This document shows positions 1-64,000 of a DNA stretch of 64,000 nt, in pieces; the first letter of the stretch is position 1; each line of letters begins with the position of its first letter. Made by a program: the position numbers and the translations under genes. Location of the stretch: assembly GCF_009834915.1 (NCBI RefSeq), contig NZ_WVHS01000001.1, forward strand, positions 868,001-932,000. The letters are read 5' to 3'. Below the pieces are notes generated by a model. That model was not told the DNA's origin, did not search any database, and saw only the letters and a list, made by a program, of their open reading frames with translations. Source of the stretch: Hufsiella ginkgonis. Its GTDB lineage: Bacteria > Bacteroidota > Bacteroidia > Sphingobacteriales > Sphingobacteriaceae.

Positions 1-649
1 AGCAAACATACGAGATCAGGAACGCCACGTACATCCCCAGGAACATTTTCCAGAAAAGCCCCATGGCGTCGCGCACGATGCCGATGCGCACCCGGTAGCT
101 GCTGTACTCGGTATGCGGCGTATCGATAGAAGCATCGCCAAAGGCGGTTTCGTATTCCTTTATCCCGCTGGATATATTGAGGCTGTCGATCGTCCAGCCG
201 CGTAAGGTGAACCGCGGATCAAAGTGCTTCCCGGGCGTATCGGCCGCAAACACCAGGGCGCTCGCATCATATTGCGAATTTTCAATAGAAAGACGGAGCT
301 TTTGGCGGTCGAAGGGGAAATTATCGATCACCCACGAATCTTTCATCACGCACTGCAGCTTCATCAGCTGGTAAACCTGCCCGCCGGTAGTATCTGTTGT
401 AGAAAACGACTGTACCACTGTTTTGGCGGCCGGCACTTCCAGGTTGTGCAGGAAATCGAAATCACGGTTCTTATATTTGAGCCAGAGCCAAAAGGAAATG
501 GTGTACTCTTTCTGCTTAAAGTCGATATCGTGGATAGAAGTGATGTAGATCCCCGTGCGCACCGTATCAGGCACGCGCGACTGCGGCAACGCGCTGCCCG
601 TAAAAATGAAAACGAATAGAAAAATAATGCCGGCCGCTTTCCTGTACAT
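1..649 (-). CDS. Pentameric ligand-gated ion channel homologue (Cys-loop type), 5' part only
   Basis: The frame starts at ATG 649-647 and stays open to the left edge (216 codons seen). Residues 1-22 look like a signal peptide. The rest matches the beta-sandwich extracellular domain of prokaryotic pentameric channels: a WLWLKY strand near 54-59, the hallmark FPFDRQKL at 111-118 (compare FPFDRQQF in GLIC), then YRVRIGIVRD leading into a first membrane helix from about residue 196. As in other bacterial members, no Cys-loop disulfide pair is evident. Known members are cation- or anion-conducting channels of the cytoplasmic membrane, with the ligand-binding domain in the periplasm. The pore helices M2-M4 lie outside the window, so channel function is inferred. 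It could instead be a ligand-binding domain fused to a different membrane module. The gene is divergent from the arginine operon. Confidence 0.72.
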   Translation of the reverse strand, partial: MYRKAAGIIFLFVFIFTGSALPQSRVPDTVRTGIYITSIHDIDFKQKEYTISFWLWLKYKNRDFDFLHNLEVPAAKTVVQSFSTTDTTGGQVYQLMKLQCVMKDSWVIDNFPFDRQKLRLSIENSQYDASALVFAADTPGKHFDPRFTLRGWTIDSLNISSGIKEYETAFGDASIDTPHTEYSSYRVRIGIVRDAMGLFWKMFLGMYVAFLISYVC

Positions 650-826
650 GGTGTTTTTGCAAGTAATATTACGCGCAGATCTACCCCTAAAATACAAAAT
701 ACTGCCCGATTGTTTTAGTTTGCACACGCGTTGACAAGCCTGTAGTATGCCCTTCAAAAATGTGCAACTGCGTACCTTCCGGAAGGGCCCCCAACCCGAT
801 TTTTACATTTTATCGAAAAAACCTGC

Positions 827-857
827 TTGCAATACCCAAAAATTATTAGAACTTTTG
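827..857 (+). promoter_or_regulatory. Putative promoter of the arginine operon
   Basis: TTG at 827-829 and AACTTTTG at 850-857 are separated by 20 bases. This fits the Bacteroidota pattern TTTG-N19-20-TAnnTTTG except for the first base of the -7 box. A transcript would start near 863 and carry a leader of about 300 nt before the acyltransferase start at 1163. Inferred from pattern only. Confidence 0.4.
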
Positions 858-896
858 CACCTTCAATTAGTAAGATAATTCACTGTAAGTCAAACC

Positions 897-1037
897 ATGA
901 TGAACACATCTGCTTACATACCTGCTTCGATAGTAACGGCCCGCACCGGGTACGTGCTTGTTGCGGCCTGTTGTGAAACATCACAGAGTGAAAAGCTGGT
1001 ATTGAGACAGCGACGACCATTCATGCCCAGGGTTTGA
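897..1037 (+). CDS. Possible 46-residue leader peptide with an arginine-rich tail
   Basis: A short open frame begins with two adjacent ATG codons (897 and 900) and ends with TGA at 1035-1037. Its C-terminal part reads RQRRPFMPRV, with four arginines in nine residues, and it lies in the leader of an arginine biosynthesis operon. This is the arrangement expected of an attenuation-type or arrest-type leader peptide, but I see no clear terminator hairpin with a U-tract between it and position 1163. It may be a chance frame. Confidence 0.25.
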   Translation: MMNTSAYIPASIVTARTGYVLVAACCETSQSEKLVLRQRRPFMPRV

Positions 1038-1162
1038 TTACCGGCATTTCCCCAAACACATTCCGCATTCGGCGGTTCCTGTAGTATAAGCAATTAATTT
1101 GATCACAATAAAAGACTAAAAGCGTAGTCTTTTCCGCCTCAAAACGGATTTTCTATACGAAG

Positions 1163-1855
1163 ATGGAAGAAAACAATTTTGTTGTAATTCCTGCAACAGA
1201 ACAACATACCGGTTACGCGCAGCAGATCGTTGATGAAATGGAAGAATCTGCAAAAGCCCGCGGTACCGGGATCGCACGCCGTTCACCCGATTACGTGGCG
1301 CAAAAAATGCTCGAAGGCAAAGCAGTGATCGCACTTCATAACGACGGCAGGTGGGCAGGCTTCTGCTACATCGAAACCTGGGGACACGGTGAATTCGTTG
1401 CCAACTCCGGCCTGATCGTTAACCCGCAGTTCCGCAAATCCGGCCTTGCCAAAGCCATCAAGAAAAGAATATTTGCGCTTTCGCGCGAAAAATATCCCGA
1501 CGCCAAGATCTTCGGTCTTACTACCGGCCTTGCCGTGATGAAGATTAACTCGGAGCTGGGTTACGAACCTGTTACCTATTCGGAGCTGACTACCGACGAG
1601 AACTTCTGGAAAGGGTGCCAAAGCTGTGTTAACTTCGATATACTTACCATGAAAGAGCGCAAAAATTGCCTTTGCACCGCAATGCTCTGGGACCCCGTTG
1701 AAAAACAAAAGGAGATCGAGGAGAAAATACGCCTTGCCGAAGAAGAAAAACGCCGCATCGCCGAAGAGCTGATGACCAAGGTTTCGAGAAAACAGACACT
1801 GCTCGAACGCGTGGAGGAGAAGCTCCGCGATTCACTGAAACTCATGCTTACCTAA
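1163..1855 (+). CDS. GNAT acyltransferase, probable N-acyl-glutamate synthase
   Basis: A GNAT-fold protein of 230 residues. The acyl-CoA binding loop is QFRKSGLA at 89-96, following the LIVNP strand, and a charged coiled-coil tail covers about 175-225. It is the first gene of the arginine cluster, and the cluster has no recognisable argA or argJ, so it most likely makes N-acetyl- or N-succinylglutamate, the first committed intermediate. That assignment rests on family placement in Bacteroidota arginine clusters and on context. The acyl donor cannot be read from the sequence. Two CxxC-like pairs (CQSC and CLC, near 153-170) could bind metal. argG follows 78 bases downstream. Confidence 0.72.
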   Translation: MEENNFVVIPATEQHTGYAQQIVDEMEESAKARGTGIARRSPDYVAQKMLEGKAVIALHNDGRWAGFCYIETWGHGEFVANSGLIVNPQFRKSGLAKAIKKRIFALSREKYPDAKIFGLTTGLAVMKINSELGYEPVTYSELTTDENFWKGCQSCVNFDILTMKERKNCLCTAMLWDPVEKQKEIEEKIRLAEEEKRRIAEELMTKVSRKQTLLERVEEKLRDSLKLMLT

Positions 1856-1933
1856 TCATAATTTTATAACCCGGCTTAACCGAGGCTTGCCAATCCGGGC
1901 TTGCAGGAGAAAGCCACCAGCCATCAGCTAGTA

Positions 1934-3139
1934 ATGAAGAAAAAAGTTGTTCTCGCATTCAGCGGAGGTTTAGACACCTCATTTTGCTGCATTTATTTAA
2001 CACAGGACCGCGGGCTCGAGGTGCATTCCGTGATCGTAAATACCGGCGGCTTTTCCGAAGAAGAGCTTAAAACCATTGAAGAACGTGCTTATGCTTTGGG
2101 TGTGGCCTCTCATTCGGTGGTCGACGAAACCGAAAGCTACTACCAGGACTGCATCCGCTTCCTGGTGTACGGCAATGTGCTAAAAAATGCCACTTACCCG
2201 CTTTCTGTTAGTGCGGAACGTGTGAGCCAGGCTACCGCGATTGCCGGCTATGCCAAAAAGATCGGCGCGGAATACGTGGCCCACGGCTCCACCGGCGCCG
2301 GGAACGACCAGGTTCGTTTCGATATGATCTTCAATATCCTGATCCCCGGGGTAGAGATCATTACGCCTATCCGCGACCTCAAACTGAGCCGCGAAGCTGA
2401 GATCGAATACCTTAAAAATCATGGGGTAGAGTACAGCGCCGAGAAAGCGCGTTATTCCATTAACAAGGGCATCTGGGGAACTTCCGTAGGCGGAAAGGAA
2501 ACCTTAACCTCGCATGATACGCTCCCGGAAGAAGCCTGGCCTACGCAGGTAAGCGAAACCGAGCCGCGTAAGATCGAGCTGTCGTTCGAAAAGGGTGAGC
2601 TCGTGGGCCTCGACGGAGAAGCGATGCCGCCGGTAAAAGCCATCCAGCAACTGCAGGCCATTGCACAGCCGTACGGCATCGGCCGCGATATCCATGTGGG
2701 CGATACCATTATCGGCATTAAAGGGCGTGTCGGTTTCGAGGCAGCTGCCCCGGTTATCATCATTAAGGCACACCACACGCTCGAAAAACACACCTTAACC
2801 AAATGGCAGTTAAGCTGGAAGGACCAACTGGCCTCGTTTTATGGCAACTGGCTGCATGAGGGCCAATTCCACGACCCCATCATGCGCGATATCGAAGCCT
2901 TTTTAGCCAGCACGCAGGATAAAGTGAGCGGCAAAGTATTCGTAAAGCTGATGCCTTATCGTTTCCAGGTACTTGGCATCGAATCGGCACACGACCTGAT
3001 GTCGGCCAAATTCGGCAGCTACGGGGAAATGAACAATGCCTGGACCGGCGAAGACGTAAAAGGGTTTTCCAAGATCTTCGGTAACCAGGTAATGATCTGG
3101 CATAAAGTGAACGCGGATAAAGCGCAGGCGGAAGATTGA
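1934..3139 (+). CDS. argG: Argininosuccinate synthase
   Basis: This 401-residue enzyme joins citrulline and aspartate using ATP to give argininosuccinate, the penultimate step of arginine synthesis, in the cytoplasm. The N-terminal ATP-pyrophosphatase loop AFSGGLDTS sits at residues 8-16, and the length is normal for the family. I chose ATG 1934 because it places this loop at the usual distance from the N terminus. The frame is also open from ATG 1901, which would add 11 non-conserved residues. The short gap upstream carries a CAGCCATCAGCTA motif like other intergenic repeats here. Confidence 0.95.
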   Translation: MKKKVVLAFSGGLDTSFCCIYLTQDRGLEVHSVIVNTGGFSEEELKTIEERAYALGVASHSVVDETESYYQDCIRFLVYGNVLKNATYPLSVSAERVSQATAIAGYAKKIGAEYVAHGSTGAGNDQVRFDMIFNILIPGVEIITPIRDLKLSREAEIEYLKNHGVEYSAEKARYSINKGIWGTSVGGKETLTSHDTLPEEAWPTQVSETEPRKIELSFEKGELVGLDGEAMPPVKAIQQLQAIAQPYGIGRDIHVGDTIIGIKGRVGFEAAAPVIIIKAHHTLEKHTLTKWQLSWKDQLASFYGNWLHEGQFHDPIMRDIEAFLASTQDKVSGKVFVKLMPYRFQVLGIESAHDLMSAKFGSYGEMNNAWTGEDVKGFSKIFGNQVMIWHKVNADKAQAED

Positions 3140-3208
3140 TGGATTTCGCTTACGGGTGCATGATATAAAATAAGTTCTTTTTCATAACACATACGTGCTT
3201 TCTGCTTT

Positions 3209-3574
3209 ATGGTTTTGCCTGAAAATGTATTTTCCACTGCTACCGTCATCCCCTATAAATGGGGAGCTGATTGCCTCGGCTGGAACTTTATACAGCAGCC
3301 CGGCGCAGCGGTAAAACAGGAGCGCATGCCGCCGGGAACCTCAGAAATACTGCACTACCACGAGTTCGCGCAGCAGTTCTTTTTTATCCTGGCGGGAACT
3401 GCGGTTTTCGAGGTAGATGGCATCGAAACCATTGTTGGAAAACAGCAGGGATTCTCCGTCCTCCCGGGAGCGAAACATAAAATAACGAACCCGGTAAAGG
3501 AGGAATTGGAATTTATCCTGTTCTCTTTTCCTTCTGCGGACGGCGACCGGATTGAATGCGGCGAGCCGCTTTAA
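3209..3574 (+). CDS. Cupin-domain protein
   Basis: A 121-residue single-domain cupin. Motif 1 is visible as HYHEFAQQFFFILAG (metal ligands H, H and E, about 49-63) and motif 2 as LPGAKHKITNP (about 84-94). Such small cupins bind a metal and act as enzymes or sensors for small metabolites; the substrate is not predictable here. It lies between argG and argC in the same direction and ends 11 bases before the argC start, so it is probably co-transcribed. A role in arginine metabolism is possible but is inferred only from position. Confidence 0.8.
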   Translation: MVLPENVFSTATVIPYKWGADCLGWNFIQQPGAAVKQERMPPGTSEILHYHEFAQQFFFILAGTAVFEVDGIETIVGKQQGFSVLPGAKHKITNPVKEELEFILFSFPSADGDRIECGEPL

Positions 3575-3584
3575 CTTAAATAAA

Positions 3585-4619
3585 ATGAACACGATCATAA
3601 AAGCCGGGATCATTGGCGGCGCTGGTTATACCGGTGGTGAGCTGCTGCGGATCCTGGTAAATCATCCGCAGGCTGAAATCGCTTTTGTGAACAGCAACAG
3701 CAATGCCGGCAACTATTTATACGATGTACATACCGACCTGCTGGGCGATACCGACCTAAAGTTTACGGATAAGATACTGCAGGATATCGATGTACTTTTT
3801 CTTTGTGTGGGACACGGTGACGCAAAAAAGTTGCTGGCCGCCCACCCGATAAACCAACGTGTCAAAATAATTGACCTGAGCCAGGATTTCAGGCTATCCC
3901 CCGCGGTCTTTCATCAACCCGGGACTGCGGTGGGCGATACCGCCGGGGACAGGAATTTCGTATACGGTCTCCCCGAGCTGAACCGCCACGCGATTAAAGA
4001 AGCCGCTAATATTGCCAACCCGGGCTGTTTCGCTACCTGCATCCAGCTGGGCCTGCTGCCACTTGCCGGTAAAGGATCGCTAACCGCCGATGTCCACATT
4101 AACGCAACTACGGGATCTACGGGGGCCGGACAAAGTTTATCTGCAACCTCGCATTTTACCTGGCGTAACAACAACCTTTCTGTTTACAAAGCCTTCGAAC
4201 ACCAACACTTGCGGGAGATTAAACAGTCGCTGAACCAATTGCAGGCGGGGGCTTATCCTCCTTCGGAGGACGCAGGAGGATTAAACTTCATCCCGCAGCG
4301 CGGAGATTTTACCAGGGGGATCCTGGCCGCCATGTATACCGAAAGCTCACTCACCTTACAAGAAGCGGAGAAACTGTACCAGGATTTCTATGCCAGCCAC
4401 CCGTTCACTCACATCAGCAAGAAAAACATCGACCTTAAACAGGTGGTAAATACCAATAAGTGCTTTATTCACCTGGAAAAACATGGCGATAAGCTATTCA
4501 TCATCAGCATCATAGATAACCTGTTAAAAGGTGCGAGCGGCCAGGCGGTGCAGAATATGAACCTGCTTTTCGGGCTGGAAGAAACCATGGGATTGAAACT
4601 GAAAGCACCCGCTTTCTAG
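3585..4619 (+). CDS. argC: N-acyl-gamma-glutamyl-phosphate reductase
   Basis: A 344-residue NADP-dependent reductase that turns N-acylglutamyl-phosphate into the semialdehyde. The N-terminal dinucleotide loop GGAGYTGGELLR begins near residue 10, the catalytic cysteine is C148 in NPGCFAT, and TGSTGAG follows. The length is typical. I chose ATG 3585 (MNTIIKAGIIGG). The frame is open 11 codons further upstream, but that start would overlap the cupin gene. The natural acyl group may be acetyl or succinyl (see the carbamoyltransferase at 6367). Confidence 0.94.
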   Translation: MNTIIKAGIIGGAGYTGGELLRILVNHPQAEIAFVNSNSNAGNYLYDVHTDLLGDTDLKFTDKILQDIDVLFLCVGHGDAKKLLAAHPINQRVKIIDLSQDFRLSPAVFHQPGTAVGDTAGDRNFVYGLPELNRHAIKEAANIANPGCFATCIQLGLLPLAGKGSLTADVHINATTGSTGAGQSLSATSHFTWRNNNLSVYKAFEHQHLREIKQSLNQLQAGAYPPSEDAGGLNFIPQRGDFTRGILAAMYTESSLTLQEAEKLYQDFYASHPFTHISKKNIDLKQVVNTNKCFIHLEKHGDKLFIISIIDNLLKGASGQAVQNMNLLFGLEETMGLKLKAPAF

Positions 4620-4632
4620 AAATTAACTAAAA

Positions 4633-5763
4633 ATGAAACTCTTCGACGTATATCCACTCAACGATATTGAAATTGTAAAAGCCCTCGAAAGTACAGTCTG
4701 GGATGCTGATGGCACCGACTACCTCGACCTCTATGGCGGTCATGCGGTGATCTCCGTCGGGCATACCCATCCCCACACGGTGAAACGCTTAACCGACCAG
4801 CTTCACCAGGTGGGCTTTTACTCCAACTCGGTGAAAATTTCCCTGCAGAACCAGCTGGCTGAAAAGCTCGGACAAGTTTCGGGAAAAACCGACTACCAGT
4901 TATTCCTGGTCAACTCAGGCGCAGAAGCAAACGAGAACGCGTTGAAACTCGCCTCGTTTTATAACGGCCGCAAAAAAGTGATCGCATTTAAAGGGGCGTT
5001 CCACGGGCGCACCTCGCTGGCTGTATCGGCCACCGATAACCCGAAGATCATTGCGCCGGTTAACGAAACAGAAAATGTTATGTTCCTGCCATTTAACGAC
5101 ATCGGTGCATTGGAGAACGCATTCGCGGAATCTGGCAGCGAGATCTCTTCCGTGATCATAGAGGGAATCCAGGGCGTGGGCGGCATCAGGGAGGCTTCTG
5201 CCGCATTCCTGCAAACGATCCGGTCGCTTTGCGACCAGCACGACGCGGTGTTTATTGCCGATTCCGTGCAATGCGGCTACGGCAGAACGGGTTTATTTTA
5301 TTCGCATGACGTTGCAGGCATCAACGCAGATATCTATTCCATGGCTAAGGGCATGGGTAACGGGTTCCCGGTAGGTGCGATCTCTATCGCCCCGAAGTTT
5401 AAACCGTGGTATGGTATGCTGGGCACCACTTTTGGCGGCAATCATTTAGCCTGCGCCGTTTCGCTGGCGGTACTCGAGGTGATTGAACAGGATAACCTGA
5501 TGGCAAATGCGGCATCGGTAGGAGACTACCTCATCACGGAACTGAAAAAATTTGACAAGGTTAACGAAATACGCGGACGGGGGCTGATGATCGGCATCGA
5601 CCTTCCCGATGAGCTTGCATCCGTGAAAAAGAACCTGCTGTATAAGCACCATATTTTCACCGGGGAGGCGAAACCGAATGTGATCAGGCTGCTCCCGGCC
5701 CTAAATTTAACGAAAGCGAATGCAGACAGGTTCCTGGAAGCATTAGCGGAGGAACTAAAGTAA
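4633..5763 (+). CDS. argD: N-acyl-ornithine aminotransferase
   Basis: A class III PLP-dependent aminotransferase of 376 residues that converts the N-acylglutamate semialdehyde to N-acyl-ornithine. The PLP lysine is K239 in SMAKGMGNG, preceded by the aspartate motif FIADSVQCGYGRTG. An N-terminal GGHAVISVGHTHP stretch and the NSGAEANENALKLA phosphate-binding segment are both present. It follows argC by 13 bases and precedes the secreted-protein gene by one base, consistent with one operon. Confidence 0.94.
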   Translation: MKLFDVYPLNDIEIVKALESTVWDADGTDYLDLYGGHAVISVGHTHPHTVKRLTDQLHQVGFYSNSVKISLQNQLAEKLGQVSGKTDYQLFLVNSGAEANENALKLASFYNGRKKVIAFKGAFHGRTSLAVSATDNPKIIAPVNETENVMFLPFNDIGALENAFAESGSEISSVIIEGIQGVGGIREASAAFLQTIRSLCDQHDAVFIADSVQCGYGRTGLFYSHDVAGINADIYSMAKGMGNGFPVGAISIAPKFKPWYGMLGTTFGGNHLACAVSLAVLEVIEQDNLMANAASVGDYLITELKKFDKVNEIRGRGLMIGIDLPDELASVKKNLLYKHHIFTGEAKPNVIRLLPALNLTKANADRFLEALAEELK

Positions 5764-5764
5764 T

Positions 5765-6370
5765 ATGAAAAAATGGATCGCCATCGTGCTCGGATCGCTT
5801 TTTGCGAAGGCGGGCATAGCGCAGGAATATTACGTAACTATGAAAGGCGATACCGTTCGTGGCGAGATTAAATCATTCGACAAAAATGGGATCAGGTTCA
5901 AGCCGGAAGACGGCCCGGCTGCCCAAAAAGTGCCGATCGGGGATGTGAAAGCATTTTACGATAAAAAAGATAAAAGCGTATACTTCAGGCAATACCTTCC
6001 CGACGTTAAAGACGATGTTTTTGTGAAGCTGCTCGAGGACGGCAGGATCAGGTTATACGAACGCCTGGATCTGCAAATGCGGTTTGGTGCTCCCACTTTT
6101 GGTTTCGGAGGGATCAGTGTGGGGGGAATGAACCAATCTAAACAGAAAAATTGGTATGCTTCCAAAGACGGCAAACCCCTGGAAGAAGTAAAAACCAGCG
6201 AACTGCTTAAATCCAAGTCCCGGTCTGAACGTAAGGATTCTTTTTACAGCCTGTTTGACGACGACCCGGATATGATGGAGGTCGTAAAAAAGTCGGGGCA
6301 ATTTGGCTTCGACGATATCAGGAAGTTTATTAAACAGTATAACGAACTCAACCCGGTTAAATCAAAATGA
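5765..6370 (+). CDS. Secreted protein of unknown function inside the arginine operon
   Basis: A 201-residue protein with a cleavable-looking signal peptide (MKKWIAIVLGSLFAKAGIAQ, cut after about residue 19). The mature part opens with YYVTMKGDTVRGEIKSFDK, a strand-rich start seen in many Bacteroidota periplasmic proteins of unknown function. A Gly-rich stretch (FGAPTFGFGGISVGG, about 102-116) and a charged C-terminal half follow. I recognise no catalytic motif. It starts one base after argD and its TGA overlaps the next ATG (ATGA at 6367-6370), so translation is probably coupled. Why a secreted protein sits between two cytoplasmic arginine enzymes is unclear. Confidence 0.8.
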   Translation: MKKWIAIVLGSLFAKAGIAQEYYVTMKGDTVRGEIKSFDKNGIRFKPEDGPAAQKVPIGDVKAFYDKKDKSVYFRQYLPDVKDDVFVKLLEDGRIRLYERLDLQMRFGAPTFGFGGISVGGMNQSKQKNWYASKDGKPLEEVKTSELLKSKSRSERKDSFYSLFDDDPDMMEVVKKSGQFGFDDIRKFIKQYNELNPVKSK

Positions 6371-7326
6371 AACTATTCTCTTCTGTGAACGACGTTGCGA
6401 ACGTTAGGCAGCTTGTGCAGGAAGCCCTCGATCTTAAGAAGTCGCCGTTTGCTTACCAGGACCTCGGCAAGAACAAAACGATCGGCCTGGTATTCCTGAA
6501 CCCCAGCCTTCGCACGCGCCTGAGTACCCAAAAAGCCGCCATGAACCTCGGTATGAGCGCCATGGTAATGAACATGGACAAGGAGGGCTGGGCGCTCGAA
6601 ACCCGCGACGGCGTGGTGATGAACGGCACCACCGTTGAACACATCCGCGAGGCCGCAGCCGTAATGGGCGAATACTGTGACATTTTAGGGTTGCGTTGTT
6701 TCCCCAAGCTGGAAGACCGCGGGGAGGATTACAGCGAGGACCTCTTTAACAAGTTCGTTAAATTTTGCGGTATCCCGGTGGTGAGCCTGGAAAGCGCGAC
6801 GCTGCATCCGCTGCAAAGTCTTACGGACCTGGTTACGATCACCGAAACCTGGAAAAATCCCGCCCGCAAACCAAGGGTAGTTTTAACCTGGGCGCCACAT
6901 GTTAAGGCACTCCCCCAGGCCGTTCCCAACTCGTTCGCCGAATGGATGTGCCGGGCACAACGAGACAACATGGTCGACTTTGTGATCACCCACCCCGAAG
7001 GTTACGGGCTGGCAGAGAAATTCACCCCGGGTGCGGCCATCAACTATAACCAGGATGAGGCACTGGCCGGGGCCGATTACGTGTATGTAAAGAATTGGTC
7101 TTCGTACCAGGATTACGGGAAAGTGATCCCCGTAACCGGGAACTGGATGATGGACCTTAACAAGCTCAGCCTGACAAATTCCGCGAAAGTAATGCATTGC
7201 CTGCCGGTGCGGCGCGATATCGAGCTGTCTTCCGAGATCCTTGATAGCCCCCACTCGCTGGTTGTCCACGAAGCCGGTAACCGGGTCTGGGCGGCGCAGG
7301 CGGTGTTGAAACAGATGCTTATGTAG
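6367..7326 (+). CDS. argF': N-acyl-L-ornithine carbamoyltransferase (AOTCase/SOTCase family)
   Basis: A 319-residue enzyme that carbamoylates N-acetyl- or N-succinyl-ornithine to the N-acyl-citrulline, replacing the usual ornithine carbamoyltransferase. Its carbamoyl-phosphate loop is NPSLRTRLST (45-54), and MHCLPVRR lies near 276-283. WAPHVKALPQAVPNSFAEWM is typical of the Bacteroides fragilis type. In that family residue 90 decides the substrate: Pro in the succinyl enzyme, Glu at the equivalent place in the Xanthomonas acetyl enzyme. Here the segment reads MNGTTVEHI, with Val at 90, so specificity is open. Its ATG overlaps the stop of the secreted-protein gene. Confidence 0.92.
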   Translation: MKLFSSVNDVANVRQLVQEALDLKKSPFAYQDLGKNKTIGLVFLNPSLRTRLSTQKAAMNLGMSAMVMNMDKEGWALETRDGVVMNGTTVEHIREAAAVMGEYCDILGLRCFPKLEDRGEDYSEDLFNKFVKFCGIPVVSLESATLHPLQSLTDLVTITETWKNPARKPRVVLTWAPHVKALPQAVPNSFAEWMCRAQRDNMVDFVITHPEGYGLAEKFTPGAAINYNQDEALAGADYVYVKNWSSYQDYGKVIPVTGNWMMDLNKLSLTNSAKVMHCLPVRRDIELSSEILDSPHSLVVHEAGNRVWAAQAVLKQMLM

Positions 7327-7420
7327 TTTCCAGTGATCAGTTGCCAGTTCCGGCGAGGCGTTTTAAAGGACTGATCACTAAAAACCGATCACTGAAACTG
7401 ACAACTCAAACCCTGCCACT
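7327..7420. repeat. Intergenic repeat cluster (AGTGATCAGT-type)
   Basis: The 94-base gap between the carbamoyltransferase and the PaiB-like gene is built from variants of one short word in both orientations: CAGTGATCAGTTGCCAGT, then ACTGATCACT, then GATCACTGAAACTGACAACT. The units can fold back on each other. Similar degenerate words occur in other gaps (near 1909, 33090, 50042, 50140). Confidence 0.5.
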
Positions 7421-8035
7421 ATGTACATTCCCAAAAACTACCTCCTCACCGATTTCGCTGCGATCACTTCATTTATGCAGCAATACAGTTTTGGCACGTT
7501 GGTATCGAATCACGAAAATATACCGGAAGCAACGCATATTCCTTTCGTGATAGAGGTGATTGGCGACCAGGTGCATATTTCTTCGCACATGGCACGGTCT
7601 AACCCGCAGGCCGCCCGCATGGAGAACCAGGAGGTGCTTATCATCTTCACAGAACCGCACGCCTATATTTCGCCCCGCCATTATGAGAAAGAGCAGAACG
7701 TGCCCACGTGGAATTACCTCGCTGTGCATGTTTACGGGCGGGTACAGGTTACCAACGATCCGCAGCGTAAGCAGGAACTTCTCGAAAAAATGATCGGCAC
7801 CTACGAAAAAGGCTATATGGAACAATGGAAACGACTACCCGAACAATTCAAAGCCAATAACATCAAAGGTATTACGGCCTTCGAAATCGAAATAACGGAT
7901 ATCCAGGCGAAGAATAAACTAAGCCAGAACAAAACAGAAACCGAGCGAAAAAGCATAATTTCGGAGCTCGGCAATAGCGGCGATACCAATGAACGGGATA
8001 TCGCCCGCTATATGTCGCAACTGGAAATCCGATGA
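7421..8035 (+). CDS. PaiB-like FMN-binding protein
   Basis: A 204-residue member of the PaiB family, often annotated as FMN-binding negative transcriptional regulator. It shows the split-barrel flavin-binding pattern: MYIPKNY at the N terminus, HIPFVIE, HMARSNPQA near 57-65, AYISPRHYE, VPTWNYLAVHVYG and a C-terminal GITAFEIEI segment. Known relatives influence protease gene expression in Bacillus; flavin binding is the better-supported property. It lies between two arginine genes and its stop overlaps the argB start (ATGA at 8032-8035), so coupled translation is likely. A regulatory or redox role in this pathway is only inferred. Confidence 0.85.
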   Translation: MYIPKNYLLTDFAAITSFMQQYSFGTLVSNHENIPEATHIPFVIEVIGDQVHISSHMARSNPQAARMENQEVLIIFTEPHAYISPRHYEKEQNVPTWNYLAVHVYGRVQVTNDPQRKQELLEKMIGTYEKGYMEQWKRLPEQFKANNIKGITAFEIEITDIQAKNKLSQNKTETERKSIISELGNSGDTNERDIARYMSQLEIR

Positions 8036-8820
8036 AAACGCTTTACGTAATAAAAATAGGCGGCAATGTGATCGACAACTCCGCCAACCTGCATGCATTC
8101 CTGGAAGTTTTTTCTGCGCTGGAAGGTTCAAAGATCCTGGTGCACGGAGGCGGCAAGATGGCTACCCAACTCTCGAAAACGCTGGGGATCGAACCGAAAA
8201 TGGTCGATGGGCGCCGCATTACCGATATCGAAACCCTCCGCGTGGTAACCATGGTGTACGCCGGGCTCATCAACAAAAACATCGTGGCACAATTGCAGCT
8301 GCATCACTGTAACGCCATCGGGCTTACGGGAGCAGACGGCAACCTGGTCCGCGCGCAAAAGCGTCCCGTAAAGGAAATCGATTACGGCTATGTGGGCGAC
8401 CTTCACGAAACATCCGTGGCGTCGAAGAAACTGGGCGCCCTGCTGGAAGAGCAACTGGTGCCGGTATTTTCCGCTATCACGCACGACGGCAACGGGCAAC
8501 TGCTCAATACCAACGCCGATACCGTCGCTTCGGCGATCGCCGTGGCCATGTCGGCCGATTACGAAACCAGCCTGGTATATTGTTTCGAAAAAAAAGGCGT
8601 GCTGGCCGATGTAAATGATGACGCCTCGCTGCTGGCCGAGATCCGTTCCGGCGATTTTGAGGCTCTTAAATCGGAAGGCATCGTAGCCGATGGCATGATA
8701 CCCAAGCTCCACAACGCTTTCGAAGCTATTAAGAATGGCGTAAAAGACGTTTATATCGGCAAAGCCGGCGATCTCGCCGAATTAGCGACACAATCTTTTG
8801 GAACAAGGCTCTTAAGCTGA
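8032..8820 (+). CDS. argB: N-acyl-glutamate kinase
   Basis: An amino-acid-kinase-fold enzyme of 262 residues that phosphorylates N-acetyl- or N-succinylglutamate. It has a KIGGNVID start, the glycine-rich LVHGGGKMA at 36-44, DGRRITDIETL near 62-72, TGADGNL near 99-105 and LNTNADTVASAIA near 161-173. The length matches the family. It is the second step of the pathway although it comes late in gene order. It starts inside the stop of the PaiB-like gene and is followed 28 bases later by proC. Confidence 0.93.
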   Translation: MKTLYVIKIGGNVIDNSANLHAFLEVFSALEGSKILVHGGGKMATQLSKTLGIEPKMVDGRRITDIETLRVVTMVYAGLINKNIVAQLQLHHCNAIGLTGADGNLVRAQKRPVKEIDYGYVGDLHETSVASKKLGALLEEQLVPVFSAITHDGNGQLLNTNADTVASAIAVAMSADYETSLVYCFEKKGVLADVNDDASLLAEIRSGDFEALKSEGIVADGMIPKLHNAFEAIKNGVKDVYIGKAGDLAELATQSFGTRLLS

Positions 8821-8848
8821 TATCTAACTGACACCTAATTATAAATCC

Positions 8849-9667
8849 ATGGAAACCAACACGCAGATCGCCATCATCGGCAGCGGAAATATCGGCTTAT
8901 CCCTCGCAAAAGGATTGGTGAAAGCCGGGATCTACCAGGCATCGCAGATCACCTTAACGAGGCGCAACGTCGCTGCCCTGCAATCCTACACCGACAGCGG
9001 TTTTATAACCACCAACGACAATGCGGAAGCGGTTAAGAACGCCCGCATCGTAGTGATCGCCGTTCTGCCGCAACAGCTTAACAAAGTACTCGCGGAAGTT
9101 AAAAGCGTGGTGCAGGCCGACAAGCAGCTGTTCATTTCCGTGGTTTCCGGCGTAAGTTGTGCCGATATCCGCCGCGAGCTCGAAACAGATTCGCAGGTGG
9201 TTCGCGCCATGCCGAATACCGCCATCGCCATTGGCCATTCTATGACCTGTATTGCCAGCGACGACGCTTCGGAAGAAAATGTGGAAATCGTTAAATCGCT
9301 GTTCGATACGGTGGGCGTAAGCATCCGGATCAACGAAGAGCTGATGACCTCGGCCACGGCTTTATGCGCCTGCGGGATCGCTTTCTTCCTGAGGTCTATT
9401 CGTGCGGCATCGCAAGGCGGAACAGAGATCGGGTTCCATGCCCACGACGCGTTAAAGATGGCGGCCCAAACCGCGAAGGGGGCCGCAGACCTGCTGCTGC
9501 AGCTGGCATCGCATCCCGAGCAGGAAATCGACAAAGTGACTTCGCCGAAAGGCTGCACGATTGCCGGGCTCAATGAAATGGAACATAACGGGTTTAGTTC
9601 GGCAATGATAAAAGGGATCAGGACATCGGCGAAAAAAGCGGGAGAATTGTATACGAAAAGCGAGTAG
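8849..9667 (+). CDS. proC: Pyrroline-5-carboxylate reductase
   Basis: A 272-residue NAD(P)H-dependent enzyme for the last step of proline synthesis. The Rossmann loop IGSGNIGLSLAKGL lies at 10-23, VVRAMPNTAIAIG near 119-131 is the family signature region, and the C-terminal helical dimerisation domain with SPKGCTIAGLNEM near 233-245 is complete. It is the last gene of the operon. Its place beside arginine genes links the glutamate-derived amino acid pathways. The convergent receptor gene ends 11 bases downstream. Confidence 0.93.
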   Translation: METNTQIAIIGSGNIGLSLAKGLVKAGIYQASQITLTRRNVAALQSYTDSGFITTNDNAEAVKNARIVVIAVLPQQLNKVLAEVKSVVQADKQLFISVVSGVSCADIRRELETDSQVVRAMPNTAIAIGHSMTCIASDDASEENVEIVKSLFDTVGVSIRINEELMTSATALCACGIAFFLRSIRAASQGGTEIGFHAHDALKMAAQTAKGAADLLLQLASHPEQEIDKVTSPKGCTIAGLNEMEHNGFSSAMIKGIRTSAKKAGELYTKSE

Positions 9668-9678
9668 CGCCTGCCGCA

Positions 9679-12117
9679 TTAATTTTTCACCCTGCTCTGT
9701 TCCGCTTCCGCGCCGTTCGCATCATGGTTCCGCTGGTTAGCGATCGCCTTTCCAAAGCGGTACGATAATGAGAGCACTACCGTGCGGCTATCGTTTGCGT
9801 TCGTCCAGTTTGCATCCGTACCGGCCAGGTTATTAATAATACCGTTGTTCTTGAAAGTATAAAACAGGTCGTTCCCCACCAGGCGTACACTGGTAGAGGC
9901 CGAGAGCTTTTTGGCGAATGCCAGGTTCACCCTCCCTCTAGCCTTGCTGATGAACTGCGCATTGGTTACGTCAGACTGGTATCCGCCGTCCAGCTGAGCC
10001 GTCCAGTCTTTGGGGAACTTGAACGAGAAAACCGGTCGTAAGAAAAAATAGGCGCCCGCATTGTCAAGTTTCCCGGTATAAAAATCGCTCACGGAATGGA
10101 TCTCAGACACGCGACCGAATAACTTAAAATCGAGCCACGAAACCGCCGCGAACCCGGCATCGAACGCCAGTGTTTTTACGGTCGTGCGGCCTATGTTACC
10201 CGGGCGGCTATAATAGATCCCGTCAACGATCTCGATCGTTTCGTTCACTTCGTTATTGGTGCGGTTGTAGCTAAGTGTAACGTTGAGATGGCTCTTGTAG
10301 GAATACGTAAGCTCCACGTTATGCCCGAACGAAGGGCGCAGGAAAGGATTGCCCGTATAATAAGTGAACTTATCCAGCGGCGACAGGAACGGGTTCAGGT
10401 CCTCGTAATAGGGACGCTCTATCCGGCGGCCGTAATTCATGCGCAATTGGTTGTTTCCCGCGCTGTCAAGCTTGTACTGAACATACGCCGTGGGGAACAG
10501 GCTTGTATATGACCTGCTAAATACTGAATCGGGCTTGACCGTATTCCCTAGCTGATGGCCTTTCGAAAACGTACTTTCCATGCGTAAACCACCCTGCACC
10601 GAGATCCGTTTGCCTTCCCTGGAAAAATTGGCATACGCCGCATTAATGGTTTCACGATAGATGAAGTGGTTGGTTTTTCCATAGTCGGGGTTGGTGGCAC
10701 CATTGAGGGTGTAGAAATAATCGGCGATGTTATTCGTGCGGGTGAAGCTCGATTTCAACCCGCCTGAAAGCGAGATGCCTTCTGCCAGCGGGTGATCGTA
10801 GTCGGCCTTTGCCGAATAGATATCGATCTTGGCCGGGAGCCCGCCAGATAGTAGATCGCTGATCTTTAATTGGTTATTTGAAGCGTAACTCTTGTTATCG
10901 AAGATCTGGTCTTTGTCAGAACTATACCGCAGGTAATCGGCGTCTGCCGCAAGCTGCCGCCGGCTTTTGCCGAAGTGGTACCGGTAGTTCAGGTTCACCC
11001 CGCCGTTTTTCGAGGCGCTGTGCTCCTTGTTTTGAGCCACGATGGTAGAATCCAGCGTTCCCGACGGTTTCTGGAAACGGCTGTTCACCGGCGAGTTTAC
11101 GTTCCTCGGGCTAAATGAACCGGTAAGATTGATACCCCATGTGCTATTTTCCGTAGCGTAATAGTCGAAACCCAGCCGGGTGGAGTAATTCTGACCCTTC
11201 CTGCGGATGAGGGAGTTCTGGATAAAATCAGAAGTTGGCGTACCGCTGTTATCGCGGAAATGCCTGTTGATAAGCAGGTCGTTAAAGCCGTTATTGTAAT
11301 TGAAGCCTGCATTGCCCGTAAGGTTCATCTTCCCGGAGCGGTAGTTAAAATTAGCGTTATCGTTCGTTTTGGCATATTTACCTTGCGTATAAGCGAGATT
11401 TATCGCCCCGTTAAACCCCTTCGCTTTGCCGCGTTTTGTGCGGATATTGATCACGCCGCCGTTCCCCGAGGCATCGTACCTGGCCGGGGGGTTGGCCATC
11501 AGCTCCAACTGGTCGATGGCAGCGGCCGATAAGGAACGCAAATATGTTTCCAGTTCGGTGCCCGACAGGTATGTGGGCTTGTCGTCTACAAAGATCGTTA
11601 CCCCTTTGCCGTTCAGGCTGATAGCCCCGTTCGGGTCTACGATCACCCCCGGGGATTTTTCGAGCACATCGAGTGCCGTACCGCCTGCATTGCTGATCAG
11701 CGCGTCGGGGTTCACCACCGTGCGGTCGATCTTCTGCTCGGCGAACGGCTTTTGCGCAGTGATGGCTACTTCGCCTATGGCTTTAGCAACCCGCTCGAGG
11801 ATAATGGTGTTCCATGCCAGGTCGGCGGAAACTTCCGTTGCAGGGCTGTGGTACTCCCGGTAACCCAATGCCTGCACCTGCAATGTGTATTTCCCGGCAT
11901 TCACCTTTTCGAACGTGAAAGTGCCATCCGTAGCAATGATATTCGTTTTCACCAGCACCGAATCCGGGAACCGGAATAATAAAACGCTCCCGCCGTCTAC
12001 CGGTTTTTGGTCCGTATCCACCACCGTACCGGTGATCTTTATCGGTTGCTGCCCATATAGAAAAGTCGGGGCAAAAGAGATCCAGGCAGCTATGACAGCC
12101 GCAAATTTTAGTTTCAT
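9679..12117 (-). CDS. TonB-dependent receptor-like outer membrane protein
   Basis: This 812-residue protein has a signal peptide (about 1-22, ending FLYGQQ), a carboxypeptidase-regulatory-like beta domain (about 25-105), a plug-like region with RYDASGNGGVINIRTKRGK near 205-223, and a long beta-barrel rich in alternating aromatic residues. It belongs to the Bacteroidota outer-membrane family with an OMP_b-brl_3-type barrel. No SusD partner is adjacent, so the cargo is unknown. It is the third gene after a BlaI-type repressor and an M56 peptidase, 61 bases behind the latter and in the same direction. It is therefore probably the output gene of that regulatory pair. Confidence 0.85.
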   Translation of the reverse strand: MKLKFAAVIAAWISFAPTFLYGQQPIKITGTVVDTDQKPVDGGSVLLFRFPDSVLVKTNIIATDGTFTFEKVNAGKYTLQVQALGYREYHSPATEVSADLAWNTIILERVAKAIGEVAITAQKPFAEQKIDRTVVNPDALISNAGGTALDVLEKSPGVIVDPNGAISLNGKGVTIFVDDKPTYLSGTELETYLRSLSAAAIDQLELMANPPARYDASGNGGVINIRTKRGKAKGFNGAINLAYTQGKYAKTNDNANFNYRSGKMNLTGNAGFNYNNGFNDLLINRHFRDNSGTPTSDFIQNSLIRRKGQNYSTRLGFDYYATENSTWGINLTGSFSPRNVNSPVNSRFQKPSGTLDSTIVAQNKEHSASKNGGVNLNYRYHFGKSRRQLAADADYLRYSSDKDQIFDNKSYASNNQLKISDLLSGGLPAKIDIYSAKADYDHPLAEGISLSGGLKSSFTRTNNIADYFYTLNGATNPDYGKTNHFIYRETINAAYANFSREGKRISVQGGLRMESTFSKGHQLGNTVKPDSVFSRSYTSLFPTAYVQYKLDSAGNNQLRMNYGRRIERPYYEDLNPFLSPLDKFTYYTGNPFLRPSFGHNVELTYSYKSHLNVTLSYNRTNNEVNETIEIVDGIYYSRPGNIGRTTVKTLAFDAGFAAVSWLDFKLFGRVSEIHSVSDFYTGKLDNAGAYFFLRPVFSFKFPKDWTAQLDGGYQSDVTNAQFISKARGRVNLAFAKKLSASTSVRLVGNDLFYTFKNNGIINNLAGTDANWTNANDSRTVVLSLSYRFGKAIANQRNHDANGAEAEQSRVKN

Positions 12118-12178
12118 AATGATTCAAATAATGGGGTTACCGTATCACCAGCCGGATGCCGGTCGTTCGCTTTAACGT

Positions 12179-14020
12179 TTAAAAGTCTTTCACTTCAGTC
12201 TTAGAGTCGAAATTGTAATACCAGGCCCATGTTCCCTTTTTGCCTTTTTCGATGGGTTTCACATAAGCCTTTTTATAGCGCTCATAAACCGGTTGCGGCA
12301 TCCGCCGGCCGTTTACGATAAACTCTTCCGTGCTGAGTTTGAACGACGTCAAGCCGGAAGGCGATTGGATCACCCCATCGCTCACCAGGTCGGCGACCAG
12401 CCTGTCACGTTTTGTCCTTTCGTCGGCTTCTTCCTGGTACACGTCACTTCGCGCCTGGTAATTGGCGTGGTAGCCGGCATATGGCTCCCGCGAAGGATAG
12501 TTGAGCGGGGTGGTCAGTGTGCCCAGGGAAGCCGTATTTGCGGCAGACAACTGCGATAGCTGGGCCTGGGATTGCAATATTTGGTCGATCCGCGACAGGT
12601 GCGGACCGTATTCTGCCGGGGCGATGGTTTTCGCATTTACCTGCATCGACGCGATCCGGTCATTTAACCGGTTCACCTGGTACAGCGTCCCGTCTAATTT
12701 TACCACAACGGTTTGCATGTTACCGTTCGCGCAGCTCACCGTAGTATTGTCGCGAAGGTCGCCGGGGTTAAAGATCCTGATCTTTGCGGCCGACTCCTGT
12801 GAAGGAACTGTATCCCGTTTCGCTTCCGGCGATGCGGGATCCGGCACCGTTGCCGGCTGTACGTGCGGGATCAAACTTCCGGGTGCCGGTTTGTCTGCGG
12901 GCGAAACCACCTTGTTCAGTTGCCTTTCCCCATGGGCCAGGCTTTTTCTCCCGCTTATTTTCGATCCGGCAGCAGGACCGCCCGAAAAAGCGACCGTCAG
13001 CACACAAACCATCAGCAGGCATGCAGCCATTACACCTTTTTCAAGACCGTTCAGCGATTGGTTCCTGTTCGAAACCATCCGTTTTACACGGCTAAGCAAT
13101 ACGTTATTTTTACCATGCAGCTGCATCGCGAAAGCGGGAGCCGGCGACTGGTACTCCTGGCAGGCCACCAGCGCCCGGATATAATCCTTTTTATCCGGTA
13201 CCCGGCGCAGCACCATATCATCGCAGCAGTTCTCCCGTTCATCGCGGATCAGGGCCGAGATCCAGTGTACCGCCGGGTTAAAGAAAAACAGGATCTCCGC
13301 CAGGCTCATGAGGAGGTTCGCCAGGTAATCGCGGCGGTAAATATGCGCCAGCTCGTGGAATAATACCGCTTCCGCCTCCGCGGTGGAAAGCGACGACAAT
13401 AACCCTACCGGGACAAGGATCAGCGGCTTCAGGTAACCGATCGCCATTGGCGCCCGTGCCAACCCCGATTCCATCACACGGACCACGCGGTTGACGCCCA
13501 TCTCATGTGCCATCCGGGCGAGGCGGCCGTTCCATTCCTGGCTAACCGCGAAAACCAGGTGGCGCCGAAGCCGGTAAACGTCCTGTAAACCCACTCCCAG
13601 TTGAACAATACGCAGCGTAACCACCAGCAGCCAGGCCAGCACGAAAACGGTACTGTAGCGTTCCACGAAACCGGATAAGAAATTGCCGGCCTGGTCGAAA
13701 CTAAGGCCGGAACCGGGCGCCTCGATCTTCGCCGGAGCATGGTTTCCTGTAATATGCACTCTTTTAAGCTCCGAAACGGGGTTACTGGCTGCGATCTTCA
13801 TAACCCCGGTGCCCAGCGTAACCGCGAACGCCAGCGTATAAAGCCCCAGCAATAACAGCAGCGCGTTATAGCGCGCCGCCGCCCGCGCCCTGCGGGTAAC
13901 CACTACCACCAACCCCGTGGCAATGGCCAGCAGGATACCTTGCCATAACGAATGAAGCAAGGCTGAACATAAAGCCTTCACCAGGCTGTCGGGCAAACTA
14001 TGTGTGTTGAAAAAGTCCAT
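12179..14020 (-). CDS. M56-family (BlaR1-like) membrane metallopeptidase
   Basis: A 613-residue protein with four N-terminal membrane helices and the zinc motif HELAH at 222-226 in AVLFHELAHIYRRDYL. A NPAVHWISALIRDERENCCDD stretch follows, then one more hydrophobic segment near 330-350 and a long periplasmic C-terminal part with no recognised sensor domain. Known relatives (BlaR1, MecR1) sense a ligand outside the membrane and cause cleavage of the partner repressor. The partner here is the BlaI-like gene 19 bases upstream. The C-terminal region is not a penicillin-binding domain, so beta-lactam sensing should not be assumed. Confidence 0.88.
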   Translation of the reverse strand: MDFFNTHSLPDSLVKALCSALLHSLWQGILLAIATGLVVVVTRRARAAARYNALLLLLGLYTLAFAVTLGTGVMKIAASNPVSELKRVHITGNHAPAKIEAPGSGLSFDQAGNFLSGFVERYSTVFVLAWLLVVTLRIVQLGVGLQDVYRLRRHLVFAVSQEWNGRLARMAHEMGVNRVVRVMESGLARAPMAIGYLKPLILVPVGLLSSLSTAEAEAVLFHELAHIYRRDYLANLLMSLAEILFFFNPAVHWISALIRDERENCCDDMVLRRVPDKKDYIRALVACQEYQSPAPAFAMQLHGKNNVLLSRVKRMVSNRNQSLNGLEKGVMAACLLMVCVLTVAFSGGPAAGSKISGRKSLAHGERQLNKVVSPADKPAPGSLIPHVQPATVPDPASPEAKRDTVPSQESAAKIRIFNPGDLRDNTTVSCANGNMQTVVVKLDGTLYQVNRLNDRIASMQVNAKTIAPAEYGPHLSRIDQILQSQAQLSQLSAANTASLGTLTTPLNYPSREPYAGYHANYQARSDVYQEEADERTKRDRLVADLVSDGVIQSPSGLTSFKLSTEEFIVNGRRMPQPVYERYKKAYVKPIEKGKKGTWAWYYNFDSKTEVKDF

Positions 14021-14039
14021 GTTATAGTGGGTAAATCAG

Positions 14040-14423
14040 TTAATCGCCCAGTCCTTTCAATATATTTTTGATCTCGTCCAGTTCCTCCTTCGAGGCTTTG
14101 CCGTTGCCGAGCAATTGCATCACCAGCTTACTTGGCGACCCCTGGTACATCGAATCCACGAACTTATCTAACAGGTGAGCCTTGGTTTTTTCCTCCTCCT
14201 CGGCCACGCTGTACACGTGTTTCATTTGGCGTTCATCGCGGGTTAGTATGCCCTTTTCGGCCATGATCTGCATGAGCTTGAGGGTGGTGGTATAGTTTAC
14301 GTCCTTCTTTTTTTGAAGCTCGTCGTTCACGGCGCGTACCGTGGCAGGGCCGGTTTCCCAGAGGACCTGGAGAATTTCCAGTTCGGATTTGGTAGGGTCG
14401 GAGGGTTTGGTTTTTTCTTCCAT
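14040..14423 (-). CDS. BlaI/MecI/CopY-family repressor
   Basis: A winged-helix repressor of 127 residues. The DNA-binding domain runs from PTKSELEILQVLWETGPATVRAV (about 10-32) through YTTTLKLMQIMAEKGIL, and the C-terminal part is the dimerisation helix region (KAHLLDKFVDSMYQGSPSKLVMQLL). It heads the operon with the M56 gene and a receptor gene. Two palindromes at 14444-14459 and 14476-14491 overlap its promoter, as expected for autorepression. Confidence 0.93.
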   Translation of the reverse strand: MEEKTKPSDPTKSELEILQVLWETGPATVRAVNDELQKKKDVNYTTTLKLMQIMAEKGILTRDERQMKHVYSVAEEEEKTKAHLLDKFVDSMYQGSPSKLVMQLLGNGKASKEELDEIKNILKGLGD

Positions 14424-14437
14424 AATGATTACGAAAC

Positions 14438-14468
14438 CAAAGGTAGGAACTTTTTCGTAGGATGCAAA
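14438..14468 (-). promoter_or_regulatory. Promoter of the BlaI - M56 - receptor operon
   Basis: Read on the minus strand, TTTG (14468-14465) and TACCTTTG (14445-14438) are 19 bases apart. This is a full match to the Bacteroidota primary sigma pattern. The BlaI start codon lies 14 bases beyond the -7 box. Confidence 0.7.
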
Positions 14469-14491
14469 TTAAATGTAGGAAATTTTTCGTA
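14444..14491. promoter_or_regulatory. Twin operator for the first BlaI-like repressor
   Basis: Two near-identical 16-base imperfect palindromes, TAGGAACTTTTTCGTA (14444-14459) and TAGGAAATTTTTCGTA (14476-14491), lie 32 bases apart centre to centre, about three helical turns. The first fills the spacer between -33 and -7 and the second lies just upstream of -33. A half site TACGAAA is at 14430-14436. The location and the dyad symmetry suggest BlaI binding sites. Confidence 0.65.
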
Positions 14492-14704
14492 GGTTTTTAT
14501 GGGGTAGGGGAACCCGTAAAAAATATCTCCGGCGACCTGGTATTTTTCTTCCCGGGTATTGAAACTTTTCACTTTTAGCTAATTACCATACATCCTTCAT
14601 TTAACGAAAGAACGTAATGAAGGATGCCGTAAAGGAGACACCGGCAAGCTGATAGCGAAAGTGTGAAAGTAATAACAAAGATTTTATCTTAGCAAAACAA
14701 CGTT

Positions 14705-17452
14705 CTCAATAGAAGAAAATCATTTTAAAACCGAGCTGCTTTTCATAGCCGGCAAGTCTATCTTGATTCATAAGCTAAGGACCGATAATCACTACCTGGT
14801 TGATCACCTGAATAATTTGCCAGCGGCACAGCTCGAACAAATCACGGAGAAATACCAAAATAATCCCGGCCCTGTAAACCAGGTCAGGTACGGATCGTAT
14901 CCGATATAAAATCCGGGCTGCTTACGTTACCTGGCCTTCAAAAATATTATGATGATAATAAGGACAACTTCGCGCCATACAAGGATCTTTTTTCGCTTGT
15001 ATATACCTTTATTACAGACCATGATAATACCAGGGTGAGGAATTTCCTGCAGTCGCTGGCAAAAGATATCCAGAAAGACCTCGGCATACGTGACGACACT
15101 AAAATTACGAAAGCGAACACTTTTGCCGGCGCGAGAAATATCGGCGATGAACATGCCTGGTTTGCGATTTAGAACAACTCCCATCCGAAACAACACACGG
15201 TGAAACAACTATTTTTTTCCGTATACGATGGCGGCATTCAGTTCTCGCTGTATGACCGAAAGACAGGCAAGCAGGATAACAGCCCGGTCTCCCCTGCCCA
15301 TGTTACTTATAATGATATTGTTGCATATTTCGAAAGTGTTAAACAACGGGTGCTGGATGATGTTCCCCCAAAGGTGACAGTAGAGCAGCAAATCCAGGAT
15401 TTGCATGCTAAACTGAGCGCGGGCAGGATTAAGGCGTGGGTAGTCCGCCCTGGGCTAATGCCTATTTATGGCAAAATTCCAGGACGATGAGGCATTTTAT
15501 ATCGGTTGGGAGGACGTAGTTAAAGACCTGCGTGCTATGCCTGGCTTTACAGAAAACGATGTTACCGGGTTAATTATTGAACGGTACGGTAGTGCCACGG
15601 GGAACCCGTTCAACAGCAAAAAAGCGATCGTAGATTTTTTAACGCGGGTGTCGCCGGGCGATTTGATCATAGCATGTAAGGGTCGCCGGGAAATCCTGGG
15701 TATTGGCATTACCGACGGAGGCATACAATATAATGAGGAGGAAGACGAGTATTACGGTTACCGGAACGTTGATTGGTTACTTAAAACCACCCCAGAAAAC
15801 AATAAGAGCCCTTTTACCCTGGCGGTAAAAACCATCACTCCCCTGGCTTCCCCCTATGCCATCCAGGTTTTAAAAGGTCTGCTGGGCGAAACACTAGAAG
15901 TAAAAGGCCACCCGTTCCCCGAAACTAAAGAAGAAACGAATTTGCCATTAAACCAGATCTTATACGGCCCGCCGGGCACAGGCAAAACCTATTGTACCAT
16001 TAACAAGGCACTGGAGATCATTAATCCGCTCGGGTACCAAAAGCTTACGGAAGCTGGCACAGATGAAGAAACCACCCGTATAGAACTGAAGAGGCTTTAC
16101 ACCCGGTATATCGACGACGGCAGGATCAGCTTCTGTACCTTCCACCAAAGCATGAGCTATGAAGACTTTGTCGAAGGCATCAAGCCCATTACCGAAGAAG
16201 ATGACGATGGCCGCAAGACGATCGGTTACGAAATCGCGGACGGCATCTTTAAGCAGGTGTCGGTGTTAGCCTCATATAAATTACTCACAGCTGCGCAACC
16301 AACAAAGCAAGACCTTGCATCTTCTAAAGATGGCAATTTGAGGAACGGTGGGATGCATTGCTTGTTCACGTTGAAAAGTTACTAATAAACCATCAATCAG
16401 TCCCGCTGCAAACAAAGGCGGGGACGATCTCGGTGGTCGCCATTTCCGATAAAGGGAATGTCATCCTGAAACACGACGTCCATGGCGCTCTGGCCTATAC
16501 TGTATCCTTTAACCGGCTCAAGGCACTCTATGAAGGCATCGGTACCCGCGATAAACTTTACGCGCTGACGAACATCAACACAACGATCCGCACCATTATC
16601 GGCGGTTGTAACACCACTGCATTTTACGCGGTGCTCGACCAACTTTTCCAGCAAACACCGCAAGAGCAGTCCGAAGAGCCCGGCGAGCTTAAGGACCCGG
16701 CCTACGCCGAACAAAAAGACCTGCTGGAGAAAAGCGGGTACCAGTTCCCGCATTCTTTACAGGAAGACATGGAGGCGGAGTGCTATGTACTGATCATCGA
16801 CGAGATCAACCGGGGCAACGTTTCACAGATCTTCGGCGAACTCATCACCCTCATCGAGGAAGATAAGCGGTTGGGAAATAATGAATCGCTCCTGATCCAT
16901 TTGCCCTATTCCAAAAAGAAGTTCGGCGTGCCCTCCAATCTTCACCTGATCGGAACGATGAACACTGCCGACCGCAGTGTTGAGGCACTGGATACCGCAT
17001 TACGCCGGCGCTTCAGTTTCACAGAAATGCAGCCCAACGGTGAGCTGCTTAAAAATAACCTATTTCCTGCCGATTATACATTGGCCGATTTATTGGATAC
17101 CATTAACGATCGCATTGAATTATTGCTGGACAGCGACCATAAGATCGGGCATGCATATTTTATCAATGTAGGTTCAGAAGAAGACCTGTACAGCGTATTC
17201 GCCGCTAAGATTATCCCTTTGTTACAGGAGTACTTTTACGACGATCGTGGCAAGATCGGCCTTGTTCTGGGCGAGGGACTTTTCGAAGTCATACCCGCCG
17301 CGACATCCCGGAAGACAAGTCTTGCAAAGTTTTTCAACTACGACACTGACGCTATCGAGTTCCGGGACCGGTATAAGTTGCGGATGCCAGGTAAAGAACC
17401 TGGCGCACTTGGAAAGGCATTGAAAATTTTGCTTTCCCTTTCTCCCAATTAG
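14705..17452 (+). pseudogene. mcrB: McrB-like GTPase/AAA+ subunit, broken by several lesions
   Basis: Joining three frames gives one McrB-like protein. It has an N-terminal domain (about 14716-15490), a short WVVRPG...FYIGW module (15440-15520) and an AAA+ motor with Walker A LYGPPGTGKT near 15962 and TFHQSMSYEDFVEGIKP near 16137. LIIDEINRGNVSQIFGEL (near 16790) and IGTMNTADRSVEALDTALRRRF (near 16955) follow. Lesions are a frame change near 14890-14915, an in-frame TAG at 15170-15172 (context AWFAI-stop-NNSHP), a frame change near 15470-15485 and another near 16335-16360. The last splits the motor between Walker A and Walker B. No intact product is possible, although fragments 15468-16385 and 16358-17452 remain open. 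McrB with McrC normally cuts modified DNA. Confidence 0.82.
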
Positions 17453-17468
17453 TCAACAGCAACAACCG

Positions 17469-18739
17469 ATGGATCCGGGCAAACCTGAAAATCTGTTCCA
17501 CCTCGTCGTGTTTGAGCACGAAGTGGTGCGCGTAGATACACGAAATGCACGGAATAAGCAGCTTCAGCGCGCATGTTATGAAGCGCTCTGTGCGTTTCAC
17601 GGCGAAAATGGCGTCCCTTATTTCCGGTTGGTGCATAATGGTGTCAGGTTCTGTGAATACGTGGGGGTACTACAGGTTGGCCGCTTTACGATCGAGGTAC
17701 TACCAAAAGCAGATAAAAACGGCGATAACTCTTCCGAAACCAAATGGCAGCGCATCCTGATCCGCATGCTTCGCGAAAGCGGCAATTTCCCGGTGGAAGC
17801 TCCAAGTAGTTCAAACCTGAACTTAAAAAGCAATTCTATACTCGATCTATATATTCGTTCGTTCCTTGACCACGTGAATACGCTCATTCACCAGGGCTTG
17901 GTAAAAAAATACCGGAAAACCGAAGGAAATATGGGAACGTTGAAAGGGAGGCTCCTGTTTAATCGTCAACTTCAACGCAACCTGGTGCACGCCGAACGCT
18001 TCTATACCGCATACAGCGTTTACGACCGCGACCATATTTATCATCAACTCCTCTTTAAAACCCTGAAGCTGATCGCCGGAATCGCCCCGCATAACTTCGC
18101 CGGCGAAGCCAGCCGCCTCCAGCTATCGTTTCCTGAACAGGATGACATCCGCGTTACCGAATGCACTTTTTCCCTGCTCAGGACAGATCGAAAAATTGCC
18201 CGGTATGCACCTGCGCTGAAGATCGCCCGCCTGCTGTTGCTTAACTACCACCCGGATGTGGCAGGCGGAAGAAATCACGTACTCGCATTGCTATTCGATA
18301 TGAACAGGGTGTGGGAGGCCTGCGTGCTGCACAAATTCAGGAACTATCACACGAAAATTCGCATATCCGCGTCAGCGGACAAGAAAGCGAAACATTCTGG
18401 AATGGCCGCAGCATACGTCCGGATATCGTGGTCCGCCCAACCGGTCATACCCCGATCGTTATCGACACTAAGTGGAAAGCAATTTCCGACCCCGAGCCTT
18501 CTATCGAAGACGTACGGCAGATGTATGCATATAACCATCATTTTAAGAGTGTTAAGGCAGTATTGCTTTACCCTGACGTGTACGGGGTGGAGGGTCAATC
18601 CGGAAGCTATTCACTGGATAATCTTCACGCGGATGCGGAAGTGAAAAGCCATAAGTGTGAGGTTTTCTTCCTGGGGGTGGGTGCGAATTATGATGACGTG
18701 CTGGTTAAGTTAATGAGGTTGGTGGGGGGGAAATTATAA
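17469..18739 (+). pseudogene. mcrC: McrC-like nuclease subunit with a frameshift
   Basis: It starts at ATG 17469, 17 bases after the mcrB remnant. The N-terminal part matches McrC (FRLVHNGVRFCEYVGVLQVG, and GTLKGRLLFNRQLQRN near 155-170). After LLFDMNRVWEACVL near 18325 the reading frame is lost. The nuclease core RPDIVVRPTGHTPIVIDTKWK (PD-(D/E)xK: D, D-x-K) continues in another frame from about 18345 to the TAA at 18739. The original frame instead runs to 18644 in unrelated sequence. One single-base event near 18335-18345 explains this. The catalytic residues are still encoded, so this partner was probably lost after or together with mcrB. Confidence 0.82.
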
Positions 18740-18966
18740 TGAATTTCCGGCCATGAGGATGATTGACTCTCTTGGGTAGGTAAAGAACACTTGTTATAGT
18801 AATGCCACCCGATCAAAACTTAAATTACTTTCGCGATTCTTGGCTTGAAACCATACTTTTGAATATTCCCACAGTTTGGCGAGAGAAGTACCGTAGCGAT
18901 TATATCTCTTTAGTGCGCACTCTTGCCTGGGGGTGTCAAACAAGATGTATAAACCAGCTATTCCCA

Positions 18967-21900
18967 ATGGCCTTCAACGAAGATTCAAGAGTAAAAATAC
19001 CTGCCTTGCTTCATCTGGTTCGGCTGGGATACCAATACATCCCGCGGAAGGCACAAACATGCGCGGAAGAAACCAACATCTTTCCAGCCATCTTTAAAGA
19101 AAGTATACAGCGAATAAACCCAGGTTTTACCGACATTGAAGTCGAACAGCTATTAGGAGACTTAACCCTAAAGCTTGATTACGATGACTTGGGTCGCGAT
19201 TTCTATAAAGCGTTAACAGCAACCTCCGGTATCAAATTAATCGACTTCAAAAACTTTGCAAACAACAGTTTTCATGTTACTACCGAACTGACCTGCAAAA
19301 ACGGCGATGAGGAATTCCGCCCGGATATCACCGTACTCATCAACGGAATCCCATTAGTGTTCATCGAGGTAAAGAAGCCCAATAACCGCGAAGGCGTATT
19401 AGCAGAACGGACCCGGATCAACAGGCGTTACAGCAACCGCAAGTTCAAGCGCTTTGCCAACATCACCCAACTCATGATTTTCTCCAATAACATGGAGTAC
19501 GAAGACGGCGTAATAGAACCTGTACAAGGCGCTTATTATGCCACCTCCGCTTATGGGGATTTGCATTTCAATTATTTCAGGGAAGAAGATAACCTGGACC
19601 TCAACAAAATTTTGCAACCTGAAAACGAAGAGCTTGAGAACGACATCCTAAAAGACAACAACGTTGCGGCGATAAAGTACACCCCTGAGTTCCATACCAA
19701 TAAGCATTATCATACCCCAACACATCGCATATTAACCTCGCTGCTAAGTAAAGACCGGCTGACGTTCATTCTCCGGTATACGCTTGCGTACGTGGAAGAA
19801 AATACCGATGGCATTACTTCCAGGCAAAAGCACGTGATGCGGTACCCGCAGCTATTCGCTACGAAAGCAATAACCATGAAACTGGATGCCGGGCTTAAAA
19901 AAGGCATTATCTGGCACACCCAGGGCTCCGGTAAAACGGCGCTCGCTTACTATAACGTTAAGCACCTTACAGACTATTATCAAAAGCAGAACAAAGTCCC
20001 TAAGTTTTATTTTATAGTCGACCGGATTGACCTGGCTATACAGGCTGCCTCCGAATTCACTAACCGCGGCCTGCGTGTAAACACCGTAAATTCCCGTACC
20101 GATTTTGTAAACGACATCAAAACCGTTGGCGCCATCCACAACGATAGTGGAGAGGCCGAAATTTCGGTCGTAAACATCCAGAAGTTTACGGAAGAAGCTA
20201 CGGTAACCATCAATCCGGAATACGATATCAACATCCAGCGCATCTATTTCCTGGACGAAGCGCATCGCTCCTACAATCCCAAAGGCAATTACCTGGCTAA
20301 CCTGATCAATTCAGACAAGCAAGCCATCAAGATCGCCCTCACCGGAACGCCCTTGCTCAAACAGGTGGTGAAGGAATACGATAGCAAGGAACTTTTCGGC
20401 GGCTACATTCATAAATACTATTACAACCAGTCGATTGCCGATGGGTATACGCTGCGACTGATCCGCGAGGGCATTGATACCACCTATAAAATGCAGATGC
20501 AGGAAATCCTGGAGCAGATCAACATTTTACAGGGGGATATCAAAAAGTCGCAGGTGTACGCGCATCCCAAGTATGTGGCGCCGTTGCTGGATTACATCAT
20601 CAACGACCTGCAAAAGTTCCAGTTACAGGATCCGTCATTGGGCGGCATGGTGGTTTGCGATTCGGCAGAACAAGCCAAAGCGTTATTCGAACATTTCGAA
20701 GCGCGGTTCGGGGTACAAGAAACATCGGCTGCCAACCTCAACCCGATTGGTTCAACTGATACACACTCCAAGAGCTCAACCCGGCCACTTACTGCTGCGC
20801 TTATCCTACATGATGCGAACGACAAGAGCGTCCGTAAAGACCTGATCCAGGCATATAAGCACAGCAAAATTGATCTCCTGTTTGTATACAATATGCTGTT
20901 AACCGGGTTTGATGCTAAGCGGCTGAAGAAGCTCTATCTCACCCGGGTCATCAAAGATCATAATCTCCTTCAAACCCTCACCCGGGTAAATCGCCCGTAC
21001 AAAAAATACCGATTCGGGTACGTGGTCGATTTTGCCGACATCACCTCCGCTTTCGATAAAACAAACCGCCTGTACTTCGACGAACTAAAAGCCGAACTGG
21101 GCGATGAGATGGAAAGCTACAACCAACTCTTTCGCTCGGCGGAAGAAATTGAAGCCGATATCGCCCAAATCAAGGACGTTCTCTTCCATTACGAAACCAC
21201 TAACGCGGAGGTATTCCGGCAGCAGATCGAGCAAATCAGGGACCGTGGCACTTTACACGAACTTATTAAGGCGTTACAAAACGCCAAAGAGCTGAAAAAC
21301 ATCATCCGGCTCGAAGGGTTCGACGAATTGCTGCAACGGCTCGACTTCGTAAAGCTGAACCAGTTACTGCGCGAGGCGGAAGGCCAACTGGAAAAGCTGA
21401 ACCTGATCGAAGCCATCAACAACGATGCCGACACCACCAACCTGTTGAACACCGCGCTTGAGGACGTGATCTTCCTGTTCACCAAGATCTCAGAAAGCGA
21501 ACTCATCCTTGCCGACGAGCTCAAAAACCAGTTACGGCAAACCCGCGAAGCCCTGCAAAGCAATTTCGACCAACAGGACCCGCAGTTCGTTACCCTGAAA
21601 GAAGAGCTCGAACGAATATTTAAGAAAAAGAACCTGGACGAAGTAACGCAGGAGGATATGAAAGAGAACATCTTCTTGCTGCGAGCCATTTACGACAAGG
21701 TGAAAGAACTGAACCGCAAAAATGACCTGTTGCGAGCCAAGTACGACCAGGATGAAAAATACGTGCGGGTGCACAAACGGCTGGTAGAGAAAGGAACCCT
21801 AACCATTAAAGAAGCTCAACTCCACGATGCATTAAAAGTGATTAAACAACAAACAGACGCGCAGTTGCTCAAAAGCAGGCAACTGACCGAAAATGAGGCA

Positions 21901-22044
21901 TACTTTAAAGACTTCTTGTTAAAACTTGTAGTAAGAGAGGTGAAACAGGAACAAAAGATGGATCTCGATTTTGCTACCACATCAGCGATTAACACACTAA
22001 TCGTAAACGAATACCTGCAGCTACATAACAACTACGCAAGATGA
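18967..22044 (+). CDS. hsdR: Type I restriction enzyme, R (motor/nuclease) subunit
   Basis: A 1025-residue HsdR. The N-terminal nuclease shows RPDITVLINGIPLVFIEVKK (D-ExK type, about 116-135). The helicase has Walker A QGSGKT near 318-323, DEAH in YFLDEAHRSYN near 428, a TGTPLL motif and a C-terminal motor half with LTRVNRPYKKYRFGYVVDFAD. A helical C-terminal region probably contacts the methylase. I chose ATG 18967 because MAFNEDSRVKIPALLHL is the usual HsdR beginning; the frame is open from 18802 but those 55 residues look unrelated. It overlaps hsdM by ATGA. It translocates and cuts unmodified DNA as part of HsdRMS. Confidence 0.93.
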   Translation: MAFNEDSRVKIPALLHLVRLGYQYIPRKAQTCAEETNIFPAIFKESIQRINPGFTDIEVEQLLGDLTLKLDYDDLGRDFYKALTATSGIKLIDFKNFANNSFHVTTELTCKNGDEEFRPDITVLINGIPLVFIEVKKPNNREGVLAERTRINRRYSNRKFKRFANITQLMIFSNNMEYEDGVIEPVQGAYYATSAYGDLHFNYFREEDNLDLNKILQPENEELENDILKDNNVAAIKYTPEFHTNKHYHTPTHRILTSLLSKDRLTFILRYTLAYVEENTDGITSRQKHVMRYPQLFATKAITMKLDAGLKKGIIWHTQGSGKTALAYYNVKHLTDYYQKQNKVPKFYFIVDRIDLAIQAASEFTNRGLRVNTVNSRTDFVNDIKTVGAIHNDSGEAEISVVNIQKFTEEATVTINPEYDINIQRIYFLDEAHRSYNPKGNYLANLINSDKQAIKIALTGTPLLKQVVKEYDSKELFGGYIHKYYYNQSIADGYTLRLIREGIDTTYKMQMQEILEQINILQGDIKKSQVYAHPKYVAPLLDYIINDLQKFQLQDPSLGGMVVCDSAEQAKALFEHFEARFGVQETSAANLNPIGSTDTHSKSSTRPLTAALILHDANDKSVRKDLIQAYKHSKIDLLFVYNMLLTGFDAKRLKKLYLTRVIKDHNLLQTLTRVNRPYKKYRFGYVVDFADITSAFDKTNRLYFDELKAELGDEMESYNQLFRSAEEIEADIAQIKDVLFHYETTNAEVFRQQIEQIRDRGTLHELIKALQNAKELKNIIRLEGFDELLQRLDFVKLNQLLREAEGQLEKLNLIEAINNDADTTNLLNTALEDVIFLFTKISESELILADELKNQLRQTREALQSNFDQQDPQFVTLKEELERIFKKKNLDEVTQEDMKENIFLLRAIYDKVKELNRKNDLLRAKYDQDEKYVRVHKRLVEKGTLTIKEAQLHDALKVIKQQTDAQLLKSRQLTENEAYFKDFLLKLVVREVKQEQKMDLDFATTSAINTLIVNEYLQLHNNYAR

Positions 22045-23657
22045 CAGATATAACCTTTATCACGCAGACCAAGCAATTAATAGACAGCCTGAAGAGCGTC
22101 TGCGCTAATTATGGGTTAGGGAACGATGGGAATGAGTTTAAGATCATTACCCAAATGTTTTTGTACAAGTTTATTAACGACAAATTCAGTTTCGAAGCAA
22201 AAAAACAAAACCCTAAGCTTGAAAAAGCCGGCAACTTTCATGAAGCATTAAAGGCGCTGAACGATGACGAATTCCAGTTCCTCACCGCGTTAATCGGTGC
22301 CGGGGTCCCGAAGCTGAAACCAGAGCAGATGATTACGCACTTGTATAACAATCAGAACCAACCCGATTTCGCAGTTTTGTTTGATGCCACCTTGCAGGCC
22401 ATCAGCGTAGACAACGCAGATATTTTCTCTGTAAAATCAGCCAGCGGTGCGAAAGACAAAATGTTCGACCAGCTGAGCCAATTCATTACCGATCCTTCCC
22501 AGCGCGATGCGTTTTGCCGGGCCCTGGTGAACAAGCTATTCGAATTCAGCTTCGAGCGGATGTTTAGCGAGAAGTACGACTTCTTCGCTACTATTTTCGA
22601 ATACCTGATAAAAGACTACAACACCGATAGCGGTGGTAAATATGCAGAGTACTACACCCCGCACGCGGTAGCACGTATTATGGCTGCCATTATGGTACCC
22701 GAACCGGTTGAAAACGTGACCTGTTACGACCCCAGCGCAGGATCCGGCACCCTGCTCATGAACATTGCCCATGCCATAGGGGAAGATAACTGTACGGTGT
22801 ATTCTGAAGATATCTCTCAAAAGTCCTCGAATATGCTGCGGCTAAATTTGGTGTTGAACAATCTATCACGATCGATTCCAAACATCATTAAAACCAATAC
22901 GATTTCAGAGCCGTATTACTTAGGTCGCAAATTTGACTATATCGTTTCCAATCCTCCGTTCAAGCTTGATTTTTCTGACTTCCGAGAGACGCTAGAGAAA
23001 GATGCTTATAAAGAGCGTTTTTTTGCAGGCATCCCGAAGGTGCCAAATAAGGAAACAACAAAGATGCCGATTTACTTATTGTTCATTCAGCATATCATGA
23101 CCAGCCTTAGTAAAATGGGGAAAGCGGCGATTGTAGTGCCGACTGGATTTATAACTGCACAAGGTGGAATAGAAAAGAGGATTAGGGAGCAAATGATTGA
23201 AGGTAAAATGCTTAAGGGGGTGGTTAGTATGCCTAGTAATATTTTCGCAAGTACCGGCACAAATGTGAGTGTAATATTCCTGGATCGAGAAGCTGACAGC
23301 CAAAATATTGTATTAATAGATGCTTCTAACCTAGGCACAGTAGTAAAAGAGAACAAAAATCAACGAACAGTACTTGAATCAATCGAAGAAGAACGCATAG
23401 TTTCTGTGATAAATAGCAAAGAGAGTGTTGAAGATTTCTCCGTTGTATTAACAACGGACCTTATCCGAGAGAAAAATTACTCATTTTCGGCGGGGCAATA
23501 CTTCAATGTAACAATTGAACACGTCAATATTACCCCCACAGAGTTTAAGCAAAGGATTAATACTTATACAGAAACATTAAACCGACTAGCTTTTCGGTCA
23601 AATCAGCTCGACTATGAGATTAAAGTGCAACTGAATGGCCTTGGATATGAAAACTGA
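22041..23657 (+). CDS. hsdM: Type I restriction-modification DNA methyltransferase, M subunit
   Basis: A 538-residue N6-adenine methylase subunit. An N-terminal helical HsdM domain covers about 1-160, TPHAVARIMAAIM precedes the SAM site DPSAGSGTLL near 230, and the catalytic NPPF is near 304 in YIVSNPPFKLDF. The start overlaps the hsdR stop and the end overlaps hsdS, so all three are one coupled unit. The 3' third is clearly richer in A/T than the 5' part and than neighbouring genes, which continues into hsdS. Confidence 0.94.
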   Translation: MTDITFITQTKQLIDSLKSVCANYGLGNDGNEFKIITQMFLYKFINDKFSFEAKKQNPKLEKAGNFHEALKALNDDEFQFLTALIGAGVPKLKPEQMITHLYNNQNQPDFAVLFDATLQAISVDNADIFSVKSASGAKDKMFDQLSQFITDPSQRDAFCRALVNKLFEFSFERMFSEKYDFFATIFEYLIKDYNTDSGGKYAEYYTPHAVARIMAAIMVPEPVENVTCYDPSAGSGTLLMNIAHAIGEDNCTVYSEDISQKSSNMLRLNLVLNNLSRSIPNIIKTNTISEPYYLGRKFDYIVSNPPFKLDFSDFRETLEKDAYKERFFAGIPKVPNKETTKMPIYLLFIQHIMTSLSKMGKAAIVVPTGFITAQGGIEKRIREQMIEGKMLKGVVSMPSNIFASTGTNVSVIFLDREADSQNIVLIDASNLGTVVKENKNQRTVLESIEEERIVSVINSKESVEDFSVVLTTDLIREKNYSFSAGQYFNVTIEHVNITPTEFKQRINTYTETLNRLAFRSNQLDYEIKVQLNGLGYEN

Positions 23658-25641
23658 ATTTACAGATAAGTTTATAGAGGAATTATTAGTAAATGAAAAA
23701 GGCGCACTCATTTCCGGGCCATTTGGCTCTGATATAAGTAGCAAATTTTTCACACAAGTTGGTGTACCCGTGATTAGAGGGAACAACCTAAGTAAGGAGA
23801 ATATTAAATTTATTGATGATGGCTTTGCGTTTGTTTCCGAAAAAAAAGCAGATGAACTAGACGCATATGCGATAAAAGATGACATTGTATTCACTGCAGC
23901 TGGTACAATCGGGCAAGTTGGGATAATAGACGAAACCGCGAGATATAGCAAATACATAATATCTAACAAACAGATACGGGTTAGATTGGATAAAACCAAA
24001 GTTCTTCCTTTATATGCTTACTATTGGCTATCAAGTCCTTGGATCGTTAAGAACTTAATTGCAAAAAATACCGGCAGTACAGTTCCTCTGATAAATCTAG
24101 GTGTAATTCGTAAGCTGAACATTAGGATTCCGAAACAGAAAATCATTGAAGAGAATATCGTCCGAATCCTTTCATCAATAGATGATAAAATTTTATTGAA
24201 TAGAGAAATCAGTACTAACTTAGATGGAATCGCGAAAACGGTGTACGATTACTGGTTTCTGCAGTTCGATTTCCCTAATAGCGTTGGTAAGCCTTTTAAG
24301 TCTTCTGGCGGAAAAATGACCTACAACAGCAAATTAGGGTGTGAAATACCAGAAGATTGGACTGTTACGAGCATTACTGAATGTATCGATCATGACAAAA
24401 GTGGAGATTGGGGGAAAGAATATCCAGAGGGCAACAATAACTTAGAGGTAGCTTGCATTAGGGGTGCCGACATAAATGGCTTAAATGGAGTCGGAGAGAT
24501 AAAAGCACCGGTTCGATTCATTTTGAGCAAAAATTCACACAAATTATTAGAAACTCATGACGTAATTGTTGAAATTTCTGGAGGAAGTCCAACGCAATCA
24601 ACGGGGCGATTGGGTTTCGTAACAGAAGAAACACTTGAACGTTTCGACAAACCTCTTATTTGTTCTAACTTTTGCAAAGCCGTTTCTTTGAAGAACAAAA
24701 AACAGCTTTTTCACTTTGCTCAATCATGGAATAATGCCTACCAAAATGGTGTGCTGTTTGGTTTTGAAGGAAAAACTAGTGGTATAAAGAACTTGCTGTT
24801 CGATTCATTCGTAAACTCTTATCAGATTGCCGGTCCGCCAGATCACTTGATTGAACAGTTTTACAACCTTATTCTACCCTTTCATAAGCAACAGCAAAAT
24901 TTGCTTAAGCAAAATCTGGAACTCGCTCAGTTAAGAGATTGGTTGCTTCCAATGCTAATGAATGGCCAAGCTACCGTAGGTGAGAATGCGACAATCACTG
25001 AAAACCAGGTTAATCAAACCTCGCAAAACGACACGCTCTGCATTGCACCGGCAAAACAAGGCTTCGCCAAACAAACCCTCGCAGGCAACATCATTTCCCT
25101 TTTCAAAGACGATCCCCACTTCACCGATATCAAATTCCAGAAAGTCCAGTTCCTCGCCGAACATATCGCTGAAGCCGACCTCAACCTAAACTATTATTAC
25201 CAGGCCGCCGGCCCGTATGACAATAAGTTTATGCACACTATTCACACCGATCTTAAGAAAAACCAATGGTTTGACAAGGTCGGGAAGAAGTACGTACCGC
25301 TTGCCAAGCAAAATAAAATACAAGAATACTTTCAAGGTTATTTCGCTCCGGCCCAGCAAAAGTTGAACACGTTATTCGGTCTCTTACAGGATACCACCGA
25401 AGCAGAAGCAGAAATCATCGCCACAACCTACGCAGTTTGGAACAACCGGCTTATAGAGAAAAGAACCTCCCCTGATAACGAACTCATTGAAGACTTTTTC
25501 AAGTGGAGCGAGCGTAAACAGCAATATTCAGCAGAGCAGGTGAAATGGGCGCTGCATTGGTTACGCGAAAACAAGTTTGAGCCAAAGGGATTTGGGAAAC
25601 TGATTAAGAAAGCAAAAAGTAAAAGCGGCGCGACCGCATAA
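23647..25641 (+). CDS. hsdS: Type I specificity subunit with an extra C-terminal domain
   Basis: A 664-residue HsdS. Target recognition domain 1 covers about 1-170, then the conserved helices with ILSSIDDKILLNREI and YDYWFLQFDFP. Domain 2 covers about 225-400, then the second helical spacer with LAQLRDWLLPMLMNGQ near 425-440. Ordinary HsdS proteins end here; this one has about 215 more residues, including FQKVQFLAEHI, NYYYQAAGPYD and a basic tail. The extension resembles small winged or Panacea-like helper domains, but I cannot name it. The TRD-coding part is A/T-rich and the extension is not, pointing to exchange of the specificity half. ATG 23635 is an alternative start. Confidence 0.9.
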   Translation: MKTEFTDKFIEELLVNEKGALISGPFGSDISSKFFTQVGVPVIRGNNLSKENIKFIDDGFAFVSEKKADELDAYAIKDDIVFTAAGTIGQVGIIDETARYSKYIISNKQIRVRLDKTKVLPLYAYYWLSSPWIVKNLIAKNTGSTVPLINLGVIRKLNIRIPKQKIIEENIVRILSSIDDKILLNREISTNLDGIAKTVYDYWFLQFDFPNSVGKPFKSSGGKMTYNSKLGCEIPEDWTVTSITECIDHDKSGDWGKEYPEGNNNLEVACIRGADINGLNGVGEIKAPVRFILSKNSHKLLETHDVIVEISGGSPTQSTGRLGFVTEETLERFDKPLICSNFCKAVSLKNKKQLFHFAQSWNNAYQNGVLFGFEGKTSGIKNLLFDSFVNSYQIAGPPDHLIEQFYNLILPFHKQQQNLLKQNLELAQLRDWLLPMLMNGQATVGENATITENQVNQTSQNDTLCIAPAKQGFAKQTLAGNIISLFKDDPHFTDIKFQKVQFLAEHIAEADLNLNYYYQAAGPYDNKFMHTIHTDLKKNQWFDKVGKKYVPLAKQNKIQEYFQGYFAPAQQKLNTLFGLLQDTTEAEAEIIATTYAVWNNRLIEKRTSPDNELIEDFFKWSERKQQYSAEQVKWALHWLRENKFEPKGFGKLIKKAKSKSGATA

Positions 25642-25657
25642 TCAACGTTTATCGATC

Positions 25658-26008
25658 ATGAGTGGCTACAAAATGAATGCATCGGCTACCCAACTACCTG
25701 AAAGCAGGTTATGGGATGAATTAAGCCGGAAGCTGGCAGGTACAAAAAGCGTTACGAGTGTAAACGGCATCATTTATAAGTTGGAGAATATTAATAATGC
25801 GGAAGTCAGCTATTCCGTCGAATCCCGGAATGGTGGTGAATCTGAACCAATAAGTAAAGAAGATTTCCTTTCTGCAATAAGTCTCCTTAAAAAGATGCGA
25901 TCATTTAATACCTCGACTATCAAACCGTATTTTTCCGGCCCGCTTTATAAGAAACGGTCACCGCTATTTGCGTTGCTTTTGGCCGCCGGCTTTATTGACC
26001 GCGAATAA
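25658..26008 (+). CDS. Small protein of unknown function after hsdS
   Basis: A 116-residue protein starting 17 bases after hsdS in the same direction (a second ATG at 25673 is possible). It has an N-terminal helix (LWDELSRKLAGTKSV), a strand pair with NNAEVSYSVESR, a helix (KEDFLSAISLLKKM) and a C-terminal stretch with KKRSPLFALLLAAGFID. I see no catalytic motif and recognise no family. Its position suggests it belongs to the restriction operon, for instance as a helper or control protein, but this is inference. Confidence 0.65.
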   Translation: MSGYKMNASATQLPESRLWDELSRKLAGTKSVTSVNGIIYKLENINNAEVSYSVESRNGGESEPISKEDFLSAISLLKKMRSFNTSTIKPYFSGPLYKKRSPLFALLLAAGFIDRE

Positions 26009-26272
26009 ATTTTAGATGTTCAAATGTAGAAGCCATATAGGTTAGGAAGTTGTGATTATGTTCATGCCAAGCGCCACTTGTCAAAATGATTAATTAAGTA
26101 TTTATTTCTTTTAAATTAAAAATATCGTTCGCATTTTTATAGTGCGTTACACGCCTGGTCTCATACTCGGTGTCTATTATTAACAACATCCCAGGCAAGC
26201 AGGTGTAAGTCCTCGCACTCTTCCGGTAACTCGGCGTGTAACGCGGTGACCTGGGTATTTAAACATTTCGAT
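26009..26272. other. Gap with a 12-base inverted repeat before the radC-like gene
   Basis: GCGTTACACGCC (26146-26157) and its exact reverse complement GGCGTGTAACGC (26233-26244) are 75 bases apart, and GCGTTACACG appears again at 26275-26284, over the start of the JAB protein. The part up to about 26140 is A/T-rich. The inner sequence GCAGGTGTAAGTCC recalls intron-type RNA words, but there is too little to call an intron. Possible regulatory RNA or the footprint of a mobile element. Confidence 0.4.
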
Positions 26273-26743
26273 ATGCGTTACACGAAAAAACACCCCCTCA
26301 AAGAAGCCGAGCTCCACCTCTCCTTCAAACCTCCCACCAACCCCATCAAAATTTCCAGCTGTACGGATGCCGAACGCGCCTTCCGCTCCATTTGGGATAC
26401 CCCCCTGCTCCCCATCCAGGAACAGTTCTACGTGATCTACCTCAACCGAGCCAGCCACGTATTGTGCTGGCGCTGCCTCCACACTGGCACCTGTACAGGC
26501 GCCACGATAGACATCAAACTGTTATTAGCTACCGCCTACGGATGTTTGGCGCAAAGTGTGCTCATTGCGCATAATCACCCGTCCGGGAGCTTAAAACCCT
26601 CCAAAGCCGATCTTAAGCTCACTAACACGATCGATCTGGCGTGCCATTATAATGAGTTGATGCTGCTGGATCATATCATCCTCAATCAAAACAGCTTTAT
26701 GAGTTTCGTTGATGCGAGGTTGTTATCAGGGTATGACAAGTGA
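26273..26743 (+). CDS. RadC-like JAB-domain protein
   Basis: A 156-residue protein of the RadC/DUF2466 JAB family without the N-terminal helix-hairpin-helix. The metal motif is HNHPSGSLKPSKAD at 100-113 (H100, H102, D113). Family members are common in genomic islands and plasmids; their biochemical role is unsettled despite the DNA-repair name. I chose ATG 26273 (MRYTKKHPLKE). A decayed second copy lies at about 28340-28618 in the same orientation, with the two toxin-antitoxin-like pairs in between. Confidence 0.85.
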   Translation: MRYTKKHPLKEAELHLSFKPPTNPIKISSCTDAERAFRSIWDTPLLPIQEQFYVIYLNRASHVLCWRCLHTGTCTGATIDIKLLLATAYGCLAQSVLIAHNHPSGSLKPSKADLKLTNTIDLACHYNELMLLDHIILNQNSFMSFVDARLLSGYDK

Positions 26744-26977
26744 TGGTTAAAACGGGTTTGGGTTTCTCGCGCCTTGTCTAAATAGCTTATTTTCAATGGA
26801 ATACTTGGTTAATAACGCTTTCATGCTGATCTTTGTCATTCTATCGGGATCGTAGCCTTTATCAATGGAGGCACCTGGATACGGTCCCGTTATTTTAAAT
26901 TCGCCTGTTTCTGCAACCATCGCTGGTAATGGCCGCTACCCGGGCAACATTGTTAAACTTTTTAATACAACCAGATT
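26744..26977. repeat. Sequence downstream of radC that recurs at 28619-28700
   Basis: The bases right after the stop (GTGATGGTTAAAACG) and a later segment (CTGTTTCTGCAACCATC to GTTAAAC, about 26906-26958) are repeated with changes after the broken radC copy near 28616-28700. Part of this gap is absent from the second copy. I see no gene in it. Confidence 0.55.
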
Positions 26978-27181
26978 ATGGTAACTTTGAACAACCACTC
27001 ATTTATGACCGTAGAGGAACAACTTGAAGTACTGGAGGCCGGCTACCGCAAAGTAACCGTATCGCCGGAAGCCGCGTTGGAGTTTCTGAAAAGCTCCGGT
27101 CTGCTCGAACTATCTGAACAATCGCGACGATACGACGAGATTGAAGCAGCCCGGCAGAAGAAAAAGCATAAAACTTCCTGA
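26978..27181 (+). CDS. Small antitoxin-like protein (partner of the ART-like protein)
   Basis: A 67-residue acidic-then-basic protein (MTVEEQLEVLEAGYRKVTVSPEAALEFLKSSGLL... ending KKKHKT). A start at the inner ATG 27005 would give 58 residues. It is mostly helical by composition and has no recognised DNA-binding motif. Its stop is two bases before the start of the next gene. Size, spacing and charge pattern are typical of the first gene of a toxin-antitoxin pair. Function is inferred. Confidence 0.6.
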   Translation: MVTLNNHSFMTVEEQLEVLEAGYRKVTVSPEAALEFLKSSGLLELSEQSRRYDEIEAARQKKKHKTS

Positions 27182-27183
27182 TC

Positions 27184-27789
27184 ATGACTCCTTATCAACC
27201 CTCGTATCTCATAGGCTACCACGCCTGTGATAAGGAAATTGGCATGCGTATTTTGCAGGGTAATGACGACTTAAATAGCAGCACTAACCCTTGGGACTGG
27301 CTTGGGCATGGTGCATATTTCTGGGAACAGGATGTAATGCGGGCCGCTCAATATGCTTATGAAACAGCTGCGGGGATGCAGCGAAATAAGAATGGAATAA
27401 AGGTGCCATTTGTTCTTGGTGCGATCATTGATCCCGGGAACTGCTTGAACCTGGTAGAGTCCCGTGCAATGCCAGTGTTAAGCCGTGCTTATGAAATGAT
27501 AAACAACATCTATCACTTATCCGGCAAATTGCTGCCGACAAATAAAGAGAAGATCCGATTCCTGGATTGTGCAGTGATGAACTATGTTCATGTGATGAAT
27601 CAGCAGGAACATAGGCCTCCCTACGATACTATACGCTGTGCATTTCCGGAAGGGGAAGCCATTTACCCGGGCTCAATGATCAGTTCCCGGTTACATATAC
27701 AAATTTGTGTTTGTAACCCTGCTTGTATCAAAGGTTTCTTTGTGCCGAGACCAATTACGGAGTATAGTTCGCATTTGAAAACGGCTTAG
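27184..27789 (+). CDS. Putative ADP-ribosyltransferase-like toxin
   Basis: A 201-residue protein with GYHACD at 11-16 and DWLGHGAYFWE at 38-48, followed by a helix with Ala repeats (RAAQYAYETAA). This order of a YH-type strand followed by a G-x-YF segment is the layout of ADP-ribosyltransferase folds (H and Y of the H-Y-E triad). It is characteristic of a widespread family of about 200 residues, mostly annotated as hypothetical. The C-terminal FPEGEAIYPGSM...HIQICV segment (about 158-178) could carry the third catalytic residue. It lies directly behind a small protein inside a defence island. Toxin activity and target are inferred, not shown. Confidence 0.6.
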   Translation: MTPYQPSYLIGYHACDKEIGMRILQGNDDLNSSTNPWDWLGHGAYFWEQDVMRAAQYAYETAAGMQRNKNGIKVPFVLGAIIDPGNCLNLVESRAMPVLSRAYEMINNIYHLSGKLLPTNKEKIRFLDCAVMNYVHVMNQQEHRPPYDTIRCAFPEGEAIYPGSMISSRLHIQICVCNPACIKGFFVPRPITEYSSHLKTA

Positions 27790-27800
27790 CACAATGATAT

Positions 27801-28004
27801 ATGGCAAAAGCGATTAAAGTTAACCTATCGGTTACCCGTACTGCGCTGGATAAAAAACTGGAGAAGCTGGAAAAAAAGCGGAAGCCTATCGACCTGGACA
27901 AATATGCCGGGAAGGTGAACTTCGGCGTAGATGGCCTGGAATACCAGTTGAAAGTCCGCGATGAGTGGCGATCAGGTAGTGGTCGACACCTCCCTGATCA
28001 TTAA
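27801..28004 (+). CDS. vapB: VapB-like antitoxin
   Basis: A 67-residue protein with basic helices (LDKKLEKLEKKRKPIDLDKYAGKVN) that overlaps the following PIN-domain gene by 44 bases. It resembles the short antitoxins paired with PIN toxins in Bacteroidota, which neutralise the nuclease and bind the operon promoter. I see no clear AbrB or ribbon-helix-helix signature, so the name rests on size and pairing. Confidence 0.65.
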   Translation: MAKAIKVNLSVTRTALDKKLEKLEKKRKPIDLDKYAGKVNFGVDGLEYQLKVRDEWRSGSGRHLPDH

Positions 28005-28338
28005 TCTCTTTAATGGCGTACAGGGAGTTCAGCAACTGATCGAAGGCCGGAGCCTGTTCGTATCTGTTGTATCCGAAATCGAAGTGCTTAGCTTTCCTGC
28101 GTTGACAGCCACGGGTAAACGGCTGATTAAAGATTTTCTTGCCGAATGTTATGTCGTTGATCCTGAACCAGCTATAAAGGAGCTTACGATTGATATCCGC
28201 TCGAAAACCAAGGTAAAACTGCCAGACGCCATCATTGCAGCTACAGCAATTTATTTCGACTTACCGTTGTTTACCATGGATGGTGGTTTTAACCGTGTGA
28301 GTCAATTAAGCGCGGTGGTGTTTTCTTTCAAGAAATAG
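27961..28338 (+). CDS. vapC: PIN-domain ribonuclease toxin (VapC type)
   Basis: A 125-residue PIN protein with the acidic residues expected of the family: D9 in VVVDTSLIINLF, E39/E41 in SEIEVLSF, D89 in KLPDAIIAATA and D107 in FTMDGGF. VapC toxins are magnesium-dependent RNases that cut tRNA or rRNA. All core residues are present and the length is normal, so it is probably active. It is co-encoded with the upstream antitoxin. Confidence 0.85.
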   Translation: MSGDQVVVDTSLIINLFNGVQGVQQLIEGRSLFVSVVSEIEVLSFPALTATGKRLIKDFLAECYVVDPEPAIKELTIDIRSKTKVKLPDAIIAATAIYFDLPLFTMDGGFNRVSQLSAVVFSFKK

Positions 28339-28339
28339 T

Positions 28340-28618
28340 TGGCAAACCTCCAACCAACCTCATCAAAATTTCCAGCTGCACGGATGCCGAACGCGCCTTC
28401 CGCTCCATTTGGGATACCGCCCTGTTCGCTATCCAGGAATAGTTCTACGTGATCTACCTCAACCGCGCTAACCAGGTATTGTGCTGGCGCTGTCTCCATA
28501 CCGTCACCTGTGTATGCTGGATCATATCATCCTCACTCAAAACAGCTTTATGAGCTTAACTTCGTTGAGGGCTTCGCCGTTTGTTGATACGGGGTTGTTA
28601 CCGGGGTATGACAAGTGA
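28340..28618 (+). pseudogene. Broken second copy of the radC-like gene
   Basis: This stretch aligns with 26326-26746, starting at AAACCTCC-ACCAAC and running to the shared GACAAGTGATGG. It carries a premature TAG (GAATAG, near 28438), lacks the central segment that encodes the HNHPSGS metal motif (deleted after CACCTGT), and has a short insertion near the 3' end. By eye the remaining parts are close to nine in ten identical. It cannot make a working JAB protein. Confidence 0.8.
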
Positions 28619-28802
28619 TGGTTAAAACGTGCTTGAACTACCTGTTCCTGCAACCATCTTGGTAATGTCCGCAGCCATGGGTGAACCCCAGGTTAAACAT
28701 TTTCTTGCCGAATGTAATTGCCGCCCCCAATACTCCCCGCCTTATCTAATGGCATTACCGGTCAACAGGAGAACAACCACGGTATAGCTATAGGCTATCC
28801 GG
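28619..28802. other. Gap after the broken radC copy
   Basis: The first 80 bases are the degenerate repeat of the sequence downstream of the intact radC gene. The rest, up to the end of the MBL gene on the other strand, shows nothing I can name. Confidence 0.4.
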
Positions 28803-30209
28803 CTAAATATCAATCTTCTGATGCAGCTGCGGGATCTCGATATGGGCAAACCCTGCATCCTCCAAATGCTGCCTGAACCGCGTTTGTACCTCGTACTCGC
28901 CATGTACCAGGAAAATCTTCCTGACCAAGGCAGGATCCTGGCACGACATGAACTTGAGCAGATCCTCATAATCGCCATGCGCGCTCATCGATTTGATCGA
29001 TTTTACTTCCGCCTTCACTTGGTGCTCTTCTCCGAAAATGTACACGACCGGTTGCCCCGCCATCAATTTTCCGCCGAGCGAAGAGGGCTCGCAGTAACCT
29101 ACCAGCAGGATCGTATTTTTTTCGTGGCCGATGGTATTGCGGATATGATGTTTCACGCGTCCTGCCTCTGCCATGCCGGAAGCGGAGATGATCACGCAGG
29201 GACGCGGGTCTTCGTTCAGCGCGCGCGACTCTTCCACACGCTCAATAAACCGGAGCCCCTTAAAAGCGAACGGATCGGCATCGGTCTTCATCACTTCCTT
29301 TACGCCATTGTTATATACTTCGGGATGGTCTTTCAGCACCTGTGTGGCTTTTCCCGAAAGCGGGCTATCTACGTAATAGGGGATATCGGGTAACGAACCT
29401 TTTAGCTCGAGGCCGTTCAGCGCATACAGGATCTCCTGGGTGCGGCCAACGCTAAACGCAGGGATCACCACCTTTCCTCTCCTGAGCACACAGGTCTGGT
29501 GGATGATCTCGTACAGGGCCTGCTCTACCGGCCCAAGGTCCTTGTGCAGCGAATCGCCGTAGGTCGACTCCAGGATCACGTAATCCGCCTGGTCGAAACG
29601 CTGGGGGCTTTTTAGCAGGAGGTCGCCGTAACGCCCTACGTCGCCGCTGAACGTGATCCGCGTATATTTTCCCTCTTCGAGGATGGTAAGGTGCACGGCC
29701 GCGCTCCCGATAATGTGCCCGGCATCGGTAAACCGGCAGGTAACGCGCGGACCGATCTCAAAATCTTCGTTATAATCCACCACCTTGAAAAGACCGAGGG
29801 CCGTGATCACATCTTCCTCGGTATAAAGGGCTTCGATCTCGCCGTCGCCATGCGGGGAGTGATGCTTGCGGCGTTTTGCGTACTCGGCGTCCTGGGCCTG
29901 GATCTTCGCCGAATCCAGGAGCAGGATCCGCGCAAGATCCATCGTAGCCGGTGTACTGTAGATGTTACCACGGAACCCTTCCGCCACCAGGCGCGGAACC
30001 AACCCGCAATGGTCTATATGTGCATGCGAAAGCACCAGGTGATCTACCGTAGAAGGCTTAAAGCCAAAATAGCCGTTTAACTCATCCGTTTGATCGCCCA
30101 TCCCCTGGAAAAGTCCGCAGTCTAACAGGATGCGCGTCCCATCGGTAAGTGTGAGCAGGTGCTTGCTTCCCGTAACGTTGCGGGCCGCACCATGAAAAGT
30201 GACATTCAT
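28803..30209 (-). CDS. MBL-fold/beta-CASP RNA-processing nuclease
   Basis: A 468-residue metallo-beta-lactamase-fold protein with HAHIDH at 62-67 as the zinc motif. Further metal ligands lie in TDAGHIIGS (about 161-169) and FSGDVGRYGD, a beta-CASP insert follows (IPAFSVGRTQEILYAL near 245), and a C-terminal MSAHGDYEDLLKFM gives the last histidine. It has the layout of the archaeal and bacterial CPSF-like/YSH1-type nucleases that process or degrade RNA. It is divergent from the second BlaI gene, and the 178-base gap between them carries that gene's operator. Confidence 0.9.
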   Translation of the reverse strand: MNVTFHGAARNVTGSKHLLTLTDGTRILLDCGLFQGMGDQTDELNGYFGFKPSTVDHLVLSHAHIDHCGLVPRLVAEGFRGNIYSTPATMDLARILLLDSAKIQAQDAEYAKRRKHHSPHGDGEIEALYTEEDVITALGLFKVVDYNEDFEIGPRVTCRFTDAGHIIGSAAVHLTILEEGKYTRITFSGDVGRYGDLLLKSPQRFDQADYVILESTYGDSLHKDLGPVEQALYEIIHQTCVLRRGKVVIPAFSVGRTQEILYALNGLELKGSLPDIPYYVDSPLSGKATQVLKDHPEVYNNGVKEVMKTDADPFAFKGLRFIERVEESRALNEDPRPCVIISASGMAEAGRVKHHIRNTIGHEKNTILLVGYCEPSSLGGKLMAGQPVVYIFGEEHQVKAEVKSIKSMSAHGDYEDLLKFMSCQDPALVRKIFLVHGEYEVQTRFRQHLEDAGFAHIEIPQLHQKIDI

Positions 30210-30324
30210 TATGGCTATTTATCCGTTAGCATCTGTATAGGTACATTTAACTATATAATAGCTTTTGTGTTTCGAAATAAAATTGTAATGTGCCAAAACC
30301 CGCTTTAAATTATTTATTTAAAAT

Positions 30325-30360
30325 AACTAAAAATTTAGTTGCAGAACTAAATCATTAGTT
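30325..30360. promoter_or_regulatory. Twin operator for the second BlaI-like repressor
   Basis: Two 16-base palindromes, AACTAAAAATTTAGTT (30325-30340) and AACTAAATCATTAGTT (30345-30360), lie 20 bases apart centre to centre, about two helical turns. The first reaches into the -33 box and the second fills the -33/-7 spacer. The half-site AACTAAA differs from TAGGAAA/TACGAAA of the first BlaI locus. Confidence 0.65.
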
Positions 30361-30369
30361 ATACCTTTA
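30339..30369 (+). promoter_or_regulatory. Promoter of the second BlaI - M56 pair
   Basis: TTG at 30339-30341 and TACCTTTA at 30362-30369 are 20 bases apart, one base off the Bacteroidota -7 consensus. The start codon at 30388 is 18 bases beyond the -7 box. Confidence 0.6.
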
Positions 30370-30387
30370 TCTTAACGACCAACGATC

Positions 30388-30762
30388 ATGGAATTTAAAG
30401 AACTTACCCGGGCAGAAGAACAGATCATGCAAGTGCTATGGCAGCTTGAAAAGGCTTTTGTGAAAGACATCATCGATGAGCTCCCGGAGCCAAAACCTGC
30501 GTACAATACGGTGTCTACCATTATCAGGATTCTGGAGACCAAGGGATTTGCGGACCACGAGGCATTCGGGAAAAGCCATCGCTACTTCCCGCTTACCAGC
30601 CGGGAAGCGTACAAAAGCTTCGCCACTGAAAAATTGCTGAGCAACTATTTCGAAAGCTCGGTAGAGAGCATGTTTTCCTTCTTTGTAAAGGAGAAAAAGA
30701 TCGACCTCCAGGAAGCTGATGAAATATTGAAACTGATCGAGAAACTTAAAAACAAAAGGTGA
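30388..30762 (+). CDS. BlaI/MecI-family repressor (second copy)
   Basis: A 124-residue winged-helix repressor: LTRAEEQIMQVLWQLEKAFVKDI at the N terminus, YNTVSTIIRILETKGF as the recognition segment, and a helical dimerisation part (SVESMFSFFVKEKKIDLQEADEI). It shares its stop with the start of the M56 gene. Twin palindromes cover its promoter, so it is probably autoregulated and released when the M56 partner signals. It differs strongly from the copy at 14040. Confidence 0.93.
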   Translation: MEFKELTRAEEQIMQVLWQLEKAFVKDIIDELPEPKPAYNTVSTIIRILETKGFADHEAFGKSHRYFPLTSREAYKSFATEKLLSNYFESSVESMFSFFVKEKKIDLQEADEILKLIEKLKNKR

Positions 30763-32177
30763 TGAAGGGCTTTCAATATCTCCTCCAGGTTAATTGTTAT
30801 ATCATCCTTTTCTATGGATTTTATTTCCTGCTGCTTCGCAACGAGACATGGTTCCGCTTAAACCGGCTGTATTTGCTGGCCACTATGCTGCTCTCATTCC
30901 TGATCCCTGTACTGCGGTCAGACTGGATCCAATCCCTGCTGGTAACTCAACAGGTAAAACATGTTACCCACGTGATGGGTACCGCCCTCTACCAACGCGC
31001 ACCCGGCATTAAGGCAAGCGTGGCAACTGTTACCCCGTTTTCCTGGCGGATCCGGAGCCTGGCCTTAACGGTATACCTTACCGGCGCTGTTTTCTTCCTG
31101 TGCCGGTTTATACGGTCCTTGGCCATCATATATTTCTCTAAACCAGGCAAGGCGAGCCAGGCACACTCTTTCTTTAAAAGGATTGTGGTGCCGGAGTCGG
31201 TAAGCTCCCGCGATACGGTTATGAGCCACGAGGAAGTTCATGCCCGGCAATGGCATTCCGCAGACGTGGTCCTGTTTGAGATAGTTATGATTATTAACTG
31301 GTTCAACCCGGTTATTCATCTTTCCAGGAAGGCCATCAGGCATATCCACGAGTTTATTGCCGACGAAGAAGCGGCGCGTCACCAGCCCAGTAAGTCAGAC
31401 TATGCCCTATTGCTGGTAAGCAGCACATTCGGGGTGTCGCCGTCCCGCCTGTTGAACTCCTTTTATACAAAATCACTATTAAAAAAACGAATCGTTATGC
31501 TACACAAAACCAAATCAGGGAAGATCGCCTTACTCAAATATGGCCTGTCGGCGCCGTTATTTGCCGGGATGCTGGTGTTTTCTTCCGCAGCGCCTTATGC
31601 AGGGCCGATCCGCACTCTCACAGAGAAATTCGACGCATCCGAAACACCTGCGTATGAACTCACATCTTTTAGAAAGCGGAATTCACAGGTGCGCTATAAT
31701 GTTCCTCCCGTGCCGCCCAAAGCTATCACCAGCGCACCGAAAGCATCGGCAGCGAATAACCACGATGGCGTAGTGAAACTCAGCGAAGTAGTCGTCCGCG
31801 AAAACACTACGCATCCGGCCGATACCTTTAAGGTAAGCAAAGAAGACAATTCGGTTCATTCATTTGCATCCATCGACACCTCCCCGATGTACGGAACGAG
31901 CTTTCGCGACGTTATTACCTATATCACGAACAATTTTAAATATCCCGAAATTGCTAAAGCAAATGGTGCAGGCGGCAAAGTAATCGCTAGTTTTATCGTG
32001 GAGCGGGATGGTAGCTTAACCCAGGTAAAAATAGTCAGGGGTCTCGGAATGGGCATTGACGAGGAAGTTACCCGCATTTTACAGCAAATGCCGCACTGGA
32101 AGCCCGCAATTTCTGACGGAAAATCGGTCAGGGTGGCGTTTACCCTCCCAATTGCCATCGAACCTGTAAAAAACTAA
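30762..32177 (+). CDS. M56-family membrane peptidase with a TonB-like C terminus
   Basis: A 471-residue protein with N-terminal membrane helices and the zinc motif HEEVH in SHEEVHARQWHSADV (about 156-160). NWFNPVIHLSRKAIRHIHEFIADEEA follows, then a hydrophobic segment near 260-275 and a C-terminal TonB-type domain (GGKVIASFIVERDGSLTQVK to VAFTLPIAIEP, about 400-470). In Bacteroidota this fusion is common; the TonB-like end may contact outer-membrane receptors or act as the sensor. It starts inside the BlaI stop codon, and a GTG at 30759 is an alternative start. The target of the zinc site is expected to be the BlaI pathway. Confidence 0.88.
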   Translation: MKGFQYLLQVNCYIILFYGFYFLLLRNETWFRLNRLYLLATMLLSFLIPVLRSDWIQSLLVTQQVKHVTHVMGTALYQRAPGIKASVATVTPFSWRIRSLALTVYLTGAVFFLCRFIRSLAIIYFSKPGKASQAHSFFKRIVVPESVSSRDTVMSHEEVHARQWHSADVVLFEIVMIINWFNPVIHLSRKAIRHIHEFIADEEAARHQPSKSDYALLLVSSTFGVSPSRLLNSFYTKSLLKKRIVMLHKTKSGKIALLKYGLSAPLFAGMLVFSSAAPYAGPIRTLTEKFDASETPAYELTSFRKRNSQVRYNVPPVPPKAITSAPKASAANNHDGVVKLSEVVVRENTTHPADTFKVSKEDNSVHSFASIDTSPMYGTSFRDVITYITNNFKYPEIAKANGAGGKVIASFIVERDGSLTQVKIVRGLGMGIDEEVTRILQQMPHWKPAISDGKSVRVAFTLPIAIEPVKN

Positions 32178-32230
32178 GCTGAAAATAAAAATTTAGCAAA
32201 AAAACTCACCGAATAGCTATTTTTTTTAAG

Positions 32231-32269
32231 CACAAAGGCCCCGGAAAATTAATTCCGGGGCCTTTTGTG
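32231..32269. terminator. Bidirectional terminator between M56 and sdhB
   Basis: The stem AAAGGCCCCGGAA / TTCCGGGGCCTTT with a short A/T loop is followed by T-rich sequence on the plus strand and an A-rich flank on the other. It serves the convergent ends of the M56 gene and the sdh operon. Confidence 0.85.
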
Positions 32270-32298
32270 TAGTAGTCTCCTTGCCTCGTGCAACAAAA

Positions 32299-33069
32299 TT
32301 AACGAATTTCTTCCTCTTTAAAGAATTTTGCACTGAAAAACTCCCGGTTCATGCGGGCGATGTTTGTCAGGGAAATTTCTTTAGGGCATTCGGCCTCGCA
32401 GGCGCCGGTATTGGTACAGTTACCAAATCCTTCTTCGTCCATTTGCGCTACCATGGCCTGTGCACGCTGGTAACGTTCCTGTTGTCCCTGCGGGAGTAAT
32501 GCCAGCTGGGATATTTTCGCCGAAACGAACAACATAGCCGACGCATTTTTACAGGCAGCCACGCAGGCGCCACAGCCAATACAAGTGGCGGAGTTAAATG
32601 CCTCGTCGGCGATCACCTTAGGGATCGGGATTTCGTTAGCATCCGGAACACCCCCGGTTCCAACTGATACGAAACCACCGGCTTGCTGGATGCGCTCAAA
32701 AGCGGCACGGTTGGTGGCCAGGTCCTTAATTACGGGGAAAGCGGCAGACCGCCACGGTTCGATCGTGATCGTTTCGCCGTCGCTGAAGCTGCGCATGTGC
32801 AGCTGGCAGGTAGTAATGGCGCGCTTTGGCCCGTGGGGACGTCCGTTAATGTATAACGAGCACATCCCGCAAATCCCTTCGCGGCAGTCGTGATCGAAAT
32901 AGATCGGGTCTTCACCTCTCTTTACCAGGCTTTCGTTCACTACGTCCAGCATTTCCAGGAATGACATGTCTGGCGAAATATCAGTCGCTTTATAGGTGAT
33001 AAATCCCCCGCGGTCGTTCTCGTTTTTCTGTCTCCAGACCTTCAGCGTTAAATTCATGTGTCCGCTCAT
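32299..33069 (-). CDS. sdhB: Succinate dehydrogenase/fumarate reductase iron-sulfur subunit
   Basis: A 256-residue protein carrying the three clusters of complex II. The 2Fe-2S ligands are in [27 protein letters not shown], the 4Fe-4S ligands in [11 protein letters not shown], and the last set includes [14 protein letters not shown] chose ATG 33069 ([12 protein letters not shown]), just after the sdhA stop at 33113; ATG 33057 is also possible. It moves electrons from the flavin subunit to the membrane subunit. Third gene of sdhCAB. Confidence 0.94.
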
Positions 33070-33112
33070 CTTTTTTATGTTATTGCCACAAGCTATAGCT
33101 GGCGGCTGATAG

Positions 33113-35047
33113 CTATTTATAACTTCTTTGTGCCAGTTTAATGTTCTCGAAAACCAATGCCTCTTTATGCAGCGCTTCAGCAACGTTATCACCCTTGTAT
33201 TCCCATGCGGCTACATAAGCAAAGTTTTCATCGTCGCGCAGCGCCTCCCCTTCTTCGGTCTGGCTTTCCACGCGGAAGTGCCCTCCGCAGGATTCGGAAC
33301 GATTTAACGCGTCATCTACCATCAGCTCCCCCAGTTCGAGGAAATCGGCTACGCGACCTGCTTTTTCCAGCGACTGGTTCATTTCATCGTTCGTACCCAA
33401 TACGATGGCGTTCTTCCAAAAATCGGCACGGAGGGCACTGATCAGGCCTTTTGCCTTTGCCAGACCTTCGGCCGTCCTGGCCATGCCGCAGTACTCCCAC
33501 ATAATGAGACCGAGCTCGCGGTGATACTCATCTACCGTTTTGTTACCCTTTAATGAGAGCAGCTTGTCGATACGCTCCTTTACGGCTTTCGTGGTCTCGG
33601 CAAATGCCGGATGGTTGGCATCAACCGGTTTCGGACCGATGGTGGCCAGGTAATCGCCCACAGTGGCGGGGATCACGAAATAACCGTCGGCGAGCCCCTG
33701 CATCAATGCCGACGCCCCGAGGCGGTTAGCGCCATGATCCGAAAAGTTAGCTTCGCCCAACGCATATAAGCCCGGAACGGTAGTTTGCAGGTTATAATCC
33801 ACCCACAGGCCTCCCATGGTATAATGCACGGCCGGGTAAATACGCATCGGGTGCTTATAAGGGTTCTCGTCCGTGATCTGGTAATACATATCGAACAGGT
33901 TACCATATTTTGCACGCACGGCATCTTCGCCAAGGCGTTTAATCGCATCGGCGAAATCGAGAAACACAGCGATCCCTGAGCCGCCTACGCCACGACCTTC
34001 ATCCACGGCTTCTTTCGCATTGCGCGATGCCACGTCCCTCGGCACCAGGTTACCGAATGCCGGGTATTTGCGTTCCAGGAAGTAGTCCCGGTCTTCTTCT
34101 TTCAGGTCTTCTACTTTTATTTCGCCTTTGCGCAGCCGCTGAGCCAGCTCGGGAGTTCTCGGCGCCCAAACACGGCCGTCGTTACGTAACGATTCAGACA
34201 TCAGCGTAAGCTTCGACTGGTGATCGCCGGTAACCGGGATACAAGTTGGATGGATCTGGGTATAACATGGGTTCCCGAAGAAAGCTCCCCGTTTATGGGC
34301 CTTCCATGCTGCCGTAACGTTACAGCCCATGGCATTGGTAGACAGGTAAAACACGTTACCATAACCACCTGTGCACAATAATACGGCATGGCCGGCATGG
34401 CTTTCGATCTTACCGGTAACCAGGTCGCGGGTAACAATGCCCTGCGCTTTTCCGTCGACCACCACCACATCCAGCATCTCGTGGCGGGTATATGATTGCA
34501 CCGCGCCCTCGTTTATCTGGCGGTTAAGCGCCGAGTAAGCGCCCAGCAGCAGCTGCTGACCGGTTTGCCCGCGTGCATAAAACGTCCTGGAAACCTGCGA
34601 TCCGCCGAAAGAGCGGTTATCCAGCAAGCCACCGTATTCGCGCGCAAAGGGAACGCCCTGCGCTACACACTGGTCGATAATATTTACAGAAACCTCCGCC
34701 AGGCGATGCACATTGGCTTCCCGGGCACGGTAATCGCCGCCTTTGATGGTATCGTAAAATAAACGGTGTACACTATCGCCGTCGTTGCGGTAGTTCTTGG
34801 CTGCATTGATCCCGCCCTGTGCGGCGATCGAGTGCGCTCGCCTCGGGCTGTCCTGGAAACAAAATGTTTTTACGTTGTAGCCAAGTTCTGCGAGAGAAGC
34901 GGCGGCCGAGGATCCGGCAAGCCCTGTACCTACTACCAGGATGGTGTACTTACGTTTGTTGGCCGGGTTTACCAGCTTCAGGTTAAACTTGTGTTTAGAC
35001 CATTTTGAGGCTAACGGCCCTTCAGGAATTTTAGCATTCAGCTCCAT
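33113..35047 (-). CDS. sdhA: Succinate dehydrogenase/fumarate reductase flavoprotein subunit
   Basis: A 644-residue FAD enzyme. The dinucleotide loop [19 protein letters not shown] lies near 38-56, the covalent-FAD histidine is in [15 protein letters not shown] near 88-102, and the active-site region includes the [12 protein letters not shown] and [14 protein letters not shown] segments. It oxidises succinate to fumarate in the TCA cycle. The length and the HSIAAQGG form match the Bacteroidota/Bacillus type B enzyme. It lies between sdhC and sdhB on the same transcript. Confidence 0.95.
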
Positions 35048-35070
35048 TTCCGATATTTATTTAGTCCTCG

Positions 35071-35862
35071 CTAGGAGAATGTTTTGAACAGAAAAAACAA
35101 GGGCATTGCTGCAAAGACGATAGGAATAAGCAATCCAAATCCCCATACACCGATGAAACGGATCAGCGGAATGTACTTTTTATGGTCCCATCCGAGTGTT
35201 TGAAAAGCGCTCCTGAACCCATGGATCAGGTGAAAAGAGAGTGCGGCCATCGCCAGCACGTAAAATGCCACATATAACGGCGATTCAAACGCGTTCTGCA
35301 CGATAAGGTAAAGGTCTTTGGCGATCACGACACGGCTGCCGCTCTGCAGGTCTACCGCATCGGTATGTACCGGCTCTACGCTGCTGATGGGCAGGTCAGT
35401 AACCTGCACGTGCTCGGGATTTTGCAGCTCGATCACATATTTCTTGTAAGGAACACCGCCCCAATGGTATTTCGCCCAGAACGTATTCATATGGATAATG
35501 ATAAAAACCAGCAATACCGTTCCCAGGATCCCCATATTGCGTGACGTCCATGGGCTGTTCGCCTTCCCGTTAGTAACCGCATAGCCAATGGGGCGCGCCT
35601 TCTTATTCTTCATGGTAAGCACCAGCGCGTAGATGGCGTGCAACACGATGGAAGTGTACAGCAGGTACGACACCACTTTGATGGGCGGAAAATGCGTCAT
35701 AAAGTATGCATACGTGTTAAACGCCAGGCCGCCGTCGTGCTTAAAAAGCTGAAGGTTACCTACAAGGTGTACAACCAGGAAAGAGCACATAAAAAGCCCC
35801 GTAAGACTCATAACCAGCTTTTTTCCCAGCGACGACGAGAATGTATTTGAAAAATTACCCAT
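35071..35862 (-). CDS. sdhC: Succinate dehydrogenase cytochrome b558-type membrane subunit
   Basis: A 263-residue five-helix membrane protein that anchors complex II and carries the quinone-reducing hemes. Histidines suited to heme binding are in SFLVVHLVGN, SIVLHAIYAL, FIIIHMNTFW and LSFHLIHGFR. A periplasmic or cytoplasmic loop of about 60 residues between helices 3 and 4 is longer than in Bacillus. First gene of sdhCAB; the promoter is just upstream. Confidence 0.93.
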   Translation of the reverse strand: MGNFSNTFSSSLGKKLVMSLTGLFMCSFLVVHLVGNLQLFKHDGGLAFNTYAYFMTHFPPIKVVSYLLYTSIVLHAIYALVLTMKNKKARPIGYAVTNGKANSPWTSRNMGILGTVLLVFIIIHMNTFWAKYHWGGVPYKKYVIELQNPEHVQVTDLPISSVEPVHTDAVDLQSGSRVVIAKDLYLIVQNAFESPLYVAFYVLAMAALSFHLIHGFRSAFQTLGWDHKKYIPLIRFIGVWGFGLLIPIVFAAMPLFFLFKTFS

Positions 35863-35893
35863 TATCTTCGTTAATTTTATTTGCTTCGGGAGG

Positions 35894-35901
35894 CAAAAGT
35901 A
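35894..35901 (-). promoter_or_regulatory. -7 box of the sdh operon
   Basis: TACTTTTG on the minus strand matches TAnnTTTG and lies 31 bases before the sdhC start. A good -33 TTG at 19-21 bases is not evident. Confidence 0.45.
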
Positions 35902-36139
35902 TCTAATAATAACAAAAACTAAGTACCCTCACGGCTGCAGATCACGATTTTGAGCTATTTAGAAACGTTCTAAATTTTGCCGGAATAATTGCAGCGGGGT
36001 ACACTATCTTCGGCTGAAAGCCGGGCGGAAAAAGCTCCGGTGACCTTCAGAAAACAGGGATGAAAAGCAGCTTACGGGACCCCCGTTATGCTGAAAGTTT
36101 CGTTTTAATTTTCTAAGTTGAGCCGTTGCTTTAAATCTC

Positions 36140-37555
36140 ATGAAAAAGAAATTATTAAAGACCTGTCTTCTTTTGCACATGCTGCCGGCCGTGCTTGTCG
36201 CCCAGCCTTTAGCTACCCGGCTTAGCGCTGCCTGGCAAAAATTCGAAGCAGATCCCCAGTTGAAATATGCCAGCATCTCGTTAACGGTATTAAACACCAA
36301 CACGGGCGAAACGGTCTTCACCAAAAATGGGAACACCGGCCTGGCACCTGCCTCTACCTTGAAAACGATCGTTTCGGCTACCGCGTTTCATGTGTTGGGG
36401 CCGGGTTTTACCTACCAGACCACCCTGGGCTATAGCGGGTCGATCGATGGCAAGGGCACCCTTACGGGCGACGTGATCATCACCGGCGGCGGCGACCCTA
36501 CGCTCGGGAGCTGGCGATATACCGCATCGCGCGAGCAGGCGATCTTAAAACGATGGACGGAAGCCATCAGGAGTGCCGGGATCAAAAAAATCGCCGGCCG
36601 GATCATCTCAGACGACCGGCTTTTCGGCACACAAACGCTGCCTCCCGGTTGGATCTGGCAGGATATCGGGAATTACTATGGCGCAGGGCCTGCTTCGCTT
36701 ACCTGGCGCGAGAACCAGTTCGACCTGGTATTTAGCCCGGGAAGCAAGGTCGGCTCACCTGTTTCGCTGGTGAAAACCGACCCAAAATTTCCTTACTTAA
36801 CCATTGTGAACGAGGTGATTACCGGTCCCGCTGGGAGCGGAGACAATGTATATGCCTATTCTTCGCCTTATACCAATATCATTTACCTCCGGGGAAGCTA
36901 CGGCATCGACCTCAAAAAGGTGATCTCCGCGTCGGTGCCTGATCCAGCTTTAGAGGCAGCCGGGCGATTGATGGACACCCTTAGCCTGGCCGGCATCCCT
37001 GTACAGTCCGTTACTACTGCAAGGATCTTGTCTATGGAGAAGAAAAGTTTCGTTCCCCCTGCCAGGCTGGTAGATACGTACACCTCACCAACCCTCGCGC
37101 AGATCATTTACTGGTATAACCAGAAGAGCATCAACCTGTATGGAGAACACCTGGTGAAGGCCATTGCACAACAACTGGGGAAAGAGATTACCACCCCGGC
37201 GGGTGCTTCGGCAGTAGTGGCATTCTGGAACACCAAACTCGGTATCGACAAAAATGCATTGAATATGATAGATGGCAGCGGCCTCTCGCCCGGCACCCGG
37301 GTTACTACCACCGCAATGGCGCAGATCCTCGCTTCTGCAAAAAAGGAGCCCTGGTTCGCCAGCTATTTCGAAAGCTTGCCGACCTATAATAACATGAAAA
37401 TGAAGAGCGGCAGCATTAATGACGTGCTGGCTTACGCCGGGTACGAAACCAATAACGGTACGCCACTGGCATTTTCGTTTATCATAAACAACTATAATGG
37501 CAGTAGCGCGGCGGTGAAACAAAAGATGTTCAACGTGCTCGACCTGTTAAAGTAA
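36140..37555 (+). CDS. dacB: PBP4-type D-alanyl-D-alanine carboxypeptidase/endopeptidase
   Basis: A 471-residue periplasmic protein with a signal peptide (about 1-21). The catalytic SxxK is S72-T-L-K75 in APASTLKTI, the second motif is in DGSGLSPGTRVTT (SGL replacing the usual SxN), and the KTG-box equivalent is KMKSGS near the C terminus. It trims or cuts peptidoglycan cross-links. It is transcribed alone, divergent from sdhC. Confidence 0.9.
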   Translation: MKKKLLKTCLLLHMLPAVLVAQPLATRLSAAWQKFEADPQLKYASISLTVLNTNTGETVFTKNGNTGLAPASTLKTIVSATAFHVLGPGFTYQTTLGYSGSIDGKGTLTGDVIITGGGDPTLGSWRYTASREQAILKRWTEAIRSAGIKKIAGRIISDDRLFGTQTLPPGWIWQDIGNYYGAGPASLTWRENQFDLVFSPGSKVGSPVSLVKTDPKFPYLTIVNEVITGPAGSGDNVYAYSSPYTNIIYLRGSYGIDLKKVISASVPDPALEAAGRLMDTLSLAGIPVQSVTTARILSMEKKSFVPPARLVDTYTSPTLAQIIYWYNQKSINLYGEHLVKAIAQQLGKEITTPAGASAVVAFWNTKLGIDKNALNMIDGSGLSPGTRVTTTAMAQILASAKKEPWFASYFESLPTYNNMKMKSGSINDVLAYAGYETNNGTPLAFSFIINNYNGSSAAVKQKMFNVLDLLK

Positions 37556-37712
37556 GAAGCGGTTGATTTGGGAAGGGTGGTAGACCATGAGCGATCAATG
37601 GTCAGCATCCGGCAGACCGTTCTTCGGCAGGCCCGGGCACCTGGGGGGCTTTCGAAAATTCACGTTAAAACCGTGTAAGTAACCGCTCCTTTACCAACAT
37701 TCTTTTACAGTG

Positions 37713-38654
37713 TCAATCTTTCGCCTTCCCTTCAATCAACCGGTCATCAGCTTGTTCCTCGAACGCTTTCGCTTCCTTTTGTTTAGGAGGTGGCGCAAAT
37801 TCCGTAGAGCGGTACACGTACCAAACGCCGGTTAAAGCGGTGAGCGTAGAGATCACGTAAAAGGTGATGGACATAAACACGGCCAGTCCCTGGTCGATAT
37901 GAAAATAACCTGCGGTATGTGTCATGGCATATTCACGAAGGCCGATACCTCCCGGGAGGCCGGCAGGAATGTTTGCAGCCAGCGCCGAAAGGAAGTAACT
38001 GAACAGGTAAGGAGCAAATTTACCATTGAAGCTTTGCGATAGCAGGATGCAAACAATGGCCGCGAGCTGCAGCGCCTGCACTACAATGGCCTTGCCATGC
38101 GTTGATAAAAAATACGTGGTATAATCTTTAAAGAACCGCCGCATCACCAGGTAATAGATAACGGTGCCGGCAACCAGTACCGCGATCGGTATGCCCGCAT
38201 GGATATCGATCTGGGGGATGAGGATGATCAGCGCCACGGCGAGGAGCCCGATGGCCCATAAACCGCTGAGCCGGTCGAAGAACATGGCGAGAAGGATGCG
38301 TTTGGTGGGCAACTCGTATTTTTTCCGCAGGATGTAGATCTTGTAACCGTCGCCGCCGACCCCTCCCGGCAGAAAAACGTTGTAAAACATGCCGAGCATG
38401 TATAGCCGGAGGTTGAAACCGGCATCGAGGTTGATGCCGATGCTGCGTATGAGCCCGAGACTCCGCGACGACGACACCAGCTGTGAGCAGATATATAATA
38501 CCAAGGCCAGCAGGAGATACCATGGATTGCTCCTTAACAGGTACGTTTTAAGCACCCGGACATCGATCTTCTGAAAAACGAAGTACAGCAACGCGAACGT
38601 AACCGCTGTTTTGAGTACGATCTTAAGAATGCCCCAAAGTTTCTGCCTGTCCAT
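37713..38654 (-). CDS. Flippase-like membrane protein (LPG synthase TM/UPF0104 family)
   Basis: A 313-residue integral membrane protein with about eight helices. It shows the family pattern YLLLALVLYICSQLVSSSRSLGLIR, GVGGDGYKIYILRKKY and PAGLPGGIGLREYAMTHTAG. Relatives include the membrane half of MprF and proteins thought to move lipid-linked sugars or aminoacyl lipids. It overlaps the GT2 gene by 32 bases and ends the five-gene operon, so a role in handling a lipid-linked sugar is likely but unproven. Confidence 0.82.
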   Translation of the reverse strand: MDRQKLWGILKIVLKTAVTFALLYFVFQKIDVRVLKTYLLRSNPWYLLLALVLYICSQLVSSSRSLGLIRSIGINLDAGFNLRLYMLGMFYNVFLPGGVGGDGYKIYILRKKYELPTKRILLAMFFDRLSGLWAIGLLAVALIILIPQIDIHAGIPIAVLVAGTVIYYLVMRRFFKDYTTYFLSTHGKAIVVQALQLAAIVCILLSQSFNGKFAPYLFSYFLSALAANIPAGLPGGIGLREYAMTHTAGYFHIDQGLAVFMSITFYVISTLTALTGVWYVYRSTEFAPPPKQKEAKAFEEQADDRLIEGKAKD

Positions 38655-39579
38655 TGAAAATACGCCTTACCTGGTAAGTTTTGCGGTTGGTTCCTTCAAA
38701 ATACGTACGAACATTGATTTCTGCAAGTATCCCGATGGTGATCAGCTGGATGCCGCCGAGTAAAAAGATCAGGCCGAGGATCAGCATCGGCTTTCCGCCG
38801 ATACTCTGCCCCAGAATCTTAAGTGTAAGCAAATAAAGGTTGATGAGTATACCCATGCCCAGCGAGATAAAACCAATAGTGCCAAAGAGGTGCATCGGTT
38901 TTTGAATATACTTTCTGAAGAAAATCATGGTGACCAGGTCGGCCATTACCTTAAACGTGCGATTGATCCCGTATTTTGACTTCCCGAACTGGCGGGCGTG
39001 GTGCTTTACATCCATCTGCGTGATCCTGGCTCCCTGCATTTTGGCGAGCACGGGGATAAAGCGGTGAAGCTCGCCATAAATACCCAGGTCTTCGGCGATC
39101 TCGCGTTTAAATATCTTGAGTGTGCAGCCGTAATCTTTAATGTAAACACCGGTAAATCTCCTGATCAGGGCGTTGGCAATGCCTGAAGGGATCTTGCGGA
39201 GCAACATGCCATCCTTGCGGTTTGCGCGGTTACCGGCTACCACGTCCCAATCTTCGTCTTTAAGCCGCTGCAGTAATACCGGGATATCGGTGGGGTCGTT
39301 TTGAAGATCGCCATCTAGCAAGGCGATATAATTGCCGTTAGCATGATCGATACCGGCAGTCATTGCAGTACTTTGACCGTAGTTTTTGCGAAGCTCCACC
39401 AATACCGTGCGCTCGTCGGCATGTTTCTTAATCTCGGCGCGGGTGCCATCGGTAGAACCGTCGTCTACTAAAATCACTTCGTAATCCATCCCGTCCAGTG
39501 CCGCCCTGATCGCGCTTACCAGCGGAGAAATGTTCTCTTCTTCATTTAGAACGGTGACGATAACAGATAGCTCTCTCAT
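38623..39579 (-). CDS. GT2 glycosyltransferase, polyprenyl-phosphate-sugar synthase type
   Basis: A 318-residue family 2 transferase. The catalytic domain shows LSVIVTVLNEEENI, VDDGSTDGT near 41-49, LDGDLQNDP near 91-99 and the GCTLKIFKR region. Two C-terminal membrane helices (about 235-290) follow, as in DPM1/GtrB/ArnC-like enzymes that load a sugar on polyprenyl phosphate. It starts within the stop of the GT39 gene (ATGA). The product could feed that GT39 enzyme. Confidence 0.88.
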   Translation of the reverse strand: MRELSVIVTVLNEEENISPLVSAIRAALDGMDYEVILVDDGSTDGTRAEIKKHADERTVLVELRKNYGQSTAMTAGIDHANGNYIALLDGDLQNDPTDIPVLLQRLKDEDWDVVAGNRANRKDGMLLRKIPSGIANALIRRFTGVYIKDYGCTLKIFKREIAEDLGIYGELHRFIPVLAKMQGARITQMDVKHHARQFGKSKYGINRTFKVMADLVTMIFFRKYIQKPMHLFGTIGFISLGMGILINLYLLTLKILGQSIGGKPMLILGLIFLLGGIQLITIGILAEINVRTYFEGTNRKTYQVRRIFNGQAETLGHS

Positions 39580-41174
39580 TTTATTTCAAATAACTTGAGT
39601 CCCCGGTACTCCTTCAGCAGCAAAGCTGATGGGTTTTTTAAATCGCGGTCAAAGGTAAAATAATAACCCGGCTTAATATCCTGTTCGGTAAACTCTACTT
39701 TCTTCATACGTGACCTTTCAATGTAAAAGATCAGCCGGTCGTGGAACGGGATGGTAAGCACTTCGGGATGATACTGGTAAAAATAGAAGGGTTTATTGCG
39801 GCTGAGGGTGCCCATTTCCGTGGCTGCATGGCGAAAGTAAACGGCGTCACGCCGCTGGAAGCGCTCGGGAAGTACGAACCAGCTGAAGCCCAGCCTCGCC
39901 ACCAGCAACAAGCCGGCAAACGCTACGATCTTTGCTTTATCCAGGCGGTAAATGAGCCAGGTAAAGAATGCGGCCGACACAAAAATAGCCGCGGTTTTAA
40001 CACCCAGCAGCGGTACGGCCTGCTGCAGGCCGGCAAATAAAGTCGACGGTACCGCCAACGTGATAATACATGCAATAGCCAGCAGGATATGATTAAATAC
40101 GCGGTTGGTTTTAGGAAGCGAATCCCGGTAGGTATAGTAGCCGTAACTGAACGTAATGAGCAGCAGCGGGTAGAGCATAAGCAGGTACCGGGGCCGCGTT
40201 TCGGGCGATAACCAGTAGATCCAGATATTGGCCAGGAAGGTAATGAGCAGGAACCGGAGAAACGGATGCCCGAAGATCTCTTTCCGCGACGAGCGCTTTA
40301 CGCAAAACAGTAGCAACAGGCTTGCTGGCAGCAAGTGCACGAGGTGTTCGAACGGAAAGGTAAGCACGTAACCGAACGTTTTCCAGAGACCGGCTCGCAC
40401 AGCGGTGCGCTGGCTGCTCTGGTCCCAGATGGTGGCGAAATATCCGCCGAGATTGGGATTATACCTCGAGTAATTATAAAAATACGCGCCGATAATAAAC
40501 ACACACAACAATCCCGGTAGGATGTGCTGCCAGCTGAACAGCTTTTTAAGGTTACGGGTATACGCGAGGAGGGCGATCAGCGTCATCCCCTGGAACACGA
40601 TAGACGGCAGGCCCTTGCACAGGAACGTAACGGCCGTAATGAGGTACGAAAACAGGAATACCTGCAGCCATTGCTCCTTGCGGTAAAAGTGGAAGATCAG
40701 CATGAAAGAGCCGAACGTGAGCCACGAGTAAAAAATATCGATATGCCCCAGCATCGAATCATAAAGCAGCATGCGCGAGTTCACCATGAAGAGAATGGCG
40801 CTTAACAGGGCGATCCGTTTATCGCGCAGGAAGCAGGCCACGGCTAACCAGATCGTAACGGTAAAAAGGAACAATGGCACAATGGCGGGTAAACGGGTAG
40901 CGAACTCCGAGAAATTACCGCTTAACAGGTAGGTAGCGGCAAGTATCCAGTTGTAAAGGGGCGGTTTATTGTAATAGTATTCTCCGCCGATGGTTGGCAC
41001 CGAATAATTCTTACTGAGGATCATCTCCAGGGCTACGTTCGCACGGGTGGGCTCATCGGCAAATAAAGGCAACAAGCCAAGGTTCACGAAAAATGCGGGA
41101 ATAGCCAGCACGAGGAGAAAGATAAATGCCTTCCCGGGATCCCGCTCAATAAATTCGTCAAGTTTGCCGATCAT
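39576..41174 (-). CDS. GT39-type (ArnT/PMT-like) glycosyltransferase
   Basis: A 532-residue membrane protein with about 11 helices. The first loop carries the family's acidic motif region LFADEPTRANVALEMI, followed by VPTIGGEYYYNKPPLYNW as in ArnT. Such enzymes move a sugar from polyprenyl phosphate to lipid A, protein or another envelope acceptor on the outer face of the membrane. It overlaps the receptor gene upstream (ATGA) and the GT2 gene downstream. Confidence 0.87.
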   Translation of the reverse strand: MIGKLDEFIERDPGKAFIFLLVLAIPAFFVNLGLLPLFADEPTRANVALEMILSKNYSVPTIGGEYYYNKPPLYNWILAATYLLSGNFSEFATRLPAIVPLFLFTVTIWLAVACFLRDKRIALLSAILFMVNSRMLLYDSMLGHIDIFYSWLTFGSFMLIFHFYRKEQWLQVFLFSYLITAVTFLCKGLPSIVFQGMTLIALLAYTRNLKKLFSWQHILPGLLCVFIIGAYFYNYSRYNPNLGGYFATIWDQSSQRTAVRAGLWKTFGYVLTFPFEHLVHLLPASLLLLFCVKRSSRKEIFGHPFLRFLLITFLANIWIYWLSPETRPRYLLMLYPLLLITFSYGYYTYRDSLPKTNRVFNHILLAIACIITLAVPSTLFAGLQQAVPLLGVKTAAIFVSAAFFTWLIYRLDKAKIVAFAGLLLVARLGFSWFVLPERFQRRDAVYFRHAATEMGTLSRNKPFYFYQYHPEVLTIPFHDRLIFYIERSRMKKVEFTEQDIKPGYYFTFDRDLKNPSALLLKEYRGLKLFEIK

Positions 41175-43225
41175 AAACCAACGCTAACGCCTGCATAATA
41201 ATTTCGCCCGGGCGAAGGGTTAAAATACCTTCCGCCGAAGGCGTTGAGGTCATTGCCGAGGCTGTATTTTTCGTTGAGGAGGTTATCGGCGCCGGCATAC
41301 AATGACAGCGTATATCCCTTTTGCTTCCGGAATCTCCAACCCGTTTTTACCTGGAGGAGGTCAAACTTGTCGGCATAAGCTGTGCCGGCATCATTTAGCG
41401 GGATCTTACCGGTGTAGTTATGCTGGCCGAAAATATATACCTGGCCGGGGAAACTAACCTGCAGACTTGTTACCAGCACATCAGACGGCACCCCGGTCAA
41501 TTTATTACCCGAATAATCTGCCGCCGCATTTTTATAGTCGCTAAACAGGAAATTGCTGTAGGTATAGCTGTTCCTGAGCTCCAGCGCTCTTACCAGCCCG
41601 TGTGTTCTTGGTGCGATCACCAAAAAAGAGACTTGCGATTCGACACCGGTTTGCCTGGTACCACCGGCATTAATGTAATACTCCTGGTCGCTGGCGGTAA
41701 CGCGCCTCACAATGGCTTGCTGCATTTTGTACCTGAATACACTCGCATCGAGCGAAAAGCGGCTGGTGCGGTAGCGTAAACCGGTTTCGTAATTCCAGCC
41801 GGTCTCGGGCTGCAGGCCCGTATTAATTACATTATCTGATGCCCGGATCTCGGCAATGGTAGGCGGCGAGTAACCCCTGCTAACAGAAGCCCTCCAGGCG
41901 AAGGCCGGTGAGATGAGAAACGACGAGGCCAACCGGGGCATCAGCTGGTTATTTAGCCGCTTTACCACGTTGCCTTTTATGGCAGGGAAACTGCTGCTGT
42001 AGCCGAATGAATAAAGGTTGATACTGGCCGCGCCCTCGATCACCAACCGGTTAAACAGGTCGAGAGAAAGATGGGTAAAAGCAAAGTCCTGGTTGGCACG
42101 AAGTTTATCTGCCGCCATCAGGCTTCCCTTTATGCCCTGGTTATTGGTATAGTTTTTAAAGTCGGTGTTGGTTTGCTGCGCCTCGAGGCCGGTGTTCCAA
42201 AGAATTACAGTACTCCCGGTAGTATCCTTTAGCTCGGCATACGTGCGGAGGCTCCAGGTGTTCTCTTTCCGTGTTTCATAATTTGTAATAAATGGATTTT
42301 TGAAATCGGTAAGGAAACCCGATAACGAGATCACATGCTTCCAATTTCGGGTGATGGCGATCTCATGCAGCACACCGCCGAGCACGGTTTTATTATAGAT
42401 GGCCGCTTTCTGGTCGGCGGCCCCGGGCGCAGTGCCGGCCGGCGGACGTGCAGCTTTTGGATCTGCGGCAGACTGAACGGCGGTGAGGCCGCCCGGCGTT
42501 TGATAATCCAGGTCCGAGAAAAGCAGCACTGCCCGTATATTTGCGTTCGGCCTGTATTTCCATTGCTGCGAGAGGTTGGCATATTTACGGTGCAGACCGC
42601 TGTTTTGCCGGTAACCGTCCGAACGCTGGTACGCCTGGTTAACAGAAAAATTATATTTGCCTGACCGTTCCTGGAAAAACGCCCGTTCCTGGAAAAGCCC
42701 GAAAGAACCGCCGCCAAGATCGATCGAGAATGATTCCCCCGGGCTACCATAGCTTCGCGGGTTAAGCAGGATGGCGCCGCCGGAATTGGCGCCGAAAACG
42801 CTTCCTTCGGGGCCTCGTAAAAACTCGATCCGGCCGGTGCTGCCCGCATCAAGCAGGTTCAGGTAAGTATTTCCACCGGCATCCGTTAACGGGAACTCGT
42901 CCAGGTAAACCTTCAGGTTCCTGATCCCGAACGGAGACCGCAGAAGACTTCCCCTCACCGAAAGGCGATAGCTTCCCGGCGAACGTTCTTCCATGCGGAT
43001 ACCGGGTAACGCGTTAATCGCCGAAACCAGTGAAGCATTGGGCTGCTTACTTAATTCTGCGGCGCCAATTACGGCCGCCGATGCCGGCGACCTCAGCAAG
43101 GGTCGGTCTGAAAAGTACCCTTTTACCTGGACGTCCTCCATGCGAACAACACTATCAGCGCCTTGTTGGGCGAAAAGGCTTCGGGTTAACAGGAAGCAAA
43201 GCGCAACGAAGGCAAACTTTTTCAT
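41171..43225 (-). CDS. TonB-dependent receptor
   Basis: A 684-residue outer membrane receptor with a signal peptide (about 1-19), a plug domain (SASVVSAINALPGIRMEERS-like segment near 58-80, GPEGSVFGANSGGAILLNP near 134-152) and a full 22-strand-type barrel ending in an aromatic-rich strand (YYAGVSVGL). There is no carboxypeptidase-like N-terminal extension, so it resembles iron or cofactor receptors rather than SusC. The cargo is unknown. It sits 34 bases after the sugar dehydrogenase-like gene and overlaps the GT39 gene. Confidence 0.88.
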   Translation of the reverse strand: MKKFAFVALCFLLTRSLFAQQGADSVVRMEDVQVKGYFSDRPLLRSPASAAVIGAAELSKQPNASLVSAINALPGIRMEERSPGSYRLSVRGSLLRSPFGIRNLKVYLDEFPLTDAGGNTYLNLLDAGSTGRIEFLRGPEGSVFGANSGGAILLNPRSYGSPGESFSIDLGGGSFGLFQERAFFQERSGKYNFSVNQAYQRSDGYRQNSGLHRKYANLSQQWKYRPNANIRAVLLFSDLDYQTPGGLTAVQSAADPKAARPPAGTAPGAADQKAAIYNKTVLGGVLHEIAITRNWKHVISLSGFLTDFKNPFITNYETRKENTWSLRTYAELKDTTGSTVILWNTGLEAQQTNTDFKNYTNNQGIKGSLMAADKLRANQDFAFTHLSLDLFNRLVIEGAASINLYSFGYSSSFPAIKGNVVKRLNNQLMPRLASSFLISPAFAWRASVSRGYSPPTIAEIRASDNVINTGLQPETGWNYETGLRYRTSRFSLDASVFRYKMQQAIVRRVTASDQEYYINAGGTRQTGVESQVSFLVIAPRTHGLVRALELRNSYTYSNFLFSDYKNAAADYSGNKLTGVPSDVLVTSLQVSFPGQVYIFGQHNYTGKIPLNDAGTAYADKFDLLQVKTGWRFRKQKGYTLSLYAGADNLLNEKYSLGNDLNAFGGRYFNPSPGRNYYAGVSVGL

Positions 43226-43259
43226 AGCGCGAAATTAGGATTAATAAGCGGAAAGCTTA

Positions 43260-44579
43260 CTATTTAGCCTTCACCAACCACACCGTGCCGCCCGCATCGT
43301 CGGCCACCAGGAGCGCGCCTTCGGGGGTAACCGTTACCCCAACAGGGCGTCCGTAAACCTGGCTTTTCTCCTTATCGGCCACAAACCCAGTAAGAAAATC
43401 TACGGGCTCGCCAAACGGAACGCCATTTTTAAACGGCACGAACAGCACTTTGTATCCAACCAGCGCCGACCGGTTCCACGACCCGTGCTGGCCCACGAAG
43501 GCGCCGTCGCGATAAGGCGCGGGAAAGGCCGTTCCCCTGTAAAACGCAAGACCTAGTGATGCGGTATGGGCGCCTACCGGAACATCCGGCACAATGGCCT
43601 TTTTAACCAGTTCCGGATTTTCGCCCTTGCGCCGCGGATCTTCATGCTGCCCGAAATAAGCATACGGCCAGCCATAAAAGCCCCCTTGCTTTACGCTGGT
43701 GATGTAATCGGGCACAAGGTCGTCGCCAAGCTCATCGCGCTCATTTACCGCGGTCCAGAGTGTTTGCGTGCCGGGCGCCCAGTCCATCCCCACAGGATTG
43801 CGTAAACCGCTGGCGTAGATCCTCTCGCCCGTCCCATCCGGGTGCACTTCCAGGATATTTGCACGCCTTTTTTCGTTCGCCATGCCATGTTCTGCCACAT
43901 TGCTGCCTGAGCCCACGGAAATATAGATCCTCGAGCCATCGCTATTTGCCAGCAGGTTGCGTGTCCAGTGGTTGTTATAGCCGCCGGCCGGAAGGCGAAC
44001 GATGGTCTCGCCTTTCCCGGTGATTTTAGTTTGACCCTCCTGGTACGGAAATTTCATCACGCCATCGGTATTGGCTACGTAAAAGGCATCACCGATGATG
44101 AGCATCCCGAAAGGCTGTGCCAATCCGCCAAGGAAAGTTTCACGTACTTCGGGCACACCGTCCTTATCCGCATCGCGGAAGAGGATAATGGTGTTGGCGC
44201 TATTGCCAGCAGTTTCGGACTTGGATTTACCGGAAATGAGCCCGGCGATCTTTTCCTTTGCCGACCGCTCGGATTGCGAAAGCACCACCAGTATATCCCC
44301 GTTAGGTGCGATGTAAATGTTCCTGGGATTCCTGAGGTCCCCGGCAAATTTGGTCACGGTAAATCCGTCTGGTGCGACGGGTGTCTTTCCGTCGGGCCAA
44401 CCGATCACATTGCTAAAGTTCTTGTGTGATTGCATGGTATCCGGTTCGGGGAGCTCCACCACTTTACTGGCAGGAGTACCCACCGTATCACCGGGTGGTG
44501 GCGGATTATTGTTTCCCTGGTTACAGGCTGCACACACCGTGATCATAATTGCGCTTAATAATGATGCATTCTTTTTCAT
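43260..44579 (-). CDS. PQQ-type sugar (sorbosone) dehydrogenase-like lipoprotein
   Basis: A 439-residue six-bladed beta-propeller protein. The N terminus is a lipobox (ITVCAAC, cysteine at about 19), so it is probably membrane anchored. WTRNLLANSDGSRIYISVGSGSN, ASGLRNPVGMDW and GQHGSWNRS are hallmarks of the glucose/sorbosone dehydrogenase family, with arginines and histidines for PQQ. The sugar is not predictable and some relatives are not enzymes. It is probably the first gene of the operon that continues with the receptor and glycosyltransferases. Confidence 0.85.
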   Translation of the reverse strand: MKKNASLLSAIMITVCAACNQGNNNPPPPGDTVGTPASKVVELPEPDTMQSHKNFSNVIGWPDGKTPVAPDGFTVTKFAGDLRNPRNIYIAPNGDILVVLSQSERSAKEKIAGLISGKSKSETAGNSANTIILFRDADKDGVPEVRETFLGGLAQPFGMLIIGDAFYVANTDGVMKFPYQEGQTKITGKGETIVRLPAGGYNNHWTRNLLANSDGSRIYISVGSGSNVAEHGMANEKRRANILEVHPDGTGERIYASGLRNPVGMDWAPGTQTLWTAVNERDELGDDLVPDYITSVKQGGFYGWPYAYFGQHEDPRRKGENPELVKKAIVPDVPVGAHTASLGLAFYRGTAFPAPYRDGAFVGQHGSWNRSALVGYKVLFVPFKNGVPFGEPVDFLTGFVADKEKSQVYGRPVGVTVTPEGALLVADDAGGTVWLVKAK

Positions 44580-44650
44580 AAGCCGTAGATAGTAGTATTA
44601 TGAACAAGCCGGTACAGAAACTGTTTAGGCGGCTCATGCGATAGCGCCAT

Positions 44651-44690
44651 AAAAAAACCGCCTCATAGTTAATCTATGAGACGGCTTTTT
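44651..44690 (-). terminator. Terminator of the ammonium transporter gene
   Basis: The stem CCGCCTCATAG / CTATGAGACGG with loop TTAAT (44658-44684) is flanked by seven A on the left (a T-run on the minus strand) and five T on the right. It ends the ammonium transporter transcript before the dehydrogenase gene and could also act in reverse. Confidence 0.8.
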
Positions 44691-44712
44691 ACAAGGTTAA
44701 GGATAAGTAAGG

Positions 44713-46005
44713 TTACAGGGCTTCGTCGTGCTGGGTAGCATCAAGACCAAGCTCTTCTTCTTCCCTGCTAACGCGAAGCGGGCTGATGATATCAGTCACT
44801 TTTAACAGGATAAACGAACCGATAAAGGCGAAAGCCGATACAGACACAAGCGCAACCAGGTGTTTAACGAACAGGGCGGTGTCGCCGAAAGCGAGGCCTT
44901 CTGCGCCGGCACCGTTTACGCTCTTAGTGGCGAAAATACCGGTCATTAACATACCTACCATGCCACCCACACCATGACAAGGGAATACGTCGAGTGTATC
45001 ATCGATACCGGTTTTTGAACGCCAGATAACCACCAGGTTACTTACCACTGCGGCAATGATGCCGATAACAAGCGCACTTGATACGGTAACGAAACCGGCA
45101 GCAGGCGTAATGGCCACAAGACCTACAACCGCACCGATACAAGCACCCACAGCGGATGGCTTTTTACCTAACAGGATATCAAAGAAGATCCACGACATGG
45201 CGGCAGCGGCCGAAGCGGTGGTGGTAGTAGCCAAAGCGGTTGAGGCGAGCTCGTTAGCTCCCAGCGCAGAACCGGCATTGAAGCCGAACCATCCGAACCA
45301 GAGTAACCCAGTACCCAGGATCACATAACTCACACGTGCCGGCGTATGCTCGGGATTTGTTCTTTTCTTCAGGTACAATGCGGAGGCAAGTGCAGCCCAG
45401 CCGGCAGACATGTGTACCACCGTACCGCCTGCAAAGTCGAGCACCCCGTATTTGAAGAAATAGCCTTCCGGATGCCAGGTAGCGTGTGCTAAAGGAATAT
45501 AGATCACCACGATAAATAGCGTGATAAAGATCAGGTAAGAGTTGAAACGGATACGTTCTGCGAAAGCACCCGTGATAAGCGCAGGCGTGATCACCGCGAA
45601 TTTCAACTGGAACATGGCAAAAAGTACTACCGGGATAGTACCCCAGGATACGCCAAGCGTATTCTGCATCATAAAGAAGGTGGATGGGTTACCAAGAAAA
45701 CCATATCCGCCAACATCCTCTCCGAAAGCCATGCTAAAGCCGAAAACAACCCAGAGAATGGTAATGAGGCCCATACAAACAAAACTCTGGAGCATGGTAG
45801 AGATTACGTTCTTTTTGCGCACCATACCCCCGTAGAAGAAGGCCAGGCCAGGCGTCATTAACAGTACCAGCGCGGTAGAGATCAGCAACCAGGCAGTGTC
45901 GGCCTTGTCGATCGCTCCTGCGGGCACTACAGCTTTAGCTCCCGGGTAGAGCAACCCGAGCACTACAACAATAACCAGTAGTGAGAAAGGAAAGATTTTT
46001 TTCAT
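44713..46005 (-). CDS. amtB: Ammonium transporter
   Basis: A 430-residue Amt/Mep/Rh channel with a signal-like first helix and 11 further helices. The family stretches FFYGGMVRKKNV, DFAGGTVVHMSAGWAALASAL (with the pore histidine) and DVFPCHGVGGMVGMLMTG (second pore histidine) are present. It conducts ammonium across the inner membrane. No glnK/PII gene is adjacent in this window, which is unusual among bacteria in general but seen in Bacteroidota. It has its own terminator. Confidence 0.94.
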   Translation of the reverse strand: MKKIFPFSLLVIVVVLGLLYPGAKAVVPAGAIDKADTAWLLISTALVLLMTPGLAFFYGGMVRKKNVISTMLQSFVCMGLITILWVVFGFSMAFGEDVGGYGFLGNPSTFFMMQNTLGVSWGTIPVVLFAMFQLKFAVITPALITGAFAERIRFNSYLIFITLFIVVIYIPLAHATWHPEGYFFKYGVLDFAGGTVVHMSAGWAALASALYLKKRTNPEHTPARVSYVILGTGLLWFGWFGFNAGSALGANELASTALATTTTASAAAAMSWIFFDILLGKKPSAVGACIGAVVGLVAITPAAGFVTVSSALVIGIIAAVVSNLVVIWRSKTGIDDTLDVFPCHGVGGMVGMLMTGIFATKSVNGAGAEGLAFGDTALFVKHLVALVSVSAFAFIGSFILLKVTDIISPLRVSREEEELGLDATQHDEAL

Positions 46006-46348
46006 TGTGTGATTTAGTTTAGGGTTAAAGGATTGTTTTATGTAATTTATTTAGTACTTAAACTCATTCTATAGGATTGGTATGCAAATTCTGGTTACTT
46101 ATTGACATTGATCGTCAATTTTGATTTAAAAAGTGTGTTTTGTTTTGTAAATTTTAAATAATTTATTTAAATATCCAATTAAAATAATAAAAATGTAAAA
46201 ATTAATCGTGATTTATATATAAATAATAAAAATACAGGCTAAACATAAACCTATTTTTTCTAAGTCACGGTGATATTGCGAAATAGCTAAAACGAAAAAA
46301 GCCAGCAATAAGAATTGCTGGCTTTTTGTATGAGAATGAGTATTTAAC
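46006..46348. other. A/T-rich upstream region of amtB
   Basis: About 290 bases of A/T-rich sequence precede the ammonium transporter, then the terminator of the L,D-transpeptidase gene at 46300-46328. I see no certain -7/-33 pair and no clear sigma-54 site. Confidence 0.4.
46300..46328 (-). terminator. Terminator of the L,D-transpeptidase-family gene
   Basis: The stem AGCCAGCAAT / ATTGCTGGCT with a four-base loop has A-rich flank on the left (T on the minus strand) and TTTTT on the right. It lies 20 bases after the gene's stop. Confidence 0.8.
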
Positions 46349-47155
46349 CTAGATTTTTGCCTGTAATGTGGCCACTGTTGGTTGATTAAAAGACGAAAGC
46401 GCCTTATCCTGGTCAAGAAATGCTGAATTATACCGTAAATCCTGCCCGTTTATAAAAATAACGCTCTTTCCTTTAACTACGCCGATGATCTTATTGGTGA
46501 GATCTACCGGGATGGCGGGACATCCGTAACTTCTTCCCAACCTGCCATGCTGAGCGATAAACTGTTCGCTAACATATTCCGCCCCGTGCAGTACAATAGC
46601 GCGATCGCGGGCATTGGAGTTGTAGCCGTTGTCTACGCCGTTAAGCCGCAGCGAGAGACCGTGCTTACCGATATAGGTATCGTCGGTTACATAGAACCCG
46701 AGGCTGCTCTGGTGGGTTTCCGCTACGTTCGAAAAACTCTGCGCCATGTCATCGCCACTGCCCTGGCCATGTGCCACCAGTGAATTAAACAGCAGTTTTT
46801 TGTCGTCGAGGTTTACGATCCAGAGACGTTTTTCGCGGCTCGAACGGGTAAAGTCTACGATGGTGAGCAATGGCTTCGATACCAGGTTACCCTGTTTTAG
46901 GTTAAGGTAACCAGTAACCGCTTTACGGAAGGTGTCGAAATCCAATTTAGTGCCGGATAAACCCGCCGACTCATAGATGCTGGTCACGTACTCTTCAAAC
47001 AAGGCCTTCCCCGAAGAGGAGCCTGTTGTTACCGCGGCACTATCCGTACCGGTAACTTTGCTGGTTAACTGCGTGTCGGGCGTCCAGCTTAATAATACTG
47101 AACCTGCCATCATTACCGCGGCGATCCCGCTTACAATAAAAGAATGTTTTCTCAT
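46349..47155 (-). CDS. Murein L,D-transpeptidase-family (YkuD-like) protein
   Basis: A 268-residue exported protein (hydrophobic N terminus, about 1-24). The catalytic motif is H190 in IVLHGAEYV and C212 in GRLGRSYGCPAIP, which fits the YkuD-type cysteine enzymes that form or alter meso-DAP cross-links in peptidoglycan or attach proteins to it. Helical N-terminal part about 45-100. It is transcribed alone with its own terminator. Confidence 0.87.
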   Translation of the reverse strand: MRKHSFIVSGIAAVMMAGSVLLSWTPDTQLTSKVTGTDSAAVTTGSSSGKALFEEYVTSIYESAGLSGTKLDFDTFRKAVTGYLNLKQGNLVSKPLLTIVDFTRSSREKRLWIVNLDDKKLLFNSLVAHGQGSGDDMAQSFSNVAETHQSSLGFYVTDDTYIGKHGLSLRLNGVDNGYNSNARDRAIVLHGAEYVSEQFIAQHGRLGRSYGCPAIPVDLTNKIIGVVKGKSVIFINGQDLRYNSAFLDQDKALSSFNQPTVATLQAKI

Positions 47156-47307
47156 AATCCCCTCTCTCCTTACCTTAAACGTTAAAATAACAGATTATTG
47201 TAATGCATTAATTTTTCTTCCACAAAGATACCAAATACCACCATACGAATTATCTTATAAATGTCAGGTTTTAAGTTATTAAGCAACAAATAAAGCCATT
47301 TAATTAT

Positions 47308-49791
47308 TTACGCCATCGCAGGAGTTGATTTCTTTCTGCTTTCCTGGTAGATCCCAAAGCCCAGTGCGAGTACCAGGAGGATCGAAGAGACCAGCGAGAT
47401 CTTCTCGCCCGTATAATAAGAAGCGGGCTCGAACTTGAACTCAAGCTTATGATTTCCACCCGGAAGTTCAGCGGCACGCAACACATAGTTGGCTCTTACA
47501 TAACCGATCTTTTTGCCATCTACGTAGGCATTCCAGCCTTTATCATACCAGATCTCGGAGAACACGGCGAAAACATCCTTTCCCGCCGAGTACTCATACG
47601 TAAGGTGGTCCGGGTGATAATTTACCAATTTAATAAAGTCATTCGGACCAGGGGCGCCAAGGCGGGCCGCATCAAGCGACGATTTAAATTCGCTGCTGAC
47701 AAAAGCTACTTTCCTGGGATCGAAGCTGTTGATCGCTGCCATTTCTTCATCAGCATTTTTTACGTAAGTGATCTGCGGAACAAACCACGCATTGCCGGCG
47801 GCTGAGGCCCTGTTTTGAATCCGCTGCGACTGTCCGCCTGTTTGCTCCTGCGAATTGGTGATCACATACTTGGTGTTCAGCATGTCGAGCACATCTTCGT
47901 TGATGGCGCCGTTAAACTGTTTGAGCAACAGCTCGTTAAAGCGTTTCAGCTTTGCTGCGTGGTAGCCACCCACGGTATTGTGAAAAAAGGTGGCGGTGGC
48001 AGATTGCGACCAATCGGGGCTCGTTAAGTCCAGTACGCGATAATCCGGCGACGTATCGCGCATGATCAGCTGGTCAACCTCCCTGGGCTGGTACTGCGCC
48101 TTCAGCTGCGTGTCTTCCACGAAGTTATCGTTATTCAGGTAGCGGCGATCGAGCATCCAAAGGTCGGTAAGAATGACCAGGCCAAGCACGATAAACGTAA
48201 ACTGTGCGGCCATCTTTTGCCTGATCAGCGCCCACATCAGCCCTGCACCCACCAGTACGAAGAACAGGGAGCGCAACGCGTCCATACGGGCGATACTGAT
48301 CCTGTCTGCAACGAGCGCGTTACCGATAGCCTCGGCAAAATTGCGGTCGCCTACATATTGTACCAATCCTTGTACGAACTGTTCGTGCGTTGATGATTTA
48401 AAGCTGAAGAACAAGGTAGGGACAAGCAGCACGATTAACAGGATCCCGCCGGTAATATAGAGTGAGTAAAGCAGCTTTTTAATAAGCGTCTTAGGGTCGG
48501 CAGTGTGAAACGCCACCTCTTTTACGGCCAGGATTGCCAATATAGGCACGAGAAAGCCTGCGATGGCGAGCACCGATTCCACTGTCCTGAACTTATTATA
48601 AAGCGGGAAATAATTAAAGAACAGGTCGGAAATAAAAGGCAGGTGCCTTCCGAAAGAAAGAAAAAGGCTCAGCACGGTGGCGATCAGGATCCACCATTTA
48701 AGACGATCGCGCACAATGAACAAACCGAATATAAAAAGGAAAACCACGATGGCGCCGAAGTAGAAAGGGCCGCTGGTAAACGGCTTCTCTCCCCAATACG
48801 TAGGCATCTGCTGTGCAAATCCCAAGGCCTGGTCTGCGGGGACCTGCCGTGCTGTCAGCACTTTTTCAACCTCAGAATCCTTACCCACTTTAGTAGACCG
48901 GCCGCCGCCGTAAGCATCGGGAACGAGGAAGGTAATACATTCACCCACTCCCTGGCTCCAGCCATATGCATAATCACGGTCTACGCCACCATTGGACTGC
49001 GCCTTATCTGTGGTAAGATTCGACTTACCGCGAATGGATTCCTGTCCGTATTCGTAGGTAGTCCATAACGTGCCCGCATTTACACCGACAGCGATCACCG
49101 CCGCCGCGGCCAGCCACCCGATCGACTTCATGAAATCACCCAGCGTTTTCCCCCTGACGGCATGAAAAAGCTCGATGAGGATAAAGATCAGCAGGGCGAT
49201 AAACAGGTAATAGGTCATTTGCACGTGGTTACACCTGATCTCTATCGCCAGCGCAAGGGCTGTAATACCCGCTCCCATGATATAGTTCTTACGGAAAACC
49301 TGGATGAACCCGGCCACGATGGGCGCAAAAAACGCGATGGCAAGCGCCTGGTTGCTGTGACCCGCCTCGATCAGGATAAAATTGTATGAAGTGAATGCGA
49401 ATGCAACGGCTCCTGCCGCGGCCAGCCATGCGTTCATGCGCAGGGTATAAAACAGGAGGTAGGCGCCCAACATATATAAAAGCACCGTATACAGCGGGTT
49501 GGGCAATACCGATGAGAAAAACGAGATCACATACGTGGTGATGTTGCTGGGATATCGTGCCCAGATCTGGTACGCCGGCATACCCCCAAACATGGCGTTG
49601 GTCCACAAAGGCGCTTTCCCGTCTTTGTCTTTAAACTGCATGATCTCCCGTTGCATGCCTTGTGCCTGCTGCACGTCCGATTGAGGAAGTACCAGGCCTT
49701 TTATCACGGGACTGAAGTAAACAAAGCAGAGCACGAGAAAAATTCCTACCACGGCAAGGTGAATACCATTGCGTTTGAACCAATTAGCCAT
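47308..49791 (-). CDS. YfhO-family membrane protein
   Basis: An 827-residue protein with about 12-13 membrane helices and a large C-terminal extracytoplasmic domain. GYHAAKLKRFNELL, LDMLNTKYVI and a final VFSEIWYDKGWNAYVDGK are typical of the YfhO family (GT-C-like fold, involved in glycosylation of teichoic acids in Firmicutes). Its substrate in Bacteroidota is unknown. The -7 box TATTTTTG lies just upstream. Confidence 0.9.
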   Translation of the reverse strand: MANWFKRNGIHLAVVGIFLVLCFVYFSPVIKGLVLPQSDVQQAQGMQREIMQFKDKDGKAPLWTNAMFGGMPAYQIWARYPSNITTYVISFFSSVLPNPLYTVLLYMLGAYLLFYTLRMNAWLAAAGAVAFAFTSYNFILIEAGHSNQALAIAFFAPIVAGFIQVFRKNYIMGAGITALALAIEIRCNHVQMTYYLFIALLIFILIELFHAVRGKTLGDFMKSIGWLAAAAVIAVGVNAGTLWTTYEYGQESIRGKSNLTTDKAQSNGGVDRDYAYGWSQGVGECITFLVPDAYGGGRSTKVGKDSEVEKVLTARQVPADQALGFAQQMPTYWGEKPFTSGPFYFGAIVVFLFIFGLFIVRDRLKWWILIATVLSLFLSFGRHLPFISDLFFNYFPLYNKFRTVESVLAIAGFLVPILAILAVKEVAFHTADPKTLIKKLLYSLYITGGILLIVLLVPTLFFSFKSSTHEQFVQGLVQYVGDRNFAEAIGNALVADRISIARMDALRSLFFVLVGAGLMWALIRQKMAAQFTFIVLGLVILTDLWMLDRRYLNNDNFVEDTQLKAQYQPREVDQLIMRDTSPDYRVLDLTSPDWSQSATATFFHNTVGGYHAAKLKRFNELLLKQFNGAINEDVLDMLNTKYVITNSQEQTGGQSQRIQNRASAAGNAWFVPQITYVKNADEEMAAINSFDPRKVAFVSSEFKSSLDAARLGAPGPNDFIKLVNYHPDHLTYEYSAGKDVFAVFSEIWYDKGWNAYVDGKKIGYVRANYVLRAAELPGGNHKLEFKFEPASYYTGEKISLVSSILLVLALGFGIYQESRKKSTPAMA

Positions 49792-49813
49792 TGATGTTTA
49801 TTTTATTGAATGC

Positions 49814-49821
49814 CAAAAATA
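49814..49821 (-). promoter_or_regulatory. -7 box of the YfhO gene
   Basis: TATTTTTG on the minus strand is a full match to TAnnTTTG, 22 bases before the start codon. No clear -33 element. Confidence 0.4.
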
Positions 49822-50353
49822 GAAAAAGGAAGTAAATTATCGGGGGTTATTTGGTGGGGAAAAACGAAGCTGACAACAGGAGGTGAATGTACAGTTTAAA
49901 GAAACTGAGACATTACAATTTTTCTGGTTAATTAACTAATTTATTAATTAATAAATTTCATTTATATTACGCGGGAATTATACTTGTATATTAATAAGTG
50001 GGAAAGATGGATCGAGCTGAATTTCTGGGGAGTAGTTTTGGCTGTCAGCTATCAGCATTCAGCCCGTAAGTATACCTTATAAGATAAGTAATTGACGTTG
50101 AGCTATTCTAAGTAGCATTCCAGTTTGACAGTGTAATCAAAGCTGATCGCTGAAAGCTAATAGCTCCCAAACTTTTAAGCCTGATCCAGAAAGATGAGTC
50201 ACCATGATTTTTTGGTCATGCTTGCAGAGATCCTTAGAAAACGGGACATCCAGGCGGAGATAAATGATACGGTTCGTTCAGGATCTCCCTGCCGGAAGAA
50301 ACGAGGGTGCGGAAGGAAACGGCGGCGATACCGGCCGGGAACCGGGCTGAGTC
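49822..50353. other. Intergenic region with A/T-rich block and degenerate repeats
   Basis: About 530 bases without a convincing gene. Around 49926-49960 there is an A/T palindrome-rich block (TTAATTAACTAATTTATTAATTAATAA). At 50042-50062 (CTGTCAGCTATCAGCATTCAGC) and 50140-50166 (AGCTGATCGCTGAAAGCTAATAGCT) there are units of the short intergenic repeat family. A 61-codon frame at 50194-50379 has unusual composition and is probably not a gene. Confidence 0.5.
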
Positions 50354-50608
50354 TTACTTCAGCTCCTCGTAATCAATAAATTCACCCGCCTTGTCTGCAG
50401 CTTTTGCTTCTTTATCCTTGGGAGGAATAAAGTCTACCCGGATAGAACCTTCCTGGCTCCGGGTATGCTGCTGCCGGTATTGCTGGCCTGCCTGCTGCTG
50501 CGCCTTATTGATCACCCGCTGAAAAAGCATGGGGAGTAATAACCTCACCAAAAGCCTGATAACATATAATACAGTGATCGCAATTAATAAAAACCTGATT
50601 AGTCCCAT
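50354..50608 (-). CDS. DUF4834-type small membrane protein
   Basis: An 84-residue protein with one N-terminal membrane helix (FLLIAITVLYVIRLLVRLLLP) and a polar, glutamine-rich cytoplasmic part ending in AGEFIDYEELK. This matches the Bacteroidota DUF4834 family, of unknown function. It follows ywbE/uvrB on the same strand after a 61-base gap. Confidence 0.8.
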   Translation of the reverse strand: MGLIRFLLIAITVLYVIRLLVRLLLPMLFQRVINKAQQQAGQQYRQQHTRSQEGSIRVDFIPPKDKEAKAADKAGEFIDYEELK

Positions 50609-50669
50609 AGTTGTAACGATACAAATATAGACGATATATTAATTAAAATGTTTCAACGCCACTTAAACC

Positions 50670-50864
50670 TTACAATGGAATAAAGCAGACCCTGCCTACC
50701 CGGCCATCCTCCAGCCTTACCTTAATCCCGCGGGAATGATAAGATGCGCTGGTTAGAATATCCTTTACCACACCCGCAGTGCGCTTACCGGAGCGCTGAT
50801 CTTTTTTGAGAATGATCTCTACCTCCATACCAGCGCTGATCTCGTCCCTGTATTGCCCGCTCAT
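50670..50864 (-). CDS. ywbE: YwbE-family protein
   Basis: A 64-residue beta-rich protein (GMEVEIILKKDQRSGKRTAGVVKDILTS..., ending GRVGRVCFIPL), a clear member of the YwbE/DUF2196 family whose function is unknown. Its ATG overlaps the uvrB stop (ATGA), so it is translated with uvrB. Confidence 0.9.
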   Translation of the reverse strand: MSGQYRDEISAGMEVEIILKKDQRSGKRTAGVVKDILTSASYHSRGIKVRLEDGRVGRVCFIPL

Positions 50865-52897
50865 ACTTTCTTAAATCGTTCTTCCATCATTTTTTCGAGG
50901 GCAAACATTTCATCACGCAGTTTTGCGGCAGTAAGAAAGTCCATATCCTTCGCCGCAGCCAGCATATCTTTTTTCGTGTTATCAATCGATTTCTGGAGTT
51001 CTGATTTAGACATATACTGCACGATCGGATCGGCAGCGATACTCATCGCCATTTCTTTTTCCACGTAAGCCTTTTGCACGCCGCCTTTAAAATCCATCAC
51101 CGAGGTCTGCTCGATGATCGCCTCGCGCGATTTACCCACCGTTTTTGGCACAATGTCGTGCTGAAGGTTGTAAGCGATCTGTTTATCACGACGGCGATCA
51201 GTCTCCTCTATGGTGGTTCGCATACTGTCTGTGACCGAATCGGCGTACATGATCACTCTTCCCCGGTCATTCCTGGCGGCACGGCCAATGGTTTGGATCA
51301 ATGAGCGCTCGGATCGAAGAAATCCCTCTTTATCTGCATCCAGGATGGCCACGAATGAAACCTCCGGGAGATCGAGGCCTTCGCGCAGCAGGTTTATTCC
51401 CACCAGTACGTCGAACTCTCCGAGCCTCAATCCACGTAAGATCTCTACCCGTTCCAGCGTTTTCACCTCCGAGTGGATATAGCGCACCTTGATACCCAGC
51501 CTGTCCATGTACTTGGTAAGCTCTTCGGCCATTCGCTTTGTGAGCGTGGTCACCAATACACGGTCGCCTTGTTTCACGGTCTTTTCCACCTCCTCCAGCA
51601 GATCATCTACCTGGTTCACCGCCGGGCGGATCTCGATCCTGGGATCCAGCAGCCCGGTGGGACGGATCACTTGTTCTACCACCACGCCACCCGATTTTTC
51701 GAGTTCGTAATCTGCCGGTGTGGCACTTACATATAACGTTTGCGGCGCCAGGCGCTCAAACTCATTGAAGTTCAGCGGCCGGTTATCGAGCGCGGCGGGC
51801 AACCTGAAGCCATATTCCACTAACGACATTTTCCTCGACCGGTCGCCACCATACATCGCCCTGATCTGGGGAACGGTCACGTGACTTTCGTCAATCACCA
51901 TGAGGTAATCATCGGGGAAATAATCAAGCAGGCAGAACGGCCGCATCCCCGGTGTACGCCCATCAAAAAACCTCGAATAATTTTCGATCCCGCTGCAATA
52001 GCCCAGCTCCCGGATCATTTCCAGGTCGTAATTCACCCGCTCTTCGAGCCGCTTCGCTTCGAGAAAGCGTTTTTCATCAATAAACTGCTGCTTCCTGGTC
52101 TCCAGTTCCTCCTGTATGGCCCATACCGACTGGTTGAAGCGCTCTTTCGGAGTAACGAATAAGTTCGCCGGGAAAATCGCCATATGGGTCATCTTTTCGA
52201 TGGTTTTCCCGTTACCGGGATCAATGGCGCTTAGCTCCTCGATATCGTCTCCGAAAAATGACACCCGGTACGCGAAATCCATATAGGCCGGGTATATGTC
52301 TACGGTATCTCCTTTTACCCGGAAGGTCCCGCGCTTAAAGTCGGCTGTCGTGCGCGAATACAGGATCTCCACCAACCGGTGCAGGAACGCATTCCGGCTG
52401 ATCCTCGTGCCTACCGCAAAGCGGAATACCGAGTTGGAAAAATCTTCGGGATTACCCATACCATATATACAGGAAACAGACGAAACAACGATCACGTCCC
52501 TTCTTCCCGACATCAGGGCCGAGGTTGTACGAAGCCGCAGCTTTTCAATCTCCTCGTTGATCTGCAGGTCTTTCTCTATGTAGGTATTGGAAGTGGCTAT
52601 GTAAGCCTCAGGCTGGTAATAATCATAATACGATACAAAGTAATTAACCGCATTTTCCGGGAAGAACTGCTTGAACTCGCCATAAAGCTGGGCGGCAAGC
52701 GTTTTATTATGACTAAGTATCAGCGTAGGCTTCTGTGTTTGCTGGATCACGTTGGCCACCGTAAAGGTTTTGCCCGACCCGGTCACTCCAAGCAGGGTTT
52801 GATAGTTATCGCCGCCGTTAACGCCTTCCACCAACTGGCGGATCGCCTCTGGCTGATCGCCGGTGGGGACATATTCTGATGTTAATTTAAATGACAT
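50861..52897 (-). CDS. uvrB: Excinuclease ABC subunit B
   Basis: A 678-residue UvrB. Walker A GVTGSGKT is near 34-41, the beta-hairpin YYDYYQPEAYIA lies near 90-101, and DESHVT near 338, helicase motifs VSATPADYE and IQTIGRAARN and a C-terminal UVR helix pair (AAAKDMDFLTAAKLRDEM) follow. It verifies DNA lesions in nucleotide excision repair. I chose ATG 52897 (MSFKLTSEYVP); the frame is open 10 codons further but without conservation. The start lies very close to the -7 box. Confidence 0.96.
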   Translation of the reverse strand: MSFKLTSEYVPTGDQPEAIRQLVEGVNGGDNYQTLLGVTGSGKTFTVANVIQQTQKPTLILSHNKTLAAQLYGEFKQFFPENAVNYFVSYYDYYQPEAYIATSNTYIEKDLQINEEIEKLRLRTTSALMSGRRDVIVVSSVSCIYGMGNPEDFSNSVFRFAVGTRISRNAFLHRLVEILYSRTTADFKRGTFRVKGDTVDIYPAYMDFAYRVSFFGDDIEELSAIDPGNGKTIEKMTHMAIFPANLFVTPKERFNQSVWAIQEELETRKQQFIDEKRFLEAKRLEERVNYDLEMIRELGYCSGIENYSRFFDGRTPGMRPFCLLDYFPDDYLMVIDESHVTVPQIRAMYGGDRSRKMSLVEYGFRLPAALDNRPLNFNEFERLAPQTLYVSATPADYELEKSGGVVVEQVIRPTGLLDPRIEIRPAVNQVDDLLEEVEKTVKQGDRVLVTTLTKRMAEELTKYMDRLGIKVRYIHSEVKTLERVEILRGLRLGEFDVLVGINLLREGLDLPEVSFVAILDADKEGFLRSERSLIQTIGRAARNDRGRVIMYADSVTDSMRTTIEETDRRRDKQIAYNLQHDIVPKTVGKSREAIIEQTSVMDFKGGVQKAYVEKEMAMSIAADPIVQYMSKSELQKSIDNTKKDMLAAAKDMDFLTAAKLRDEMFALEKMMEERFKKV

Positions 52898-52903
52898 ACC
52901 TAT

Positions 52904-52911
52904 CAAAGGTA
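52904..52911 (-). promoter_or_regulatory. -7 box of uvrB
   Basis: TACCTTTG on the minus strand is a full match. Only six bases separate it from the uvrB ATG, so the transcript may have little or no leader. No clear -33 TTG at 19-21 bases. Confidence 0.45.
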
Positions 52912-52987
52912 CAAACTTATGGAGCAATGGTTGCGTTTAAAAAGAATGCCGCGCTACGCGGATGCGGCACACTTTTAATTAAATTGA

Positions 52988-52995
52988 TACTTTTG
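52988..52995 (+). promoter_or_regulatory. -7 box of upp
   Basis: TACTTTTG matches TAnnTTTG and lies 19 bases before the first ATG of upp. No good -33 element is visible. Confidence 0.45.
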
Positions 52996-53014
52996 AGCAA
53001 TCCTAATCCTCGTC

Positions 53015-53659
53015 ATGATGTTTGTTTTAAGCGATACCCCCACCGTCGGTAACCATTTCCTGGCCGAGTTGCGTGACGCCGGCATTCAGCAGGACACCAT
53101 GCGCTTCCGGCGAAATATGGAACGCCTCGGCGAAATTTTTGCCTACGAGATCAGTAAGTCCATGCAGTATGTGGAAACAGATTTCGAGACCCCGCTGGGT
53201 ACCGCCACTGTCCCGGTACTGGAAGAACAACCGGTACTGGCCACCATTCTGCGCGCAGGGCTTCCCCTTCACCAGGGATTGCTGAATTTCTTCGATAAGG
53301 CCGATTCCGCGTTCATTTCCGCCTACCGGAAGGTAAACAAGGGCGGGGGATTCTCTATTCAAAGCGATTATGCCGCTACACCCGACCTCGATGGCAAGAT
53401 CCTGGTGATCTCAGACCCCATGCTGGCCACCGGCATGAGCATGGTGCTTTGCTGCAAGGAGCTGCTTGGCCAGTATACTATCAAGGCGGTGCACATCGTT
53501 GCCGTTATCGCCAGCGCCGAGGGTATCAACTATGTAAAAGCTAATCTCCCCAAAGCGCATTTATGGATCGGCGCCATCGACGAAGAAATGACCACCAAAG
53601 CGTATATCGTGCCCGGTTTGGGCGATGCCGGCGACCTCGCCTTTGGCGTAAAAATTTAA
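53015..53659 (+). CDS. upp: Uracil phosphoribosyltransferase
   Basis: A 214-residue salvage enzyme making UMP from uracil and PRPP. The PRPP loop is SDPMLATGMSM near 131-141, and the uracil-binding C terminus reads GLGDAGDLAFG. Two adjacent ATG codons (53015 and 53018) are possible starts. It is followed after three bases by a YjjG-type nucleotidase, a sensible pyrimidine pair. Confidence 0.94.
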   Translation: MMFVLSDTPTVGNHFLAELRDAGIQQDTMRFRRNMERLGEIFAYEISKSMQYVETDFETPLGTATVPVLEEQPVLATILRAGLPLHQGLLNFFDKADSAFISAYRKVNKGGGFSIQSDYAATPDLDGKILVISDPMLATGMSMVLCCKELLGQYTIKAVHIVAVIASAEGINYVKANLPKAHLWIGAIDEEMTTKAYIVPGLGDAGDLAFGVKI

Positions 53660-53662
53660 GCC

Positions 53663-54358
53663 GTGAAAAAATACCGTCACTTGTTTTTCGATCTCGATCA
53701 TACGATCTGGGATTTCGACAAAAATGCCGAAGAAACCCTGCACGAACTCTATGGCCGGTATGCCCTTGGGGAGCTTGGGCTGCGGTCGGCCGATATCTTT
53801 ATCGAAACATATACCCGCAATAACCACGCCCTTTGGGCTGAGTACCACCTGGGGAAAATCACAAAAGACTACTTGCGCGAAACCCGGTTTAGCAGAACTT
53901 TTATTGAGCTGGGCTTATCGCCCGAAGTGATCCCGGTTGCTTTTGAAGATGATTACGTGCGGATCTGCCCCACCAAAACAAACCTGTTCCCCGATGCGCA
54001 TGAAACGCTGACGTACCTGCAGGGCAAATATGTGCTTCACCTGATCTCGAACGGCTTCAAGGAGTCGACCGAGCTCAAGATCGCCAATACCGGGCTCGCA
54101 GCTTATTTCCAGTCGATCACCATCTCCGAAATTGTGGGGATCAATAAACCCGATCCTGCTATTTTCGAGTTCGCGCTCGGGCGGGCAGAGGCACAAAAAC
54201 ACAAAAGCCTGATGATCGGCGACAGCCTGGAAGCCGACATCCGCGGTGCGCAGGATTTTGGGATCGATGCCATCTATTTCAACCCTGCCAATAAAGAAAA
54301 ACCGGCGGATGTGAGCCGCCAGATCCATAGCCTGTGCGAGCTGATGGACATCTTATAA
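53663..54358 (+). CDS. yjjG: YjjG-family HAD pyrimidine nucleotidase
   Basis: A 231-residue HAD phosphatase starting at GTG 53663, three bases after upp. Motif I FFDLDHTIWDFD has the nucleophile at about D10, motif II is LISNGF, the lysine lies near GINKPD and motif IV is MIGDSLEADIRGA. Family members remove phosphate from non-canonical pyrimidine nucleotides. Neighbouring upp supports that role. Confidence 0.88.
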   Translation: MKKYRHLFFDLDHTIWDFDKNAEETLHELYGRYALGELGLRSADIFIETYTRNNHALWAEYHLGKITKDYLRETRFSRTFIELGLSPEVIPVAFEDDYVRICPTKTNLFPDAHETLTYLQGKYVLHLISNGFKESTELKIANTGLAAYFQSITISEIVGINKPDPAIFEFALGRAEAQKHKSLMIGDSLEADIRGAQDFGIDAIYFNPANKEKPADVSRQIHSLCELMDIL

Positions 54359-54516
54359 ACCGGAAAAAAACTTAACATCTAACTAACATTTTGCTTATCT
54401 GTATGTTCCACCTTTGGTTATCGGTTAGCGGTGATCAGCAAGATGTTATGAACACACGGCGTGTGCATAATTTACGCTGGGAACCGGCCGCCGCTCACTG
54501 AAACTAATTGGAAAAT

Positions 54517-54621
54517 ATGGACCACATCATCCCTGTAGCAATCCTGCTCGTACTGGCCGCACTGGTAGTAATCTATTATTACAGCCCATACGAACTTTCG
54601 GTAGAAGAAGAAGAAGATTAG
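54517..54621 (+). CDS. 34-residue single-helix membrane protein
   Basis: ATG 54517 to TAG 54621 encodes one long hydrophobic segment (IIPVAILLVLAALVVIYYY, about 4-22) followed by SPYELSVEEEED. The clear helix plus an acidic tail is unlike random sequence, and it lies in the gap between yjjG and the DUF6427 gene in the same direction. Function unknown. Confidence 0.5.
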   Translation: MDHIIPVAILLVLAALVVIYYYSPYELSVEEEED

Positions 54622-54681
54622 TCTGATCCTTTTTTGAGCCGCTTTTAGTAATATTGCCGTGTTTATACGGCAATCGAGTTC

Positions 54682-55662
54682 ATGATCAACCAGTTCAGGA
54701 CGCTTAGTCCCCTTAATCTTGCTATCCTGGCAGTTGCCACGCTCGTTTTCCGTATCGGGTTATTTTACCACTTACCCGGGTCTCTCCCGCTTCATATCAC
54801 CGATCCGCTCGAAAAACTGATGATCCGGGTGCCGGGAAGCCTTTCGGTTTCGGCCACGTCTAATATTCTGATTGCAGCGGCCATCACCTTTTGCCAGGGA
54901 TTACTGGTGAATAAAATGGTGAATGATTACAACCTGATGGGGAGACCTTCTTTTCTTCCCGCATTACTTTATGTCACCGCTGCCAGCCTGCTAACGCCGT
55001 TTCTGACCTTAAGCCTGCCCCTGATCGGTAATTTCTTCGTGATCTGGATCGCCTATAAATTCCTGAGCTTATACCGGAGCGACAGTGCCGGCCCTGTAAT
55101 GTACGATCTCGGCATGATCGTTGGCGCCGCTACCCTGGTATATTTCCCGTTCATTGCCATGGTACCCCTACTATGGATCAGCCTCATTATCTTCCGGCCG
55201 TTTAACTGGCGCGAGTGGTTTGCCGTATTGATGGGGTTCATCACCATTTACTTTTTCCTGGGTTTTATCTATTACTGGAACGACGTTACCGAAAAGTTTT
55301 ACCGCATCTGGTTGCCGCTCACCAATAAGTTCACACTCGGCATCCAGCTAAACCTCTATGATTATATCGTATTTATCCCGCTACTAATCATTTTTGCCTT
55401 GTCGCTGCTCACCATACAGCAAAAGGTTTTTCGCGGATATGTACAAACCCGCAAATCTTTCCAGGCTTTGTTTGCTATGCTCATCCTCGCGATAGTATCA
55501 TTTTACCTCGAACCGGATTCCGGGATCTCCCACTTCCAGCTCGCCGCCGTTCCCGTTTCCGTATTCCTCGCTTACTACTTCAGCCACGCCAGGATCCGCT
55601 GGTTTTACGAAGCCCTGTATATGCTGCTGGCAGGCTGCGTGATCTATTTCCAGTGGTTTTAG
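54682..55662 (+). CDS. DUF6427-type integral membrane protein
   Basis: A 326-residue protein with about 10 membrane helices, beginning MINQFRTLSPLNLAILAVATLVFR. It matches the Bacteroidota family DUF6427, which often lies near upp. Function unknown. Typical residues are LPALLYVTAASLLTPF and the IFRPFNWREWFAVLMGF stretch near 170-186. Confidence 0.8.
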   Translation: MINQFRTLSPLNLAILAVATLVFRIGLFYHLPGSLPLHITDPLEKLMIRVPGSLSVSATSNILIAAAITFCQGLLVNKMVNDYNLMGRPSFLPALLYVTAASLLTPFLTLSLPLIGNFFVIWIAYKFLSLYRSDSAGPVMYDLGMIVGAATLVYFPFIAMVPLLWISLIIFRPFNWREWFAVLMGFITIYFFLGFIYYWNDVTEKFYRIWLPLTNKFTLGIQLNLYDYIVFIPLLIIFALSLLTIQQKVFRGYVQTRKSFQALFAMLILAIVSFYLEPDSGISHFQLAAVPVSVFLAYYFSHARIRWFYEALYMLLAGCVIYFQWF

Positions 55663-55817
55663 GGGGTGGAACGTTATTCGCCGGATATCCCGCATTATAC
55701 GTTATACGTTTCCGGGAGCGCAGCTGCGCTTTTTTAAGGAGGCGCAGGAACGTACCACCGTTAAACCTAATTAACCTTTTTTAACACTTCCCGCGTTCCC
55801 GCAGGGCAAAATTTAGA

Positions 55818-55825
55818 TAGTTTTG
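55818..55825 (+). promoter_or_regulatory. -7 box upstream of coaX
   Basis: TAGTTTTG matches TAnnTTTG. It lies five bases before a 13-codon frame (ATG 55830 to TGA 55871) whose stop overlaps the coaX ATG at 55868. Confidence 0.45.
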
Positions 55826-55867
55826 TGACATGAAGTATGGGGTAGTACTTTTTATCGGCGCCTGGGG

Positions 55868-56608
55868 ATGAACCTGGTTATTGACAAAGGCAATAGCTCG
55901 GCCAAGATCGCATTATTTGAGGAGCGGGCAATGGTGCGAAAAGAGGTATACCCAACGCTTTCCGGCGAAGTGATCGGCCGTTTTCTTGCCGGGCAGCACG
56001 TAGAGTTTTCGATCATCTCTACCGTGGCCGGTCTGGCGCCGGAAACGGAGGATTACTTAAACGGTTCGGGTCATTTTATCCGGTTCCATACCGGGCTGAA
56101 AACTAAGGTGGTTAACCGTTATGCTACGCCGGAAACGCTTGGTCCCGACCGGCTGGCAGCGGTAATTGGTGCACAGGCGTTGTTCCCAGGCAGGAACGTG
56201 CTGGTGATCGACGCGGGTACGGCCATTACCTACGACCTGGCAAGAGCCGACCGCCGGTATGATGGCGGAAGCATCTCGCCGGGCTTGTCGATGCGCTTCC
56301 GCGCATTACAGACTTTTACAGGTAAACTGCCGTTAATAAACGCAGATCCGGGTTACGATACAGGATACGGTTACGACACCAGGACCGCTATTCTTTCGGG
56401 GGTGCAGGATGGAATTGTGTACGAAGCGATGGGCTTTATCGGGGCATACCGGGCGCTTTATCCTGATTTACAGGTAGTGCTATGCGGAGGTGACGTTAAT
56501 TTTTTTGAAACCCGTATGAAAAGTAGCATCTTTGCGCCCATTGTCAAAACCGAACCCTCACTGGTGCTTATTGGTTTAAACGAAGTTATTTATCAGTATA
56601 ATGATTAA
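55868..56608 (+). CDS. coaX: Type III pantothenate kinase
   Basis: A 246-residue enzyme of the ASKHA fold catalysing the first step of coenzyme A synthesis. The phosphate-1 loop is IDKGNSSAK near 4-12, GPDRLAAVIGA is near 93-103, the catalytic aspartate is in VIDAGTAITYD near 115-125, and GGSISPGLSMRFRAL follows near 135-149. It overlaps the following outer membrane protein gene by eight bases. Confidence 0.93.
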   Translation: MNLVIDKGNSSAKIALFEERAMVRKEVYPTLSGEVIGRFLAGQHVEFSIISTVAGLAPETEDYLNGSGHFIRFHTGLKTKVVNRYATPETLGPDRLAAVIGAQALFPGRNVLVIDAGTAITYDLARADRRYDGGSISPGLSMRFRALQTFTGKLPLINADPGYDTGYGYDTRTAILSGVQDGIVYEAMGFIGAYRALYPDLQVVLCGGDVNFFETRMKSSIFAPIVKTEPSLVLIGLNEVIYQYND

Positions 56609-57911
56609 AATTTTCAAGTATATATTCCTTGTTATTCTTTTACCGGCAGGCTTCGCGGCTACGGCTCAAACCACCAGCAGCTCGCCCTATTCAAAGTTCG
56701 GGCTTGGGAATATCAAGGGTCCTATCCTTCCGCAGAATCGCGCGATGGGCGGTATCAGCACCGGCATCCGCAGGATCGGCGCCTATAACAATGTGAACCT
56801 GCAGAACCCGGGCTCTTATTCAGACATCCGGATGACTACCATCGACGTAGGCGCGTTTGGCGGCATTACCAGCCTGAGCAATAACACCACCAAACAGGGA
56901 GGGGTGTTTAATGCGGCGCTTAGCCATATCGTGTTCGGCATCCCGGTCAGCAAGAACTCTGCGCTGAGCTTCGGCCTGGTGCCTTATTCCGACCTTGGTT
57001 ATAATTACACCATTCCCGGTAAGATCGACACCAACAACGTAAATTATAAGTATTCCGGCGAAGGCGGTCTCTCGCAGGGATATATCGGTTATGGATTTTC
57101 GCTTGGCAAGCATTTCAGCGTGGGCGCAAACGCCTCCTATATTTTTGGTAAACTTGAAGAAAGCGCTACCACCGATTTCGACGTTTCTACCACCTTTACC
57201 AATTCAAGGACCTCCCGGAGCAGGGCCATCGGCGGATTGAGCCTCGAATACGGTGCACAATACTTTACCAACCCTAAGCCTGCCACCAGGCTCATCATCG
57301 GGTATTCGGGCACCTCAGGTAATAAGATCAATTCTACCGCCACCAACCTCACCACCCATTTTGCCAAAGTATTTAACCAGGATACCGGTGACCAGGACGA
57401 GCTCACCGCTTCAGATACCACTTTCTTTTCCGAAGGTGCAAAATCGAAATTACGCCTGCCTTCAAAAAACAGCCTGGGCTTTACCCTGGAAAGTGCCAAC
57501 AAATGGCTTATCGGCGCCGATGTAACGGCTACCAACTGGTCATCCTATCGTGACGGCGCCACGAATCCCGGTCTTAACAACAGCTTTACCGTGAACGTTG
57601 GCGGGCAGCTCACTCCCGACTTTACTTCGGTAACCAACTACCTGAAGCTTATAGATTACCGCTTCGGCTTTAAATACGATAAGACTTACATCAACATCAA
57701 GAATACCGATATCCGGGATGCCGCGGTTACTTTCGGGCTCGGGCTGCCGCTGCCATCCAATCGCGGCGTGTCGTTCTACAAGATCAATTTCGCCACTGAG
57801 CTGGGCCAGCGCGGCACATTACAGAACGGGCTGGTGCGGGAGCGGTATGCCAATTTCTACATCGGAATTACACTGAACGACCAGTGGTTCCAGAAATTTA
57901 AGTTCGACTAA
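56601..57911 (+). CDS. Outer membrane beta-barrel protein, conserved in Bacteroidota
   Basis: A 436-residue protein with a signal peptide (about 1-22) and a TTSSSPYSKFGLGNI start. Repeated amphipathic strands with aromatic ends resemble the FadL/OmpP1-like barrels of this phylum. It lies between coaX and lptC, a recurrent arrangement. The cargo is unknown. It ends three bases before lptC. Confidence 0.8.
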   Translation: MIKIFKYIFLVILLPAGFAATAQTTSSSPYSKFGLGNIKGPILPQNRAMGGISTGIRRIGAYNNVNLQNPGSYSDIRMTTIDVGAFGGITSLSNNTTKQGGVFNAALSHIVFGIPVSKNSALSFGLVPYSDLGYNYTIPGKIDTNNVNYKYSGEGGLSQGYIGYGFSLGKHFSVGANASYIFGKLEESATTDFDVSTTFTNSRTSRSRAIGGLSLEYGAQYFTNPKPATRLIIGYSGTSGNKINSTATNLTTHFAKVFNQDTGDQDELTASDTTFFSEGAKSKLRLPSKNSLGFTLESANKWLIGADVTATNWSSYRDGATNPGLNNSFTVNVGGQLTPDFTSVTNYLKLIDYRFGFKYDKTYINIKNTDIRDAAVTFGLGLPLPSNRGVSFYKINFATELGQRGTLQNGLVRERYANFYIGITLNDQWFQKFKFD

Positions 57912-57913
57912 GC

Positions 57914-58477
57914 GTGTCGCCGGCCGCCAAATACCTGCTGATCGGCTCATTCGCCGGCGCCCTGCTAGTTACCTCCTGCGAAAACGAGCTGAAGGACGTT
58001 CCAAAGGTTTCTTCCAAAAAGGTTCCGATCCTTGTTGACAAGTCACTGGGGGTAGAGATCATTTACAGCGACTCGGCCGTGGTAAAGGCGAAAGTATTCG
58101 CCCCGCTGATGCTGACCCACAAAACCACCAATCCCTATTACGAGATGCCCAAAGGGGTAACGGTGATCTTTTACGATGAGAAACTGGAGGAAAAGAACCG
58201 GGTAACCTCCGATTACGCCATCCGTCGCGAAAATGAAAAGATCATCGAGTTACGGAAAAATGTAGTTATCCGCACAAAGACCGGCGAAACCATCAAATCC
58301 GAAGAGATGTTCTGGAACGAAAACATCCGCAGGTTCTACTCCAACCAGATGGTTACCATCACTTCGCCGCGCGGCGATATCGGTTATGGCACCGGCTTTG
58401 AAAGCGACGAAAACTTCAATTACACCCTGAGAGGGGGCAACGGCATCTTCACGGTGCCCGAAAAGGCCATCAAATAA
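57914..58477 (+). CDS. lptC: LPS export protein LptC
   Basis: A 187-residue protein starting at GTG 57914, with a lipobox LLVTSC near 16-21. The body is the beta-jellyroll of the Lpt bridge (VEIIYSDSAVVKAKVFAPLML, KIIELRKNVVIRTKTGETIKSEEMFW). It passes lipopolysaccharide across the periplasm. Bacteroidota LptC often looks like a lipoprotein, as here. Confidence 0.88.
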   Translation: MSPAAKYLLIGSFAGALLVTSCENELKDVPKVSSKKVPILVDKSLGVEIIYSDSAVVKAKVFAPLMLTHKTTNPYYEMPKGVTVIFYDEKLEEKNRVTSDYAIRRENEKIIELRKNVVIRTKTGETIKSEEMFWNENIRRFYSNQMVTITSPRGDIGYGTGFESDENFNYTLRGGNGIFTVPEKAIK

Positions 58478-58516
58478 CCGCTTAAAACACCCGGGGGCGC
58501 CCCTAAAAAAATTCTG

Positions 58517-58544
58517 TTGTAAATTTTTCAAAAATTGTATCTTG
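58517..58544 (+). promoter_or_regulatory. Putative promoter of the PpiD-like gene
   Basis: TTG (58517-58519) and TATCTTG (58538-58544) are 18 bases apart, a fair but not perfect match. Confidence 0.35.
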
Positions 58545-58583
58545 CGCCCTCTTTTTAAAGTATATATAAAATAAAGTAGTAAT

Positions 58584-60686
58584 ATGGGAATAATGAGTTT
58601 CCTGCGAGAACGGGCAGGATATATCATCATGGGAGCGATTGGGGTAGCAATACTGGCCTTCCTTGTAGGCGACGGCATCCGTTATGGCCAGCCTTTTTGG
58701 TCACAACAACAGAACGTAATAGGTGAAGTAGCCGGGGAAAGCATCAAGTATGATGAATTCAGCAAAAAGATCGAGCGTGCCGAAGCCAGCTTCAGGCAGC
58801 AGATGGGTGGAACTTTAAACCCCCAAATGGCCGCTTACGTACAGGACAACACGTGGAAACAGGAAGTGTCTACCATCCTGCTGCAAAAAGAGGTGAACCG
58901 CCTTGGACTGGTAGTTAGCAAGAGCGAGCTGAACGACCTGGTGAACGGCCAGAACCCCGACCAGCAGATCATACAGAACTTCAGTGATCCTAAAACCGGT
59001 CAGTTTAACCGGAGCCAGCTCACCAGCTTCCTGCAAAACATCGATACCCAGCCGGCGGAGATGCAGGCGCAATGGAACCTGTTCCTCGAAGGGATCAAAA
59101 ACAACCGCCTTTCGCAGAAGTACATGAACCTGGTGAAAAACAGTGTGTACATCACCTCACTGGAAGCGCGCGAAGATTACTCGCAGCGCAACAAGCTTGC
59201 GAATTTCAGCTATGTACTGCTTGATTACGCATCTGTAGACAACAGTAAGGTTAAACCAACAGATGCCGATTACCAGGAATATTACAACGAAAATAAAGCG
59301 ACTTTCAAAAACGAAGAAGAAACCCGCACCGTTGATTACGTGGTATTCGATGCCAAACCGTCCAAAGCAGACAGCGCGGAGATCAAATCGAACTTCGACA
59401 AATTAGCCGCGGATTTCAGGGCCTCTACCAACGATTCGATGTTTGTTAGCATCAACTCTGACGCTAAAATGCCGATCTCGTACATACATAAAGGACAGCT
59501 CGATCCGGCACTGGACTCGCTGGTGTTTAAAGCTGCTCCGGGCGCCCTTGTTGGGCCGCTCCTCAGCAACGACAAATACCGCATGGCAAAGGTGCTCGAT
59601 AAACGCAGCAGCCCTGATTCCGTAAAAGCCAGCCACATCCTGATCAACCCTGCTACAGAAGGCGGTGCCGACAAAGCAAAAGCGAAAGCCGATTCTATCG
59701 CCAACCTGATCCGCAAAGGGGCCAGCTTCTCTGATCTCGCAAAACAGTTCGGTACCGATGCAAGCAAAGACAAAGGCGGCGACCTGGGCACATTTGGCCG
59801 CGGCGCCATGATCCCCGCTTTCGAAGAAGCGGTGTTCAACGGCAAACCAGGAGAGCTTAAAGTATTAACTACCCAGTTTGGCACGCACGTAATCCACATC
59901 GATTCGCAAAAAGGATCATCAGTGGTGGCTAAAGTAGCCCTGGTAGAAAAAGGCGTTACAACCAGCAGCAAAACACAAAACGACGCTTATACCCGTGCAT
60001 CCGCATTCCTGACCTCGGTAAAGGACCCGGACGAGTTTGACGCCGCAGTTAGTAAAGCCGGCCTTAGAAAACTGACTTCACCAGAGCTTTCCGGCGGCCA
60101 GGCAAGCATCCCGGGAATTGAAAATCCCCGCAAGATCGCCCAATGGGCATTTAAAGCCAACGAAGGTGACGTAGCGGAAGAGATCTTCTCTTTCGATGAT
60201 AAATATGTGGTGGCAAAACTTACAGATATCCGTAAAAAAGGCCAGCTTCCCTTAGAGAAGGTAAAGAAATCCATCGAGCCGATGGTGATCAACTACGCCA
60301 AAGCAAAAATGCTGAATGAGAAAGCAACGGCCGCTCTTTCAGGCGCAGCCAACCTCAATGCGGTGGCGAGCAAACTGGGTAAGCAGGTGGTTCCGGTACA
60401 GAACATCGTTTTTGCGAACCCGATCATCCCGGGCTTGTCGCAGGAAAATAAGGTGATCGGTACCGTGTTTGGCCTGAAACCAGGAAAAATGTCTAAAGCC
60501 ATCAACGGTGAAGCCGGTGTTTACGTGGTAAGTGCAGCCGGGTTTAACGAGCCGCCTGCACTTACCAATACCTACAAACAAAAAGAGCAGATGATGCAGA
60601 TGCTTGGCCAGCAGGTTCCTAACCAGGCATTTAAAGCGTTAACCGACAAAGCAAATATTAAAGATAACCGCGTAAAATTCTTTTAA
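58584..60686 (+). CDS. ppiD: PpiD-like periplasmic peptidyl-prolyl isomerase/chaperone
   Basis: A 700-residue membrane-anchored chaperone. One helix lies near 12-30 (GYIIMGAIGVAILAFLVGDG), then a SurA-N-like helical domain, and a rotamase (PpiC) domain at about 346-440 (KASHILINPA to GTHVIHID). It assists folding of outer membrane proteins. The start could also be the ATG three codons on (MSFLRERAG). A terminator follows. Confidence 0.9.
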   Translation: MGIMSFLRERAGYIIMGAIGVAILAFLVGDGIRYGQPFWSQQQNVIGEVAGESIKYDEFSKKIERAEASFRQQMGGTLNPQMAAYVQDNTWKQEVSTILLQKEVNRLGLVVSKSELNDLVNGQNPDQQIIQNFSDPKTGQFNRSQLTSFLQNIDTQPAEMQAQWNLFLEGIKNNRLSQKYMNLVKNSVYITSLEAREDYSQRNKLANFSYVLLDYASVDNSKVKPTDADYQEYYNENKATFKNEEETRTVDYVVFDAKPSKADSAEIKSNFDKLAADFRASTNDSMFVSINSDAKMPISYIHKGQLDPALDSLVFKAAPGALVGPLLSNDKYRMAKVLDKRSSPDSVKASHILINPATEGGADKAKAKADSIANLIRKGASFSDLAKQFGTDASKDKGGDLGTFGRGAMIPAFEEAVFNGKPGELKVLTTQFGTHVIHIDSQKGSSVVAKVALVEKGVTTSSKTQNDAYTRASAFLTSVKDPDEFDAAVSKAGLRKLTSPELSGGQASIPGIENPRKIAQWAFKANEGDVAEEIFSFDDKYVVAKLTDIRKKGQLPLEKVKKSIEPMVINYAKAKMLNEKATAALSGAANLNAVASKLGKQVVPVQNIVFANPIIPGLSQENKVIGTVFGLKPGKMSKAINGEAGVYVVSAAGFNEPPALTNTYKQKEQMMQMLGQQVPNQAFKALTDKANIKDNRVKFF

Positions 60687-60703
60687 ACGGTTATTCAACA
60701 GGA

Positions 60704-60734
60704 ATCCGGGAGCCACCGCTCCCGGATTTTTTTT
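60704..60734 (+). terminator. Terminator after the PpiD-like gene
   Basis: The stem ATCCGGGAG / CTCCCGGAT with loop CCACCG is followed by eight T. Confidence 0.9.
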
Positions 60735-60796
60735 GACCCTATTCTTACAGCATTACGCAACAGATTCCCGACCTTTACTTAAAGAATTCGTTTCAG

Positions 60797-61318
60797 ATGG
60801 AGATCCAGGAGAATTTCGTAAATAAAGTAGCGCAGAGCGGATTGATCAGTTTTGATCTCGCCGACCTTTATCCCGCAGGAGAAAGAGTAGAGTACGATAT
60901 CAGGGATAATCTTTTCCATGGGCTCATGCTTCGCGAAAAGGATTTCAGGGAATTTATCAAAGAACATAACTGGGCGCAATACGCCGGCAAGCATGTGGCC
61001 ATCACCTGCTCGGCAGACGCGATTGTACCCACCTGGGCTTATATGCTGCTGGCTAACCGGATGACACCTTATGCGGAAACAGTAGTATTTGGCAACCTTT
61101 CCGGGTTGGAGAGCGTCTTGTTTAAAAGGGAACTGGATAAACTCGATGCCGGAAAATACCGGGACCAACGGGTGGTGATAAAGGGCTGTGGCGATATTCC
61201 CGTACCTGTTTCTGCTTACGTAGACCTCACCGCCAAACTTACCCCCGTGGTGAAAAGTATCATGTACGGCGAGCCTTGTTCTACCGTCCCGGTATTTAAA
61301 AGAAAAGAACAGGCTTAA
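60797..61318 (+). CDS. DUF2480-family protein
   Basis: A 173-residue cytoplasmic protein (MEIQENFVNKVAQSGLI...), with the family's YAGKHVAITCSADAIVPTWAYML stretch and IKGCGDIPVPVSAYVDL near the C terminus. It is found mainly in Bacteroidota. Function unknown. Confidence 0.87.
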   Translation: MEIQENFVNKVAQSGLISFDLADLYPAGERVEYDIRDNLFHGLMLREKDFREFIKEHNWAQYAGKHVAITCSADAIVPTWAYMLLANRMTPYAETVVFGNLSGLESVLFKRELDKLDAGKYRDQRVVIKGCGDIPVPVSAYVDLTAKLTPVVKSIMYGEPCSTVPVFKRKEQA

Positions 61319-61350
61319 AAGGTATCTTATCCTCATTAAAGCAATAGGGC

Positions 61351-61358
61351 TATTTTTG
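61351..61358 (+). promoter_or_regulatory. -7 box of the DUF3108 gene
   Basis: TATTTTTG matches TAnnTTTG and lies 14 bases before ATG 61373. No clear -33 element. Confidence 0.4.
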
Positions 61359-61372
61359 TGTTATAACAGGAT

Positions 61373-62152
61373 ATGGGAAAATTATATTTGGTAATCCTGC
61401 TTTGCCTGCTTACGGGAAGCACTTTCTCGCAGGAGCTGGAGCCCCGTAAAAATGGCGCCTTCCAGCCCGGGGAAAAATTGACCTATAAGCTGAAATATGG
61501 CTTCCTCACCGCCGCGGAAGCTACCCTCGAGGTGCAGGAAACCGATGTAAAGTTCGATAACAAGCCAGTTTTTCACCTCGTAGCACAAGGAAAGACCTCG
61601 GGTTCATTCGATATATTTTATAAAGTACGCGACCGTTATGATTCTTATATCGACAAAACGGAACTAACCCCGTACCTGTATACAGAAAACATTCGCGAAT
61701 CCAACTATCGCCGCACGGACCATGTACGTTTTTACCAGGAACAGAAAAAAATAGTCGGCGAGAAAGGCACCTTTAAGGGTGTGAACCCCACGTTCGACCT
61801 TATCTCGGCGTATTATTTTGCCCGCAGCCTCGATCTCACCAATATCTCTCCCGGCGATAAGATCAGGATGAACTACTTCCTGAAAGATGAAGTGTCACCT
61901 TTCGAGATTCAGTATGTCGGTAAAGAACGGATCAAAACACCGCTCGGGTATTTTAACTGCCTTAAGTTCAGCCCGACCATACAGGCCGGAAGGATCTTTA
62001 AAAAAGACAGCAAGCTGTACCTTTGGATCACCGACGATGGGAACCGTATCCCCGTAAAGGCACAGGTAGAGATCCTGCTGGGTTCTGTTACACTGGAGAT
62101 CCAGGACGCCACCGGCATGAAATACCCAAGTACCGCAACAGACAAAAAATGA
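61373..62152 (+). CDS. DUF3108-family exported protein
   Basis: A 259-residue protein with a signal peptide (about 1-19, LTGSTFSQ) and a beta-rich mature part with FQPGEKLTYKLKYGFLTAAEATLEV, then FDIFYKVRDRYDSYID, then GYFNCLKFSPTIQAG. It matches DUF3108, found in the periplasm or outer membrane of Bacteroidota and Proteobacteria; function unknown. Its TGA overlaps the DUF3109 start. Confidence 0.87.
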   Translation: MGKLYLVILLCLLTGSTFSQELEPRKNGAFQPGEKLTYKLKYGFLTAAEATLEVQETDVKFDNKPVFHLVAQGKTSGSFDIFYKVRDRYDSYIDKTELTPYLYTENIRESNYRRTDHVRFYQEQKKIVGEKGTFKGVNPTFDLISAYYFARSLDLTNISPGDKIRMNYFLKDEVSPFEIQYVGKERIKTPLGYFNCLKFSPTIQAGRIFKKDSKLYLWITDDGNRIPVKAQVEILLGSVTLEIQDATGMKYPSTATDKK

Positions 62153-62709
62153 TCGAAGTACAGCATACGCTTGTCCACGAAGACGTGGTTTCCGAAAATT
62201 TCGTTTGCAACCTCGATAAATGCAAAGGCGCCTGCTGTGTAGAAGGCGATTCGGGCGCCCCCCTCGAAAAAAGCGAACTACGCGTACTCGAAGAGATCTA
62301 CCCGCTGGTAAAGCCCTACATGACGAAAAAAGGAATTGAAACCGTGGAAGAAGCGGGCACCTGGGTAAAAGATTTCGAAGGCGATTATACCACCCCTTGC
62401 GTAGATGGCCATAAAGAATGCGCGTACGTAACCTGGGTACACGGCATCAGCAAGTGCGCCATCGAAATCGCGTATGAAGAAGGAAAGGTCGGCTGGAAAA
62501 AACCCATCTCCTGCCATTTGTACCCGATCCGGATAACGGCTTATCCAGAATTTGACGTGCTGCACTACGACCGCTGGAACATCTGCAGCCCCGCCTGCTC
62601 CTTCGGGAATTCGCTGAAGGTACCCGTTTATAAATTCCTGAAGGAGCCGCTGATCCGCAAATATGGCCAGGATTGGTACAAAGAGCTCGAAGATCACCTG
62701 GCCGATTAA
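62149..62709 (+). CDS. DUF3109-family cysteine-rich protein
   Basis: A 186-residue protein with the cysteine cluster CNLDKCKGACC (about 20-30) and further cysteines in TPCVDGHKEC, SKCAIE, SCHLYP and CSPACSF. This resembles the YkgJ-type metal or Fe-S sites. Function unknown. ATG 62149 overlaps the DUF3108 stop (ATGA), so translation is coupled. The frame is open further upstream but only inside the DUF3108 gene. Confidence 0.88.
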   Translation: MIEVQHTLVHEDVVSENFVCNLDKCKGACCVEGDSGAPLEKSELRVLEEIYPLVKPYMTKKGIETVEEAGTWVKDFEGDYTTPCVDGHKECAYVTWVHGISKCAIEIAYEEGKVGWKKPISCHLYPIRITAYPEFDVLHYDRWNICSPACSFGNSLKVPVYKFLKEPLIRKYGQDWYKELEDHLAD

Positions 62710-62758
62710 GGGGTAGCGGATTCATCGTTTATTAATTGAATTCGTATTTTCGTCGTCA

Positions 62759-63622
62759 ATGAGCAACATAATCGTATTCGGCGCCGCCGGCCAGTTGGGT
62801 CAATGTTTAAAACGGGTATCCGAACAAAGAGGGACAACCCTGGTATTCCCCGCGGAAGCCGAGGCAAATATCCTGGACACAACCTCGCTCGAAGCCGTTT
62901 TCGCCAGGTATCAGCCAAAGTTCTGCGTGAATTGCGCAGCCTATACCGCGGTTGATAAGGCAGAGGACGAGGCTGACCTTTCTGCCATGGTAAACGAAAC
63001 CGGTGTGGAGAACATCGCTCGGCTCTGCGCTAAACATGGCACTACGCTTATCCAGATCTCTACAGATTTCGTATTTGAGGGGAACGTGATCAAACTGCTT
63101 ACCGAAGAAGATCCGGCTAACCCCGTAAATGTTTACGGGCTTACCAAGCTTCGCGGGGAGCAGGTGATCGGCAAATACACGTCCACCTACTTCACCATTC
63201 GCACCAGCTGGCTTTATTCCGAATATGGGAACAATTTCGTAAAAACGATGCTTCGCCTGGGGCGCGAAAAGCCTGAGCTTAACATCATCGCCGATCAGGT
63301 AGGCACGCCAACGTACGCCATCGACCTCGCCGGCTGCATCCTGGACGTGATCGCGTCAGGCACTGCCGGATACGGCATCTATCACTATAGTAATGAAGGG
63401 GTTACTTCCTGGTTCGATTTCGCCCGGTCGATATTCGATATTGCAGGCATAACCGTAAAAACAAACCCGGTACCTACCTCCGCCTACGTTACGCGGGCAA
63501 AACGTCCGCAGTTTTCGGTGATGGACAAAACAAAAATTAAAAGTACTTTCGGAATGACGATTCCTTACTGGCGCACCAGCCTCGAGAAATGCGTTGCGAA
63601 TTTAATGGCAAATGAGCTATAA
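62759..63622 (+). CDS. rfbD: dTDP-4-dehydrorhamnose reductase
   Basis: A 287-residue short-chain-type reductase that makes dTDP-L-rhamnose. The dinucleotide loop is [10 protein letters not shown] near 5-14, the catalytic YxxxK is [10 protein letters not shown], and STDFVFEG lies near 101-108. It is followed 12 bases later by rfbA, so the rest of the rhamnose pathway is probably just outside the window. Confidence 0.93.
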
Positions 63623-63633
63623 AACAGTATAAC

Positions 63634-64000
63634 ATGAAGGGAATTATCCTCGCCGGCGGATCCGGCACCCGCCTCCACCCGCTCACGCTCGCTACCAGTA
63701 AACAAATGATGCCAGTTTACGATAAACCGATGATCTATTACCCGCTGTCGATCCTCATGCTGGCGGGCATCAGGGAAGTACTGATCATTTCTACTCCGCA
63801 TGATTTACCGAACTTCGAAAAATTGCTGGGCGACGGATCACTGTTGGGATGCAAATTCAGCTATGCGGTACAGGAGGTCCCCAATGGACTGGCACAAGCT
63901 TTCGTGATCGGGGCTGATTTTATCGGCACCGACAGCGTGGCGCTGATCCTGGGCGATAATATCTTTTATGGCGACAGCATTTCCAACCTGCTGCAGGATC
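63634..64000 (+). CDS. rfbA: Glucose-1-phosphate thymidylyltransferase, 5' part only
   Basis: ATG 63634 opens a frame that runs off the right edge (122 codons seen). The nucleotidyl-transfer loop [11 protein letters not shown] is at 8-18, [17 protein letters not shown] follows, and LGDNIFYGD lies near 107-115. It makes dTDP-glucose for rhamnose and other deoxysugars. Confidence 0.95.

What the first reader, a model, noticed from the sequence alone, without database searches (positions are those of the whole stretch)
23647..25641. HsdS with a 215-residue C-terminal extension of different composition
After the second conserved helical spacer (near residue 440) the protein continues with a separate domain (FQKVQFLAEHI, NYYYQAAGPYD). 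The TRD-coding half is A/T-rich while the extension has the host-like composition, which suggests that only the specificity half was swapped. The extension may be a control or phage-sensing module.
Basis: partly seen in the sequence, partly recalled or inferred. Interest (0 to 1): 0.5.

Follow-up and report, generated by a model that had tools for sequence, protein, structure and literature searches.

The report
Restriction enzyme subunit with borrowed antitoxin-like domain
The DNA-recognition subunit of a bacterial restriction system carries an extra, separately folded tail related to domains that bacteria use to hold toxins in check; the tail is optional and appears to have been passed between unrelated restriction systems, so it may be a plug-in control or infection-sensing part.

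Summary
HsdS (23647-25641) ends its ordinary part at the second spacer (LRDWLLPMLMNGQ, about residue 445); about 215 residues follow. They fold as one domain (AlphaFold2 pLDDT 95.7). The one clear match among solved structures is the DarG antitoxin's C-terminal domain (7yk3_B, Z 14.3, 163 residues, rmsd 3.3; next entry Z 5.5). Profiles link it to DarG (97.5%, E 7e-12) and, more distantly, to Panacea/DUF4065 antitoxins (94.6%, E 7e-8); reversed decoys give 0.1%. A predicted Panacea model also finds the DarG domain first.

The domain is optional: of 9 intact HsdS genes beside this HsdM type (window included), 7 lack it. It is swapped independently of HsdM and HsdR. It also occurs on HsdM, and as free proteins behind ECF sigma-like genes, often near CBASS/Bil-type operons. 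No common partner gene was found (limited test); net charge does not suit a DNA mimic. Best reading: a portable control/sensor module; function unproven.

The parts
18802..22044 (+). hsdR, type I restriction subunit (1080 aa)
   Evidence: Pfam SWI2_SNF2, HSDR_N, ResIII, T1R_D3-like
22041..23657 (+). hsdM, type I methyltransferase (538 aa)
   Evidence: Pfam N6_Mtase E 8.6e-59; PADLOC MTase_I E 1.7e-246
23647..25641 (+). hsdS with C-terminal extension (664 aa; an alternative in-frame ATG at 23635 gives 668 aa)
   Evidence: PADLOC Specificity_I E 3.5e-71 over residues 31-446
23647..24990 (+). ordinary HsdS part: TRD1, first spacer, TRD2, second spacer ending LRDWLLPMLMNGQ (residues 1 to about 448; limits approximate)
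   Evidence: in 7 intact relatives HsdS ends within a few dozen residues of this motif
25051..25599 (+). DarG-CTD/Panacea-superfamily domain (residues 469-651, from the HMM match)
   Evidence: AF2 pLDDT 95.7; 7yk3_B Z 14.3; hhalign to DarG CTD 97.5% and Panacea 94.6%
25141..25518 (+). conserved residues of the domain: K499, G522, P523, D525, E589, T593 (75 of 75 sequences each), W620 (72 of 75), K624 (74 of 75)
   Evidence: column counts on alignment A3

Best explanation
Shown: the extension is a separately folding domain of the superfamily that includes the C-terminal domain of the DarG antitoxin and, more distantly, the Panacea antitoxin domain. It is optional on its R-M core and is exchanged between unrelated type I systems. 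Inferred: it is a portable control module of the R-M complex. From its place on HsdS (in other systems on HsdM) it would bind a partner or ligand linked to infection or cell state and, by binding or releasing it, change the activity of the M2S/R2M2S complex, much as free copies of the domain are inferred to act on an ECF sigma-like protein beside CBASS/Bil-type operons and as DarG's copy holds DarT. As closely related extensions sit on unrelated HsdM/HsdR, the partner is more likely an outside signal or a widely conserved cell component than a specific HsdR or HsdM surface.
For: Fold. Profile homology; controls. The Panacea model finds the DarG domain too. Optional: 2 of 9 intact HsdS next to this HsdM type carry it, the window being one. 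Modular exchange: L096 has HsdM 56-61% and HsdR 55-57% identical to seven window-type systems (L046-L051, L056) but an extension only 27-29% identical, while that extension is 59-64% identical to those of eight systems whose HsdM and HsdR are 20-23% and 18-19% identical; Acinetobacter L081 against Pseudomonas L114: HsdM 66%, HsdR 71%, extension 29%. In 50 loci only HsdR-type and HsdM-type neighbours are common (47 each; next commonest 6). Free copies: 29 of 36 have a 196-266 aa gene directly upstream; the profile of 28 of these matches ECF sigma factors; 19 of 32 free-copy loci lie near a CD-NTase or ubiquitin-like operon. Panacea has been proposed to be a sensor (PMC10440598, passages seen).
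Against: No experiment and no ligand. The characterised relatives are described as direct neutralisers (DarG CTD, standalone Panacea). The link with sigma-like genes concerns other branches of the domain tree. Exchange between systems could also reflect a generic binding or structural aid. Overall the extension still correlates with HsdM (rank correlation 0.54). The CBASS/Bil count used seeds from these same loci and includes near-copies. The neighbour test would miss short or unrelated partner genes.
Confidence: 0.4

Rival explanations
1. Grafted antitoxin: the domain neutralises a toxin, encoded next to it or elsewhere, so that loss or phage inhibition of the R-M complex frees the toxin (a guard or addiction arrangement).
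For: Its characterised relatives, DarG and Panacea, are antitoxins. In L063 darT and darG follow an HsdS end with the extension, like the EPEC DarTG2-in-R-M island (PMC12255303, passages seen). In L124 a Panacea gene lies before and a DUF3990 gene directly after the extended hsdS. In the window an unidentified 116-aa gene starts 20 bases after hsdS.
Against: No DarT found in the window's genome at E 1e-3. No gene beyond HsdR/HsdM types is shared by more than 6 of 50 loci, and 11 of 50 have no same-strand gene of 90 aa or more within 400 bases downstream. But that test would miss shorter genes and toxins that differ from locus to locus, as Panacea's do.
Confidence: 0.24
2. Accessory DNA-binding or stabilising extension: a basic domain that adds DNA affinity or supports the M2S assembly, without sensing anything.
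For: Mean net charge +2.5 per 100 residues over 75 sequences (range -3.2 to +8.6), window +5 over 199 residues. The N-terminal half weakly resembles winged-helix regulators (Z 4-5.5, within noise). BREX BrxX has a winged helix after its spacer (PMC12839542, passages seen).
Against: The superfamily's characterised members bind proteins. Optional presence and exchange between unrelated cores are not expected of a core stability element.
Confidence: 0.22
3. DNA-mimic brake: like the DarG domain, reported to mimic ssDNA, the extension occupies the DNA site of the complex.
For: Same fold as the DarG domain of the DarTG complex 7yk3; ssDNA mimicry is in the title of Deep et al. 2023 (seen in reference lists only) and is restated in PMC11481870 (passage seen).
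Against: Net charge mostly has the opposite sign: DarG CTDs mean -2.9 per 100 residues (n=6, range -4.9 to +1.2), extension family +2.5 (n=75). Net charge is not a surface map.
Confidence: 0.06
4. Ordinary part of this HsdS subfamily without a fold or function of its own.
For: Nearest relatives found in Sphingobacterium also carry it, though they were found by searching for it.
Against: High-confidence separate fold, free-standing homologues, absence from 7 of 9 intact HsdS of the same core.
Confidence: 0.02

Closest known systems
C-terminal domain of DarG (DarTG toxin-antitoxin; PDB 7yk3 chain B)
   Same: Same fold (Z 14.3 over 163 residues); profile homology; shared K, GP, E-x3-T and W
   Different: No macrodomain, no DarT found in the genome, mostly basic instead of acidic, fused to HsdS
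Panacea / SocA antitoxin domain (PF13274, DUF4065)
   Same: Profile homology 94.6%, E 7e-8; the Panacea model's best solved match is also the DarG domain; shared K and GP motif
   Different: No Pfam PF13274 hit; no common co-encoded toxin seen (limited)
Free domain copies behind ECF sigma-like genes, often near CBASS/Bil-type operons
   Same: Same domain family (HMM E about 2e-53 to 7e-81)
   Different: Free protein with its own N-terminal stretch of about 50 aa; sigma-like gene directly upstream in 29 of 36
Type I R-M HsdS with R-M-S operon
   Same: Ordinary HsdS part and operon
   Different: 215-residue extension after the second spacer; 7 of 9 intact HsdS of the same core end there
EPEC RptR-RMS-DarTG-M48 island (PMC12255303, passages seen)
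   Same: Type I R-M physically combined with DarTG parts
   Different: There DarTG are separate genes between hsdS and hsdR; here only a DarG-CTD-like domain, fused to HsdS (whether the EPEC HsdS has the domain was not checked)

Membership tests
Type I R-M specificity subunit (HsdS) | TRD/spacer architecture in an operon with hsdR and hsdM | tested here: met
   PADLOC Specificity_I over residues 31-446 (E 3.5e-71); neighbours HsdR and HsdM. Pfam Methylase_S detected one stretch only, residues 39-190
DarG antitoxin | N-terminal macrodomain (ADP-ribosylglycohydrolase) | tested here: not met
   No Macro hit in the HsdS at E up to 1; four true DarG proteins do hit
DarG antitoxin | C-terminal domain fold | tested here: met
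   7yk3_B Z 14.3, rmsd 3.3, 163 aligned; Foldseek prob 1.00, E 7.6e-3
DarG antitoxin | darT adjacent or at least present | tested here: not met
   PF14487: 0 matches in G000 at E 1e-3
DarG antitoxin | acidic, ssDNA-mimicking surface | tested here: inconclusive
   Net charge only, no surface map: +5 of 199 here; 6 DarG CTDs mean -2.9 per 100, one of them +1.2
Panacea/SocA (PF13274) | Pfam PF13274 match | tested here: not met
   No hit at E up to 1 for the whole HsdS or its last 213 residues
Panacea/SocA (PF13274) | profile homology | tested here: met
   hhalign 94.6%, E 7.3e-8, 132 columns; reversed decoy 0.1%. With only 10 Panacea sequences it was 22%, E 9e-4
Panacea/SocA (PF13274) | same fold | tested here: inconclusive
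   Indirect: both models find 7yk3_B first, but for Panacea at Z 6.8, rmsd 4.9, 123 aligned; the two models were not superposed
Panacea/SocA (PF13274) | co-encoded toxin (PanT) | tested here: inconclusive
   No neighbour beyond HsdR/HsdM types in more than 6 of 50 loci, but genes under 90 aa and locus-specific toxins would be missed; the window's 116-aa downstream gene is unidentified
Panacea/SocA (PF13274) | toxin neutralisation | not testable with these tools
   needs an assay

The most novel reading that the evidence does not exclude
One portable infection-sensing domain, the common core of Panacea antitoxins and of DarG's C-terminal domain, has been plugged into at least four kinds of immune output: type I R-M complexes (on HsdS or HsdM), ECF sigma factors controlling CBASS and ubiquitin-like (Bil) operons, the DarT toxin, and PanT toxins. 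It restrains each of them until a common phage-linked trigger arrives.
Probability: 0.25. Interest if true: 0.85.

Novelty: new variant of a known kind. Interest (0 to 1): 0.6.

Why it matters
Type I R-M complexes are usually treated as self-contained. A mobile domain of an antitoxin superfamily on the specificity subunit would make some of them switchable, and would tie R-M, DarTG, Panacea toxin-antitoxin pairs and sigma-linked CBASS/Bil operons together through one fold. It gives a concrete test of the open question what the Panacea domain senses: related extensions on unrelated R-M cores can be moved and assayed by phage plaquing and methylation.

Tried and rejected
Pfam, NCBIfam, PHROGs and PDB sequence searches of the extension gave nothing at their cut-offs (sub-threshold NCBIfam matches to an ATPase and a YlbF family, KdpE-like PDB chains at E 0.27-1.6, and PADLOC PtuA1 at E 0.0023 were treated as chance). 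A DNA-mimic reading was marked down on charge. A partner toxin was sought in own-genome DarT and in neighbour clusters without success; single loci (L063, L124) do have toxin-like neighbours. The 116-aa gene after the window's hsdS (25658-26008) clusters with nothing near the other 49 loci. Foldseek itself gave no hit under E 1e-3; the claim rests on its probability of 1.00, the VIA Z and the profiles. GenBank phage records had no match, plasmids one, IMG/VR two loci, L014 and L015, both extended HsdS beside HsdM-type genes.

On checking the draft I found that the neighbour test is weaker than first stated (same strand, 90 aa or more, within 4 kb, single linkage at E 1e-8; the HsdR cluster also takes in other large proteins), so I moved the odds of the main reading from 0.42 to 0.40 and of the grafted antitoxin from 0.20 to 0.24, and dropped a claim that the E-x3-T and W motif is shared with Panacea.

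Limits. One search is a 395-genome sample: 31 genomes match the domain; 15 open frames of 560 aa or more in 14 genomes, not all scanned one by one. 283 of 395 genomes have Methylase_S, but HsdS genes were not counted, as that list is cut. HsdM of the window's type: 15 places in 14 genomes. Of 13 fetched regions 8 held an intact HsdS, called by position and end motif (7 without, 1 with the domain); L180, L182, L189, L190 and L191 were broken or ran off the DNA held and were not counted, and L178 was not fetched again. In one search, 46 loci with a non-HsdM ORF of 520 aa or more were taken and 4 dropped (L055, L057, L074, L104) because no HsdM or HsdR was recognised; HsdM and HsdR were picked by motif and nearness, and lists of discordant pairs were cut at 20. 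In one search, of 36 free copies 6 had no upstream partner (L061, L063, L071, L076, L084, L089; L084 and L089 begin 140 bases from the end of the DNA held, L063 and L076 at its first bases) and one (L026) follows an HsdS-like ORF. A7 left out L108, the sister of L107; L019 and L020 are only 15-18% identical to its first row. Several free-copy loci are near-copies of each other.
Full report
What is there. The window holds a type I R-M operon: hsdR 18802-22044, hsdM 22041-23657, hsdS 23647-25641 (or from 23635), all + strand. PADLOC's Specificity_I model covers HsdS residues 31-446 (E 3.5e-71). The sequence LRDWLLPMLMNGQ closes the second spacer; about 215 residues follow. The host genome falls in the same family group as G111, whose contig has the same length as that of the Sphingobacterium record L046, so it is probably Sphingobacteriaceae (inference).

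Composition. GC/GC3: HsdR 0.466/0.584, HsdM first 350 codons 0.444/0.563, HsdM rest 0.385/0.351, TRD1 0.360/0.312, TRD2 0.398/0.335, extension 0.454/0.551. Against ten relatives found through the extension, HsdM identity is 60-68% and extension 55-66%; among comparisons with at least 70 aligned columns TRD1 is 21-39% (7 loci), TRD2 22, 22, 59, 60 and 61% (5 loci). That is the usual swapping of target-recognition domains.

Fold. An alignment of 75 domain sequences (A3) gave a model with mean pLDDT 95.7 and pTM 0.92. Among solved structures the first hits are 7yk3_B and D, the DarTG complex of M. tuberculosis (Foldseek prob 1.00, E 7.6e-3 and 1.1e-2; next hit E 0.56); VIA-align gives Z 14.3, rmsd 3.3, 163 residues, next entry Z 5.5. 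That chain B is the DarG C-terminal domain is inferred from the entry title, the chain length (188) and the sequence homology below.

Homology. True DarG proteins (macrodomain plus C-terminal domain) turned up in the same searches. Profile comparison: extension against DarG CTDs 97.5%, E 6.9e-12, 150 columns; extension against Panacea (28 sequences, from PF13274 hits) 94.6%, E 7.3e-8, 132 columns (with 10 sequences only 22%, E 9e-4); DarG CTD against Panacea 86.1%, E 5e-6, 71 columns (48.5% with the smaller Panacea set). Controls: extension and Panacea against the sigma-like alignment 0.2% each, extension against reversed DarG and Panacea alignments 0.1% each. A Panacea model (pLDDT 90.5) has 7yk3_B as best solved match (Foldseek prob 0.96, E 7.3e-3, next 4.2; Z 6.8, rmsd 4.9, 123 residues, next 3.2; a Z under 8 alone may mean little). 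Extension and DarG CTD share K, GP, E-x3-T and W; with Panacea the K and GP are shared. In A3, K499, G522, P523, D525, E589 and T593 are invariant (75 of 75), K624 74 of 75, W620 72 of 75. Pfam gives no PF13274 hit for the extension, so it is a distant relative and is not filed as Panacea or DarG.

Distribution. Domain matches: 12 of 201 genomes of the family, 31 of 395 of the phylum, 96 candidates in genome contigs of which the best 80 were kept, from Bacteroidota, Pseudomonadota, Spirochaetes, a planctomycete and an archaeon by record title (several are MAGs); two IMG/VR contigs, one plasmid, no GenBank phage. Open frames of 560 aa or more with the domain: 15 in 14 of the 395 genomes; Methylase_S is in 283 of 395. 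Tree of 81 domains: HsdS 43, free 25, DarG 6, HsdM 4 (by motif; Pfam checked for L111), truncated 3; the four architectures need at least 6 changes (quick tree, 28 of 78 inner branches open, two long branches meet).

Optional and exchanged. HsdM of the window's type (E 1e-90 or better) occurs at 15 places in 14 of 395 genomes. Of the 9 intact HsdS next to it, 7 (405-465 aa) stop soon after the second spacer and 2 (window, G279) carry the domain. In 42 loci, identity tables show exchange in both directions: similar cores with unlike extensions (L096 and L121 against window-type systems: extension 27-29%, HsdM 56-68%, HsdR 55-61%; L081 against L114: HsdM 66%, HsdR 71%, extension 29%) and unlike cores with similar extensions (L096 and L125: extension 64%, HsdM 22%, HsdR 18%). 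Overall rank correlation is 0.54 for extension-HsdM, 0.48 for extension-HsdR, 0.80 for HsdM-HsdR, so the link is loosened, not absent.

Partners. Among 50 HsdS/HsdM loci only HsdR-type and HsdM-type genes are common neighbours (47 each; next commonest 6); 11 of 50 have no same-strand gene of 90 aa or more within 400 bases downstream. The test covers same-strand genes of 90 aa or more within 4 kb and would miss shorter or locus-specific partners. No DarT was found in the window's genome. By contrast, 29 of 36 free copies follow directly a 196-266 aa gene; 28 of these, aligned as A7, match ECF sigma factors as a profile (PDB SigW E 9e-7); one member alone gives sigma70-ECF E 1e-9 and Sig70_bacteroi1 E 3.6e-12, both below NCBIfam's cut-offs; Pfam sigma70 region 2 and region 4 each match 11 of 28 at E up to 0.1. 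Of 32 free-copy loci, 17 have a CD-NTase homologue and 2 a ubiquitin-like/E2-E1/JAB set; among the other loci searched only L005 and L006, which are second copies of L072 and L073, do (the seeds came from these loci; Pfam SMODS, ThiF, Prok-JAB, E2 and ubiquitin hits for most of the seeds).

How it may work. The domain's characterised relatives bind and inhibit proteins (DarT: PMC11481870 and PMC12170906, passages seen; PanT toxins: PMC8832971 and PMC10440598, passages seen); the last paper proposes that Panacea is a sensor. On HsdS the domain sits where it could sway the M2S/R2M2S complex. Because related extensions sit on unrelated HsdM and HsdR, I favour a control module answering to an outside or widely shared signal. 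DNA mimicry is disfavoured by net charge. A grafted antitoxin and a plain accessory DNA-binding domain remain open.

Novelty. Searches of the held open-access library listed no paper that by title, abstract start or the passages I opened reports this domain on HsdS or links DarG's C-terminal domain with Panacea; several of these lists were cut, and subscription papers, including Deep et al. 2023 (not read), and preprints are not covered. The passages of PMC8832971 name DarG only as a dual-function antitoxin; PMC10440598 holds no 'DarG' and says that DarTG escaped its prediction. PADLOC's HsdM and HsdS profiles already contain the domain, so such proteins are catalogued though the module is not named there.

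Noticed in passing
L072 7220-8561, L087 7139-8546, L105 7214-8558 and others: ECF sigma-like gene directly followed by a free DarG-CTD/Panacea-superfamily protein, often divergent from CBASS (CD-NTase) or ubiquitin-like (Bil-type) operons: a candidate sigma/anti-sigma control pair of immune operons.
   Followed up: partly
L063 2-5047: Syntrophoarchaeum MAG contig: end of an extended HsdS, then DarT (Pfam E 1.8e-61), DarG, then a gene resembling HsdR (not scanned); DarTG inside a type I R-M operon whose HsdS itself carries a DarG-CTD-like domain.
   Followed up: partly
L124 695-9706: Spirochaetia record: HsdM-type gene, a Panacea gene (PF13274), HsdS with the extension, a DUF3990 gene, HsdR.
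   Followed up: partly
L062, L066, L111, L022: The same domain at the end of an HsdM-type protein (Pfam N6_Mtase checked for L111, others by motif); L062 and L066 have a second HsdM-type gene beside it.
   Followed up: partly
window 17469-18739: Gene that looks like McrC (name recalled, no call) in two overlapping frames (17469-18644 and 18311-18739), which suggests a frameshift; a McrB-like ATPase (name recalled) lies before it.
   Followed up: no
window 25658-26008: 116-aa protein 20 bases after hsdS with no Pfam or PADLOC hit above threshold; a possible partner of the extension.
   Followed up: partly
window 27184-27789: 201-aa protein with a weak PADLOC match to PD-T4-9_A (E 3.1e-6) and no Pfam or NCBIfam hit, followed by a PIN-domain protein at 27961-28338.
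   Followed up: no
window 26246-26743: RadC-like JAB-domain protein (Pfam E 6.5e-28) two genes after hsdS.
   Followed up: no
L026 (G467): An HsdS-like ORF (406 aa) and the domain (188 aa) lie in two successive ORFs: a split or frameshifted gene.
   Followed up: no
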